A stretch of 41,665 nucleotides of DNA from Fonticella tunisiensis (lineage in GTDB: Bacteria > Bacillota > Clostridia > Clostridiales > Caloramatoraceae). Positions 1-41,665 of this stretch are shown one piece after another. The first letter of the stretch is position 1; each line of letters begins with the position of its first letter. A program made the translations under genes and the position numbers. The DNA lies in assembly GCF_004364155.1 (NCBI RefSeq), contig NZ_SOAZ01000027.1:1-41665 (forward strand). The letters are read 5' to 3'. The notes below the pieces were generated by a model. The model was not told where the DNA came from. It did not search any database and was given only the letters and a program-made list of their open reading frames with translations.

Positions 1-33
1 ACATATATAATTCGATAAATGTTGGGGGATATC

Positions 34-83
34 CTGCATATAGATGAATGCAGAGCCTTGAAAATTAAGCCTTTCAAGGTTTT
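34..83 (+). promoter_or_regulatory. 5' leader with two hairpins before the ABC lipoprotein gene
   Basis: Two inverted repeats lie in tandem. CTGCAT (34-39) pairs with ATGCAG (48-53), and CCTTGAAA (56-63) pairs with TTTCAAGG (72-79). A short T run follows the second one, so it could act as a terminator or attenuator. The window begins just upstream, so a possible riboswitch aptamer cannot be judged. I recognise no known aptamer motif here. Confidence 0.35.
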
Positions 84-123
84 GCAAGAGACTAAAAAAT
101 ATAAAATAAAAGGGGGAGAAATC

Positions 124-1116
124 ATGAAAAAAGGTTTTGCAAAAACTGTAAGTTTATTATCCATTTCTACTTTACTCCTTGCTGGCTGCGCTTCCAGTAA
201 GACTGAAGGGCAAGGTTTGAAGAAGAACAGTGAAGGATTAACTGAGATTACACTCGGAACCTACAACGGTACCTGCGAGGCACCACTTTACATTGGTATT
301 GAAAATGGTATCTTCAAAAAGCATGGCCTTGATGTAAAGCTTGTTAACATAAATTCCGAAACACTAAAGGAAGGACTTGCATCAGGAAAGATAGATGGAG
401 CTCAAATTTCTCCTGGAATGTTTAAGGCTATTGAACAGGGGCTTGATATTAAGCTTACAAATGGCGTGCACACTGGCTGTATTCAGGGCGTTGTTTCTGT
501 AAATTCCCCAATCCAGTCAGTTAAGGACTTAAAGGGCAAAAAGATAGGTATAGATGCCATTGGAGGAGTTCCTATGGTTCTTCTGTCCATTGAGCTTGGC
601 AAAGAAGGTATAGATGCAAATAAGGACGTTGAGTGGAGGGTATATCCACAGCCGCAGCTTCAGCAGGCACTTGAGAAGGGAGAGGTAGATGCATTTGTAG
701 CATGGGATCCCTATGGAGCAATGGCAATATCCTCAGGTAAGGCTAGAAAAATATTTGGAAATATGAACAACAACCCGCAGGCGGATGACAGCTACTGCTG
801 CTATGTGGGAGTGAGCGGCAAAATCGCAAAGGAAAACCCTGAAATAACCAAAGCCATTACTGCTGCATGGGCTGAGGCATCGAAGTGGGTACAGGACCAT
901 CCTCAGGATGCAGGCAGGATCACTGTTGATAAAAAGTACGTAAGCAGCGGAGATGAGATAGAAAACAGCAAACTCATTGGAGATTATAAATTTGTAGGAG
1001 ATAAAGAAAAAGCAAAGGCAGACTTTGAAAAGACCCTTAATGCCATGAAAGCCCAGGGAATACTCGATTCAGGTACAGATGTTAAAAAGTTAGTTCAGAA
1101 TACCTTTATGGAGTAA
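124..1116 (+). CDS. ABC transporter substrate-binding lipoprotein, NMT1/SsuA-like
   Basis: This is a periplasmic-binding-type lipoprotein of 330 residues. It starts at ATG 124 behind GGGGGAG; the open frame extends upstream but without a ribosome site. A signal peptide with a charged start (MKKGFAKT) and lipobox LAGC ends near residue 20, so the mature protein should be lipid-anchored outside the membrane. The body has the NMT1/SsuA pattern of the aliphatic sulfonate, nitrate, taurine and pyrimidine-precursor binding proteins: LGTYNGTCEAPLYIGIENG, then DLKGKKIGID, then a late AFVAWDPYGAMA stretch. The ligand cannot be told from sequence. No permease or ATPase gene follows; they may lie upstream of the window. 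A terminator follows directly, so the gene ends its transcription unit. Confidence 0.85.
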   Translation: MKKGFAKTVSLLSISTLLLAGCASSKTEGQGLKKNSEGLTEITLGTYNGTCEAPLYIGIENGIFKKHGLDVKLVNINSETLKEGLASGKIDGAQISPGMFKAIEQGLDIKLTNGVHTGCIQGVVSVNSPIQSVKDLKGKKIGIDAIGGVPMVLLSIELGKEGIDANKDVEWRVYPQPQLQQALEKGEVDAFVAWDPYGAMAISSGKARKIFGNMNNNPQADDSYCCYVGVSGKIAKENPEITKAITAAWAEASKWVQDHPQDAGRITVDKKYVSSGDEIENSKLIGDYKFVGDKEKAKADFEKTLNAMKAQGILDSGTDVKKLVQNTFME

Positions 1117-1172
1117 TCGATGTGTAAAAAGGTCATCCTTTGCAAGAAAAACATCCATTTATGAAAATCCAT

Positions 1173-1216
1173 AATCACCTTGATTCACATATAAACATAA
1201 ATCAAGGTGATTTTTT
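1173..1216 (+). terminator. Rho-independent terminator of the ABC lipoprotein gene
   Basis: A perfect 12-bp stem, AATCACCTTGAT with ATCAAGGTGATT, has a 16-nt loop and is followed by a T run. It lies about 57 nt past the stop codon. Confidence 0.8.
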
Positions 1217-1291
1217 ACTATCCGTTCATCTGTCAGCAATCCTACCCCAGTCTATAGGCTCAAAAAACATCCCTTTGGAGTTTTTTATTAT

Positions 1292-1320
1292 ATGTCAGAT
1301 TTCATTTATTGTGTTATAAT
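1292..1320 (+). promoter_or_regulatory. putative sigma-A promoter of the lipoprotein gene at 1345
   Basis: A perfect TATAAT (1315-1320) lies 24 nt before the start codon. A weak -35 (ATGTCA, 1292-1297) sits 17 nt upstream of it. The -10 is convincing, the -35 is not. Confidence 0.4.
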
Positions 1321-1344
1321 ACATACATACGGGGAGGTTTGATA

Positions 1345-2331
1345 ATGAAAAAGCTGATTATTTTTATCCTGTCATCCCTTTTACTTTTTACTTCCTGCAC
1401 AAATAAATGGAACGTAAAAAATGGATCTTCGCAGGGTAATAGAACAACCGGGGAAACTAAGATAGAAGTTAAAAACACAACTAACATTCAGGATAAACTA
1501 ACCGGCATAAGAGGCGTAAACCTTATATATAATAAAGATCTGAATTTGAACTTTGAAGGTTTTAACAAAGTTTTCCTTTCAATAGATGGATTTAGAATTT
1601 CTAAAAGCCCTTACAGAACCGACTTTAGAGTAATGAAGACAGTTGATCATTCAATAAGCCTTCTTGAAGATAAAAATATGGATTACTATATCAATATAAC
1701 CTCCGGACCTGGAATATCTAAAAAGGATGGACTATACAGCATATTCCAAAATAAAACTGAGGCACTTTACTTTACTAAAATGGTAGAGGAAATAATATCA
1801 AGATACAGGAATAAGCCGCACTTTATGGGAATAGCTTTAGATATTGGGGAAGGAAGTATTCCTGCTGAAAGATATTACGATACAATGGGCTATATAATAT
1901 CAAAAGTTCAATCGAAATATAGCGACATAAATATCGTCCTTAACCTCCACCCAATGACCTTTGAGGAGGATTTAAACGATATTTATTTGCCTGATTTTAA
2001 TAATGTAACCCTTAACCTTCCAATAACCTTCAGTGCCATTTCCTATCCAGGGTATGCAAAGGGCGTTGAAAAGTCCTACGACATCGATAAAAATGTGCTT
2101 CTAGATAAACTTACCTCGTACATGAAGCTGGCGGATAAACATAAATCAAAGCTAATGGTTTCGATTAACAGCCCATGGGTTGATAAAACCGAAATACTTC
2201 TTCAGGATATGTTCGAGCTTGTTAAAATGCTTAAATTTGACTTTAACATATCCTATGGAAACAGCGAAGATGCATTTGATTTTAGGACGAACGAAGAAGT
2301 TTTAAAGGTAATAAAAAGACACAGCCTTTAG
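1345..2331 (+). CDS. lipoprotein of unknown function, possible TIM-barrel fold
   Basis: The protein has 328 residues and starts at ATG 1345 behind GGGGAGG. A signal peptide ends in the lipobox LLFTSC (Cys near residue 18), so it should be exported and lipid-anchored. A polar linker of about 40 residues follows. The rest alternates predicted strands and helices: KVFLSIDGFRIS, YYINITSGPG, HFMGIALDIGEG, INIVLNLHPM, LMVSINSPW. That spacing looks like a (beta/alpha) barrel of the glycoside-hydrolase type, with acidic residues at strand ends (for example LDIGEG). I do not recognise the family, and the barrel is inference. It stands alone between a promoter and a weak terminator. Confidence 0.7.
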   Translation: MKKLIIFILSSLLLFTSCTNKWNVKNGSSQGNRTTGETKIEVKNTTNIQDKLTGIRGVNLIYNKDLNLNFEGFNKVFLSIDGFRISKSPYRTDFRVMKTVDHSISLLEDKNMDYYINITSGPGISKKDGLYSIFQNKTEALYFTKMVEEIISRYRNKPHFMGIALDIGEGSIPAERYYDTMGYIISKVQSKYSDINIVLNLHPMTFEEDLNDIYLPDFNNVTLNLPITFSAISYPGYAKGVEKSYDIDKNVLLDKLTSYMKLADKHKSKLMVSINSPWVDKTEILLQDMFELVKMLKFDFNISYGNSEDAFDFRTNEEVLKVIKRHSL

Positions 2332-2345
2332 TGCTGTGCCTTTTT
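2320..2345 (+). terminator. weak terminator overlapping the lipoprotein stop codon
   Basis: A 6-bp stem, CACAGC with GCTGTG, straddles the TAG stop and is followed by TTTTT. The stem is short, so its strength is uncertain. Confidence 0.4.
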
Positions 2346-2367
2346 ATATTACATTTGCGTTATTTTG

Positions 2368-3171
2368 TTACATTAAAAGGAGCAGTACAATTATTCCAAG
2401 TACAATTCTATAGTATGCAAAGGGTGCAAGCTTTCTCTTCTTTATATACCCCATAAAGGCTGCAACAACAATATATGCAACTATAAAGGATACAGCAGTT
2501 CCAATAAATAGGATAATCCATTCTGAAGAAGTAAATACATATCCTGTTTTTATGAACTTCCATACCTTTAAAAGTGAAGCTCCTGCTATTGTCGGTACTG
2601 CAAGGAAGAATGAAAGCTCAGCTGCCACTTCTCTGGAAAGGCCAAGGAAAAGGCCTCCTATTATGGTTGAGGCAGAACGTGACATACCCGGCCACAGTGC
2701 AAGGCACTGGAAAAGCCCGACAACAAATGAATCCCTGTAGGTTATGTCGTCTGTTGATGTAACCTTAACCCTCTTAAGCCTCCTTTCAGCATATAGCAGG
2801 AGTAAACCTCCAACTATAAGGGCTGTCGCAACAGGAAGAGGGTTATCCATAAGGTATTTATCTATGGCGTCTTCAAAAAGAACTCCAAATATAACCGCCG
2901 GAATTACTCCAACTACAACCTTTCCCCACAGCCTGTACACCCTTCTGGATTGCCCTTTATCCTTAAAGTTTGGGAAAAGCTTGTTCCAGAAATACAGCAC
3001 AACTGCTATGATGGCTCCAAGCTGGATTACGATGTTAAATGTGTTTGCAAACTCACCTGAAAAATCAACATAGTGGCTAAAAATTATCAGATGCCCTGTT
3101 GATGATACGGGCAGAAACTCTGTTAATCCTTCTATTATTCCAAGTATAATCGCAATTAATATTAAGCTCAT
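2368..3171 (-). CDS. uppP: undecaprenyl-diphosphate phosphatase UppP (BacA)
   Basis: This integral membrane enzyme removes a phosphate from undecaprenyl diphosphate, recycling the lipid carrier of peptidoglycan synthesis; loss of function commonly affects bacitracin tolerance. The protein has 267 residues, the usual family length, with about eight hydrophobic segments. Both signature motifs are present: EGLTEFLPVSSTGHL near residues 14-28, and PGMSRSAST followed by GGLFLGLSR near 161-180. These carry the acidic, Ser and Arg residues of the active site. The start ATG follows a GGAGGGG site. It is transcribed alone, convergent with the lipoprotein gene. Confidence 0.95.
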   Translation of the reverse strand: MSLILIAIILGIIEGLTEFLPVSSTGHLIIFSHYVDFSGEFANTFNIVIQLGAIIAVVLYFWNKLFPNFKDKGQSRRVYRLWGKVVVGVIPAVIFGVLFEDAIDKYLMDNPLPVATALIVGGLLLLYAERRLKRVKVTSTDDITYRDSFVVGLFQCLALWPGMSRSASTIIGGLFLGLSREVAAELSFFLAVPTIAGASLLKVWKFIKTGYVFTSSEWIILFIGTAVSFIVAYIVVAAFMGYIKKRKLAPFAYYRIVLGIIVLLLLM

Positions 3172-3325
3172 CTTACCCCTCCTTTATCTACCTTTATAGA
3201 ATACATCATTATTTATGCTCCTTCAACGGCTTAAACAACTTTTAACAAATAATACATATAAAATTCTCATACATTCATATAAAATCTAATTTCATAATAT
3301 ATTTAAAGTAAAGAGCTTCCCGGGA

Positions 3326-3817
3326 GTGGTTATTATAAACTACTTTGATTGTGTTAACGAAATAATGATAAAAAACAAAAATACATTGTCTATAAGATGG
3401 CTTGGGGTATTCAGTACTGTAAAAAAACTTGTGGAAAGAAGGCTTATAAGCCCCTACAGGGATATCAATTTCATTGGGGAGATAGAAATAAAAGGACAAA
3501 AAAAGATACAGATAAGATGCTGCAACAAAGACAACAAAATATCAAAGGAGAAAGGCTATCTTTGCTTTTTCGATAAAATAAGCCCTTCAAAGTTCGATTA
3601 CCTCATATGCGTTTACTTCGATAAATATAAAAATATGCAGGGGCACTATATTTTTACAAAGGATGAGGTTGTTAACTATTTCCCTGAAATGATGGACATA
3701 AACGGAAACACCCTGCCTCAATATAAGGGTTTATATATACCTCTCGATGAAAAAATGGATAAAGAGCTAAAAACCCTTGTTGATTTTGCCTTTGAAAACT
3801 GGGAGAAAATCAAATAA
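3326..3817 (+). CDS. hypothetical protein, 150-163 residues
   Basis: A cytoplasmic protein of unknown function with no membrane segment. Two starts are possible: GTG at 3326, with GGGAG immediately in front (poor spacing), or ATG at 3365 (MIKNKNT), which lacks a clear ribosome site. The sequence is rich in Lys, aromatic residues and beta-strand stretches, with a cysteine pair (IRCCNKDNK) and a hydrophobic strand LICVYFDKY. The order charged strand, QIRCCN, then CVYFD vaguely recalls small restriction-endonuclease-like folds, but no complete catalytic motif can be defended. It has its own strong terminator, which supports it being expressed. Confidence 0.6.
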   Translation: MVIINYFDCVNEIMIKNKNTLSIRWLGVFSTVKKLVERRLISPYRDINFIGEIEIKGQKKIQIRCCNKDNKISKEKGYLCFFDKISPSKFDYLICVYFDKYKNMQGHYIFTKDEVVNYFPEMMDINGNTLPQYKGLYIPLDEKMDKELKTLVDFAFENWEKIK

Positions 3818-3853
3818 AGGACCTGCTGTTATCAGCTGGTCCTTTATTTTTCT
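3812..3853 (+). terminator. strong terminator after the hypothetical gene
   Basis: A 12-bp stem, AAATAAAGGACC with GGTCCTTTATTT, is extended by an inner CTG/CAG pairing and followed by TTCT. It overlaps the TAA stop of the gene ending at 3817. Confidence 0.75.
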
Positions 3854-3891
3854 ATTTTCAAAAAGTCGAGTTATGTAAGTTATTGTATTAA

Positions 3892-3932
3892 TTCGACATT
3901 CTATAGAAAAGCAAATTTCCATTTAGTATACT
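3892..3932 (+). promoter_or_regulatory. possible Spo0A box and -10 element before the sensor kinase
   Basis: TTCGACA (3892-3898) is the exact reverse complement of the Spo0A box TGTCGAA. A -10-like TATACT lies at 3927-3932 with no good -35, so the box would sit near -44, as in Spo0A-activated promoters. A single 7-mer can occur by chance in a window this size, so this is only suggestive. Confidence 0.3.
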
Positions 3933-3973
3933 TTTTATTGACATATTTTCTATATGAATAAGGGTGAATAAAA

Positions 3974-5506
3974 ATGAAAAAAAACGTAAATCTACATTAT
4001 TTTATAAACTCAATTCCTGTGGCGGCATTTGTTTTATCCATAATTCTTCATATTTATGGTTTTAATCTTTTTATTAACTTAGAAAAATATAATATACTGC
4101 ATTTTTTTGCTGAATCTGCAATCAACATTGTAGCTGCAAGTATTTTTTTGCTAATTCATTACTCCTATCCCTATGAAAGCAAAACCAGATATGTTGTATC
4201 AGGAAGCCTTTTCCTCAGCACTGTAGTTACAAACATTTTCCATACGTACTATTCATTTAATGGCAATACATTCCTTGGGGTATTAACCTCAAACCTTGTT
4301 TACTTTACACTGGCGTTAACTATTTTTCTATCATCTATATTGCCCGAAAGACCATTAAGTAAAAACAGGTGGATTGTAAATGTAATTCCTTCTTTCTTTA
4401 TACTCTATAACATAATATTTATATCGCGGAATAGCCATATAAATTCTACCACGGATACAATCATCAAAGATTTCATTGGCAATCAAGGGGGAATAAACGT
4501 TGCCGCTTCGCTGCTTTGTCTTTTTTCTTTCATCGCTATAGTATTGCGTCATAAAAGGAACAGGCAGATAGAAAATATCTATCTGGAAAACGGTATAACA
4601 TTTTTACTGTTCTCCCTGGCCCAAAAACTTTTATCATCGGCCCCTAACGACATATATTCAATTGCATCGCTCCTCTTTAAGCTCGCAAGTATTTGCTTCA
4701 TATTTAAAACTTATTTCGTAATCAACATAAAAAAGCCCTATAAAAAATTGGATGAAGCAAGGAAATATGCTGAGGAATTGAACAGCATAAAAACAGATTT
4801 TATGGTTAATCTATCCCACGAACTCAGAACGCCGATTAATATAATTCTAAACGCTGTAAAGCTTATAAGGCTTCGGGAAAGAAATATATCCTATCTAAGG
4901 TCTATTGAAAAAAACTGCCACAGGCTCAATAAGGTCTGTCAGAACCTAATATTGTTTAGTGAGATAGAAAACGACTGCATCCAGATAAAGAAATCCGAAA
5001 CAGATGTTATTTTTATGATTGATGGAATACTTGAAGAGGCGGAGGAAATTGCCGATAAAAAAAAGCTTGATATAAACTTCGATTTTGAGGAAAGGGACAT
5101 CATTATAACCGATGCCCAAAAACTTAAAACCATTATCCTTAACCTTATTTCAAACGCAATAAAATATGCTCCCATTGGCGGCACCGTAAACATAACGCTT
5201 AGGATTAATGAAAATCTCGAACTTCAGGTTTTAAACAATGGCCCTGTTATAACCGACAGAGAAAAAAACAGAATATATGATAAGTTTTATAAGTCAAAGG
5301 ACAGGTCACTTCCATCTACGGAAGGCCTTGGAATTGGCCTTTATATATCGAAGAAATATGCAGAAATCCTTGGCGGTCAGTTGGAGACAGTAATATGCGG
5401 AGGCTTCACAGGTCATAGCCTTAAAATACCCGTTATAAAGTCGGACAGGCTCACATCCGATGAATATGCATATGATATTACAGGTTTTTTCACAGATATA
5501 GGATAA
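3974..5506 (+). CDS. membrane sensor histidine kinase, orphan
   Basis: This 510-residue two-component sensor kinase has an N-terminal sensor of about eight hydrophobic segments (residues 12-250). That architecture resembles the MASE-type integral membrane sensors rather than the usual two-helix sensor. A short charged coil follows. The HisKA domain has the phosphoacceptor His282 in NLSHELRTPINII. The ATPase domain has an N box (NLISNAIKYAP, near 390-400) and G box (GLGIGLYISKKYAEILGG, near 450). All motifs needed for autophosphorylation are intact. No response regulator lies nearby, and a putative Spo0A box lies upstream. It could therefore be a phosphorelay-type kinase feeding Spo0F or Spo0A; that role is inference. 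Confidence 0.9.
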   Translation: MKKNVNLHYFINSIPVAAFVLSIILHIYGFNLFINLEKYNILHFFAESAINIVAASIFLLIHYSYPYESKTRYVVSGSLFLSTVVTNIFHTYYSFNGNTFLGVLTSNLVYFTLALTIFLSSILPERPLSKNRWIVNVIPSFFILYNIIFISRNSHINSTTDTIIKDFIGNQGGINVAASLLCLFSFIAIVLRHKRNRQIENIYLENGITFLLFSLAQKLLSSAPNDIYSIASLLFKLASICFIFKTYFVINIKKPYKKLDEARKYAEELNSIKTDFMVNLSHELRTPINIILNAVKLIRLRERNISYLRSIEKNCHRLNKVCQNLILFSEIENDCIQIKKSETDVIFMIDGILEEAEEIADKKKLDINFDFEERDIIITDAQKLKTIILNLISNAIKYAPIGGTVNITLRINENLELQVLNNGPVITDREKNRIYDKFYKSKDRSLPSTEGLGIGLYISKKYAEILGGQLETVICGGFTGHSLKIPVIKSDRLTSDEYAYDITGFFTDIG

Positions 5507-5508
5507 TA

Positions 5509-5532
5509 TAAGCGGTGTTTTTACACCGCTTA
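5509..5532. terminator. shared hairpin between convergent kinase and ferredoxin genes
   Basis: A perfect 9-bp stem, TAAGCGGTG with CACCGCTTA, has a T-rich 6-nt loop. It overlaps the ferredoxin stop codon and begins 2 nt after the kinase stop. No strong T run flanks it on either side, so termination efficiency is uncertain. Confidence 0.45.
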
Positions 5533-5721
5533 ATCCTGTACTGCTATTGCATCTACGGGGCAGCTTGCTTCTGCCTCCTTTGCTGCATCTTCAGCTCCTT
5601 CTGGAACAGGCTCAGCAATAACATGAGCTTTTCCATCATCCTTTAATTCGAAAACATCGGGTGCAATTGACGGACAGAGTCCGCATCCAATACATGTATC
5701 CTGGCTTACAACTGCTCTCAT
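5530..5721 (-). CDS. single-cluster [4Fe-4S] ferredoxin
   Basis: A 63-residue cytoplasmic electron carrier. Cys10, Cys13 and Cys16 (CIGCGLC) with Cys54 (SCPVDAI) ligate one [4Fe-4S] cluster. The second motif of clostridial 2[4Fe-4S] ferredoxins is missing, and the acidic middle helix (EGAEDAAKEAEAS) is typical of the Thermotoga/Bacillus-type monocluster proteins. The start ATG follows AAGGGAGTGATGTGA. It lies 54 nt downstream of the Mrp-type Fe-S carrier on the same strand, so the two probably share a transcript. A link to cluster assembly or delivery is inferred. Confidence 0.9.
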   Translation of the reverse strand: MRAVVSQDTCIGCGLCPSIAPDVFELKDDGKAHVIAEPVPEGAEDAAKEAEASCPVDAIAVQD

Positions 5722-5775
5722 TCACATCACTCCCTTATGAATTCATAATCGTATTCTTCCCTCTTAACCGAATTT

Positions 5776-6618
5776 TTAAACATTAATGGAGCCTAATATG
5801 CTGTCGGATATGTTTTTAAACTCCTCCCTAAAGGCTTCAAATTTTTCTACTCTTCCTTCATCTGAAAGCTCCATTAAATCCTTATCCATTGGAAGCTCTC
5901 CTAAAAGCTTTACTCCAACCTTATTTGCAGCCTCCTGTGAAGCGTTTTTGCCGTATATATCTATTCTCTTGCCGCAGTCTGGACATGTTATATATGTCAT
6001 GTTTTCCACAACACCAAGGACTTTTATCCCCATTTTATCAGCCATGTTAACAGCCTTTGCAACTATCATTGAAACCATGCTTTGAGGAGTTGAAACCATA
6101 ACAAGGCCTGTTACAGGTATTGACTGCATAACTGTCAGTGCAACGTCACCTGTTCCAGGTGGCATATCAACCAGGAGGAAATCAAGCTCTCCCCATACAA
6201 CATCTGTCCAGAACTGCTGAACGGCTCCCCCTATCATTGGCCCCCTCCAGAGTACAGGCTGAGTTTCCTGCGGCATTAATAGGTTCATAGACATTACATC
6301 TATTCCCTCAGATGTTTTTACAGGATATATGTAGGTTCCATCCCCTGTAGCCCTCTGGTTGTTTATTCCAAATAACCTTGGTATGCTTGGGCCTGTAATA
6401 TCTGCATCCATTATGCCTACCTTAAAGCCCCTTCTTTTTAACTCCACTGCCAGGATGGCTGTTACCGTTGACTTGCCAACGCCACCCTTGCCGCTCATAA
6501 TCCCTATTATATGTTTTACCCTATTTTTCGGGTTATTTACAACACCACATGTGTTCTGCTGGTTATTGTTTTGTCTGCTGCAGTTTCCATTCGATGGACA
6601 ACTCTGGCAATTTGACAT
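5776..6618 (-). CDS. mrp: Mrp/NBP35-family Fe-S cluster carrier ATPase
   Basis: This P-loop ATPase binds and transfers Fe-S clusters to apo-proteins. The N-terminus is Cys-rich (MSNCQSCPSNGNC, plus a fourth Cys), as in NBP35 and many clostridial Mrp proteins. The deviant Walker A GKGGVGKST follows near residue 43. DADITGPSIPRLFG and LLVDMPPGTGD are family signatures. The pair in ITCPDCGK near residue 213 is the bridging cluster-binding CxxC. Three in-frame ATGs follow AGGAG closely. The third (6618) has the best spacing and is chosen; the first would be 6627. It sits upstream of a ferredoxin gene on the same strand. Confidence 0.92.
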   Translation of the reverse strand: MSNCQSCPSNGNCSRQNNNQQNTCGVVNNPKNRVKHIIGIMSGKGGVGKSTVTAILAVELKRRGFKVGIMDADITGPSIPRLFGINNQRATGDGTYIYPVKTSEGIDVMSMNLLMPQETQPVLWRGPMIGGAVQQFWTDVVWGELDFLLVDMPPGTGDVALTVMQSIPVTGLVMVSTPQSMVSMIVAKAVNMADKMGIKVLGVVENMTYITCPDCGKRIDIYGKNASQEAANKVGVKLLGELPMDKDLMELSDEGRVEKFEAFREEFKNISDSILGSINV

Positions 6619-6650
6619 ATGCATCATCTCCTGATTAAATAATATATAGA

Positions 6651-6734
6651 TTAACCCTTGTGCTACTCTAAAAAGCTCATTGGAATAAAAGCAGATAAAT
6701 TTACAGACCGGCGCTGCGATAAAAAATATATTTC
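6651..6734 (+). repeat. repeat family copy R1, 5' end only
   Basis: Begins at TTAAC and matches the left end of the family through CATTGGAATAAAAGCAGA and GGCGCTGCGATAAAAAATAT, then diverges. It lies in the divergent gap between mrp and the gene at 6793. See R2, R3 and R5 for full copies. Confidence 0.8.
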
Positions 6735-6792
6735 GATTATTTTTAGTTTAAAACTAAAAGCTCTAAAAGTCAATTTATAGGAAGGTGCCAAA

Positions 6793-7158
6793 ATGAGTAA
6801 AATATCATCCTGTGAAAAGTTTTTTATAGGAAGAATTGCCCTTGGACTTGAAAATATGGGTGAGGCAATAAATCAGAAACACATCGAAAGACTTCTCAGC
6901 GAAAGCCTCGAAGGGGATAGAGAATTTATAGATAAAATTAAAAGCGCTCTTACAAGCGCTTATTTAAGGGATATAAATGATTTTAAAAAGAAGCTTGTTG
7001 CAGTCGATCCTTCCCCATTATGGTATGACTCGGTCATAAAACTTTCTAAGGGAAGGGAAACCCTTCTAAGGGATATAGTGATTGAGTGGTATTCAAAATA
7101 TACAAAACCGGGATTTTGGAATATTATAAAGGGCCTGTTTAAGAAAAACCAATCATAG
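6793..7158 (+). CDS. hypothetical protein, 121 residues
   Basis: A small, soluble, mostly helical protein preceded by a good ribosome site (AGGAAGGTGCCAAAATG). No signal peptide or membrane segment is seen. It opens with MSKISSCEKFFIGRIALG and ends in a basic tail (WNIIKGLFKKNQS) that may form an amphipathic helix able to touch a membrane. I do not recognise a family. It is transcribed alone, downstream of repeat fragment R1 and convergent with the SpoIIP-like gene. Confidence 0.65.
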   Translation: MSKISSCEKFFIGRIALGLENMGEAINQKHIERLLSESLEGDREFIDKIKSALTSAYLRDINDFKKKLVAVDPSPLWYDSVIKLSKGRETLLRDIVIEWYSKYTKPGFWNIIKGLFKKNQS

Positions 7159-7176
7159 GTAAGGGCTATTATCCTT

Positions 7177-7773
7177 TTATCTTATCATAGCCCCCAGTGC
7201 CTTTGAAATTAACTCCGCCCCTTCCCTTGCATTGTTCCGTTTCGATATTTCAAACCTAAGTGAAATTGATGAGAGGTCGTCGTTGTATCCGTTCTTCGCA
7301 TCAGAAAGGATATTAACCCCTATGCCGATGTTTTTTAAGGTATTTTTTATTTTATTCCCATGCTCCAGGTTTTCCATATATCTTGTTTCATCCCTACTTC
7401 CTATCTTTATTAGAAGTGTATTCTTGTTCAAAACAGCTGCAGTGGCGTTAATATCAAGAAGTACGTATTTTTTACTGCCTTTAACCGATTTTATTATTTC
7501 TTCCCTTGCATCGGCATTACCCCTAATACCTAGATTTAAAACGTCATATCCCATGCTTTTAAGTGATTTCTCACAGCTTAATAAAATACCTTTGACGCTG
7601 CTGTTATCCCTTAGCGTTCCTCCACTTGTGGAGTACAATATAAAGTAAAAATCTCTATCGTTTGGAGAAATCGTATACCTTTCAAGTTCCTTTGCCTCAT
7701 AAATCAGATATAATATTGATACAAAGGTGGCAAATACTATAATAACTATTGCAATTATCTTTGCCCTTCTCAA
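7177..7773 (-). CDS. SpoIIP-like protein lacking the catalytic histidines
   Basis: A membrane-anchored protein with one N-terminal hydrophobic helix (IIAIVIIVFATFVSILYLI). Its C-terminal region matches SpoIIP-type amidases: LLIKIGSRDE, then ENLEHGNKI, then NGYNDDLSSISLRFEIS followed by NNAREGAEL. SpoIIP degrades peptidoglycan during engulfment. Here the usual IYHTHTTES is ILYSTSGGT and the DIHRDA motif is DINATA, so the metal-binding His residues are missing, while the late Glu in RFEIS is kept. At about 198 residues it is also shorter than SpoIIP (about 330). It is probably an inactive relative. TTG 7773 behind GGGGG is preferred; TTG 7788 also opens the frame but is too close to any Shine-Dalgarno. 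Confidence 0.65.
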   Translation of the reverse strand: MRRAKIIAIVIIVFATFVSILYLIYEAKELERYTISPNDRDFYFILYSTSGGTLRDNSSVKGILLSCEKSLKSMGYDVLNLGIRGNADAREEIIKSVKGSKKYVLLDINATAAVLNKNTLLIKIGSRDETRYMENLEHGNKIKNTLKNIGIGVNILSDAKNGYNDDLSSISLRFEISKRNNAREGAELISKALGAMIR

Positions 7774-7811
7774 TTTGTCCCCCCGCAAAAAGTGCTCTAA
7801 AGCCCTTTACA

Positions 7812-7844
7812 TAAAAAGGCCCCATATCCTATAGATATGAGACC
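7812..7844 (-). terminator. terminator after the lipoprotein gene at 7858-8631
   Basis: On the minus strand an 11-bp stem with two G-U pairs (GGTCTCATATC with GATATGGGGCC) is followed by TTTTTAT. It separates the GNAT-lipoprotein unit from the SpoIIP-like gene. Confidence 0.8.
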
Positions 7845-7857
7845 TTCGCAGAGAATA

Positions 7858-8631
7858 TTATATTAATCTTATATAAAATTTTCCATCGGAAGTTAATTTT
7901 ACTTCAAATTTCACAGTTACATTGTTGCTATCCTTTACCGATACTACGGCACTGGCGTCCTTTCTAGTGCCATTATAACTTTTTGTATTAACGGTTATAT
8001 AATAATCGGGATTTTCAACTTCTCCGGGATATTTAACTTCTATACCATCCTTGCTGATATTGTCAAGTATTCTTTTCTGATCTACCGACATAAGGTTTCT
8101 AGTTACAATATAATCCTTTCTTATATCCACCACAGCAGTTACATTGTCCTTCTTTGGAAGCTTCTCAAGGACCTTTTCAATCAAAGATGTATAGTATTCA
8201 GGAACATATTCATCGGATTTTACTTTTATCATCCTTTTAAAAAACTCATTTTCAATGGAGTCGTCTATATGATAAAGTTTATTGTTTTCATCAATTAAAT
8301 TTGCAACCCTTTTATCACTTATTCCTGCTATATATTTAAATGATGCTATTTTCTTAGTTTCGCTGTAAAAATCGAAGGTGAAGTCCGGATCTAGCTTTGG
8401 ATCCTCACTGACCTCAACGGCCTTTAAAACTATATTTTTAAACCTTTCCTTGTTTCTTTCCTGGCTAAAGGTATATTTTTGGGATGATCTGTTATTTATT
8501 ATGTTTATTCTTTGAATTTTTTCCTTATCAAGACCTGTTTTTGCAATATTTGGATTCACCTTATTTGAACCACAGGATGTAAATATCATGGCTATGGAAA
8601 TACACAAAGCCATTAAAAACCCTTTTCTCAT
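7858..8631 (-). CDS. lipoprotein of unknown function, 257 residues
   Basis: A signal peptide (MRKGFLMALCISIAMIFTSC) ends in a lipobox with Cys near residue 20, so the protein should be anchored on the outer face of the membrane. The rest is charged, with alternating strand and helix and no recognised domain. The last 50 residues (DYYITVNT, ASAVVSVKD, TVKFEVKL, FYIRLI) look like a small beta-sheet domain. It starts 8 nt after the stop of the acetyltransferase gene, so the two are co-transcribed. A terminator follows. Confidence 0.7.
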   Translation of the reverse strand: MRKGFLMALCISIAMIFTSCGSNKVNPNIAKTGLDKEKIQRINIINNRSSQKYTFSQERNKERFKNIVLKAVEVSEDPKLDPDFTFDFYSETKKIASFKYIAGISDKRVANLIDENNKLYHIDDSIENEFFKRMIKVKSDEYVPEYYTSLIEKVLEKLPKKDNVTAVVDIRKDYIVTRNLMSVDQKRILDNISKDGIEVKYPGEVENPDYYITVNTKSYNGTRKDASAVVSVKDSNNVTVKFEVKLTSDGKFYIRLI

Positions 8632-8639
8632 AAAATCAC

Positions 8640-9176
8640 CTACTCCAATATCTTTCCCATGTTATATATATCATAGTATTTTCCATTGATATACATTCCC
8701 TTTGTAATTCTGCCTTCAATTTTAAAGCCATATTTCATATAGAAGTTTATAGCCGCTGTATTGTTCTCCACAACCTGTAGATCTATTTTCTTTATTATTT
8801 CATTTGAACTTGCCCATTTCAAAAAATATTCCATGAGGTTTTTACCAACTCCAATGCCCCAGAAATCCTTAAGAACTGCAATGCCCATATCTCCCCTGTG
8901 TTCAAGCTTCTTCCTTTGGGAACCAACAAAGCTTACATTGCCTATTATTTTATTGTCGAGTATTGCCACAATATAAAGGCAGTTATTCCTGTTGTTTAAA
9001 TTTGATATAAAAATCCTTTCCTGCTCTTCGGTAAAATAAAAATCGTCTATTCCAAAGGTAAGGTTATCGGACTCTCCACCCATTTTAGCATACATTTTTA
9101 CTATTTCATCTGCATCCCTTTCCTCTGCCCTTCTTATAGACATTTTTCTTCCGTCCTTTAAATCATATACCATCAC
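8640..9176 (-). CDS. GNAT-family N-acetyltransferase
   Basis: A cytoplasmic acetyl-CoA-dependent transferase of 178 residues, the normal size. It has the GNAT order: N-terminal strand MSIRRAEERDADEIVKMY, then YIVAILDNKIIGNVSFVG, then the acetyl-CoA loop GIGVGKNLMEYF (motif A) with GDMGIAVLKDFWG before it, then VVENNTAAINFYMKYGF (motif B) and the end strand GKYYDIYNMGK. It looks most like the RimJ/PhnO-type small-molecule or N-terminal acetyltransferases; the substrate is unknown. GTG 9176 and ATG 9173 both follow GGAGGGG at usable distance. It forms a two-gene unit with the lipoprotein downstream. Confidence 0.88.
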   Translation of the reverse strand: MMVYDLKDGRKMSIRRAEERDADEIVKMYAKMGGESDNLTFGIDDFYFTEEQERIFISNLNNRNNCLYIVAILDNKIIGNVSFVGSQRKKLEHRGDMGIAVLKDFWGIGVGKNLMEYFLKWASSNEIIKKIDLQVVENNTAAINFYMKYGFKIEGRITKGMYINGKYYDIYNMGKILE

Positions 9177-9209
9177 TTGAATTCCCCTCCATATATAATT
9201 TTATACAAT

Positions 9210-9238
9210 AAAATAAAAAAGTACAGCATGGCTGTACT
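9210..9238 (-). terminator. terminator of the lgt transcription unit
   Basis: On the minus strand an 8-bp stem (AGTACAGC with GCTGTACT, loop of 3 nt) is followed by TTTTTTATTTTATT. It lies beyond the repeat block downstream of lgt and before the acetyltransferase gene, so lgt transcripts would run through repeat R2 before stopping. Confidence 0.75.
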
Positions 9239-9244
9239 GGCGCA

Positions 9245-9305
9245 GTGATAAAAAATATATTGCTCTCACAACTACGCTTGTGCACATTCATATATTTTTT
9301 ATCAC
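9245..9305. repeat. free hairpin related to the repeat family
   Basis: A perfect 16-bp inverted repeat, GTGATAAAAAATATAT (9245-9260) with its complement at 9290-9305, encloses 29 nt. The arms are the same GATAAAAAATATAT sequence that forms the outer stem of the full repeats. This is a minimal outer hairpin without the conserved ends, lying 20 nt from copy R2. Confidence 0.7.
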
Positions 9306-9324
9306 AGCTTATTAAAAAAAGAAT

Positions 9325-9668
9325 TAGCTCTGCATGAAACAAAATTCACCAAAAGATTATGAAAAAAGTTTCTAAATTAATCCGCTTTTCAGTTCAAGAA
9401 CTAAAGCGGAGATAAAAATATATGCAGGCCGCATTTTAGTAAGCAATTAGAAGTTCTTGGCACATAGGATGAAGCAGAGCCTTAGAAGGGTTCGTGGTGT
9501 CTGAGCGAGAGCGAGTTTATAAGCCTTCTTAGGTTATGCGAATCCGGTGCCATAGAACTTCTTTGCGAAGCGTAGCAGCGGCTGGAATATATTTTTATCG
9601 CAGCGCCTACCTGTAGATATTATCTACCTTTATTCCAATGGACTTTTCAGAGCAGCACAATGCGTTAA
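9325..9668 (-). repeat. repeat family copy R2, full length with long interior
   Basis: Read on the minus strand, it starts at TTAAC (9668) inside the lgt 3' end and finishes at GTTTCATGCAGAGCTA (9325). The order is: conserved left end with CCATTGGAATAAA and GGTAGGCGCTGCGATAAA; then an interior of nested inverted repeats (AGAAGTTCT/AGAACTTCT outside, CTAAGAAGG/CCTTCTAAGG inside, apical AAACTCGCTCTC); then the return outer arm ending in TTTTTATCTCCGC; then a right hairpin (CCGCTTT...AAAGCGG); then the conserved right end. Together with the hairpin at 9245-9305 it fills most of the gap between lgt and the acetyltransferase gene. Confidence 0.85.
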
Positions 9669-10397
9669 GTTAAACAGTAAAACTCCACCAATCAAAATGA
9701 ATATACATATAAACTGCGATGTAGAAAGAAGCCCAAGGCTGCCCCTCGGGTCATCCCTGTAAAATTCTATTACAAACCTTCCTATGCTGTATAAAATCAT
9801 ATAAAGGCCGGCAACCTTTCCATTATTTCTGGGCTTACTGGCATATATCAAAAGAATTGCAGCTATTATAAAGTTTCCAAGGCTTGAATAAATCTGAGTT
9901 GGAATTCTTTTAACCCCTGGAGCAACAAAGGGAGAGTTGTTAAAAACGATTCCAAGGGGGCCTGCGGTTACCTTTCCATAGCAACAGCCTGCAAACAGAC
10001 ATCCTATTCTCCCAAAACCCTGGGCAATGGATATTGAAGGAGCAATCAAATCGAAGTATGGTAAAAAGTTTAACTTTTTCCTTCTGCAGTATATGTATGC
10101 AGCTAAAGCTCCACCTATTATTCCCCCATATATCACAAAGCCCGCCGCCAGCATATCCTTTAAAACCACAGGATTTTTAATAATATAGGGCGCCTCTACA
10201 ATGAGAAATAAAAGCTTTGCACCTATTACTCCTCCTATAATCCCGTATATGGCAATATCCGCTACAGCATCCTTGCTGAGCCCTCTCCTTTTTGCCCTGT
10301 ACATAGCAGTTATTATAGCTGCTGCAATGCCTAAAGCTATCATAAGACCATAGCCGTGAACCACGAAATTTCCTATTCTTAGTAAGACAGGATACAA
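9630..10397 (-). CDS. lgt: prolipoprotein diacylglyceryl transferase
   Basis: This integral membrane enzyme transfers diacylglycerol from phosphatidylglycerol to the lipobox Cys of prolipoproteins, the first step of lipoprotein maturation. It has 255 residues and about seven hydrophobic segments. Family signatures are FVVHGYGLMIALG at the N-terminus, AAGFVIYGGIIGG near 85-97, GRIGCLFAGCCYG near 136-148 (with the essential Arg), and RFVIEFYRDDPRG near the C-terminus. The last dozen residues (LTHCAALKSPLE) and the stop codon are encoded by repeat R2, so the native C-terminus was replaced or extended by the insertion. It starts 4 nt after the membrane-protein gene upstream. Confidence 0.93.
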   Translation of the reverse strand: MYPVLLRIGNFVVHGYGLMIALGIAAAIITAMYRAKRRGLSKDAVADIAIYGIIGGVIGAKLLFLIVEAPYIIKNPVVLKDMLAAGFVIYGGIIGGALAAYIYCRRKKLNFLPYFDLIAPSISIAQGFGRIGCLFAGCCYGKVTAGPLGIVFNNSPFVAPGVKRIPTQIYSSLGNFIIAAILLIYASKPRNNGKVAGLYMILYSIGRFVIEFYRDDPRGSLGLLSTSQFICIFILIGGVLLFNLTHCAALKSPLE

Positions 10398-10401
10398 AAC
10401 A

Positions 10402-10824
10402 TTACCCCCCTAAATAAAAGTAAATGCTCTCCAGTAAAAATCCCAGTAAAAATAAGACCAGACAGAACACTACAATGAATATTCCTGTCCAGAAGCCCTC
10501 CCCTTTAAACTCTTCAAAGCTTTCAAGCATCGCCTCCTCAACATATGGATTTTTAAATATGTTTGCGCCGTCGATTGGGTTCGATGCCCTTACTCTTCTA
10601 AGCTTTGGGTCCTCATTTCTTTTATAAAGCTGAGGCACTGCAAATATAAGGGAAAAGGCTCCAAAATAATAAAAGCTTGTATATATGTTTTTCATTACCG
10701 GTGAATGCTTAATAAGAGAATATACTGAAGCTATAACCGATAGAGCTGCTGCAGCTATAAGCGCATATAGTGAATATCTTTTGATTCCATATAAGATGTA
10801 CTTTAATTTTTTTCTTTCGTTCAT
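10402..10824 (-). CDS. small membrane protein of unknown function upstream of lgt
   Basis: 140 residues with three predicted membrane helices: YSLYALIAAAALSVIASVYSL near 17-37, YTSFYYFGAFSLIFAVPQL near 48-66, and FWTGIFIVVFCLVLFLLGFLL near 111-131. Between the second and third lies a charged cytoplasmic loop (KRNEDPKLRRVRASNPIDG). I do not recognise a named family. It lies 14 nt after the gene at 10839 and 4 nt before lgt, which indicates one operon. A role in envelope or lipoprotein biology would be inferred from context only. Confidence 0.7.
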   Translation of the reverse strand: MNERKKLKYILYGIKRYSLYALIAAAALSVIASVYSLIKHSPVMKNIYTSFYYFGAFSLIFAVPQLYKRNEDPKLRRVRASNPIDGANIFKNPYVEEAMLESFEEFKGEGFWTGIFIVVFCLVLFLLGFLLESIYFYLGG

Positions 10825-10838
10825 AAAACATCCCTGCC

Positions 10839-11411
10839 TTATCCTTTTAATTTAAAAGTTGAAGCTATGCTGTCAAAAAGCCTTTTTATGCTCGGGTTAT
10901 AATCCGATTCCTTGATAAAAAAACTTATTCTGAAGAATTCATTGCCCGTCATAGGCACAAAATATTCCGCTGCACTGTAGTACTGATTGTCATTTCCCAT
11001 TCTGGAATAGGTCACTACATATCCTCTATAATTTCCTATGGTTGAAGGAGTCATTTTGTAATTTTTTAAGTCAGCTACTCCCGTTGGACTGAACCTGCTC
11101 TCATCAAGAAATTGTTTAAGGCTAATATTGATCTTCCAGACCTCTGCAAAGCCCCTGATTTTATTATCCGGAGATGTAAATCCACCATGATATTTAATTT
11201 CTTCCCCTGGAAAATACTGCAGCCTGAAGCTCCAGTCAGAGGGCAGCTGAAACTGAAACCTATCGGTACCATAGGTTTTCATAGGTTGATTAACAAGAAT
11301 GGAATCATATGATGACCTATACATATCCATTATTCCTCTCCAGCTTAAGGAAAATGCAATAATCAAAGTAATTGTCAGTGCCGTATAAACGTATACAATT
11401 TTTTTCTTCAT
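10839..11411 (-). CDS. membrane-anchored extracytoplasmic protein of unknown function
   Basis: 190 residues with one N-terminal hydrophobic helix (IVYVYTALTITLIIAFSLSW), then an extracytoplasmic domain of about 150 residues. The pattern FQFQLPSDWSFRLQYFPG, YRGYVVTYSRMG, EFFRISFFIKESDY, then RLFDSIASTFKLKG resembles the PsbP-like fold found in many Firmicute envelope proteins; this is a pattern judgement only. The start ATG lies behind a GGGAGGATGATGC stretch. It is the first gene of the presumed operon with the small membrane protein and lgt. Confidence 0.65.
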   Translation of the reverse strand: MKKKIVYVYTALTITLIIAFSLSWRGIMDMYRSSYDSILVNQPMKTYGTDRFQFQLPSDWSFRLQYFPGEEIKYHGGFTSPDNKIRGFAEVWKINISLKQFLDESRFSPTGVADLKNYKMTPSTIGNYRGYVVTYSRMGNDNQYYSAAEYFVPMTGNEFFRISFFIKESDYNPSIKRLFDSIASTFKLKG

Positions 11412-11498
11412 GCATCATCCTCCCATATATTTATATGGAAAAAAGTCACATAATATTATCATATCATTGTTCTAGTTTTTAAATTATAAAATATAGCT

Positions 11499-11536
11499 AA
11501 AAATCAGAAGCCCCAATTTACGACTTCTGATTTTTT
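11499..11536 (-). terminator. terminator of the long repeat-bearing gene
   Basis: A stem of about 12 bp (AAAAATCAGAAG with CTTCTGATTTTT) encloses 13 nt. On the minus strand the T run of the second arm follows directly. It lies 5 nt after the stop of the 577-residue gene. Confidence 0.8.
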
Positions 11537-11541
11537 ATAAC

Positions 11542-13275
11542 CTATTCACGGTTTAGTTTTGGTATCATTATGTTTCCTGTAAACGGGTTATAATACATTA
11601 TCCACATTCCTCTTTCATTGTCCTTGAAGGGTACCCACCTTACAAATCCCGTCATGCCCATGTATGGCTGGTCGGAAATTATATTCCTTCCCTCTATTCC
11701 ATACATAATATACTTTATTTCATTGTTATCATCATATTTTATTCCAAAATAATAATGTCCGCTCTTCTTAAAATATTTAATGTAATTGATGTATGGATAG
11801 GTCATTTTCAGATGATAAATGGCACAGTAGTATGGATAATACTGATTTTCCCTTATCGGTACATCATCCCTTTGAGGAATTAACCACCATTTTGTTCCCC
11901 TAAGTTCATCAGGAACATCCTCAAACGGTGAAAAATCCTTAAGGACATCATTAAACATGTCTGCATATTTCTTCCTGCCCTTGCTTTCCCCTCTAATTAA
12001 GTCAGGGTTAACATCCTTGATTCCCTTAACCTCTTCCATATCATACTCATTAAGCCTTCCAGGAATATTTCTGACCTCATCCCTGGTTACAGGTGTGTAA
12101 GCGTTTTTGCTTCCTCCAGATAGCGGTGCCTCTGAAGCTGATTTTGGTGCGTTCGAATCCTTAGACTGTGGTTTTGAGGAAGCCCGGGCTGAAGATGAAC
12201 TGCTCTGAGGCTTTAGTGGTCCTTCATCCTTAGATTGTGAAGTTCCTTCGGATTTGGCCGCCTGGGACTTTGCAGCTGAAGAGGGCGATGATGTTGCTCC
12301 CTGGGATTTAACCTCCTGTGGTTTTGATACATTCCCTTCTTTAGACTGCGTGGCCCCTTCAGATTTATCCGCCTGGGGCTTTGCGGCTGAAGAGGGCGAT
12401 GATGTTGCTCTCTGGGATTTAACATCCTGAGGTTTTGATGCATTCCCATCTTTAGACTGCGTGGCCCCTTCAGATTTATCCGCCTGGGGCTTTGCGGCTG
12501 AAGAGGGCGATGATTTGGACTCCTGGGACTTAGGTGGCGAAGCATCCTGCTGTTTAGTATCCCGAGGCCTTACTCCTTCTGTGTTCGCTGGTTTATTTTC
12601 ATCAGGATTGTCCTTCTCAGAACTCCTCCTTTGATCAGGCTCTGCCTGAGCCTTAAACTCTTTCTCAGCCTCATCCTGCTTTTCCTCAACCCCTTCAGCA
12701 TTACCCTCTTTTTCATCTTCACTTCTTTCAGCCTTTATTTCCTCTTCCTCGCTGTCCCTCTTTATTTGTTCCTCATATTCCTTGAACTTCTTTGCTTCCT
12801 CGTCGAGCTCTTCATCTGTAATATATGTTTCATCCTCTTCGCTGCTCCTTGGCTTTGATACAAGCTTCTCCTTCCATAGTATCCTATCCTTCCCCACATA
12901 GCCCGATACAGGTGCTAATATGGTATCACCCTCAACGATTATGGCAGCTACATTAAACCTGTCGACGGGAACTCCCGTACCTGCTATATCGTCCTCTTTA
13001 AATTCCCACCAGGTTTCTCCTCTTCCCGTTTCATCTATGCTTATCTCACCAAGTTTAGCTACAACTGGAGGATTCTTCGTAGCATCTATAAGGCAGCAGG
13101 TATATGGGCCCTTTTCTTTTACAAGGTTTTGTGCATACACTGTAATTTTACATTTTTCATTACGCGTTTCAATCTTTGTATATCCAGTAGGTGGCTTGTC
13201 AATTGCTATTCCAAAACCCCTGTCGTCTTCTTGAAATATAATGAAATACCTATTATAACTCTTTTTAGACGTCAC
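11542..13275 (-). CDS. large protein with low-complexity tandem-repeat linker
   Basis: 577 residues in three parts. The first (1-140) is a beta-rich domain (RYFIIFQEDDRGFGIAIDK, CKITVYAQNL, PYTCCLIDA, NVAAIIVEGD). The second is a linker of about 250 residues: first very acidic (EEEEIKAERSEDEKEG), then Ser/Pro/Lys/Gln-rich with three 37-residue tandem repeats. The third (about 400-577) is a compact aromatic domain (FEDVPDELRGTKWWLIPQ, YPYYCAIYHLKMTYPYI, HYYFGIKYD, GFVRWVPF, IMYYNPFTGNIMIPK). No signal peptide is seen. I know of similar clostridial proteins only as hypothetical. GTG 13275 follows GGAGGGTAGGAG. It occupies the place of yabG next to ksgA and could be spore- or envelope-related; that is inference. 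Confidence 0.75.
   Translation of the reverse strand: MTSKKSYNRYFIIFQEDDRGFGIAIDKPPTGYTKIETRNEKCKITVYAQNLVKEKGPYTCCLIDATKNPPVVAKLGEISIDETGRGETWWEFKEDDIAGTGVPVDRFNVAAIIVEGDTILAPVSGYVGKDRILWKEKLVSKPRSSEEDETYITDEELDEEAKKFKEYEEQIKRDSEEEEIKAERSEDEKEGNAEGVEEKQDEAEKEFKAQAEPDQRRSSEKDNPDENKPANTEGVRPRDTKQQDASPPKSQESKSSPSSAAKPQADKSEGATQSKDGNASKPQDVKSQRATSSPSSAAKPQADKSEGATQSKEGNVSKPQEVKSQGATSSPSSAAKSQAAKSEGTSQSKDEGPLKPQSSSSSARASSKPQSKDSNAPKSASEAPLSGGSKNAYTPVTRDEVRNIPGRLNEYDMEEVKGIKDVNPDLIRGESKGRKKYADMFNDVLKDFSPFEDVPDELRGTKWWLIPQRDDVPIRENQYYPYYCAIYHLKMTYPYINYIKYFKKSGHYYFGIKYDDNNEIKYIMYGIEGRNIISDQPYMGMTGFVRWVPFKDNERGMWIMYYNPFTGNIMIPKLNRE
12182..12514 (-). repeat. three tandem 111-bp units inside the linker gene
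   Basis: Unit-equivalent points lie at 12230, 12341 and 12452, exactly 111 bp apart (37 codons). Two units are nearly identical (PQADKSEGATQSK, then KPQ, then SPSSAAK) and the third is diverged. Because 111 is a multiple of three, copy number can change without breaking the frame. Confidence 0.85.
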
Positions 13276-13345
13276 ACTCCTACCCTCCCAATTCTATTTC
13301 ATCATTATAATATATGAGGTATGTGCAGGAATGTGACCAATATTT

Positions 13346-14191
13346 TTACATATTATCCCTTACCCTATCGGAAAGCTTTGCAAACTCTTCTATGGTTAGG
13401 GTTTCACCCCTTCTTTTAGGATCTATTCCTGAATCGCTAAAAACCTTCTCGAGCTTTTCCTGGCTTAATCCCGTCTGCTTTAAAACGTTCCACAGGGTTT
13501 TTCTCCTCATATTGAAGGAATCCCTTATGATCTTGAAGAAGAGCTTTTCATCATTAACTTTAACCGCTGGCTCCTCAAGTATTGTCATTTTAATTACAGC
13601 AGATTCCACCTTTGGCTGGGGTATGAAGCAGGCAGGAGGCACCCTGGTTATTTTTTCAACCTTTGTATAGTACTGTACAAGGAGTGAAAGGGCACCGTAT
13701 TCCTTTGAGCCGGGCTTTGCCACCATTCTGTCTGCAACTTCCCTTTGAATCATAATTATTATGGCCCTAAGCCCTGGCTTTTCCGTAAGAAGCTTTGATA
13801 TGATGGGCGTAGTTACATAATATGGAAGGTTTGCAACAACCTTAACCTCCGTAAGATTCTCCTCCTCAATAAGCCTCTTGAAATTAACCTTTAGTGCGTC
13901 ATTATGTATTACCTTAATGTTGTTATAGTTACCAAGGGTCTCATTTAGTACGGGTATAAGGGTATCGTCGAGCTCGATTGCAACTACCTTACTTGCAAAC
14001 TTGGCAACCTCCTGTGTCATTGTTCCTATTCCAGGTCCAATTTCTATTACACAGCTCTCATTATTAAGTTCTGCTGCCCCAACTATTTTGTCCAATATGT
14101 TTTGATCTATAAGGAAGTTCTGTCCAAGGCTTTTGCTGAACTTAAATCCAAAATGGTTTATTATATCCTTCGTTTTAGATGCAAGACTCAC
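13346..14191 (-). CDS. rsmA: 16S rRNA (A1518/A1519-N6) dimethyltransferase
   Basis: KsgA/RsmA uses SAM to dimethylate two adjacent adenines in helix 45 of 16S rRNA, a late quality step of 30S assembly. The protein has 281 residues. The N-terminal KSLGQNFLIDQNILDKI is the family start motif. VIEIGPGIGTMTQEV near 47-61 is SAM motif I, KVVAIELDD motif II, and VVANLPYYVTTPI holds the catalytic NLPYY. GTG 14191 overlaps the rnmV stop in GTGA, so translation is coupled. The rnmV-ksgA pair is the Bacillus order. Confidence 0.96.
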   Translation of the reverse strand: MSLASKTKDIINHFGFKFSKSLGQNFLIDQNILDKIVGAAELNNESCVIEIGPGIGTMTQEVAKFASKVVAIELDDTLIPVLNETLGNYNNIKVIHNDALKVNFKRLIEEENLTEVKVVANLPYYVTTPIISKLLTEKPGLRAIIIMIQREVADRMVAKPGSKEYGALSLLVQYYTKVEKITRVPPACFIPQPKVESAVIKMTILEEPAVKVNDEKLFFKIIRDSFNMRRKTLWNVLKQTGLSQEKLEKVFSDSGIDPKRRGETLTIEEFAKLSDRVRDNM

Positions 14192-14733
14192 TCAACCAAC
14201 TCCTTTGCTTTTTGTATAGCCCCTTCAAACTCATCCCTTGTAATACCATATCTGTTTAATCTGCTTAAAAACTGCTTCGCATTTCCATAGCCTATCCCAA
14301 GCTCCCTGCCAACTATATCCCTCATTTTTGTAGCCATCGGTGAGCCTGTCAGTTTGTTTTTTATAAGATCATCCATTGTAAACTCGTCTCTTTCCCGTCT
14401 TACTTCTGTTTTTACCTTTAAAAGGGCCTCCCTTATACTTTCAGGGGATGCATTTTCTATGCCTATATCTCCGTCCTTAGTACCCAGCTCCCTTGGAAGA
14501 AAGGCATGCTTGCACCCAGGAATCTTTTCAGAAATAGTTCTTCTTATCCTTTCTCCTGCAAAGTCAGGATCTGTAAATATTATAACCCCCCTTTTTTTCG
14601 CAGCCTGCCTTATCCTTTCCATTATACTGTCGTTTATGCCAAATCCCGAGGTTATTATAACATCTGCATCCACAGCTCTTTTTACAGCGCTAACATCATC
14701 CTTCCCCTCAACCACTATTACTTCCTTTATCAC
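14188..14733 (-). CDS. rnmV: ribonuclease M5
   Basis: RNase M5 cuts both strands of 5S rRNA precursor in low-GC Gram-positives. The protein has 181 residues, the usual length. The Toprim domain shows the Mg-binding Glu in VVEGKDDVSAVKRA near residue 9 and the acidic pair in IIFTDPDFAGERIRR near 52-66. GCKHAFLPRELGTKDGD follows, then the C-terminal RNA-binding part (YGNAKQFLSRLNRYGITRDEF). It is translationally coupled to ksgA, separated from yabE by a terminator, and holds the same position as in Bacillus. Confidence 0.95.
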   Translation of the reverse strand: MIKEVIVVEGKDDVSAVKRAVDADVIITSGFGINDSIMERIRQAAKKRGVIIFTDPDFAGERIRRTISEKIPGCKHAFLPRELGTKDGDIGIENASPESIREALLKVKTEVRRERDEFTMDDLIKNKLTGSPMATKMRDIVGRELGIGYGNAKQFLSRLNRYGITRDEFEGAIQKAKELVE

Positions 14734-14779
14734 AAAATCACCCCGTTTTATTTTTTGCAGATATACATATTAAATATAT

Positions 14780-14809
14780 CAAAAAATAAGGCGGATTTTC
14801 CGCCTTATT
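14780..14809 (-). terminator. terminator at the 3' end of yabE
   Basis: On the minus strand a 10-bp stem (AATAAGGCGG with CCGCCTTATT, 5-nt loop) is followed by TTTT. It overlaps the yabE stop codon and isolates yabE from rnmV-ksgA. Confidence 0.85.
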
Positions 14810-15842
14810 TTAAAATATACACATTTGTATAATGTGTGGACCATGATCTTCCCATTTGCTCCGGTGGGAAATAAAGGTCTATGACGTTTCCTTTAACTGC
14901 TCCGCCTGTGTCCGCAGCAATAGCGTATCCATAACCTTCAACATAAAGCCTTGTTCCAAGTGGAATTACGTTTGGATCTACTGCAACGGTACTATAACCG
15001 TTAGGATCACGCTTTACTTTCATTCCTGATGCAGTAATTCCACTTGTTGTTGGAGTATGGGGCGGCCCTACAGTGTAGGAAGTTGCTTTCATTCTTAATT
15101 TTTTGACGTAGTAAACCTTTTCTCCTCCTCTTGAGGGCATGAACCATGAAAGTGCACCTACCGATATTATTTTATCCACAGGAGCTTTTTTTATGGTTTG
15201 GCTTACCGTTTCCCTTGCAACCTCTTTACCATTCTCATAGGTTACCTTTATTGTGGTTATCCTTTCTCCATCTACTCCATCCCGGATAACCTTTGTAGCA
15301 CCCTTTTCAAGATTATTATCCGTCTGTTTTATGGTTTTATAGGCTATGGTATCGCTTTTGGTAATTATTTCCTCAGTCACCCTGACAATAGTGATTTCTT
15401 TATTTACAGTAAGCATCTCTTTAAGGCCAGGGTATACTTTGTCCTTTTCGTTTACAACTATTCCTTCGGATCTTAAAACATCCTCTACCGTATCTTCCGA
15501 TGTAGTTATGTTAAGTACCTTGTCTTCCACTTTAATCGTTATTGGAAAAGCCCTCTTGATTGTGATTTCCATATCATCCTTTATCCTATGTTCTAGCCCG
15601 GGTAATACCTTATCCTTCTGACCAACTTCGATATTAGCTGATGATAAGACATCCTTTACGCTTGACTTATAAGTTGCGACATTTATTCTTTCACCATCCA
15701 CCACAATTGTGACTTGTTTTTCTCCCATTGAAAATGCTATAAGGCTTATTACTGTTGCAAGAACTGCAATTACTATTACCCGCCAGTTACCTGAAAAACT
15801 CTGTCTTAACTTTTGCATCAACAGATTTTTTAAATTAACCAT
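14805..15842 (-). CDS. yabE: YabE-like cell-wall protein with DUF348, G5 and 3D domains
   Basis: A secreted or membrane-anchored peptidoglycan-acting protein of 345 residues. One N-terminal helix (VIVIAVLATVISLIAFSMG) is followed by two DUF348 repeats (VTIVVDGERINVATYKSSV; ITIKVEDKVLNITTSEDTV). A G5 domain comes next (about 155-225, EEIITKSDTIAYKT), then a C-terminal 3D domain (about 245-345) with MKATSYTVG, TASGMKVK, STVAVDPNVIPLGTRLYVEG and AIAADTGGAVKGNVIDLYF, holding the three conserved Asp residues. This is the Firmicute analogue of resuscitation-promoting factors and probably a lytic transglycosylase. ATG 15842 follows AAGGAGGGAAAT. A long upstream region may regulate it. Confidence 0.93.
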   Translation of the reverse strand: MVNLKNLLMQKLRQSFSGNWRVIVIAVLATVISLIAFSMGEKQVTIVVDGERINVATYKSSVKDVLSSANIEVGQKDKVLPGLEHRIKDDMEITIKRAFPITIKVEDKVLNITTSEDTVEDVLRSEGIVVNEKDKVYPGLKEMLTVNKEITIVRVTEEIITKSDTIAYKTIKQTDNNLEKGATKVIRDGVDGERITTIKVTYENGKEVARETVSQTIKKAPVDKIISVGALSWFMPSRGGEKVYYVKKLRMKATSYTVGPPHTPTTSGITASGMKVKRDPNGYSTVAVDPNVIPLGTRLYVEGYGYAIAADTGGAVKGNVIDLYFPPEQMGRSWSTHYTNVYILK

Positions 15843-15926
15843 ATTTCCCTCCTTCTGTGGACCAGGGGCGCTCTGGTATTATATCCTAAATAGGATTTAA
15901 TGTCAAATTTCCCCGTTCCACCTTTA

Positions 15927-16034
15927 GTTGGTATAAACAATTAAAGGAAAATGCCTTAATGGGCATAACATATTCATTTGTATTCATATTAAAAATTATG
16001 AACATAAATTATTCCGTTTATACCTTATACCAAC
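15927..16034 (-). promoter_or_regulatory. yabE: possible structured leader upstream of yabE
   Basis: GTTGGTATAA (minus strand, 16034-16025) is complementary to TTATACCAAC (15936-15927), enclosing about 90 nt. That segment holds a small inner hairpin ATGCC/GGCAT. It sits 85 nt before the yabE start. I recognise no known riboswitch. The rest of 15843-16160 holds no other feature I can support. Confidence 0.3.
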
Positions 16035-16159
16035 CTTCGGAGGTAAATCACTACTATTATATACAAAAAACAGAGTTTTTTTGATTGTTATATATGTCCA
16101 TTATTCATGTTAACCTTGAATTTTCTCTAATTTTCTTAAATTTTATTTGATTATCTTTA

Positions 16160-16187
16160 TAAAATAGAAACCGGGCAGATGCCCGGC
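16160..16187 (-). terminator. terminator of the small coiled-coil gene
   Basis: On the minus strand CCGGGC and GCCCGG pair across a 4-nt loop and are followed by TTTCTATTTT. It lies about 45 nt after the stop of the 51-residue gene. Confidence 0.7.
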
Positions 16188-16231
16188 ATTATTTTACAAC
16201 TTTAATGTATTTGCTAAACTCTAAAATTTTG

Positions 16232-16387
16232 TTATCGCTGTATGCAACCTTTGCAGTTTTGGTCATTAGTTGCAGTTACCTTTTGTTTTATATCTTTAAC
16301 ATCAAATTTTAGCTCATCTATATCTTTTTTTATGTCTTTTTCCATACTATCCAATTTAACAAGAATTTGTTTAAACAAATCCTCCAT
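16232..16387 (-). CDS. small coiled-coil protein, 51 residues
   Basis: A short gene with GGAGATC before its ATG (16387) and its own terminator. It encodes MEDLFKQILVKLDSMEKDI followed by a heptad-like KKDIDELKFDVKDIKQKV and ends ...QNCKGCIQR. The middle is a likely coiled coil and the end carries a CxxC pair. It resembles small XhlA-like or YvrJ-like proteins only in general style. A second open frame overlaps its end (MTKTAKVAYSDN...VVK, stop just before the terminator). Either two overlapping peptides or a frameshift in a longer gene is possible. Confidence 0.5.
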   Translation of the reverse strand: MEDLFKQILVKLDSMEKDIKKDIDELKFDVKDIKQKVTATNDQNCKGCIQR

Positions 16388-16453
16388 AAAAATGATCTCC
16401 ATGAATTAATTGTTATTAATATTATAACCTATTTATTCATTTCAAAAAAGAAG

Positions 16454-17215
16454 TCATTTCTCAATATTAAATAGCTGACACGCATTTTCATAGGTTATTC
16501 TCTTTATTGTTTCGTAGTCCATGCCCCTTATCTCAGCAATCCTATTAATTATATGAACAAGGTATGAAGAATCATTCCTCTTACCTCTATATGGAACGGG
16601 AGCCATATATGGGCAGTCCGTTTCAACAAGGATTCTATCAATGGGAAGCACTGAAACTGTGTCAACTGCCTTTTTTGCATTTTTGAAGGTTACAACCCCC
16701 GTAAAGCCAAAATAATAGTCGTGCTTTAAAACTTCCTTTGCAAACTCAGGACTTCCAGAGTAGCAGTGAAGCACTCCCCTTACTCCCTTAAACTCCTTTA
16801 TAACCTTTAATGTATCCTCATGGGCTTCCCTGTCATGTATTACAACAGGCATATCAAGGCTTCTGGCAAGATCCATCTGTTCTCTAAAGGCCCTTAGCTG
16901 AAGCTCCCTGTCGTAGGGCTCATAATAATAATCAAGCCCTATTTCTCCAACTGCAACTATTTTTTTGTTTTCAAGAAGCTCCCCTATTTTATTTATGTTT
17001 TCAAGGGCAGCTTCAGGATATTCAGGATGAATTCCGACAGCTCCATATATAAAGTCATATTTTTCTGTGAGCTCAAGGGTTTTATAACACCCCTCAAGGC
17101 TTGCTCCACAGTTTAAAACCTTCTCTACCCCTGCCCTTCGTATTTTATCAATTACTTCTTCTCTGTCATCCTTAAAGGCTTCGTCATCGTAATGTGCATG
17201 TGAGTCGAATATCAT
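16454..17215 (-). CDS. tatD: TatD-family metal-dependent DNase
   Basis: A TIM-barrel metal-dependent hydrolase of 253 residues; family members act as 3'-5' exonucleases on DNA and RNA. Metal ligands are visible in the usual order: FDSHAHYDD at the start (HxH), AVGEIGLDYYY near 92-102 (Glu), PVVIHDREA near 125 (His), GVLHCYSG near 149 (His), and LVETDCPYMAP near 200 (Asp). RGKRNDSSYL is the conserved late motif. It lies between metG and yabE as in Bacillus subtilis (yabD). Confidence 0.95.
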   Translation of the reverse strand: MIFDSHAHYDDEAFKDDREEVIDKIRRAGVEKVLNCGASLEGCYKTLELTEKYDFIYGAVGIHPEYPEAALENINKIGELLENKKIVAVGEIGLDYYYEPYDRELQLRAFREQMDLARSLDMPVVIHDREAHEDTLKVIKEFKGVRGVLHCYSGSPEFAKEVLKHDYYFGFTGVVTFKNAKKAVDTVSVLPIDRILVETDCPYMAPVPYRGKRNDSSYLVHIINRIAEIRGMDYETIKRITYENACQLFNIEK

Positions 17216-17280
17216 TTTTTCACCCCTTTTGTACCTTTTATTTTATCAAAAACTAATACAATAGATAAATACAGGTAAAT

Positions 17281-17315
17281 ATAGGCTGTTTATAGCATTG
17301 CCATAAACAGCCTAT
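17281..17315 (-). terminator. hairpin after metG
   Basis: A perfect 13-bp stem, ATAGGCTGTTTAT with ATAAACAGCCTAT, has a 9-nt loop and begins 6 nt past the metG stop. On the minus strand only a weak T-containing stretch (ATTTACC) follows, so it may be a terminator or a 3'-end stabiliser. Confidence 0.55.
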
Positions 17316-17320
17316 AAAAA

Positions 17321-19273
17321 TTACTTCACCTGTGCTCCTGTCTCTATCTCTCCATCAACAGTTGCAAGCAGAAGCTTTTCCTTGTTTGGGGTTGAAGCCG
17401 CCAGTATCATTCCATAGGAATCAACTCCCCTTAGCTTTACAGGCTTAAGGTTTGCAACGAGTATTACCTGCTTTCCTACAAGCTCCTCAGGAGTGAAGTG
17501 CTTTGCAATACCTGAAACTACCTGTCTTATCTCTCCGCCAAGGTCTACCTTAAGCTTTAAAAGCTTATCTGCACCCTTTATCCTTTCACATTCAACAACC
17601 TTAACAACCCTTAAGTCTATTTTTGAAAAATCGTCTATTGTTATCTCTTCCTTAATTGGCTCCATCTTTGGCTTCTCTGCCACCTGAGCCTGCTTCATGG
17701 CCTCTTCCCGTATTTTATCAAGCTCTGCAAGCTTCTTCTCAACATCGATTCTAGGGAACAGAAGCTCTCCCCTTTGAACCTTTACGCCAGTCTTAGTTTT
17801 GCCAAATTCCTTTATGCTGTCCCAGGTTAAAATATCAGCATCAAAATTAAACTGCTCATTTATCTTCCTTGAAGTATCAGGCATAAAGGATGATATAAGA
17901 ATTGAAACTATTCTTATTGCTTCTGTGAGGTTATATAAAACTCCTGCAAGCCTATCCCTTTGTGCCTCGTCCTTTGCAAGCACCCATGGCATAGTTTCGT
18001 CTATATACTTGTTAGCCCTTGATATAAGCTTCCATATTTCATCCATTGCATCGCTTATTCTAAGCCTGTCAACAAGGCTCTCAACCTTTGAATGAGTTTC
18101 AACGGCAAGCTTTCTAAGGCTTTCATCGAATTCTCCCTCAAACCTTCCCTCGGTTATAACTCCTCCAAAATACTTTTCAATCATTGTAAGGGTTCTTGAT
18201 ACGAGGTTTCCAAGGTCGTTTGCAAGGTCTGAGTTTATCCTCTTTATGAACATCTCATTGTTGTAAAGGCCGTCTGAGCCAAAGGGTATCTCCCTTAAAA
18301 GATAATATCTTATTGCATCCACACCAAAGTGATCTGCAAGGACAACGGGGTCAACCACATTACCCTTTGACTTAGACATCTTGCCTCCATCGACAAGGAG
18401 CCATCCATGCCCAAATACCTGCTTTGGAAGTGGAAGATCAAGTGCCATAAGCATTATGGGCCATATAATAGTGTGAAATCTTATGATATCCTTTCCAACA
18501 AGGTGTACGTCTGCAGGCCAGTACTTTCTATAGAGCGTGTCATCATCGCTTCCATATCCAAGGGCAGTTATATAGTTTGAAAGGGCATCAACCCATACAT
18601 ATATAACATGATTTTCGTCGAAGGTTACAGGTATTCCCCACTTGAAGGAAGTTCTTGAAACGCAAAGGTCCTCAAGGCCCGGCTTTAAGAAGTTGTTTAT
18701 CATTTCGTTCTTTCTGCTCTCAGGCTGAATGAAGTCAGGATGCTCTTCAATATGCTTTAAAAGCCTATCCTGATATTTTGACATTCTAAAGAAGTACGCT
18801 TCCTCCTTTGTAAGCTCAACTGGCCTTCCACAGTCAGGGCATTTTCCATCTACGAGCTGAGTTTCTGTAAAGAAGGATTCACAGGGTGTACAATACCAGC
18901 CTTCGTAGTGCCCCTTATAAATATCTCCCTTTTCATAGAGCTTTTTAAATATCTCCTGAACGGCCCTTTCATGATAATCATCTGTGGTTCTTATAAACCT
19001 GTCATAGGAGATGTTAAGCAGCTTCCAGAGGTCCTTAATACCTGCAACTATTTCATCTACATATGCCTTTGGCGTTGTTCCCTTCTCCTTTGCAATTCTT
19101 TCAATTTTCTGGCCGTGTTCATCTGTTCCCGTTAAGAACATTACATCATATCCCGTAAGCCTTTTAAACCTTGCCATTGCATCAGCTGCAACGGTTGTAT
19201 AGGCATTTCCTATATGAAGCTTATTGCTTGGATAGTATATAGGGGTTGTAATATAATAGGTCTTTTTTTCCAT
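17321..19273 (-). CDS. metG: methionyl-tRNA synthetase
   Basis: Class I synthetase that charges tRNA-Met. It has 650 residues from ATG 19273, which follows AGAAAGGAGAAATATC; the 20 extra upstream codons are not family-like and are partly repeat-derived. Order: HIGH box as LHIGN near 20; zinc knuckle CTPCESFFTE with CPDCGRP near 125-145; KMSKS as KMSKSKGNVV near 300; anticodon-binding helices; and a C-terminal tRNA-binding OB domain (FSKIDLRVVKVVECERIKGADKL near 548, then GKQVILVANLKP). A Met T-box lies upstream, but repeat R3 sits between the two, giving a leader of about 650 nt. Confidence 0.97.
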   Translation of the reverse strand: MEKKTYYITTPIYYPSNKLHIGNAYTTVAADAMARFKRLTGYDVMFLTGTDEHGQKIERIAKEKGTTPKAYVDEIVAGIKDLWKLLNISYDRFIRTTDDYHERAVQEIFKKLYEKGDIYKGHYEGWYCTPCESFFTETQLVDGKCPDCGRPVELTKEEAYFFRMSKYQDRLLKHIEEHPDFIQPESRKNEMINNFLKPGLEDLCVSRTSFKWGIPVTFDENHVIYVWVDALSNYITALGYGSDDDTLYRKYWPADVHLVGKDIIRFHTIIWPIMLMALDLPLPKQVFGHGWLLVDGGKMSKSKGNVVDPVVLADHFGVDAIRYYLLREIPFGSDGLYNNEMFIKRINSDLANDLGNLVSRTLTMIEKYFGGVITEGRFEGEFDESLRKLAVETHSKVESLVDRLRISDAMDEIWKLISRANKYIDETMPWVLAKDEAQRDRLAGVLYNLTEAIRIVSILISSFMPDTSRKINEQFNFDADILTWDSIKEFGKTKTGVKVQRGELLFPRIDVEKKLAELDKIREEAMKQAQVAEKPKMEPIKEEITIDDFSKIDLRVVKVVECERIKGADKLLKLKVDLGGEIRQVVSGIAKHFTPEELVGKQVILVANLKPVKLRGVDSYGMILAASTPNKEKLLLATVDGEIETGAQVK

Positions 19274-19301
19274 GATATTTCTCCTTTCTATTATGGTAAT
19301 A

Positions 19302-19668
19302 TAATCTATTGTGCTACTACTGTGAAAAGCCAATTGGAATAAAAGTAGAAAATGTCTACAGGTAGGCGCTGCGATAAAAAATATATTTCATTCACCAGTA
19401 CGCTTAGCAAAGAAATTCTAAGGCTTGGGATTTGAAAAATCAAGAACTTTCGTTAAACTCGCTTCTCTTAAGTCACGAAAGTTCTAGGGATTTTTTTGCA
19501 TCCCTTCGCCAAGAATTTCTAATTGCTCGCTTTATGTGAATTTCATATATTTTTTATCTCCGCTTATGCACTACAAAACGTTAAGGTAAATATAAAAGCT
19601 TTCTTAGATTAAGTTTAGCTATTAATATTAAAACTGTTTTCATAATCATGTGGTGAATTTTGTTTCAT
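19302..19668 (+). repeat. repeat family copy R3, full length, between T-box and metG
   Basis: Plus-strand copy with a slightly diverged left end (TTGTGCTACTACTG...AATTGGAATAAAAG), GGTAGGCGCTGCGATAAAA, three nested inverted repeats, the return arm TTTTTTATCTCCGC, and the right end GTGGTGAATTTTGTTTCAT. The nested pairs are: outer GATAAAAAATATAT with ATATATTTTTTATC; middle AGAAATTCT with AGAATTTCT; inner AGAACTTTCG with CGAAAGTTCT. The apical loop carries AAACTCGCTTCTC. The right hairpin segment seen in R2 and R5 is diverged here. The copy ends within about 6 nt of the T-box terminator. Confidence 0.85.
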
Positions 19669-19671
19669 AAA

Positions 19672-19922
19672 AATAAAAACCCCGCTCCCTAATAGATAGG
19701 GGCGAGGTACCGCGTTACCACCCTAGTTCACCTGTACTTCACAGCACAGGCCTCAGCAAGTGACTATCATCACTGTGCAATGTAACGGTTGCACCCGTAA
19801 CAGCCTACTAAAGTTCAGCTGCCATGCTCCAGAACCATCTTCACATATCCCTCCACCACCGGCTTTCACCTTACCCGGCTCTCTTTAGGCTTTAGAATAT
19901 GATACTCTTTCCTTCACAGCAT
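19672..19922 (-). promoter_or_regulatory. T-box riboswitch, Met (AUG specifier)
   Basis: On the minus strand the leader has stem I with the AGTA motif opposite a specifier loop TGAAGATGG; the triplet ATG lies near 19838, framed by CATATTC/GGATATG above and GGAA/TTCT below. The T-box AGGGTGGTAACGCGG follows, with TGGT complementary to a tRNA 3' end carrying discriminator A, as in tRNA-Met. The terminator stem (CCTCGCCCCTATC with GGGAGCGGGG) and T run end the element. Uncharged tRNA-Met should permit read-through to metG. Confidence 0.9.
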
Positions 19923-19931
19923 CTTTTTATT

Positions 19932-19961
19932 ATAGTACATAATTTATTAAATTATGTCAAT
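19932..19961 (-). promoter_or_regulatory. sigma-A promoter of the metG T-box leader
   Basis: TTGACA, 17 nt, TACTAT on the minus strand. The -35 overlaps the stop codon of the RDD gene upstream. Position is accurate to about one base. Confidence 0.75.
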
Positions 19962-21438
19962 ATAAAATCTCCTCTATCTTTGAAAATATTCTGTTTAACA
20001 TAAGCCCCGGACCTCTCATCTGATATATCTCAACAAAATATCCCTGTCCCATAACATCATCCCTTCCAACGGCCTTAAGTATGACCTCATCCTCTCCATC
20101 TCCGTTTATATCAATAACGTCCTCAAGGGTTCTTACATAGTAGGAATACCTTCTTCCAGGCCTCGAGCCAAAATTATATATCCTCCTCATACCATTCTTT
20201 ATGTCATATACCTCAAGAAGCTGTATATTCCCCTTTTTAAATGTCATATTATTTCTAAACACATGGGATACTATTACGCCCTTATCTATCTTTGAAATGC
20301 TGCTCACTTCCCTTACATTAAAATCCCTTTTGCCTTTAAAAATAAACTTGCTGCCGTTAAAATCATAAAAATACAGCAGTTTCTTTTTATCTCCATCACC
20401 CACAACTGCAATTCCATTATCCACATAAAAGCTCCTGGGGATTATGTCCTCACCTATTTTACCTGAATATACTTTACTTAGCTTTTCTTCATGGAATTTA
20501 AAAACCTCAACATCCCCTCCCCTTCCAAGTACAACCGCCTCATCAATACCATCCTTATCAATATCTCCACACCTTAGAGTCAAAATATTTGAAAGGGATA
20601 CTTGTCCCTCTGCATATACGCTTCCACTGCCATCAACCAGAATTATTTTGTTTTGCGGACTTATTCCGCATAAATCCATACCCTTTTTGAAAGTTCCGCT
20701 GCAAATGAATTGTATTGGCATATTTACCCTATAGATGAACTGACCTATAAGCTCCTTTCCAACAGGGTTTAGCCTGTAGACTTCTGTGTATTTAAGCTTG
20801 TTTGATATTCTTATAAGGGATTGTTTTCCCTCTATATCTATTATTGCCAGATATTTTCTTCCAAGGGTCTTCATATAAAGCTCATCCTGGGACAGGCTTA
20901 AAAGATTATCCCCCTCAAAGCTTTGAAAATATTCGCTGGATGTATAAATTTTATGAAGTCCTATTAACCCTATATCATTAAGCATGAAATACGAAATCCA
21001 TCTTAAGGATGACAGCACAAGAAGGATTGTCGATATAATATATACAATCCTGTTTACAGAAACGTTGTCTGCCTTTTTATTCTTCTCAGGGTTATTGAAT
21101 ACAACGCAGGTACCCGAGGCATTGTCGTGGAAGGTTTGAAGCCCTTTGTCAAACAATCCATATATATATCCGATATAAAACAGGGAAGATGCAAACCTGT
21201 ATATCTCCCTTTTAAGGCATATTGCAAAGTCGTATTTTACAAGCTTAACTCTTAAAAGCATCATGCCGATTGTTGCACCAAAGAGCGCTGTTGTTATGTA
21301 TCTGTAGAGGAAAAATATTAAAAGGCTTATAAGGTATCCCCATACGCCAAGTAAATCAAAAAAAAGATATATTATGGAGAATATAATATAATCCACTATA
21401 AAGGCAGCAAGGCGGGAAACAATAAGCATGTAGTTCAT
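19957..21438 (-). CDS. RDD membrane domain fused to FG-GAP-like repeats
   Basis: 493 residues. The N-terminal 120 are an RDD-type membrane domain: SRLAAFIVDYIIFSIIYLFF, then ALFGATIGMMLLRVKLV, then FHDNASGTCVV. A further helix near 130-150 (IVYIISTILLVLSSLRWISY) is followed by an extracytoplasmic region of about 340 residues. Two calcium-binding-like FG-GAP/VCBS turns are present, GDIDKDGIDEAVVLG near 288 and DINGDGEDEVILKAV near 440, so a beta-propeller is likely. The role is unknown; adhesion, sensing or transport are all possible. The gene ends in the promoter of metG. A repeat fragment lies upstream, between it and spmB. Confidence 0.75.
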   Translation of the reverse strand: MNYMLIVSRLAAFIVDYIIFSIIYLFFDLLGVWGYLISLLIFFLYRYITTALFGATIGMMLLRVKLVKYDFAICLKREIYRFASSLFYIGYIYGLFDKGLQTFHDNASGTCVVFNNPEKNKKADNVSVNRIVYIISTILLVLSSLRWISYFMLNDIGLIGLHKIYTSSEYFQSFEGDNLLSLSQDELYMKTLGRKYLAIIDIEGKQSLIRISNKLKYTEVYRLNPVGKELIGQFIYRVNMPIQFICSGTFKKGMDLCGISPQNKIILVDGSGSVYAEGQVSLSNILTLRCGDIDKDGIDEAVVLGRGGDVEVFKFHEEKLSKVYSGKIGEDIIPRSFYVDNGIAVVGDGDKKKLLYFYDFNGSKFIFKGKRDFNVREVSSISKIDKGVIVSHVFRNNMTFKKGNIQLLEVYDIKNGMRRIYNFGSRPGRRYSYYVRTLEDVIDINGDGEDEVILKAVGRDDVMGQGYFVEIYQMRGPGLMLNRIFSKIEEILY

Positions 21439-21501
21439 ATAATCACCTAATACTTATGTTTCCCACTTTCTTTCATTTTAGACCACAACCTTTTATTTAC
21501 C

Positions 21502-21549
21502 TTAACTTGTTGTGTTGCTCTGAAAAGTTCATTGGAATAAAAGTAGAAT
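21502..21549 (+). repeat. repeat family copy R4, short left-end fragment
   Basis: Matches the first 48 bp of the family, from TTAACTTGTTGTG through CATTGGAATAAAAGTAGAA, then diverges 30 nt before the end of spmB. No right end is found nearby. Confidence 0.75.
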
Positions 21550-21577
21550 ACTTCCTTTGTGCAGAAAGTTTTTTTAG

Positions 21578-22096
21578 TCACTTAAAAAACATATAACATA
21601 TGTACACTGCTGCCAGGCTTCCTGCTATGTGGGCAATAAGGGCTGCCGGGAGGCTGTGCCTTACTTTTTTAATCTGACAGACTCCAAAGTAAACTGACAG
21701 GGTATAAAATATTGTCTCGGTTGACCCCATCATAACTGCTGCAATTTTTCCCTCAATGGAATCTACTCCGTAGGTTTTCATTATATCGGTCATAACCCCC
21801 AGTGCGCCGCTTCCCGACAGGGGCTTTATGACAATCATCGGGATAACCCCTTCAGGTATATTTAGAAAATGGGATAACGGGCTAATAATGTTTATAAGAT
21901 AATCCATGGCCCCCGATCTTCTAAATACGTCTATTGCAAAAAGCATGGTGAGAAGGTATGGCGCAATCCTGTACACCGACTGGAACCCATCCTTTGCCCC
22001 TGCGACAAAGGTTTCGTATACCTTAACCCCCTTTAAAATGGCGGTAAATAAAATAATCATAATAAGTATCGGTATTATAAAAACGCTAAACCCCAT
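21578..22096 (-). CDS. spmB: spore maturation protein B
   Basis: A nucleoside-recognition (Gate) domain membrane protein of 172 residues, needed with SpmA for proper dehydration of the spore core. Hydrophobic helices include FIIPILIMIILFTAIL and YLLTMLFAIDVFRRSGAMD. The family stretch KPLSGSGALGVMTDI followed by MMGSTETIFYTLSVYFG is intact. It lies 10 nt after spmA, forming the standard pair. The biochemical function is not established. Insertion between metG and the nucleotidyltransferase cluster differs from the Bacillus order. Confidence 0.94.
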   Translation of the reverse strand: MGFSVFIIPILIMIILFTAILKGVKVYETFVAGAKDGFQSVYRIAPYLLTMLFAIDVFRRSGAMDYLINIISPLSHFLNIPEGVIPMIVIKPLSGSGALGVMTDIMKTYGVDSIEGKIAAVMMGSTETIFYTLSVYFGVCQIKKVRHSLPAALIAHIAGSLAAVYICYMFFK

Positions 22097-22106
22097 AATC
22101 TAAACC

Positions 22107-22688
22107 TCATCTATAAAATCTTTTTAAAAATATACTTGATATAATTCCCGATACAAGGGCAATGATCGTTGTAATAACGCCTGGAAGTATTATTTCCGTT
22201 GGATTTGAGGACTTAAGACCTGACATAATGGATAGAACGGTTGTAGGCAGAAGCTGAATGCAGGCTGCGTTTACTATAAGAAAGGTTACCATGTAATCCG
22301 ATGCCCTCTCCCTATCAGGGTTTATCCGCTGAAGCTCCTCCATTGCCTTTATTCCAAAGGGGGTTGCTGCATTTGAAAGTCCCATCATGTTGGAGGCTAT
22401 ATTCATTATGATAGCCCCTGACGCCTTCTTGTTCTTCCTTTCAAGCCCCGGAAATAAAAGCTTCATGGGAAAGGAAAGTACCTTTGCAATAAAGTCCACT
22501 ATCCCTGCCCCTTCGCACAGCTTCATAATCCCTGACCATACTGCCATTATCCCCCCAAGTCCTATTAAAAGCTCTATTGACTTCTGTGCAGACTCTGTCA
22601 TAGTCTCCATAAGCCCTTTCCCATCGCCTTTAAGTAGGAAGGATATAATCCCTGCTATTATCATTAAAAACCATATCCAGTTGATCAT
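22107..22688 (-). CDS. spmA: spore maturation protein A
   Basis: Partner of SpmB, 193 residues, a Gate-domain membrane protein. It opens with MINWIWFLMIIAGIISFL. The signature GGIMAVWSGIMKLCEGAG is followed by NIASNMMGLSNAATPFGIKA and NAACIQLLPTTVLSI, all typical of SpmA. GAGGTGGTGG precedes the ATG. Its presence with spmB, gin and the Spo0A-controlled abrB shows an endospore former. Confidence 0.95.
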   Translation of the reverse strand: MINWIWFLMIIAGIISFLLKGDGKGLMETMTESAQKSIELLIGLGGIMAVWSGIMKLCEGAGIVDFIAKVLSFPMKLLFPGLERKNKKASGAIIMNIASNMMGLSNAATPFGIKAMEELQRINPDRERASDYMVTFLIVNAACIQLLPTTVLSIMSGLKSSNPTEIILPGVITTIIALVSGIISSIFLKRFYR

Positions 22689-22836
22689 TCCACCACCTCA
22701 TAATAAATCTATGCGGTATTTTATGAAATCTGTACTTTTTTCAGTGGTGTCCATTACATCAATTTATAATTTAACTTGTTATGCTAGTACAAGACGCCAA
22801 AAATCCATACCCAATAGGGCAATAATGAATTAACTA

Positions 22837-22968
22837 ATGGATATTTATATAAATCGAATTACTATAGTTTATATGAGAAAACTGATCGATAGGATAAGAG
22901 TAAATCGAGAGCAAAGAGAAAAGCTTATAAAAATTGTAAAGGCCCAAAAGTACGTGAACAGCTACTAG
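22837..22968 (+). CDS. possible small basic protein, 43 residues
   Basis: A plus-strand frame reading MDIYINRITIVYMRKLIDRI then a basic helix ending KAQKYVNSY. It has no good ribosome site but is followed after 17 nt by a terminator-like hairpin. It does not carry the SQxLD motif of Spo0E-type phosphatases. It may be a gene remnant or chance. Confidence 0.25.
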   Translation: MDIYINRITIVYMRKLIDRIRVNREQREKLIKIVKAQKYVNSY

Positions 22969-22984
22969 CGATACGAATAACAAC

Positions 22985-23016
22985 AAAAAAGGGAGATCGA
23001 TGTTCTCCCCTTTTCT
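22985..23016 (+). terminator. possible terminator in the spmA-ABC lipoprotein gap
   Basis: AAGGGAGA and TCTCCCCTT pair with one bulged base and are followed by TTCT. It is the only sign that the small plus-strand frame upstream is expressed. Confidence 0.4.
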
Positions 23017-23020
23017 ATCA

Positions 23021-23197
23021 TCAACCAATCACCATCCACTGACCACTATCCATTATTCTATAATTCCAACATGGTTTGATTAAAACTCCGTTTGGTATCC
23101 TAGATTTTTCAATGCCTTGAATCGTGTCCACGGGCAAATTTTTTCGTAAACCTTCAGTCGTGTAAAAACCTCCGATGTCCCATAAATTAATTTCCAT
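23021..23197 (-). CDS. possible small protein, 58 residues
   Basis: A minus-strand frame beginning MEINLWDIGGFYTTEGLRK and ending SGQWMVIG. The mixed, non-repetitive composition looks protein-like, but there is no convincing ribosome site and no family is recognised. It lies beyond the strong terminator of the ABC lipoprotein gene, so it would need its own promoter. It may be the tail of a decayed gene. Confidence 0.3.
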   Translation of the reverse strand: MEINLWDIGGFYTTEGLRKNLPVDTIQGIEKSRIPNGVLIKPCWNYRIMDSGQWMVIG

Positions 23198-23326
23198 TTA
23201 ATTCATATTATAACAAATTAATCATATTTGTAAAACTAAATTTTTTCTGTATTATATATCAAACCCTATCTTCACATTCTTCATTTTCTTCTGTTCAGGA
23301 GGCTTTGCAGCGTAAAGGCATATAAA

Positions 23327-23371
23327 GTAAAAAACAGGCTTCTCAAATCATGCTTTGAGAAGCCTGTTTTT
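23327..23371 (-). terminator. strong terminator after the ABC lipoprotein gene
   Basis: A 17-bp perfect stem (23331-23347 with 23354-23370, 6-nt loop) lies 63 nt past the stop of the gene and has T runs on the minus strand. It shows that the T-box unit contains just one gene. Confidence 0.9.
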
Positions 23372-23433
23372 AGTTTGATAACCAATATCTTATATCTGAT
23401 GAGGCTGGTACCGATCCTGCCACCTTTTAAAAA

Positions 23434-24444
23434 TTATTCTTCACTCCCAACAATTGTTGCCTTTACCTTCAAATCCTCAGGTATAGCAATATTAAGCTTC
23501 TCTGCAGCATCTAGATTTATCACAAGCTCCGTATCTGAAAGAGAATCTATTGGCATGTCCTTTGGATTTTTTCCCTTGAGTATTTCGACTGCCATTTCTC
23601 CGGTTTGATATCCAAGCTTATAATAGTCTATACCTTCAGTGGCAAGTGCTCCCAGCTTCACCTCATCCTTTACAGCACCTATGATAGGTATCTTCTTTTC
23701 TGCGCAAAGGGATGCTATCATGGCCATCGACGATGCAACAAGATTGTCAGCCGGAGCGTATAGAACGTCTATATTATTGGTTAGGGAACCAATTGCCTGT
23801 GGAATCTCGTTTACATTTGTAATGCCCGAAGTAACTATTTCCAGGCCAAACTCAGAAGCTAACTTTTTAGCCCTCTCAACCTCAACCTCTGAATTAACCT
23901 CGCTTGTATTATAAAGTATTCCAACCCTCTTTGCCCCTGGCAACAGCTTTTTTAATAATTCAAACTGTTTCTCCATAGGAGCTGCATCAGTTGTTCCTGC
24001 AACATTCGTCCCGGATACCTCGAAGGATTTAACAAGCCCCGCCTTCAATGGGTCAGTTACTGCCGTAATGAGTATCGGAATTTCCTTTGTTGCGTTATAG
24101 GCTGCTTGAGCTGATGGCGTTGCAATGGCCAGGATCATATCTACCTTATCTGATACGAAGTTCTCTGCAATTAATTGAGCTGTGGGTATATCCCCCTGCG
24201 CATTTTGAAAGTCTATTTCCAAGTTTTCTCCTTCCTTATACCCGTTGGCCGCCAGGGCGTCAATAAATCCTTTTCTGGCATCATCCAGAGATTTATGCTC
24301 TACAATCTGTGAAATCCCAATTTTAATTTTGTTTTCCCTGTGCTTTGAAGAATTTGATGATGTGCCTCTTGTACACCCTGTTAATACAGACAAACACAAT
24401 GCAAAAATCATAATTGAGTAAACAACTTTCTTTTTACCTTTCAT
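23434..24444 (-). CDS. ABC substrate-binding lipoprotein (TrpX-like), T-box controlled
   Basis: A lipoprotein of about 336 residues in the ABC_sub_bind family (TrpX-type). The signal peptide ends in VLTGC. The body has KIGISQIVEHKSLDDARKG, ILAIATPSAQAAYNATK, PILITAVTDPLKAGLV, GTTDAAPMEKQFELLKKL, VGILYNTSEVNSEVE and IPIIGAVKDEVKLGALA, all typical. Members bind aromatic amino acids. ATG 24444 has better spacing to AGGAGG than ATG 24450. Permease and ATPase genes are missing; a strong terminator follows, so it must work with components encoded elsewhere. The T-box upstream points to phenylalanine. Confidence 0.9.
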   Translation of the reverse strand: MKGKKKVVYSIMIFALCLSVLTGCTRGTSSNSSKHRENKIKIGISQIVEHKSLDDARKGFIDALAANGYKEGENLEIDFQNAQGDIPTAQLIAENFVSDKVDMILAIATPSAQAAYNATKEIPILITAVTDPLKAGLVKSFEVSGTNVAGTTDAAPMEKQFELLKKLLPGAKRVGILYNTSEVNSEVEVERAKKLASEFGLEIVTSGITNVNEIPQAIGSLTNNIDVLYAPADNLVASSMAMIASLCAEKKIPIIGAVKDEVKLGALATEGIDYYKLGYQTGEMAVEILKGKNPKDMPIDSLSDTELVINLDAAEKLNIAIPEDLKVKATIVGSEE

Positions 24445-24510
24445 ACTCATTTCCTCCTTAAATTTTCAAATTATGATTTCATAATCCAATCCATCATTTT
24501 TCAGTGTATA

Positions 24511-24722
24511 AAAAAACAGACCTCCTCCCATGGGGCGAAGGTCTGTTCACGGTACCACCCAAATTTATTGCTCTTTTAGATAACGGCATACACCGGCTCA
24601 GCCTAATCTCAGTTGCGATTTCAGCCTGCTACTTAAGGGTGAATTTCAACAGCCATAGTCTGCGGGTTCTCAGCTCCCCCCGCTCTCTGTAAAACCTCCT
24701 GCTGATTACTTGTCCCTATCAT
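24511..24722 (-). promoter_or_regulatory. T-box riboswitch, best read as Phe (UUC specifier)
   Basis: On the minus strand stem I has AGTA opposite the loop TTGAAATTCA, framed by CAGC/GCTG above and AGGG/CCCT below. Aligned with the metG element, the specifier is TTC (Phe), followed by the usual A. The T-box is TTGGGTGGTACCGTG; TGGT fits discriminator A (tRNA-Phe) and not the G of tRNA-Trp. The terminator stem AACAGACCT/AGGTCTGTT with a T run ends the element. Confidence 0.85.
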
Positions 24723-24754
24723 TGTATTTTTATGGCAGCAATTTATTTATACAT

Positions 24755-24782
24755 ATTATATCAGTTTTGTAAAAATTATCAA
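24755..24782 (-). promoter_or_regulatory. sigma-A promoter of the Phe T-box unit
   Basis: TTGATA, 16 nt, TATAAT on the minus strand, about 33 nt before stem I of the T-box. Confidence 0.65.
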
Positions 24783-24959
24783 TTAAATAAACTTAATATT
24801 TAATGCTTCCAGGTAAATTTTAAAAGGTTTTCTGGTACATATATCCACTAACACTATCTGATGAAGCTACTATGGCACCTTCTCCTGGATGGAAGGACAA
24901 AAAGGGATTATTTAAGAAATAATTAATATGTTTTTAATATTCTGTGAGGCATCATGTGT

Positions 24960-24965
24960 TATAAT
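24960..24965 (+). promoter_or_regulatory. -10 element before the gene at 25025
   Basis: TATAAT preceded by TGTGT (a near extended -10), 59 nt before the start codon. No clear -35 is visible. Confidence 0.4.
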
Positions 24966-25024
24966 ATATAAAACTAATGGGGTAATGACATCCTGGTAGG
25001 GCTCCAGAATGTGGAGGTGGAGAG

Positions 25025-25498
25025 ATGCTTTTTAAACCCGATGAAGTTGCCAACCTTAAGAAGGGCAGCAAAGTACTGGTAGAAATTAAGGAAGGAGATG
25101 TAAGGGTATTAAAAAGAAACTACTGTGGTGTGTATGAACTTTACAACATGAACAACCCATATATATCGGAATACTTTGAAGACCTGAACCTTTTTAAAAA
25201 CCGATATGGAAGTGTTCATAAAAAATTTCCACTATATAACTTATCAAGGCAGCGCCTTGATATATATCCAGCAGCAGAACGTATGGAGCTTAATGAGATG
25301 ATGAAATGGTTTTCCGACTACGGTAAAATACTTTATATAAAATCCGCTAAAGTTGGAACGCTGACCATTGAATACTACAGGTGGATTTCAGATATGGAAA
25401 ACACAGTTTCCAACTTTCAGATTGTAAAGGATGGAGATGAATTCACATTAAATATAGCTGTGAGAAATTCCAGTGAAAGAATGGAAATGGTTGGGTAA
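25025..25498 (+). CDS. hypothetical protein, 157 residues
   Basis: A soluble protein of unknown function. ATG 25025 is preceded by GGAGGTGGAGAG, a strong ribosome site. The start (MLFKPDEVANLKKGSKVLVE) and the end (FTLNIAVRNSSERMEMVG) look like beta structure. The middle holds many aromatic residues (YELYNMNNPYISEYFEDL, YYRWISDMENTV). No family is recognised. It stands alone on the plus strand, divergent from the T-box unit and convergent with the nucleotidyltransferase cluster. Confidence 0.65.
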   Translation: MLFKPDEVANLKKGSKVLVEIKEGDVRVLKRNYCGVYELYNMNNPYISEYFEDLNLFKNRYGSVHKKFPLYNLSRQRLDIYPAAERMELNEMMKWFSDYGKILYIKSAKVGTLTIEYYRWISDMENTVSNFQIVKDGDEFTLNIAVRNSSERMEMVG

Positions 25499-25505
25499 AT
25501 TAAGC

Positions 25506-25527
25506 GGGCAGGCAAAAAGTCTGCCCC
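25506..25527 (+). terminator. weak hairpin after the gene at 25025
   Basis: GGGCAG and CTGCCC pair across 9 nt, 8 nt past the stop. The downstream T run is poor (CTATTAAT). Confidence 0.4.
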
Positions 25528-25611
25528 TATTAATACATGCCATCCATTCCTGGCAAAATTCTTTAGGATGGAGAATTTCACATCATTCTTTGTCATAGTT
25601 TCATCAAACTA

Positions 25612-26970
25612 TTATCCCCCAACTCTTTTTACAAAATTTACAGCATCCTCCCTGGTTTTAATATTGCCATAAAAGGCCTGCTCCTCCACCATCTTTAATA
25701 ATTTTCCTATCCTACTGCCCTCTGCACCGGTGATATCCATTATATCCCTGCCTGTTAGAAACTTTTTCCTGCTGCTTTCATATCTATAATATCCATCAAT
25801 TAAATTCAATATAAAATCGGAGTATTTTCTGCTTTCTCCATCTTCATCTAAAAGGCTTCTTGTGGCAGTTATATCATAAAGTGAGCATAGAAGGACGTCT
25901 ATGGTGTTATCCTGTAAATCTGCAAACAGCCTGTAAAGTGCCCTGTCCGATGCACCCTGCTTGAATAGTCCAAGTATTCTCATGTGCCCTGCAATGATGC
26001 TTTTTATTATCTCCCTTTGCTTTATGGACATGGCAAGCCTTTTAGCTATCTCTTTAAATTCCTGAACTCCTATTTTCTCATGCCCTCTAAAGCTTACAAT
26101 ACCCCCATCCATATTTACTGCCTTCGGCTTTCCTATATCATGGAGAAAGACTCCTATTTTGGTTGTATATATTCTTTTTCTTCCGTTTATGTTTTCATCA
26201 AGATGATTTTTTATTTTTCCGCCATGCTCAGTATCAAATATGTTGCTTATATTTTCCTCGAAAAACTTTAAAGTGAGAAGGGAGTGGGTGTATGCATCAA
26301 CAACGTGGTATCTGCACTTTCCAAGTTTCTTCATAGGCCTTATAATTGGAAATATCCTTTCAAGAAGATTGAGCTCATCAAGCTTTTTAATGTATACATG
26401 GCTCCTATCGCTTTCAAATATTTTATAAAGCTCCTCTAAAATCCTCTCGCCTGGCATAATGTCTAAAAGATATGCCTTATCCCTTATGATCTCAGCTGTA
26501 TCTTCATCTATTGTAAAACCAAGCCTGCTTGCAAACCTGACGGCCCTTACCATTCTTAGGGGATCATCACATGCTGCACTGTTTGAGACAAACCTTACAA
26601 CCCCTTTTTCTATGTCCTCAATTCCTCCTGTAATATCTATTGTTTCAAAGTTCTTTAAATCAATGGCAAGGGCATTTATTGTAAAGTCCCTGTTTTTAAG
26701 GTCCTCATATATGTTAAAACCCCTTAGATTTGTAAAATCTAATACAGTTTTATCCACAACAACCCTTGCAACATCGCTGTGCATATTGACATAAGAGCCA
26801 CTTAAAATTTCCGCAATATCCCTGGCAGTGCTGTGGCAGTCTCCATTTACCGCAAAGTCATAGTCGGAGGGAGTTCTTTTCATAAACATATCCCTAACTG
26901 CGCCGCCAACCATATAAATTTCAAGGGATTTGTTCTCTGCATATTTTCTTATTATATCTATATAATTCAT
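25612..26970 (-). CDS. CCA-adding enzyme / poly(A) polymerase family with HD domain
   Basis: Class II tRNA nucleotidyltransferase-type protein of 452 residues. The head has YMVGGAVRDMFMKRTPSDYDF near 19-39 with the catalytic DYD, then RDFTINALAID near 93. DDPLRMVRAVRFASRLGF near 135 and PGERILEELYKIF are the template-reading neck motifs. The C-terminal half holds an HD phosphohydrolase-like domain (YTHSLLTLKFF; VFLHDIGKP; HMRILGLF). The family adds CCA to tRNA 3' ends or A tails to RNA; the two activities cannot be separated reliably here. It begins 12 nt after herA, so it shares the nurA-herA transcript. Confidence 0.9.
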   Translation of the reverse strand: MNYIDIIRKYAENKSLEIYMVGGAVRDMFMKRTPSDYDFAVNGDCHSTARDIAEILSGSYVNMHSDVARVVVDKTVLDFTNLRGFNIYEDLKNRDFTINALAIDLKNFETIDITGGIEDIEKGVVRFVSNSAACDDPLRMVRAVRFASRLGFTIDEDTAEIIRDKAYLLDIMPGERILEELYKIFESDRSHVYIKKLDELNLLERIFPIIRPMKKLGKCRYHVVDAYTHSLLTLKFFEENISNIFDTEHGGKIKNHLDENINGRKRIYTTKIGVFLHDIGKPKAVNMDGGIVSFRGHEKIGVQEFKEIAKRLAMSIKQREIIKSIIAGHMRILGLFKQGASDRALYRLFADLQDNTIDVLLCSLYDITATRSLLDEDGESRKYSDFILNLIDGYYRYESSRKKFLTGRDIMDITGAEGSRIGKLLKMVEEQAFYGNIKTREDAVNFVKRVGG

Positions 26971-26981
26971 TAAATATCCTC

Positions 26982-28820
26982 CTAGGCAGTTTCATAGGCC
27001 TCTCCAAATATTGTCTTGTTCTTCCTTATGTATCCCTTTTCAACAAGGACCTCCAAGGTTCTTATAAGGCTATCCACATCCCTAACCCTATTTCCATCTA
27101 ACTTGTTTAACAGGCTTAAAAGATCGTCTGGATATACTGGGAGGTGGGGCTTTATCATTTCATAGAGCTCGATGTCCTTTTTATTAAGCATTTCAAAGAG
27201 CTCATCAAATGGATTTTCCGTATGGTTGCTTGTACTCTTTGCCATTCTTATCCTTACGGGTATTGTTCTTCCAAAGATAGCCGAGGATATAAAGGCATCC
27301 CCCGAGCGGAGGTATGGAAGCCTCTTTGCCTCCTCAGGGCTTATATCAGTTTCCTTCTGTATGGTTTCTATATCCGATGCCCTTACCGTTCTAAACACAA
27401 GCTTTGTGTTTAGCTGTGCCGTTACGGTTTCATCAAGAAGTGTGGGCCTCTGGGTTGCAAGTATTAAAAATACACCGTACTTTCTTCCCTCCTGGGCTAT
27501 TTCCTTTATAATGGACTTTGCAGAGGTTTCGTATCCCTTTGGAGCGAAATTGTGGCTCTCGTCAAAGGCAAGCACAAAGGGAGGGAAAAACTCTGCCGCC
27601 TCTCCCCTTTGAAGGCCGTCCCTGTAATCCCTTCTTTTGTGATAGAGGTTGTTTATGATGTAGGTTGCAAAAACGTTAAGTATTTTAATCTGCCCCTGAA
27701 CCACAGCCATTTTACCCTCAAGGAGGCAGTTTTCAATCATCTTTATATCGTTTGTAAACAATCCTTCCCTGTAAAGGCTCTGTAGCCTCCAGTGAACTCC
27801 ATTTACCGAGGCCGAAGGAAGGCTTCCGTACTGCCTATATATTTCAAGCATCCTTTTGTATCTATCCTTTTCTATTTCATCCTCTGCACCGTTTAATCTA
27901 TCCTGTATTTTCTTTTCGCTTCCAAGCTCCTGTGCTTCCCTTAAAAGGGAAAGCCTTTCTTCAAATGTAAAATAGGTGTCCCTTGGCTTGTGGATCTGGC
28001 TTATTACGTTTACCATAGGCTCGGTTAATGTTCCTGCAGATGCTGCACCTATAAGGCTTATTAGGTCGTTGGTGCTAAGATCTGTAAACTTAACACCTAT
28101 GTGCTTACCTATTTCAAGGCATTTAAACTTGTTTGAAAAGTCCCCCCTGTATTTTTCATCAAGGCCGTCGGAGGATAGGGTAAAGTCCATTTCATAATGG
28201 GGGTCAAGTACAACCGTTGGAATGTTCAGGGACATAAGCTCCTCAAGTATTACCCTCATTCCAAAGGACTTACCGGAACCTGAGCCTCCGAATATTCCAA
28301 TATGGGGGTACTGCTGCATTGATCTTATATCAAAAATGAAGGGAACGCCTGTCTGGGGATATATCTTCCCGTCCTGAAATATACACTGAAGATCCCTGTA
28401 TTCATCCTCCAGGGTTTCATTTAGTTCCTCAGTGCTTTTGATAACCCCAAGGACAAGCCCCTTATCAGGGGATGATTTTACAAAGAGATCCTTAACCTCA
28501 TGAAACTCTGGGAGCCTTACCCTGGAGCCCGTTGAAACAGGGTATTCAGTTTCAACTATAAGCCTTACCCTTGCAATGTAGATAGTGTTGTCATCAACGT
28601 TATATCCAAGGCTTCTAAGGGACTGAAGTACCTTGCTGTCGGCCATCTCACCGTTTATGTTTAACGGTATGTATTTGTTGTAAGAAGTGGTTTCAACTAC
28701 CTCCCCCCTTAAATTTCCCTGGGACTCATCCTCGATTATAAGAATCTGGTTTATTTTAAAGGGACTTTTATCCGATACGACATAAACCTCCTGCTGGTTT
28801 GTAATTCCCGCTACCTGCAT
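26982..28820 (-). CDS. herA: HerA-like hexameric DNA translocase ATPase
   Basis: A 612-residue FtsK/HerA-superfamily ATPase (HerA, DUF87). The N-terminal HAS-type barrel (1-120) includes QVAGITNQQEVYVV. Walker A is FGGSGSGKSFGMRVILEEL near 175-192 and Walker B VLAFDESHNFAPKG near 420. FLILATQRPTLLDETVTAQ is the downstream sensor region and LVFRTVRASD carries the Arg finger area. HerA rings work with NurA nuclease to resect DNA ends in archaea; bacterial homologues occur in repair and phage-defence settings. It starts 12 nt after nurA. The C-terminal 60 residues form a helical tail. Confidence 0.9.
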   Translation of the reverse strand: MQVAGITNQQEVYVVSDKSPFKINQILIIEDESQGNLRGEVVETTSYNKYIPLNINGEMADSKVLQSLRSLGYNVDDNTIYIARVRLIVETEYPVSTGSRVRLPEFHEVKDLFVKSSPDKGLVLGVIKSTEELNETLEDEYRDLQCIFQDGKIYPQTGVPFIFDIRSMQQYPHIGIFGGSGSGKSFGMRVILEELMSLNIPTVVLDPHYEMDFTLSSDGLDEKYRGDFSNKFKCLEIGKHIGVKFTDLSTNDLISLIGAASAGTLTEPMVNVISQIHKPRDTYFTFEERLSLLREAQELGSEKKIQDRLNGAEDEIEKDRYKRMLEIYRQYGSLPSASVNGVHWRLQSLYREGLFTNDIKMIENCLLEGKMAVVQGQIKILNVFATYIINNLYHKRRDYRDGLQRGEAAEFFPPFVLAFDESHNFAPKGYETSAKSIIKEIAQEGRKYGVFLILATQRPTLLDETVTAQLNTKLVFRTVRASDIETIQKETDISPEEAKRLPYLRSGDAFISSAIFGRTIPVRIRMAKSTSNHTENPFDELFEMLNKKDIELYEMIKPHLPVYPDDLLSLLNKLDGNRVRDVDSLIRTLEVLVEKGYIRKNKTIFGEAYETA

Positions 28821-28831
28821 ATAATAACCTC

Positions 28832-29788
28832 CTATCCTCTTTTACTTCTTTTAGGGTTTAAGAGCATTTCCCTTATTTCCCTGCTTATGGTGCTTTCCAC
28901 AAGGCTTTTTACCATTTCATCCGTTACCTTTACCTCTTTATCAACTATATCAAGCCATAGTGGTATTCCCCTTCCCTTCTCAGGGGTCAGTGTATATATT
29001 AAATCCGCATATTTTAGTGCCTCTACATACTGCTCCTCAATAAAATCAAGGCCTGCAACCTGGGGATCCTCTGAAAGCCTTACATAGCAGCTTTTTATAC
29101 CGCTCTCGGATTTTTTTGATTTCAAATCCCTTCTAAATTCCAGCATCTCACCTTCATTTAAAATGCCAAAGAGTACCTCCCTGTCGTATAAGATGCTGTC
29201 ATTAAGGTTAAGCTCTGTCTTTAGTATCTCTGCTATGTCCTTAGTCTTAACTTCCTCTGTAATGCCTATTATTATCTTTCCTGTAGATATTGCCTTTTCC
29301 TTAAACTTTTTCCATTCAGATGGACAGTCTATTCCATAGTGCATAAGAGAACCGTCCATGAATATGACCTTTGATGAAAAGCTTTCCATTGCAAAGGACG
29401 CTGCCTGAAGTTCAAGCTTTGACATTCTGGCCCTTCTTTTAAGCTCATCCTCTGCCTGTCCATCTTCATCTTCAAACAGTGGAACATATACGTCCTGAAG
29501 AATTATGTCTTCCTCCTTCGGAAGAGTGGATTTTGCCATTGACTGTATAAGTGATATGTAGTGGGGGTATATTCCTCCATAGCTGTTTATTGAACCATCA
29601 ACTCCAACAATCCCCCTTTTTTCAGTTATATTTTCAATCTCGTAACCACTCAGCTTCTTAAGGGATACGGGTTTTCCCATTTTGTCGTATATTATAGATT
29701 TAATTTTATTTCTCTCTAAACCTTCATACATCTCTTTAAACTTCTTATCTACGGCCATGAGCCTTCCCCTAAGGTCCTCAAGCTTCAT
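28832..29788 (-). CDS. nurA: NurA-domain nuclease
   Basis: 318 residues with the RNase H-like NurA fold. The catalytic first Asp is in GIVGVDGSINSYGG (Asp64), after a coiled N-terminal region. A second acidic motif is VIFMDGSLMHYG, and LDFIEEQYVEALKYADLIY lies in the C-terminal part. NurA is the 5'-3' exonuclease and endonuclease partner of HerA, and the adjacent herA supports the call. ATG 29788 follows GAGGTGATTAA. It is the first gene of a nurA-herA-nucleotidyltransferase operon. Repeat R5 lies upstream, where its promoter would be expected. Confidence 0.88.
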   Translation of the reverse strand: MKLEDLRGRLMAVDKKFKEMYEGLERNKIKSIIYDKMGKPVSLKKLSGYEIENITEKRGIVGVDGSINSYGGIYPHYISLIQSMAKSTLPKEEDIILQDVYVPLFEDEDGQAEDELKRRARMSKLELQAASFAMESFSSKVIFMDGSLMHYGIDCPSEWKKFKEKAISTGKIIIGITEEVKTKDIAEILKTELNLNDSILYDREVLFGILNEGEMLEFRRDLKSKKSESGIKSCYVRLSEDPQVAGLDFIEEQYVEALKYADLIYTLTPEKGRGIPLWLDIVDKEVKVTDEMVKSLVESTISREIREMLLNPKRSKRG

Positions 29789-29859
29789 TTAATCACCTCG
29801 TATATAATTTTAGTACATTAATAATAATTTTTAAATAATGAGTGTCTTTAAAGCAAAAC

Positions 29860-30106
29860 TAGCTCTGCATGAAACAAAATTCACCACAAGATTATGAAAA
29901 CAGTTTCTAGATTAACCCGCTTTTCAGTTCAGAAACTAAGCGGAGATAAAAAATATATGAAATTCATATTTTTCAAATCCCAAGCCTTAGAACTTCTTTG
30001 CAAAGCGTACTGGTGAATGAAATATATTTTTTATCGCAGCGCCTACCTGTAAACATTTTCTGCTTTTATTCCAATGGGCTTTTCAGAGTGGCACAAAGTG
30101 TTAAAT
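29860..30106 (-). repeat. repeat family copy R5, short interior
   Basis: On the minus strand, from TTTAACACTTTGTG (near 30106) to GTTTCATGCAGAGCTA (29860). It has both conserved ends and the outer stem (GCGATAAAAAATATATTTCA with a return arm TGAATTTCATATATTTTTTATC). It also has the right hairpin CCGCTTAGTTTCTGAACTGAAAAGCGG. It lacks the middle and inner hairpins of R2 and R3: the sequence jumps from GGGATTTGAAAAAT straight to ATGAATTTCATA. It lies between divergent nurA and abrB and comes to about 45 nt from the abrB -35. Confidence 0.85.
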
Positions 30107-30150
30107 TAAATAAGATTATTTAACATTTTACAAATTCATCCTTTACAGTA

Positions 30151-30179
30151 TTGACTTTAATTGGTATTTTTGTTATTAT
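30151..30179 (+). promoter_or_regulatory. abrB: abrB promoter
   Basis: TTGACT, 17 nt, TATTAT: near-consensus sigma-A spacing and sequence, about 45 nt before the abrB start. Confidence 0.8.
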
Positions 30180-30190
30180 CTAATTGTTAA

Positions 30191-30208
30191 TTGTCGAACA
30201 TTGTTGAA
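30191..30208 (+). promoter_or_regulatory. abrB: tandem Spo0A boxes downstream of the abrB promoter
   Basis: TTGTCGAA (30191-30198) is a perfect Spo0A box and TTGTTGAA (30201-30208) a one-mismatch box, exactly 10 bp apart on the same strand, the spacing used by Spo0A dimers. Both lie just past the predicted transcription start, a repressor position, as known for Bacillus abrB. Confidence 0.75.
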
Positions 30209-30224
30209 GAGGAGGGAATAAGGT

Positions 30225-30467
30225 ATGAAGTCTACAGGCATAGTAAGAAGAGTGGACGAGCTTGGAAGAGTAGTTATTCCAATAGAATTAAGAAGAACGC
30301 TCGAAATCGCTGAGAAGGATGCCCTTGAAATCTACGTGGATGGTGAGCAGATAATATTAAAGAAGTATCAGCCAGCATGCATATTCTGCGGAAACGCAAA
30401 GGACGTTGTAAACTTTAAGGGTAAGAATATCTGCCAGAGCTGCCTTGGTGAATTAAAGGGTGAATAA
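30225..30467 (+). CDS. abrB: AbrB-family transition-state regulator
   Basis: 80 residues. The N-terminal swapped-hairpin DNA-binding domain (MKSTGIVRRVDELGRVVIPI followed by ELRRTLEI) is the canonical AbrB start. The C-terminus carries a zinc-ribbon-like pair CIFCGNAKD and CQSCLGEL, common in clostridial AbrB. It represses post-exponential genes and is itself a target of Spo0A; tandem Spo0A boxes lie in its leader. ATG follows GAGGAGGGAATAAGGT. It is inverted relative to its neighbours, as in the Bacillus rsmI-abrB-metS arrangement, and convergent with rsmI. Confidence 0.95.
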   Translation: MKSTGIVRRVDELGRVVIPIELRRTLEIAEKDALEIYVDGEQIILKKYQPACIFCGNAKDVVNFKGKNICQSCLGELKGE

Positions 30468-30475
30468 GATACATA

Positions 30476-30505
30476 TAACCTGTGCCTGTGGCACAGGTTA
30501 TTTTA
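30476..30505 (+). terminator. abrB terminator
   Basis: An 11-bp perfect stem, TAACCTGTGCC with GGCACAGGTTA, has a 3-nt loop and is followed by TTTTACTTT. It sits 8 nt past the abrB stop, between the convergent abrB and rsmI genes. Confidence 0.85.
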
Positions 30506-30512
30506 CTTTCAG

Positions 30513-31358
30513 TTATTCCATATCGATGCTATATTTATATACCTCGGACTTTGGAAGATCCCTCTCCTTCGCCACCCTTTTTATTGCTTCCTTCTTGCTC
30601 ATCCCCTGATCTATGTACATCCTAATATGTTCCCCTATGCCCATTCCTTCAAACTGGCTTTTTGCTTCCTCCTTTATCTCCTCATCGCTTTTACCTTCAA
30701 TGGCCAGAACGTATTCTCCCCTTGGTTCCTTTTCCTTATATATTTCAATTGCGTCAAGGAGGGATACCCTTTCTATTTCCTCATACCTTTTGGTAAGCTC
30801 ACGACATATTGATATCCTCCTGTTTCCAAAGGTTTCATAGAAATCAGCCAAAGTTTTCAGGAGCCTGTGGGGGGCTTCATAGAAGATCATGGTTCTTCTT
30901 TCATCCCTTATTTCTTCAAGACGGGCCCTCCTTTCCCTATTATCCCTTGGAAGGAAGCCTTCAAACACAAACCTTGACGTATCAAACCCAGAAACCACAA
31001 GGCCGTATATTGCAGCTGATGCCCCCGGGATTAAGTATATAGATATATTATTTTCAATTGCAAGCTTCACAATATCCTCCCCGGGATCCGATATCCCTGG
31101 AGTTCCTGCATCGGTTGTGATAGCTACAACCTTCCCTTCCTTAACCATGTTTATTATCCTTTCTCCCATTTCCCTTTTATTGTGCTCGTGGTAGCTTATA
31201 AGGGGCTTTTTTATTTCAAAGTGGTTTAATAGCTTTAATGTCTGCCTCGTATCCTCAGCAGCTATTATATCCGCTTCCTTTAGTATTCTTATGGCCCTTA
31301 AGGTTATATCCTCAAGGTTTCCTATAGGCGTTGAAACAAGGTATATTATTCCCTCCAT
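30513..31358 (-). CDS. rsmI: 16S rRNA (C1402-2'-O) methyltransferase
   Basis: RsmI (YabC in Bacillus) methylates the ribose of C1402 in the decoding centre of 16S rRNA, using SAM. The protein has 281 residues, the usual length, with a tetrapyrrole-methylase fold. IYLVSTPIGNLEDITLRA at the start, AAEDTRQTLKLL near 34, ITTDAGTPGISDPG near 80, LIPGASAAIYGLVVSG near 108 and MIFYEAPHRLLKTL near 155 are all diagnostic. The C-terminal helical part (GMSKKEAIKRVAKERDLPKS) is intact. It starts 2 nt after trmN6 and belongs to that operon. Confidence 0.96.
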   Translation of the reverse strand: MEGIIYLVSTPIGNLEDITLRAIRILKEADIIAAEDTRQTLKLLNHFEIKKPLISYHEHNKREMGERIINMVKEGKVVAITTDAGTPGISDPGEDIVKLAIENNISIYLIPGASAAIYGLVVSGFDTSRFVFEGFLPRDNRERRARLEEIRDERRTMIFYEAPHRLLKTLADFYETFGNRRISICRELTKRYEEIERVSLLDAIEIYKEKEPRGEYVLAIEGKSDEEIKEEAKSQFEGMGIGEHIRMYIDQGMSKKEAIKRVAKERDLPKSEVYKYSIDME

Positions 31359-31359
31359 C

Positions 31360-32091
31360 CTACAACCTCCCGTATATTCTATTTATTTCATCTGTATATC
31401 TTCCATCCTCATTGTAAACGTATAGGGGTTCCTCCACTAAAAGAAAGTCTCCCCCTGCCTTTACAGCTTCAATCATAACCATTGAAGGCCTTTTGTTTAT
31501 CTTTGGATGTATAAACCTCATCCTCTTTGGACTAAACTTGTTTTTATCAAGCCCAAGTATAATATCCTTAAGCCTTTCTGGCCTGTGTATCATATAGAGC
31601 CTTCCTCCACCCTTTAGAAGCCTTGATGCAGTAAATATTATCTCGTCAAGGTTTATAAGTATTTCATGCCTTGATACTGCCTTTTTGTCATGGGGGTTTA
31701 TGATTCCTGTGCTTCCCTTTTTATATGGAGGGTTTGTTACAACAACGTCAAAGGAGTTTACGCCTATGTCCTTAAAGCAATCCTTGATATCCCCTCTGTG
31801 TATTCTTATCCTGTCCTCAAGGCCGTTTAGCCTTATACTTCTTTCAGCCATCTCGGCAACCTCTTCCTGTATTTCAACCCCTATAATCTCCTTCGGTTCA
31901 TATTTTCCATGAAGAAGAAGAGGTATTATTCCCGTCCCTGTTCCAAGGTCCACTACCCTTTCCCTCTTTTTAACCTTTGAAAAGCTTGATAAAAGGACTG
32001 CATCTATTCCAAAGCAAAACCACTCAGGGTTTTGTATTATTTTAAGACCTTTAAGTTCAAGGTCGTCTATTCTTTCGCCCTCTTTTAACAT
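31360..32091 (-). CDS. tRNA1(Val) (A37-N6)-methyltransferase-like protein (YabB)
   Basis: A SAM-dependent N6-adenine methyltransferase of 243 residues. Motif I is VVDLGTGTGIIPLLL near 46-60 and motif II EIIGVEIQEEVAEMAERSI. The catalytic NPPY is in VVTNPPYKKGSTG near 120. It corresponds to Bacillus YabB and is related to E. coli TrmN6, which modifies A37 of tRNA1-Val. The position between yaaT and rsmI is the Bacillus order, but the small GIY-YIG gene yazA is missing. It lies 2 nt before rsmI. Confidence 0.92.
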   Translation of the reverse strand: MLKEGERIDDLELKGLKIIQNPEWFCFGIDAVLLSSFSKVKKRERVVDLGTGTGIIPLLLHGKYEPKEIIGVEIQEEVAEMAERSIRLNGLEDRIRIHRGDIKDCFKDIGVNSFDVVVTNPPYKKGSTGIINPHDKKAVSRHEILINLDEIIFTASRLLKGGGRLYMIHRPERLKDIILGLDKNKFSPKRMRFIHPKINKRPSMVMIEAVKAGGDFLLVEEPLYVYNEDGRYTDEINRIYGRL

Positions 32092-32188
32092 AAATGCCTC
32101 CCAAGTATTTTCTATTAATATTTTTGCCTAATATATTATAATTAAAAAGCAGTATAAAAACAAAAAGAAGTTAAATGGCGGACAATAT

Positions 32189-32217
32189 AAAAAAAGGCCC
32201 ATTTTGGGCCTTTTTTT
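32189..32217 (-). terminator. symmetrical terminator after the 2[4Fe-4S] ferredoxin
   Basis: A 12-bp stem (AAAAAAAGGCCC with GGGCCTTTTTTT, 5-nt loop) works in either direction. On the minus strand it closes the ferredoxin gene. Confidence 0.9.
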
Positions 32218-32223
32218 ATGTAA

Positions 32224-32424
<201 letters not shown>

Positions 32425-32514
32425 TCACATTCTATTTTAACATTATATAACAAATAAGAAAAGCAAATATTTTGATTTTAGCTAAATGTATACCAGAAAT
32501 ATAAGCCTATTACA

Positions 32515-33426
32515 TTATTCATCGAGAAGAACATCTATGTCCTCTATCTCATCCTTAACCTGGCTTATTTCGCGGTGGATGTCCTCCTCTGAAATCTCCT
32601 TATGTTCATATTCACCCGATATGAGCTGAACAACATATATGGAGTATGTTCTTATCTCAAATTCATCCCTATTTACAGCTATTTTAACCTTAACACTTTC
32701 TCCAAGTATGTTGTTTTCAACAACCTCTCCTTCTCCATCGGGTGTTTTTACGATGGATCCTACCGTTGGCGTTTTCTTTCTTATATCCTCATAGGTACTC
32801 TGCTCATAGTTTAGGCAGCACATGAGCCTTCCGCAAAGTCCGGAGATTTTTGCAGGGTTTAGGGAAAGGTTTTGCTCCTTTGCCATTTTTATTGACACCG
32901 GCTCAAAGTCCCCAAGGAAGGTTGAACAGCAAAGGGGCCTTCCGCAAGGACCAATCCCGCCTACCATCTTTGACTCATCCCTTACACCTATTTGCCTCAG
33001 CTCAATTCTTGTTCTAAAGATGGCTGCAAGGTCCTTTACAAGTTCTCTAAAGTCTATCCTTCCGTCTGCAACGAAATAGAATATTATTTTATTGTTATCA
33101 AATGTGAACTCAACATCTATAAGCTTCATGGCAAGCCCGTGTTCTTCTATCTTCTTTAAACATATATCAAAGGCTTCCTTTTCCTTTGTTTTATTCTCGA
33201 GGTTTTTAGTCTTATCTTCTGGGGTTGCAATCCTTATAACCTTCTTTAAGGGAGCTACGATTTCGCTTTCATCAACTTCCCTCTTTCCTATGACCACTTC
33301 GCCAAATTCAAGGCCCCTTGCAGTTTCAACGATAACATAGTCTCCCTGCTCTATATCAAGTTCATAGGGATCAAAGTAATATATTTTGCCGGCCTTTTTA
33401 AACCTTATACCTACAACAGTAATCAT
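32515..33426 (-). CDS. ricT: PSP1-domain protein RicT (YaaT)
   Basis: 303 residues, full family length. The PSP1 domain covers about 55-145. The diagnostic Cys-rich stretch follows: GGIGPCGRPLCCSTFLGDFE and then GLCGRLMCCLNYE near 205. In Bacillus, RicT (YaaT) with RicA and RicF binds [4Fe-4S] clusters, stimulates the phosphorelay and directs RNase Y processing; the Cys residues seen here are the expected ligands. It overlaps the end of the holB region by 2 nt spacing and belongs to the tmk-yaaQ-holB-yaaT operon. Confidence 0.95.
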   Translation of the reverse strand: MITVVGIRFKKAGKIYYFDPYELDIEQGDYVIVETARGLEFGEVVIGKREVDESEIVAPLKKVIRIATPEDKTKNLENKTKEKEAFDICLKKIEEHGLAMKLIDVEFTFDNNKIIFYFVADGRIDFRELVKDLAAIFRTRIELRQIGVRDESKMVGGIGPCGRPLCCSTFLGDFEPVSIKMAKEQNLSLNPAKISGLCGRLMCCLNYEQSTYEDIRKKTPTVGSIVKTPDGEGEVVENNILGESVKVKIAVNRDEFEIRTYSIYVVQLISGEYEHKEISEEDIHREISQVKDEIEDIDVLLDE

Positions 33427-33427
33427 T

Positions 33428-34393
33428 CTATACCTCCTGTATATTTAAAACCATAACCTCTATGGTTAACTGATAGTTGGAATTTTGCTTTAGTTTTTCA
33501 CGTGTTTCCTTAATTGTATCTATTATCCTGCTGAGTTTATTATATGATACAAGCCGACTTTCCTCAACTAACAATTCATAAAAATCCGCATTAATTACAA
33601 GCTCCTTATCCCTGCTGTGTTTAATAATTATAATGTCCCTGTACCAAATTGAAAGTATATCTAATATATCATTTATTTTATCCTTATTTTTAACAAAAAA
33701 ATCCGTAAGCTCCATAAGCTCCCCCGGCCTGCTCTTTGGAAGCCTCCTTGCAATATCTATAGTTTCAAGCCTGAGCTTTAAATAATTTTCATCGAAAAAC
33801 TTAAGTGCTCTTCCAACTATTCCATCGCTGAAGTTTACAGCCGTTTTTATTTTATCCTCATCATAGTTTTGCTTCCTTAAAAAATTTTTAATACTATCCC
33901 CTGAAGTTCTTGCAAACCTTAAAATCTGACATCTTGACTGGATCGTTGGAAGTATTGAATTAAGGTTTTCTGCAAGCATTATTATAGTTGTATCCTCTGG
34001 AGGCTCCTCCAGGGTTTTAAGTATTGCATTTTGTCCCTGAACAGTTATATTATCTACCTTCTTTATAATAACGATCTTCCTATCCCCCTCATAGGGCTTT
34101 GTATATATTTCATCTATTATATTTCTAACGTTTTCAACCCCTATGGATTTCGTTTCTCCTGATATTATCTTCACATCGGGATGGTTATTATTTTTTATTT
34201 TTATACATGAACTGCATTTTCTACAGGGCTTTTCTTCTCCCCTGCATAAAAGGGAAGATGCCATATATAGCGCAAATATACTCTTCCCTGTTCCATCAGG
34301 GCCCGTTAATATATATGAATGGGATATTCTTTTGTTTTCAAAGGCTCTTTTAAAGGATTCCTTAACGAATTCCTGACCTACAACACTGAACAA
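33428..34393 (-). CDS. holB: DNA polymerase III delta-prime subunit
   Basis: Clamp-loader subunit of about 321 residues. It shows SYILTGPDGTGKSIFALYMA (Walker A), a zinc knuckle made by CRGEEKPCRKCSSC, YTKPYEGDRKIVII (Walker B region), NAILKTLEEPPEDTTIIML and the SRC sensor motif in IQSRCQILRF. TTG 34393 (MFSVVGQE) has AGGAG at proper distance; the longer frame opens with GTG 34402 too close to it. It lies between yaaQ and yaaT, with yaaR missing compared with Bacillus. Confidence 0.93.
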   Translation of the reverse strand: MFSVVGQEFVKESFKRAFENKRISHSYILTGPDGTGKSIFALYMASSLLCRGEEKPCRKCSSCIKIKNNNHPDVKIISGETKSIGVENVRNIIDEIYTKPYEGDRKIVIIKKVDNITVQGQNAILKTLEEPPEDTTIIMLAENLNSILPTIQSRCQILRFARTSGDSIKNFLRKQNYDEDKIKTAVNFSDGIVGRALKFFDENYLKLRLETIDIARRLPKSRPGELMELTDFFVKNKDKINDILDILSIWYRDIIIIKHSRDKELVINADFYELLVEESRLVSYNKLSRIIDTIKETREKLKQNSNYQLTIEVMVLNIQEV

Positions 34394-34458
34394 ATATATC
34401 ACTCCTGTAAATTCTGGAATTTATATAAAATGTTTTTAAGGACCGAATATATCGGTCC

Positions 34459-34788
34459 TTATATCTTCTCAAACCTATCTACGTCAATTATAAATACTGT
34501 AGCCCCACCTATTGTAATTTCAACTGGAGCAGGAACATAGACCCCTGTCCCTCCAATTATTGGTGCCGGAGGCGACACTATGCCCTTTCTTGTTTTGCAT
34601 ACATCCCTAATTATGTCAAGAACTTCGTCAACCTTCTCCTTTTGAACTCCTATTAGCAGAGTTGTATTGCCCGCCTTTAAAAAGCCTCCTGTTGTTGCAA
34701 GCTTTGTAACACCATATCCCTTTTCGGTTATGCTGCTTATAAGCTCACCGGCGTCATCGTCATGGACTATGGCAATAATTAGTTTCAT
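34459..34788 (-). CDS. darA: cyclic-di-AMP receptor DarA (YaaQ)
   Basis: A 109-residue PII-like signal protein that binds c-di-AMP as a trimer; its target is not established. MKLIIAIVHDDDAGELISSI, then GYGVTKLATTGGFLKAGNTTLLIG (loops that bind the nucleotide), then GATVFIIDVDRFEKI are diagnostic. ATG overlaps the tmk stop in ATGA, so the two are translationally coupled. A 9-bp inverted repeat follows at 34438-34460 without a T run on the minus strand, so holB is probably read from the same transcript. Confidence 0.95.
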   Translation of the reverse strand: MKLIIAIVHDDDAGELISSITEKGYGVTKLATTGGFLKAGNTTLLIGVQKEKVDEVLDIIRDVCKTRKGIVSPPAPIIGGTGVYVPAPVEITIGGATVFIIDVDRFEKI

Positions 34789-35414
34789 AATAACCCTCCC
34801 TTTAAAATAAAATCGATTTTATCCTTTATGATATGATGTATTTCGTCAATTCCAAGGGTTCCATCAATGGGTACTATCCTGCTGTACTTTCCCTTTATAT
34901 TATTATAACCCTCAAGTACCTTTTTATGGAAGAGTATATTTTCCTGTTCAAGCCTATCGAGCTTACCACCTCTGTTTTTTCTCTTTATCCCTTCCTCAGG
35001 CGGGAGGGTTATAAGAAATGTAACATCAGGCTCCTCCCCTAAAACCGCATAGCGGTTTATGCTTTCTATCATATCCTCCCCAAGGCCCCTGGCGTATCCC
35101 TGATATACTATTGAGGAATCAACAAACCTGTCTGCAATAACTATCTTGCCACTTTCAAGGGCAGGCTTTATAACTTCATGTACAAGCTGCGCCCTGGATG
35201 CTGCATATAAAAGGGCTTCGCAAACTGAGTTCATTCCCTTATTTTCAGGATCAAGTATTATCTTCCTTATCTTTTCGCTTATAGGCGTTCCTCCAGGTTC
35301 CCTCGTAAATAAAACGTCATATCCCCTTGACTCAAGATGTTTTCTAAGAAGATTTATCTGTGTGGACTTTCCTGAACCATCGGGGCCTTCAAATGTTATA
35401 AACAATCCCCTCAT
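34785..35414 (-). CDS. tmk: thymidylate kinase
   Basis: Converts dTMP to dTDP. It has 209 residues. The P-loop is FITFEGPDGSGKSTQ near 5-19, FTREPGGTPISEKIR is the DRX-type dTMP-binding motif, VIADRFVDSSIVYQGYARG the second signature, and RGGKLDRLEQ the LID. It starts 12 nt after yaaO and overlaps darA. The order yaaO-tmk-yaaQ matches Bacillus. Confidence 0.97.
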   Translation of the reverse strand: MRGLFITFEGPDGSGKSTQINLLRKHLESRGYDVLFTREPGGTPISEKIRKIILDPENKGMNSVCEALLYAASRAQLVHEVIKPALESGKIVIADRFVDSSIVYQGYARGLGEDMIESINRYAVLGEEPDVTFLITLPPEEGIKRKNRGGKLDRLEQENILFHKKVLEGYNNIKGKYSRIVPIDGTLGIDEIHHIIKDKIDFILKGGLL

Positions 35415-35426
35415 GTGTACCTCCTG

Positions 35427-36851
35427 CTATTCAACAACATATATATAATTTGCTGTTCCATCTTCTATTCCGTTTAGTGGTATATTATTTGCCTTAATTA
35501 GTTCTATATATTCTATTATATCATAAGTTATGACTTCACCGGGAAGCACCACAGGTATTCCAGGAGGATAGGGTGCAATCATTTCTGCACTTATAAGGCC
35601 TGCTGACTCCTTAAATTTCACTTTTCTTTTTGGTCTGTAGTATGCCTCCCTCATATTGATTGATGGTTGAAACCCCGGCATTTTAAATTTTAAATCGATG
35701 GTTTTATCCTCCCTGTTTTTTTGTGATATTTCATATAATGCCTTATACAGCATCTCAAAGCTGTCCTTTGTATCCCCAACGCTTGATATAAGGGTTGCGT
35801 TATATATATCCGACATTTCAACCTGTATCCCATAATTTTTTCTAAGTATCTCCTCCAGCCTTCTTCCTCCAAAGGGAGACTTAATAACTATCTTTGTTAA
35901 GTCTACGTCATATATCGATGCCTTTCCTTTACATCCTTCGTCTAAGACTCTATAATAACCCAGCCTTGAAATTTTGTTTTTTAAATCATAAATATTTTCT
36001 AAAAGCTCATCTAAAAGTTCTTCTCCCCTCCTCTCCATTATGTGCCTTGCCGCATCTATTGAGGCCATGAGCACATAGGATGGGCTTGTACTCTGAAAGA
36101 GCCTCATCATAAACCTTACTCCATCAGGATCAATACCTTTGTTTACGTTTAAAAGTGCAGTTTGAGTAAGGGCCGGAGTTGTTTTATGAAGGCTTGCAAC
36201 TGAGATGTCTGCCCCACACTCCATGGCACTTTTGGGAAGCTTTTTGCTAAAGGGAAGGTGGGCCCCATGGGCCTCATCAACCAGTACAAGCATATTTCTT
36301 TTATGGGCTTCCCTGACTATCTCCTCAAGATTGGAGCAGGTTCCATAATAGGTCGGATAGGTTAAAACGATTGCCTTTGCATCCCGGTTTTTATCCATCG
36401 TTTCTTTCACTTCATCAATGTCAAGGGAGACAGCAATGTTAAAACCATCGAGTACCGTAGGGTTTATATAGACTGCATCAAGGCTTCCTATTAGACAAGC
36501 CATGTGGACCGACCTGTGGCAATTTCTCTGAACAATTATCCTATCCCCCGGCCTCGTGGTGCCAAGTATCATGCTGTATATTCCCGAGGTGCTTCCGTTT
36601 ATCAAAAAGAAGCTTTTATCCGCACCATAGGCCCTGGCTGCCATCTTCTCAGCCTTTAAAATCATTTCCTCGGGCATATGGAGATTATCAAGTCCCGGAA
36701 CCTCAGTATTGTCCATTTTATATAAATTTTTCCTTATTATTTCAAGTTCTTCAAAACCCCTTCTATTGTTTTTATGCCCCGGCATATGAAAAGGGACTAT
36801 GTTTTCATCTATGTATTTTAAAAGCCCCTCTAAAACAGGCATATCCTTCAA
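35427..36851 (-). CDS. Orn/Lys/Arg decarboxylase family protein (YaaO)
   Basis: A PLP enzyme of about 474 residues, fold type I. Signatures: PFHMPGHKNNRRG near 22, FFLINGSTSGIYSMILG near 82, DEAHGAHLPFSK near 195 (Asp binding PLP) and SVASLHKTTPALTQTALL near 220 with the Schiff-base Lys. The C-terminal domain (PPGIPVVLPGE) is present. Bacillus YaaO is a homologue of the lysine and arginine decarboxylases; substrate unproven. TTG 36851 has GGGAG at 9 nt; the frame also opens at TTG 36860, too close to the ribosome site. It heads the operon with tmk. Confidence 0.9.
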   Translation of the reverse strand: MKDMPVLEGLLKYIDENIVPFHMPGHKNNRRGFEELEIIRKNLYKMDNTEVPGLDNLHMPEEMILKAEKMAARAYGADKSFFLINGSTSGIYSMILGTTRPGDRIIVQRNCHRSVHMACLIGSLDAVYINPTVLDGFNIAVSLDIDEVKETMDKNRDAKAIVLTYPTYYGTCSNLEEIVREAHKRNMLVLVDEAHGAHLPFSKKLPKSAMECGADISVASLHKTTPALTQTALLNVNKGIDPDGVRFMMRLFQSTSPSYVLMASIDAARHIMERRGEELLDELLENIYDLKNKISRLGYYRVLDEGCKGKASIYDVDLTKIVIKSPFGGRRLEEILRKNYGIQVEMSDIYNATLISSVGDTKDSFEMLYKALYEISQKNREDKTIDLKFKMPGFQPSINMREAYYRPKRKVKFKESAGLISAEMIAPYPPGIPVVLPGEVITYDIIEYIELIKANNIPLNGIEDGTANYIYVVE

Positions 36852-36976
36852 CGCAATCAACTCCCGTCAGGTATTTTTTATTTTAATTATATTATATAGT
36901 TTTACAGTTTTTAAATAGACCAAAAATAACACCGCCGTTAGTAGTGTTTTGTTCTACACTTCAGCCTCCTTTTTTT

Positions 36977-37021
36977 AAATCCCAAGCCTTAGAACTTCTT
37001 TGATAAGGGTGCTGGTGAATG
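36977..37021 (-). repeat. repeat family copy R6, internal relic
   Basis: AAATCCCAAGCCTTAGAACTTCTTTG (split here at a few positions) and CTGGTGAATG match the interior of R5 in the same orientation. Neither conserved end is present. The rest of 36861-37191 holds only the yaaO leader and the gin terminator. Confidence 0.6.
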
Positions 37022-37104
37022 TTTGTAAATCGCTTTCGAAGTGTTACCTTGCTTATAGTATAAAATGATTAAGAGGTTCTCCCGCAGGAGTTTGTTTAAG
37101 AAAA

Positions 37105-37149
37105 CGCTAAAAGAAAGGGCACTATGGCCTGCTTATCATAGTGCTCTTT
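37105..37149 (-). terminator. terminator of the gin gene
   Basis: On the minus strand a 13-bp stem with one G-U pair (AAAGAGCACTATG with CATAGTGCCCTTT) is followed by a T-rich stretch. It is 43 nt past the gin stop. Confidence 0.75.
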
Positions 37150-37191
37150 ATGCTTTGTCATTAAATAAGTTATAACTCATGAGCCTGTTAC

Positions 37192-37368
37192 CTATAGTAG
37201 TTCCTTAATTTTCTGCATCTGTATTTTCTTAATTCTGTCCTTGTAAAAGTCATACAATATATGGTTTACTGGTACTTCCTTTATGCTGATCATACAAAGG
37301 GAACATATGTCTTTATCAAACAGCTTTATAGACTTTGACGTTTCTTCTCCGCATACAGAACATATCAT
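37192..37368 (-). CDS. csfB: Gin (CsfB)-like anti-sigma-G factor
   Basis: 58 residues. A zinc-binding pair, CSVCGEE (Cys3 and Cys6) and CSLCMISI (Cys22 and Cys25), is followed by a basic helix (LYDFYKDRIKKIQMQKIKEL). This is the layout of Bacillus Gin/CsfB, which forms a zinc-bound dimer that holds sigma-G inactive until engulfment ends. Position confirms it: csfB lies upstream of yaaO and tmk in Bacillus (there with xpaC and yaaN between). GGTGATATT precedes the ATG at 37368. A possible forespore-type promoter lies upstream. The identity rests on motif plus synteny. Confidence 0.82.
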   Translation of the reverse strand: MICSVCGEETSKSIKLFDKDICSLCMISIKEVPVNHILYDFYKDRIKKIQMQKIKELL

Positions 37369-37398
37369 AATATCACCATCACAAATAAATGTTATCCA

Positions 37399-37427
37399 TA
37401 TTATTCCCCTTTTTTTCCATATTATTC
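37399..37427 (-). promoter_or_regulatory. csfB: possible sigma-F/sigma-G promoter of csfB
   Basis: On the minus strand GAATA, 14 nt, GGGAATAATA. The -10 fits the forespore pattern GGnnAnAMT well and the -35 differs from GYWTA at one base. The gene is sigma-F-controlled in Bacillus, which makes the match plausible. Confidence 0.35.
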
Positions 37428-37534
37428 GCTGTTATAAAAAATTGATACAAACAGATATCAAAAACTTATTAGCGGCAGGCATTCAGAAAGGCCTAAAATA
37501 TAAAACTTTCAAGCTTTAAAAGTCACATTGTAAA

Positions 37535-37561
37535 TAAAAAATCACTCCCTAAGGAGTGATT
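37535..37561 (-). terminator. terminator of the PH-like membrane protein gene
   Basis: On the minus strand AATCACTCC and GGAGTGATT pair across 4 nt and are followed by TTTTTATTTA. The stem overlaps the stop codon. Confidence 0.85.
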
Positions 37562-38054
37562 ATCTACATCTATATGCCTCTATTTTCTTTAAAAGGGCAT
37601 TGCTAGGTTCAAAGTTAAAACTGTAGAGCTTTCCGTTCTTTTCAAATATACATCTATAAGCCTGCCCTCTTCTGCCGGTACATGTAAAGGTATATTCTTT
37701 TTCAACGTTTGGAGCCGCTGTATTTGATGGTAATTTTTCAAGGGATACAATGTTTTTTATATTAAGATTTAGTTCTACCCTTCTCTTATTTCCGTCAAAC
37801 CTTTCAATTATAAGCTCTTTGTCGATAATAGCATATCTATATTTTCTTTTACTCTTTCTCCATGCAGTCAGTCCAAGAATAATTGATGCAGATAAAACTC
37901 CATATCCCACGTAATCGGATTTTTGAATTGCATCTCTTGCACTGTATAATATAAAGGCTACATCAAATGCAAGAACAACGTATATAATTTTTAATAAAAG
38001 CTTGATTAACCTTTGATATTTGTACTCAACTATTTCCCTGTATAACGTCCCCAT
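37560..38054 (-). CDS. small membrane protein with possible bacterial PH-like domain
   Basis: 164 residues. Two membrane helices (KLLLKIIYVVLAFDVAFILYS trimmed at both ends, and YVGYGVLSASIILGLTAW) form an N-terminal hairpin. A basic stretch KSKRKYR follows, then a soluble part with strands YAIIDKELIIERF, RVELNLNIKNIVSLEKL, YTFTCTGRRGQAYRCIFEK and KLYSFNFEP, and a final helix LLKKIEAY. Strands closed by a C-terminal helix suggest a bacterial PH-like domain, as in many two-helix Firmicute proteins; this is inferred from pattern. ATG follows GAGGGAGATTGAC. It is a single gene with its own terminator. Confidence 0.7.
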   Translation of the reverse strand: MGTLYREIVEYKYQRLIKLLLKIIYVVLAFDVAFILYSARDAIQKSDYVGYGVLSASIILGLTAWRKSKRKYRYAIIDKELIIERFDGNKRRVELNLNIKNIVSLEKLPSNTAAPNVEKEYTFTCTGRRGQAYRCIFEKNGKLYSFNFEPSNALLKKIEAYRCR

Positions 38055-38294
38055 GTCAATCTCCCTCTATTAATAGATTTAAACAAAGATGATTATACAA
38101 CCTTTGGGACATAAAGGCGAACTTAAAATTAATCTTCTATATGTGTTTAAACATTAAAAGCGTTGTTTTAATGAAACTATTATGCTGTATCTCATAAGAT
38201 AACTCTTAACCTTCATTTCTTTAAGTTTTACAAATGTTTTATCATATTAAAATATTTTTACTTCATTTTTCTGATTATATTTACAATTTGTCCT

Positions 38295-39440
38295 TTAGAA
38301 ATCTATGTCTTTCCCGTCGTATATATTTTTAAGTACCATAATCATATCCTCACGTGAAGCCTTTACGGGGTTGACCCTTGTAGAACCTGAAAGGGAATTT
38401 TCAACCAGCAGGCTGAAGTCCCTGTCAAAATCCTCACTTGATATCCCCATTTCCCTAAAGGATAATGGTATATTAAGCTCCCTGTTTAAGTCCTTTATAG
38501 CCTTTATAAAATCATCCCTGCCTATCCTTTTAGCAAGATAGGCTAATCTATCCTTTACCTCATTGTCCCTTGAATTATACTGGAGAACATAGGGAAGCAC
38601 CACTGCATTTATGAGTCCATGGCCATAGTTGTACCTTCCTCCTATTGAATGGGATATACCATGGGCCATTCCAAGCCCGACGTTTGAGAAGGCGCACCCT
38701 GCAATACACTGATAGTTATGCACCTTTTCTCTGCTCACTTCATCGCCATATTTATATGATAGTGGAAGATATCTATACAAGCCTTCCACCGCTCCTGCAG
38801 CTAAAACTTCAGCAAAATCATCTATGTTTTTGTTAATATAGCATTCAACTGCATGGGTCATTGCATCCATTCCCGTCTCTGCAACAACGTTTTTAGGCAT
38901 TGAAAGGGTTATGGTGCTGTCGAGTATAGCTATATCAGGAACAAACGCTTCCGTCTTTAGCCCTTTTTTTATATTCCTATCAACATAGGTTACAACGGCT
39001 GCCCTTGTAACTTCCGTTGCCGTTCCTGAGGTTGAGGGTATTGCTATGAACTTTAATTTCTTTCTCTCCCGTGGAAGAGGTCTTTCAAGGGCGTTATCAA
39101 AATTAAGTTCAGGATATTCATAAAATAGTGACATGATCTTTGCAGCATCTATTGGAGAGCCTCCCCCAACACCAATAACCACATCCGGTGAGAATTTTCT
39201 CATTACCTCTAAACCGTCAAGCACCGCATCGGTTGTTGGGTTTTTAGTAATTCCTGAATATACGTGCACACAGCAGCCCTTTTCTTCTAAAATCGATTTT
39301 ATCCTGCCTATTGTCCCATTTTCAAACATAGACTTTCCGCCCGTTACTATAAAGGCTTTTTTAAAATCAAGCTCCTTTAAGTACTCAATGGAGTTTTTTC
39401 CTGTAACTATGGCATCTCCATGGAATCTTAAAAATTTCAT
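38295..39440 (-). CDS. iron-containing (group III) alcohol dehydrogenase
   Basis: An NAD(P)H-dependent alcohol/aldehyde oxidoreductase of 381 residues. The nucleotide-binding half has AFIVTGGKSMFENG and VVIGVGGGSPIDAAKIMS near 90-107, then FIAIPSTSGTATEVTRAAV. The metal ligands are in ETGMDAMTHAVECYI (Asp and His near 190-200), GLGMAHGISHSIGG (His near 260) and YNYGHGLINAVVLPYVLQ (His near 274). It is close to butanol- and 1,3-propanediol-type dehydrogenases of clostridia; the physiological substrate cannot be assigned. It is a single gene with 240 nt upstream of the next minus-strand gene in which no other feature is seen. Confidence 0.93.
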   Translation of the reverse strand: MKFLRFHGDAIVTGKNSIEYLKELDFKKAFIVTGGKSMFENGTIGRIKSILEEKGCCVHVYSGITKNPTTDAVLDGLEVMRKFSPDVVIGVGGGSPIDAAKIMSLFYEYPELNFDNALERPLPRERKKLKFIAIPSTSGTATEVTRAAVVTYVDRNIKKGLKTEAFVPDIAILDSTITLSMPKNVVAETGMDAMTHAVECYINKNIDDFAEVLAAGAVEGLYRYLPLSYKYGDEVSREKVHNYQCIAGCAFSNVGLGMAHGISHSIGGRYNYGHGLINAVVLPYVLQYNSRDNEVKDRLAYLAKRIGRDDFIKAIKDLNRELNIPLSFREMGISSEDFDRDFSLLVENSLSGSTRVNPVKASREDMIMVLKNIYDGKDIDF

Positions 39441-39540
39441 AGGTTATATCACCTCTAAAAATATACTAATGTTATTTATATTTTATATCTGCATTTGATT
39501 AAAATCCATAAATATTCTGTTAAATGGCAGTAATTGTATA

Positions 39541-40713
39541 TTAAATTGTAGTTTGACTCTCTATAAATCTTTGTATGCGCCTTAGCGCTTCCAGAATGTT
39601 GTCCATGGAAGATGCATAGCAAGCCCTTATAAACCCTTCACCGCAGGCACCAAAGGCAGTTCCAGGAACGACTAATACCTTCTCTGTCATGAGCAGTTTC
39701 TCGCAAAACTCGTCCGAAGTCAAACCTGTAGATTTTATAGATGGAAAAACATAAAATGCACCTAAGGGCTCGAAACAATCAAGTCCCATCTTTCTAAACC
39801 CATTCACCAGTACACGCCTTCTCCTGTTGTATTCCTTCACCATTTCATTCACATCGTCTTCGCAATTTCTTAGAGCTTCAATTGCAGCATACTGTGCTGT
39901 TGTAGGAGAACACATGATAGCATACTGATGAATCTTTTTCATTGCATCGATCAATGCCGGATGTCCACATACATATCCCAATCTCCAGCCTGTCATTGCG
40001 TAAGCTTTTGAAAAACCGCTGACAACGATAGTCTTGTCCCTCATCTCGGGAAAGCTGGCAATAGATACATGGCTTGTTTCGTATGTGAGTTCAGCATATA
40101 TTTCATCGGATAAAACGATCAGATCTTTATCCTTAAGCACTTCTACAATCGCTGCCAGTTCTTCTCTTGTCATAATAGCCCCCGTCGGATTGTTAGGAAA
40201 GGGCATGATGACAACTTTAGTCCTTGGGGTAATGGCCTCTTCAAGCTGCTGAGGTGTAAGCTTAAACTGATCCTCAGCCCTAAGATTAATAACTACTGGA
40301 GTTGCCCCTGTAAAGATAGTGCATCCTTTATAAGCAACAAAACTTGGTTCTGGAATAATGACTTCATCCCCAGGACCTGCCAGTGCTCTAAGGGCGATGT
40401 CAATCCCTTCGCTTCCGCCAACGGTAACAATAATTTGATCCCTTGGATCATACTCTAGATTAAACTTCCTATTTAAGTACTTTGCAATTTCCTCACGCAG
40501 TTCAAGAAAACCTGCATTGGAAGAATAGTGGGTATGCCCTTTTTCCAGAGAATAAATGCCAGCTTCTCTTACATTCCACGGCGTAACAAAGTCAGGTTCT
40601 CCAACTCCTAAGGATATAGCTCCCTTCATTTCATTCATTAAATCAAAATATTTTCTTATTCCTGAAGGAGGGATATTCTTTACATGTGTTAAGATCATAT
40701 CCTCAATCTTCAT
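39541..40713 (-). CDS. alaT: class I aminotransferase, probable alanine transaminase AlaT
   Basis: A PLP-dependent enzyme of 390 residues, fold type I, aspartate-aminotransferase family. Landmarks: ISLGVGEPDFVTPWNVREA, YSSNAGFLELREEIAKY, VTVGGSEGIDIALRAL, MPFPNNPTGAIMTREEL, LSDEIYAELTYE (Asp for the pyridine N) and SGFSKAYAMTGWRLGYVCG with the PLP Lys, then FIRACYASS with the carboxylate Arg. It overlaps the Lrp-type gene in ATGA, the yugG-yugH (alaR-alaT) arrangement of Bacillus, where the enzyme makes alanine from pyruvate. A T-box whose specifier is best read as GCA (Ala) controls both genes. PatA-type or other amino-acid substrates remain possible. Confidence 0.88.
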   Translation of the reverse strand: MKIEDMILTHVKNIPPSGIRKYFDLMNEMKGAISLGVGEPDFVTPWNVREAGIYSLEKGHTHYSSNAGFLELREEIAKYLNRKFNLEYDPRDQIIVTVGGSEGIDIALRALAGPGDEVIIPEPSFVAYKGCTIFTGATPVVINLRAEDQFKLTPQQLEEAITPRTKVVIMPFPNNPTGAIMTREELAAIVEVLKDKDLIVLSDEIYAELTYETSHVSIASFPEMRDKTIVVSGFSKAYAMTGWRLGYVCGHPALIDAMKKIHQYAIMCSPTTAQYAAIEALRNCEDDVNEMVKEYNRRRRVLVNGFRKMGLDCFEPLGAFYVFPSIKSTGLTSDEFCEKLLMTEKVLVVPGTAFGACGEGFIRACYASSMDNILEALRRIQRFIESQTTI

Positions 40714-41189
40714 ATAATGATTACCTCCCTGTCATCTACCGGCTTATCTTCAAAAATAGTTCCCTTATCCTTATACTTTTTAAGTACAAAGTGTGTTGAT
40801 GTGCTCAGAACAAATTCCTGAACGGCTAGTTTTTCCGATACAAACAAGGCTACTTCTTTCATAGTTTTTCCTTCTACGATCACCGTCAGGTCAAATCCTC
40901 CGGACATCAGGTAACATGCCTTTACCTCCGGAAATCTATAGATTCTCTCCGCAACCTTATCAAACCCCTCTCCCCTTTGTGGAGTCACTTTTACTTCAAT
41001 TAATGCTATTACGCTTTCTTTGCTCGTCTTCTCCCAGTTGATTAGCGTAGTATACCCTACAATAACATTCTGTTCTTCATATTTTCTAATAGCTCCTCTC
41101 ACTTCCTCAACAGACTTTCCTGTCATAATGGCTATTTCTTCTTCAGTATATTTGCTGTTTTTCTCTAAAATCTCAAGGATTTCTTCCAT
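40710..41189 (-). CDS. alaR: Lrp/AsnC-family regulator, AlaR-like
   Basis: 159 residues. The N-terminal winged helix (MEEILEILEKNSKYTEEEI, then IAIMTGKSVEEVRGAIRKYE) is followed by the RAM effector domain (VIALIEVKVTPQ, KACYLMSGGFDLTVIVEGKT, VLSTSTHFVLKKYKDKG). Such proteins sense an amino acid and control neighbouring genes. The overlap with alaT and the match to Bacillus YugG suggest alanine-responsive control of alaT. AGGAGG precedes the ATG. It is the first gene of the T-box unit, so dual control (uncharged tRNA plus amino-acid binding) is expected. Confidence 0.9.
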   Translation of the reverse strand: MEEILEILEKNSKYTEEEIAIMTGKSVEEVRGAIRKYEEQNVIVGYTTLINWEKTSKESVIALIEVKVTPQRGEGFDKVAERIYRFPEVKACYLMSGGFDLTVIVEGKTMKEVALFVSEKLAVQEFVLSTSTHFVLKKYKDKGTIFEDKPVDDREVIII

Positions 41190-41218
41190 AAATCTCTAAC
41201 CTCCTGATTTTTATATAA

Positions 41219-41485
41219 TAAAAAACTCCTTCATCCATGAAAGGGACGAAGGAGTTTTTCGCGGTACCACCCTAATTAGTGCCTTAGGCACTCACTCTAC
41301 TGGAATTAAACATTCCATTCCTCTGTAACGTGAGGACACGTCCGTCTCTAATGTGGGGATTAAAAACAATAATCCCCAGTTCTCGATAGGAAATTCAGGG
41401 GCTGCATTCCACAAAGTTCCACTACCGTGCTTGCACCATCCACCGGCTCGCTAAAAGTTTTCCTTTGTGTACTCCTCCCCGTCAT
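41219..41485 (-). promoter_or_regulatory. T-box riboswitch, best read as Ala (GCA specifier)
   Basis: On the minus strand stem I has AGTA opposite loop GGAATGCAG, framed by ACAAAG/CTTTGT above and GGGG/CCCC below. Aligned with the metG and Phe elements the specifier is GCA (Ala). TGC (Cys) would need a shift of one base. The T-box is TTAGGGTGGTACCGCG; TGGT requires discriminator A, as in tRNA-Ala, while tRNA-Cys usually has U. The terminator stem AAAAACTCCTTC/GAAGGAGTTTTT ends the element. Confidence 0.88.
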
Positions 41486-41518
41486 AATTTTTAATCAATT
41501 TATTAGTATTTATCATTC

Positions 41519-41547
41519 ATTATAATAAAAACAATACGACTACTCAA
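41519..41547 (-). promoter_or_regulatory. sigma-A promoter of the alaR-alaT unit
   Basis: TTGAGT, 17 nt, TATAAT on the minus strand, about 35 nt before stem I. Upstream (41548-41665) I see no further feature. Confidence 0.8.
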
Positions 41548-41665
41548 TAATTTTTTAAATTTCTTCAAAGTTTGTTCATTGTAAAATTAAATGCAACAGA
41601 TAGAATAAAAAAATAGCAACCATAGTGAAAATCATGTATGATATAGGTGTCTAATCCAAACATAC

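Follow-up and report, generated by a model that had tools for sequence, protein, structure and literature searches.

The Fonticella tunisiensis contig described here raises the question of how a dispersed repeat can change the sequence of its stems and still keep them paired, and of what would be kept in this way: the debris of a transposon, an RNA or a folded strand of DNA. The window that we analysed, 41,665 nucleotides long, is the entire contig C27 of a 3.10 Mb genome in 64 contigs (G000), and no other genome in the search, which took in 60 relatives and 225 members of the order, comes from its genus.

Repeat copies in the window

The original prediction was of six structured, MITE-like copies, and stretches of one repeat family are indeed present at all six positions, although R1, R4 and R6 are truncated pieces. 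R1 (6651-6738, + strand) is a truncated left arm made up of a terminal inverted repeat (TIR; 6651-6666) and the subterminal arm, R4 (21502-21548, +) is likewise a truncated left arm, with its TIR at 21502-21517, and R6 (36970-37021, -) is a fragment of the left core arm in which no TIR is seen. R2 (9325-9668, -) is a copy of core class II (see below) with a TIR at 9653-9668, its right part being an internal module without a terminus. The adjoining hairpin at 9236-9312, which has no assigned strand and had been taken to stand free, is part of a compound copy: 9236-9668 is one continuous repeat stretch, for which the compound 489 bp element of locus L010 provides a comparison. The termini first proposed have also had to be replaced; the real end is a 16 bp TIR, and the supposed right end, GGTGAATTTTGTTTCATGCAGAG, is an internal module lying beyond a degenerate TIR-like stretch. 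R3 occupies 19302-19669, or 19301-19669 (+) when its diverged TIR (19301-19316) is included, and is a class I copy with a right-hand extension, and R5 (29841-30104, -; TIR 30089-30104) is a short-core copy that lacks the apex and, as had been noticed, the inner hairpins. When R2 was run against the whole genome it returned at least 52 matches, window copies included (40 of 202 first-look candidates were scored), and the family thus exceeds the six copies in the window.

The interior of the repeats had been described as a set of nested hairpins, and the foldback cores of R2 (9406-9601, -) and R3 (19371-19563, +) do fold, as DNA, far better than their dinucleotide shuffles (z of -6.65 and -7.16 respectively), none of 200 shuffles folding as well as the core in either case. 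The apical motif of R2, AAACTCGCTCTCGCTCAGACA, lies at 9498-9518 (-), with a tip that reads GC-GAGA-GC on the + strand; the apex of R3, at approximately 19455-19474, has diverged from it. Compensated change between the two copies is present, AGAAGTTCT/AGAACTTCT in R2 (9550-9564 with 9444-9460) having as its R3 counterpart AGAAATTCT/AGAATTTCT (19409-19423 with 19509-19525), so that this part of the proposed covariation stands. A point-by-point reading is not supported, since the two copies fall into separate core classes and the differences between their arms are therefore not simple point changes.

Three further features of the window were noted. The Lgt gene (ORF 9630-10397, -; Pfam LGT spans residues 3-242 of 255) has its last 12 residues (LTHCAALKSPLE) and stop codon encoded by the end of R2. 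R3 is flanked by a T-box leader (19695-19926, -) and the start of the methionyl-tRNA synthetase gene (region 19273-19926), which places it inside the leader of that gene. At 12227-12559, within the ORF at 11542-13275 (-), there are three tandem 111 nt repeats, of which the second and third show 85% and 64% similarity to the first.

Ends, transposase and target duplication

The ends of the elements are 16 bp TIRs of the form TTAA-NNN-GTTGTGCTA. With at most one mismatch allowed, this pattern occurs 88 times in forward and 90 times in reverse orientation across the genome (178 sites), as against 0 and 1 for the reversed control. Pairing of inverted ends, which covered the sampled loci rather than all 178 sites, gave 54 two-ended stretches between 60 and 1500 bp in length; 11 measure 164-168 bp and 16 measure 258-260 bp, and a few of the longest are chance pairings. 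A 1159 bp stretch on contig C36 has perfect TIRs and encodes a 265-residue transposase that scores 88.1 bits against Pfam DDE_Tnp_1_3 (cut-off 27) and 262.7 bits against the NCBIfam IS982 model (cut-off 130). A further IS982 copy, on C39, has an open reading frame and TIRs that are two mismatches off, a copy on C1 contains in-frame stops and another is truncated where contig C15 begins. It had been stated that no transposase is present, and this is correct for the elements themselves, but other contigs encode an IS982 transposase flanked by these ends.

If the start of the element is read as A-NNN-GTTGTG, the target duplication is of 7 bp, TAAWTTA. Identical flanking 7-mers are found in 17 of 35 elements, against a mean of 7.4 and at most 14 over 2000 shuffles. 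The way that elements were selected fixes three of these seven positions, which leaves the information in the central and outer bases; taken by itself, the central base gives a z of 5.7. The duplications in the other 18 elements are imperfect. An earlier reading as a one-base duplication is superseded by the 7 bp reading, and IS200/IS605-type ends were dropped as a candidate, TIRs being present instead.

The repeats are short, carry no transposase of their own, occur in many dispersed copies, share their TIRs with the IS982 element and have a target duplication. Judged by sequence, they are MITEs that use the ends of an IS982-family transposase, as the MITE-like character suggested originally would have it, and would have transposed by means of it. 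Of 49 two-ended elements, not one falls within an ORF: 24 stand between tandem, 12 between divergent and eight between convergent genes, and five are at locus edges. The two-ended copies include ten, 164-167 bp long, that have TIRs and no apex, and since such copies of about 165 bp lack the apex the core would not be required for IS982 movement. The core may then be cargo that persists for a reason of its own, or else be kept by unseen selection.

Core classes

The 65 distinct complete cores in the sampled loci fall into class I (34), class II (eight), class III (six) and a short type (17), to which R3 (I), R2 (II) and R5 (short) contribute. The long classes have a common scaffold of an A+T-rich outer stem, a AGAANTTCT-like stem, a GGC/GCC stem, inner stems and an apex of the type AAACTCGC...CTCARACA, and the classes swap parts. 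In one chimera, at L045:1501-1795, the left half of a class I core is joined to that of a class III core in reverse-complement orientation, as though the strand had been switched at the apex. Mean identity over the columns of an alignment of 27 class I copies is 95%; these copies are so alike that covariation within this genome is thin and says little by itself.

Distribution of the core

By sequence, R2 finds matches in only four of 60 near genomes, two of which (G005 and G009) match over only some 30 bases. In G002, which belongs to another genus of the same family, at least 40 matches to one of its own left arms were found (40 of 121 candidates were scored), and the core there has foot mismatches as in F. 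tunisiensis (GCTGCGATAA / TTATCTCCGC) and different termini (CTGTAATTCGTAATTTA...). Another hairpin (GTAGGG..GGTCTTGACC..) takes the apical place in nine of 19 of the G002 loci listed (L120-L141); it is a second repeat, of the form GTAGGG(A/G)(A/G)CGGTCTTGACCGTTCC...GGAACGGTCAAGACCG(T/C)TCCCTAC.

The apical motif, AACTCGC-N(2-7)-CTCARACA, reaches considerably further. Searched as AACTCGCN{2,7}CTCARACA, it is present in 76 of the 225 genomes of the order, with up to 94 copies each, the reversed-motif control giving no more than one hit per genome outside genus g24. The original prediction would have been refuted by copies restricted to the window; they are instead found elsewhere in the genome and in other genomes of the order. 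An even sample across the phylum yielded the motif in 30 of 398 genomes, 13 of these with a single hit that may be chance. When the genome collection was scanned for AAACTCGCTNCGCTCAAACA, at least 116 stretches were returned, and the matches listed include Variovorax, Ralstonia, Flammeovirga, Parabacteroides, Flavobacterium, Desulfobacula, Lachnospiraceae and Selenomonas among others, so that the motif is present in several phyla; a scan of the same collection with a longer pattern gave no match. In 22 genomes chosen as motif carriers there are 800 occurrences of the wider motif and none of the reversed control, the highest copy number being 171 in Flammeovirga sp. EKP202. A plasmid search with R2-like Variovorax DNA found one record, with no annotated feature under the match. 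A phage origin was considered and dropped, only seven viral-contig stretches containing AAACTCGCTNNGCTCAAACA.

In Flammeovirga sp. OC4 (L424 and L425) copies stand in tandem every 368 or 350 bp. Approximately 110-230 bp from the first hairpin at L162, L168, L292 and L199 there is another of the family in inverted orientation, with the apex altered in some, an arrangement reminiscent of paired REP units; a gene common to paired hairpins was sought in L281 and L285, and nothing shared was seen.

At one orthologous site in genus g24 the element is present in G119, absent in G125 and represented by a left-end relic in G130, a comparison that shows turnover rather than a clean empty site. The elements therefore turn over and are not fixed local regulators.

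Arm pairing and covariation

Flanks were aligned from the motif outwards, with Watson-Crick pairs rewarded and all mismatches treated equally. Among 144 copies outside the F. tunisiensis genome the arm score is at least 20 in 115 (median 64.5), the remaining 29 having poor arms, and flanks taken from different copies give a median of 2, with 5% above 21.8; these high null scores presumably arise from the relatedness of some copies. In a wider scan 115 of 121 copies score at least 11, against a null 99th percentile of 8. Scores are thus high within copies and low across them, and the arms therefore pair inside each copy despite sequences that differ from copy to copy. The apical motif is the tip of a hairpin.

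Of 46 copies, the 43 with an arm score of at least 40 were aligned; they come from six g24 genomes, and at 35 of 50 predicted pairs they have at least one pair-preserving double change. Double changes occupy 292 cells, where shuffles that ignore relatedness give 77.6 +/- 8.7, and 95.4% of cells are paired against 80.9% when shuffled, every slid version being far lower. A covariance model built from these 43 sequences, all from a taxonomic family other than that of the window, matches R2 at 9419-9591 (49.0 bits, E 1.3e-8) and R3 at 19382-19549 (37.8 bits, E 4e-6), the next hit in the window having an E of 1.6. The same alignment without structure gives 25.6 bits for R2 and misses R3, and since the R3 apex departs from the motif, the motif alone is not the driver of the R3 match. 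R2, with the motif, and R3, with a diverged motif, are both recovered by the structure model and belong to the apex-tipped foldback family. The model also matches 55 of 57 further motif-chosen loci at E<=1, missing L205 and L078, the latter a class I locus of F. tunisiensis itself, and 54 of 65 motif-chosen loci from the wide scan at E<=0.1. Selection on structure, as first proposed from the changing arms, is supported by these alignments across genomes, where covariation is strong, and is thinly attested within the genome itself. The outcome named in advance as refuting it, a lack of significantly co-varying pairs, did not occur.

Folded DNA or RNA

Covariation of this strength would also be expected if the core were transcribed, probably from the TGTYTGAGC strand, and served as a structured non-coding or 3'-UTR RNA with transposons as the means of its spread; we regard this as rather unlikely. 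Among isolated mismatches in the paired arms, with each context counted once and three pairs required on both sides, there are 21 G-U against 46 A-C on the motif strand, and eight against 23 in the wider set, counts that are inflated by related copies. Every A-C becomes a G-T when the opposite strand is read, so that the TGTYTGAGC strand, where G-U exceeds A-C by about two to one, tolerates wobble better; this modest excess would also fit an RNA of that strand. Wobble is nevertheless rare: the 2139 cells of the g24 alignment comprise 2010 Watson-Crick pairs, 31 G-U, 50 A-C and 48 others.

The tip loops point the other way. On the TGTYTGAGC strand, among loops with a GC..GC closure, 24 of 42 triloops read GNA and 33 of 45 tetraloops read GNNA (109 distinct copies, relatedness again inflating the counts), and no G..A tip loop is found on the motif strand among the 109. 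GNA and GNNA loops closed by C-G, for example d(cGNNAg) and d(GCGAAGC), are unusually stable in DNA, and RNA favours GNRA loops, whereas the GNNA loops here are GNYA in 25 cases and GNRA in eight. Loops in some lineages are of neither kind, those of Flammeovirga often being TAAA or TTT, and as many of the copies counted come from one genus the loops incline towards DNA and are not proof of it.

Gene context, with ORFs called by a simple script, gives a divided answer. The 115 outside copies with good arms lie inside ORF-like stretches (10), between convergent genes (49), between divergent genes (10), at edges (three) or between tandem genes (30 on the motif strand and 13 on the opposite one). 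The wider set (n=115) has 10 inside long ORFs, 21 convergent, eight divergent, 20 at edges and, between tandem genes, 25 on the motif strand and 31 opposite. The excess of convergent over divergent positions in both sets favours transcription, but the bias with respect to gene strand is inconsistent between them. On a Parabacteroides contig (L423) there are seven short copies, all with the motif on the + strand, and the longest surrounding ORFs are on the - strand, an arrangement that counts in favour of an RNA. Against an RNA, Rfam gives no match at gathering score over the window elements or in 18 loci and, at E<=5 in 20 loci, only sub-threshold matches at hairpins; a known Rfam family was dropped as a candidate with the gathering score unreached. 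Intrinsic terminators at the g24 ends were likewise rejected, the order of T-run, hairpin and A-run having the wrong polarity. On balance we lean, with moderate confidence, towards a core that works as folded DNA rather than as RNA.

Discussion

The reading that we moderately favour is that the repeats are IS982-mobilized MITEs carrying a more widespread foldback core that acts as folded DNA. An IS982-family transposase acting in trans would recognize the shared TIR and move the repeats, duplicating the 7 bp TAAWTTA target. The cargo is the nested hairpin core of approximately 200 nt, which is distributed more widely than the IS, and the sequence of its stems drifts while pairing, some mismatches, internal loops and the apex persist. 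The TGTYTGAGC-loop-GCGAGTT strand is predicted to fold, either single-stranded or as a cruciform arm, around a stable GNA/GNNA tip, and a putative structure-specific protein could read the tip and internal loops. The core would ride whatever ends are available, those of IS982 here and quite different ones in G002 and genus g24.

Neutral palindromes without function, in which template switching or conversion between the arms at replication maintains their likeness, are in our view an improbable source of this pattern. One-event arm copying does predict that double changes (292 cells) should be many relative to the 31 G-U and 50 A-C cells, the L045 chimera resembles a strand switch at the apex, and copies turn over at the orthologous site. 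Arm copying should, however, remove mismatches and internal loops, whereas the A-A mismatches of CTAAG/CTAAG recur, the foot mismatches are common to F. tunisiensis and G002, and the apex is kept across phyla. That the repeats are no more than one ordinary family of IS982 MITEs, and the wider set of hairpins a coincidence of a short motif, is scarcely credible: TIRs, duplication and IS982 evidence suffice for the copies in this genome, and apex-less copies likewise have complete TIRs, but the motif hits in the 22 chosen genomes (800 against none reversed, with the order-wide control also near zero), the recovery of R2 and R3 by a model from another family and the presence of the same core with other ends in G002 all stand against it.

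Beyond the mobilized folded-DNA core proposed for this genome, we raise tentatively the possibility that it belongs to an undescribed, bacteria-wide class of elements that have in common a conserved folded DNA strand with a GNA/GNNA tip, internal loops, free stems, interchangeable ends and a shared reader protein. If the core is what it appears to be, bacteria in several phyla harbour anything between a few copies and over 100 of one structural element in which the stems change and the tip is fixed. Such an element would be a test case both for selection on bacterial DNA secondary structure itself and for a non-coding core that outlives its carrier transposases, and a tip-binding protein would be a concrete target.

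IS982 MITEs are already known, and the MITE layer taken alone is ordinary. MITECca01 of Cardinium is an IS982-derived MITE of about 240 bp without a transposase, present in 169 mostly intergenic copies, with ends that resemble those of an IS982-family element having intact copies (PMC9769881); the likeness to the repeats described here lies in short length, lack of transposase, IS982-type ends and high copy number, and the differences in host and ends and in the nested core and conserved apical loop, which go unmentioned in the parts of that account consulted. REP superfamilies, tagged GTAG or CGTC, are described, in the portions consulted, as intergenic palindromes found across phyla with variable stems and often in inverted pairs (PMC3733652), but their stems are of 5-13 bp with a GTAG/CGTC tag, whereas in the elements here the arms reach about 90 nt, the ends are TIRs and the apex is conserved. 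The ends as read are TTAA-NNN-GTTGTGCTA TIRs and bear no REP tag. Clop-1 of C. perfringens and Clot-1 of C. tetani are, from what was seen of their description, intergenic families of 93 and 74 nt with predicted conserved structure (PMC2267715); they are similarly clostridial, intergenic and structured, but shorter, and are set apart here by description only. In the open-access literature we found no description of an apex-tipped foldback family, and subscription papers, which were outside the scope of the search, could hold one. Both bcr1 of the B. cereus group and the pneumococcal BOX element are structured and MITE-like, and BOX is modular; the resemblance is one of description rather than sequence, and we know of no apex shared with either. 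The two elements are named in PMC2267715 and PMC10969869. Integron attC sites and the hairpin promoters of phage N4 are cases in which a folded DNA strand is recognized by its structure, and they offer, as an analogy only, a possible mechanism for the core described here.
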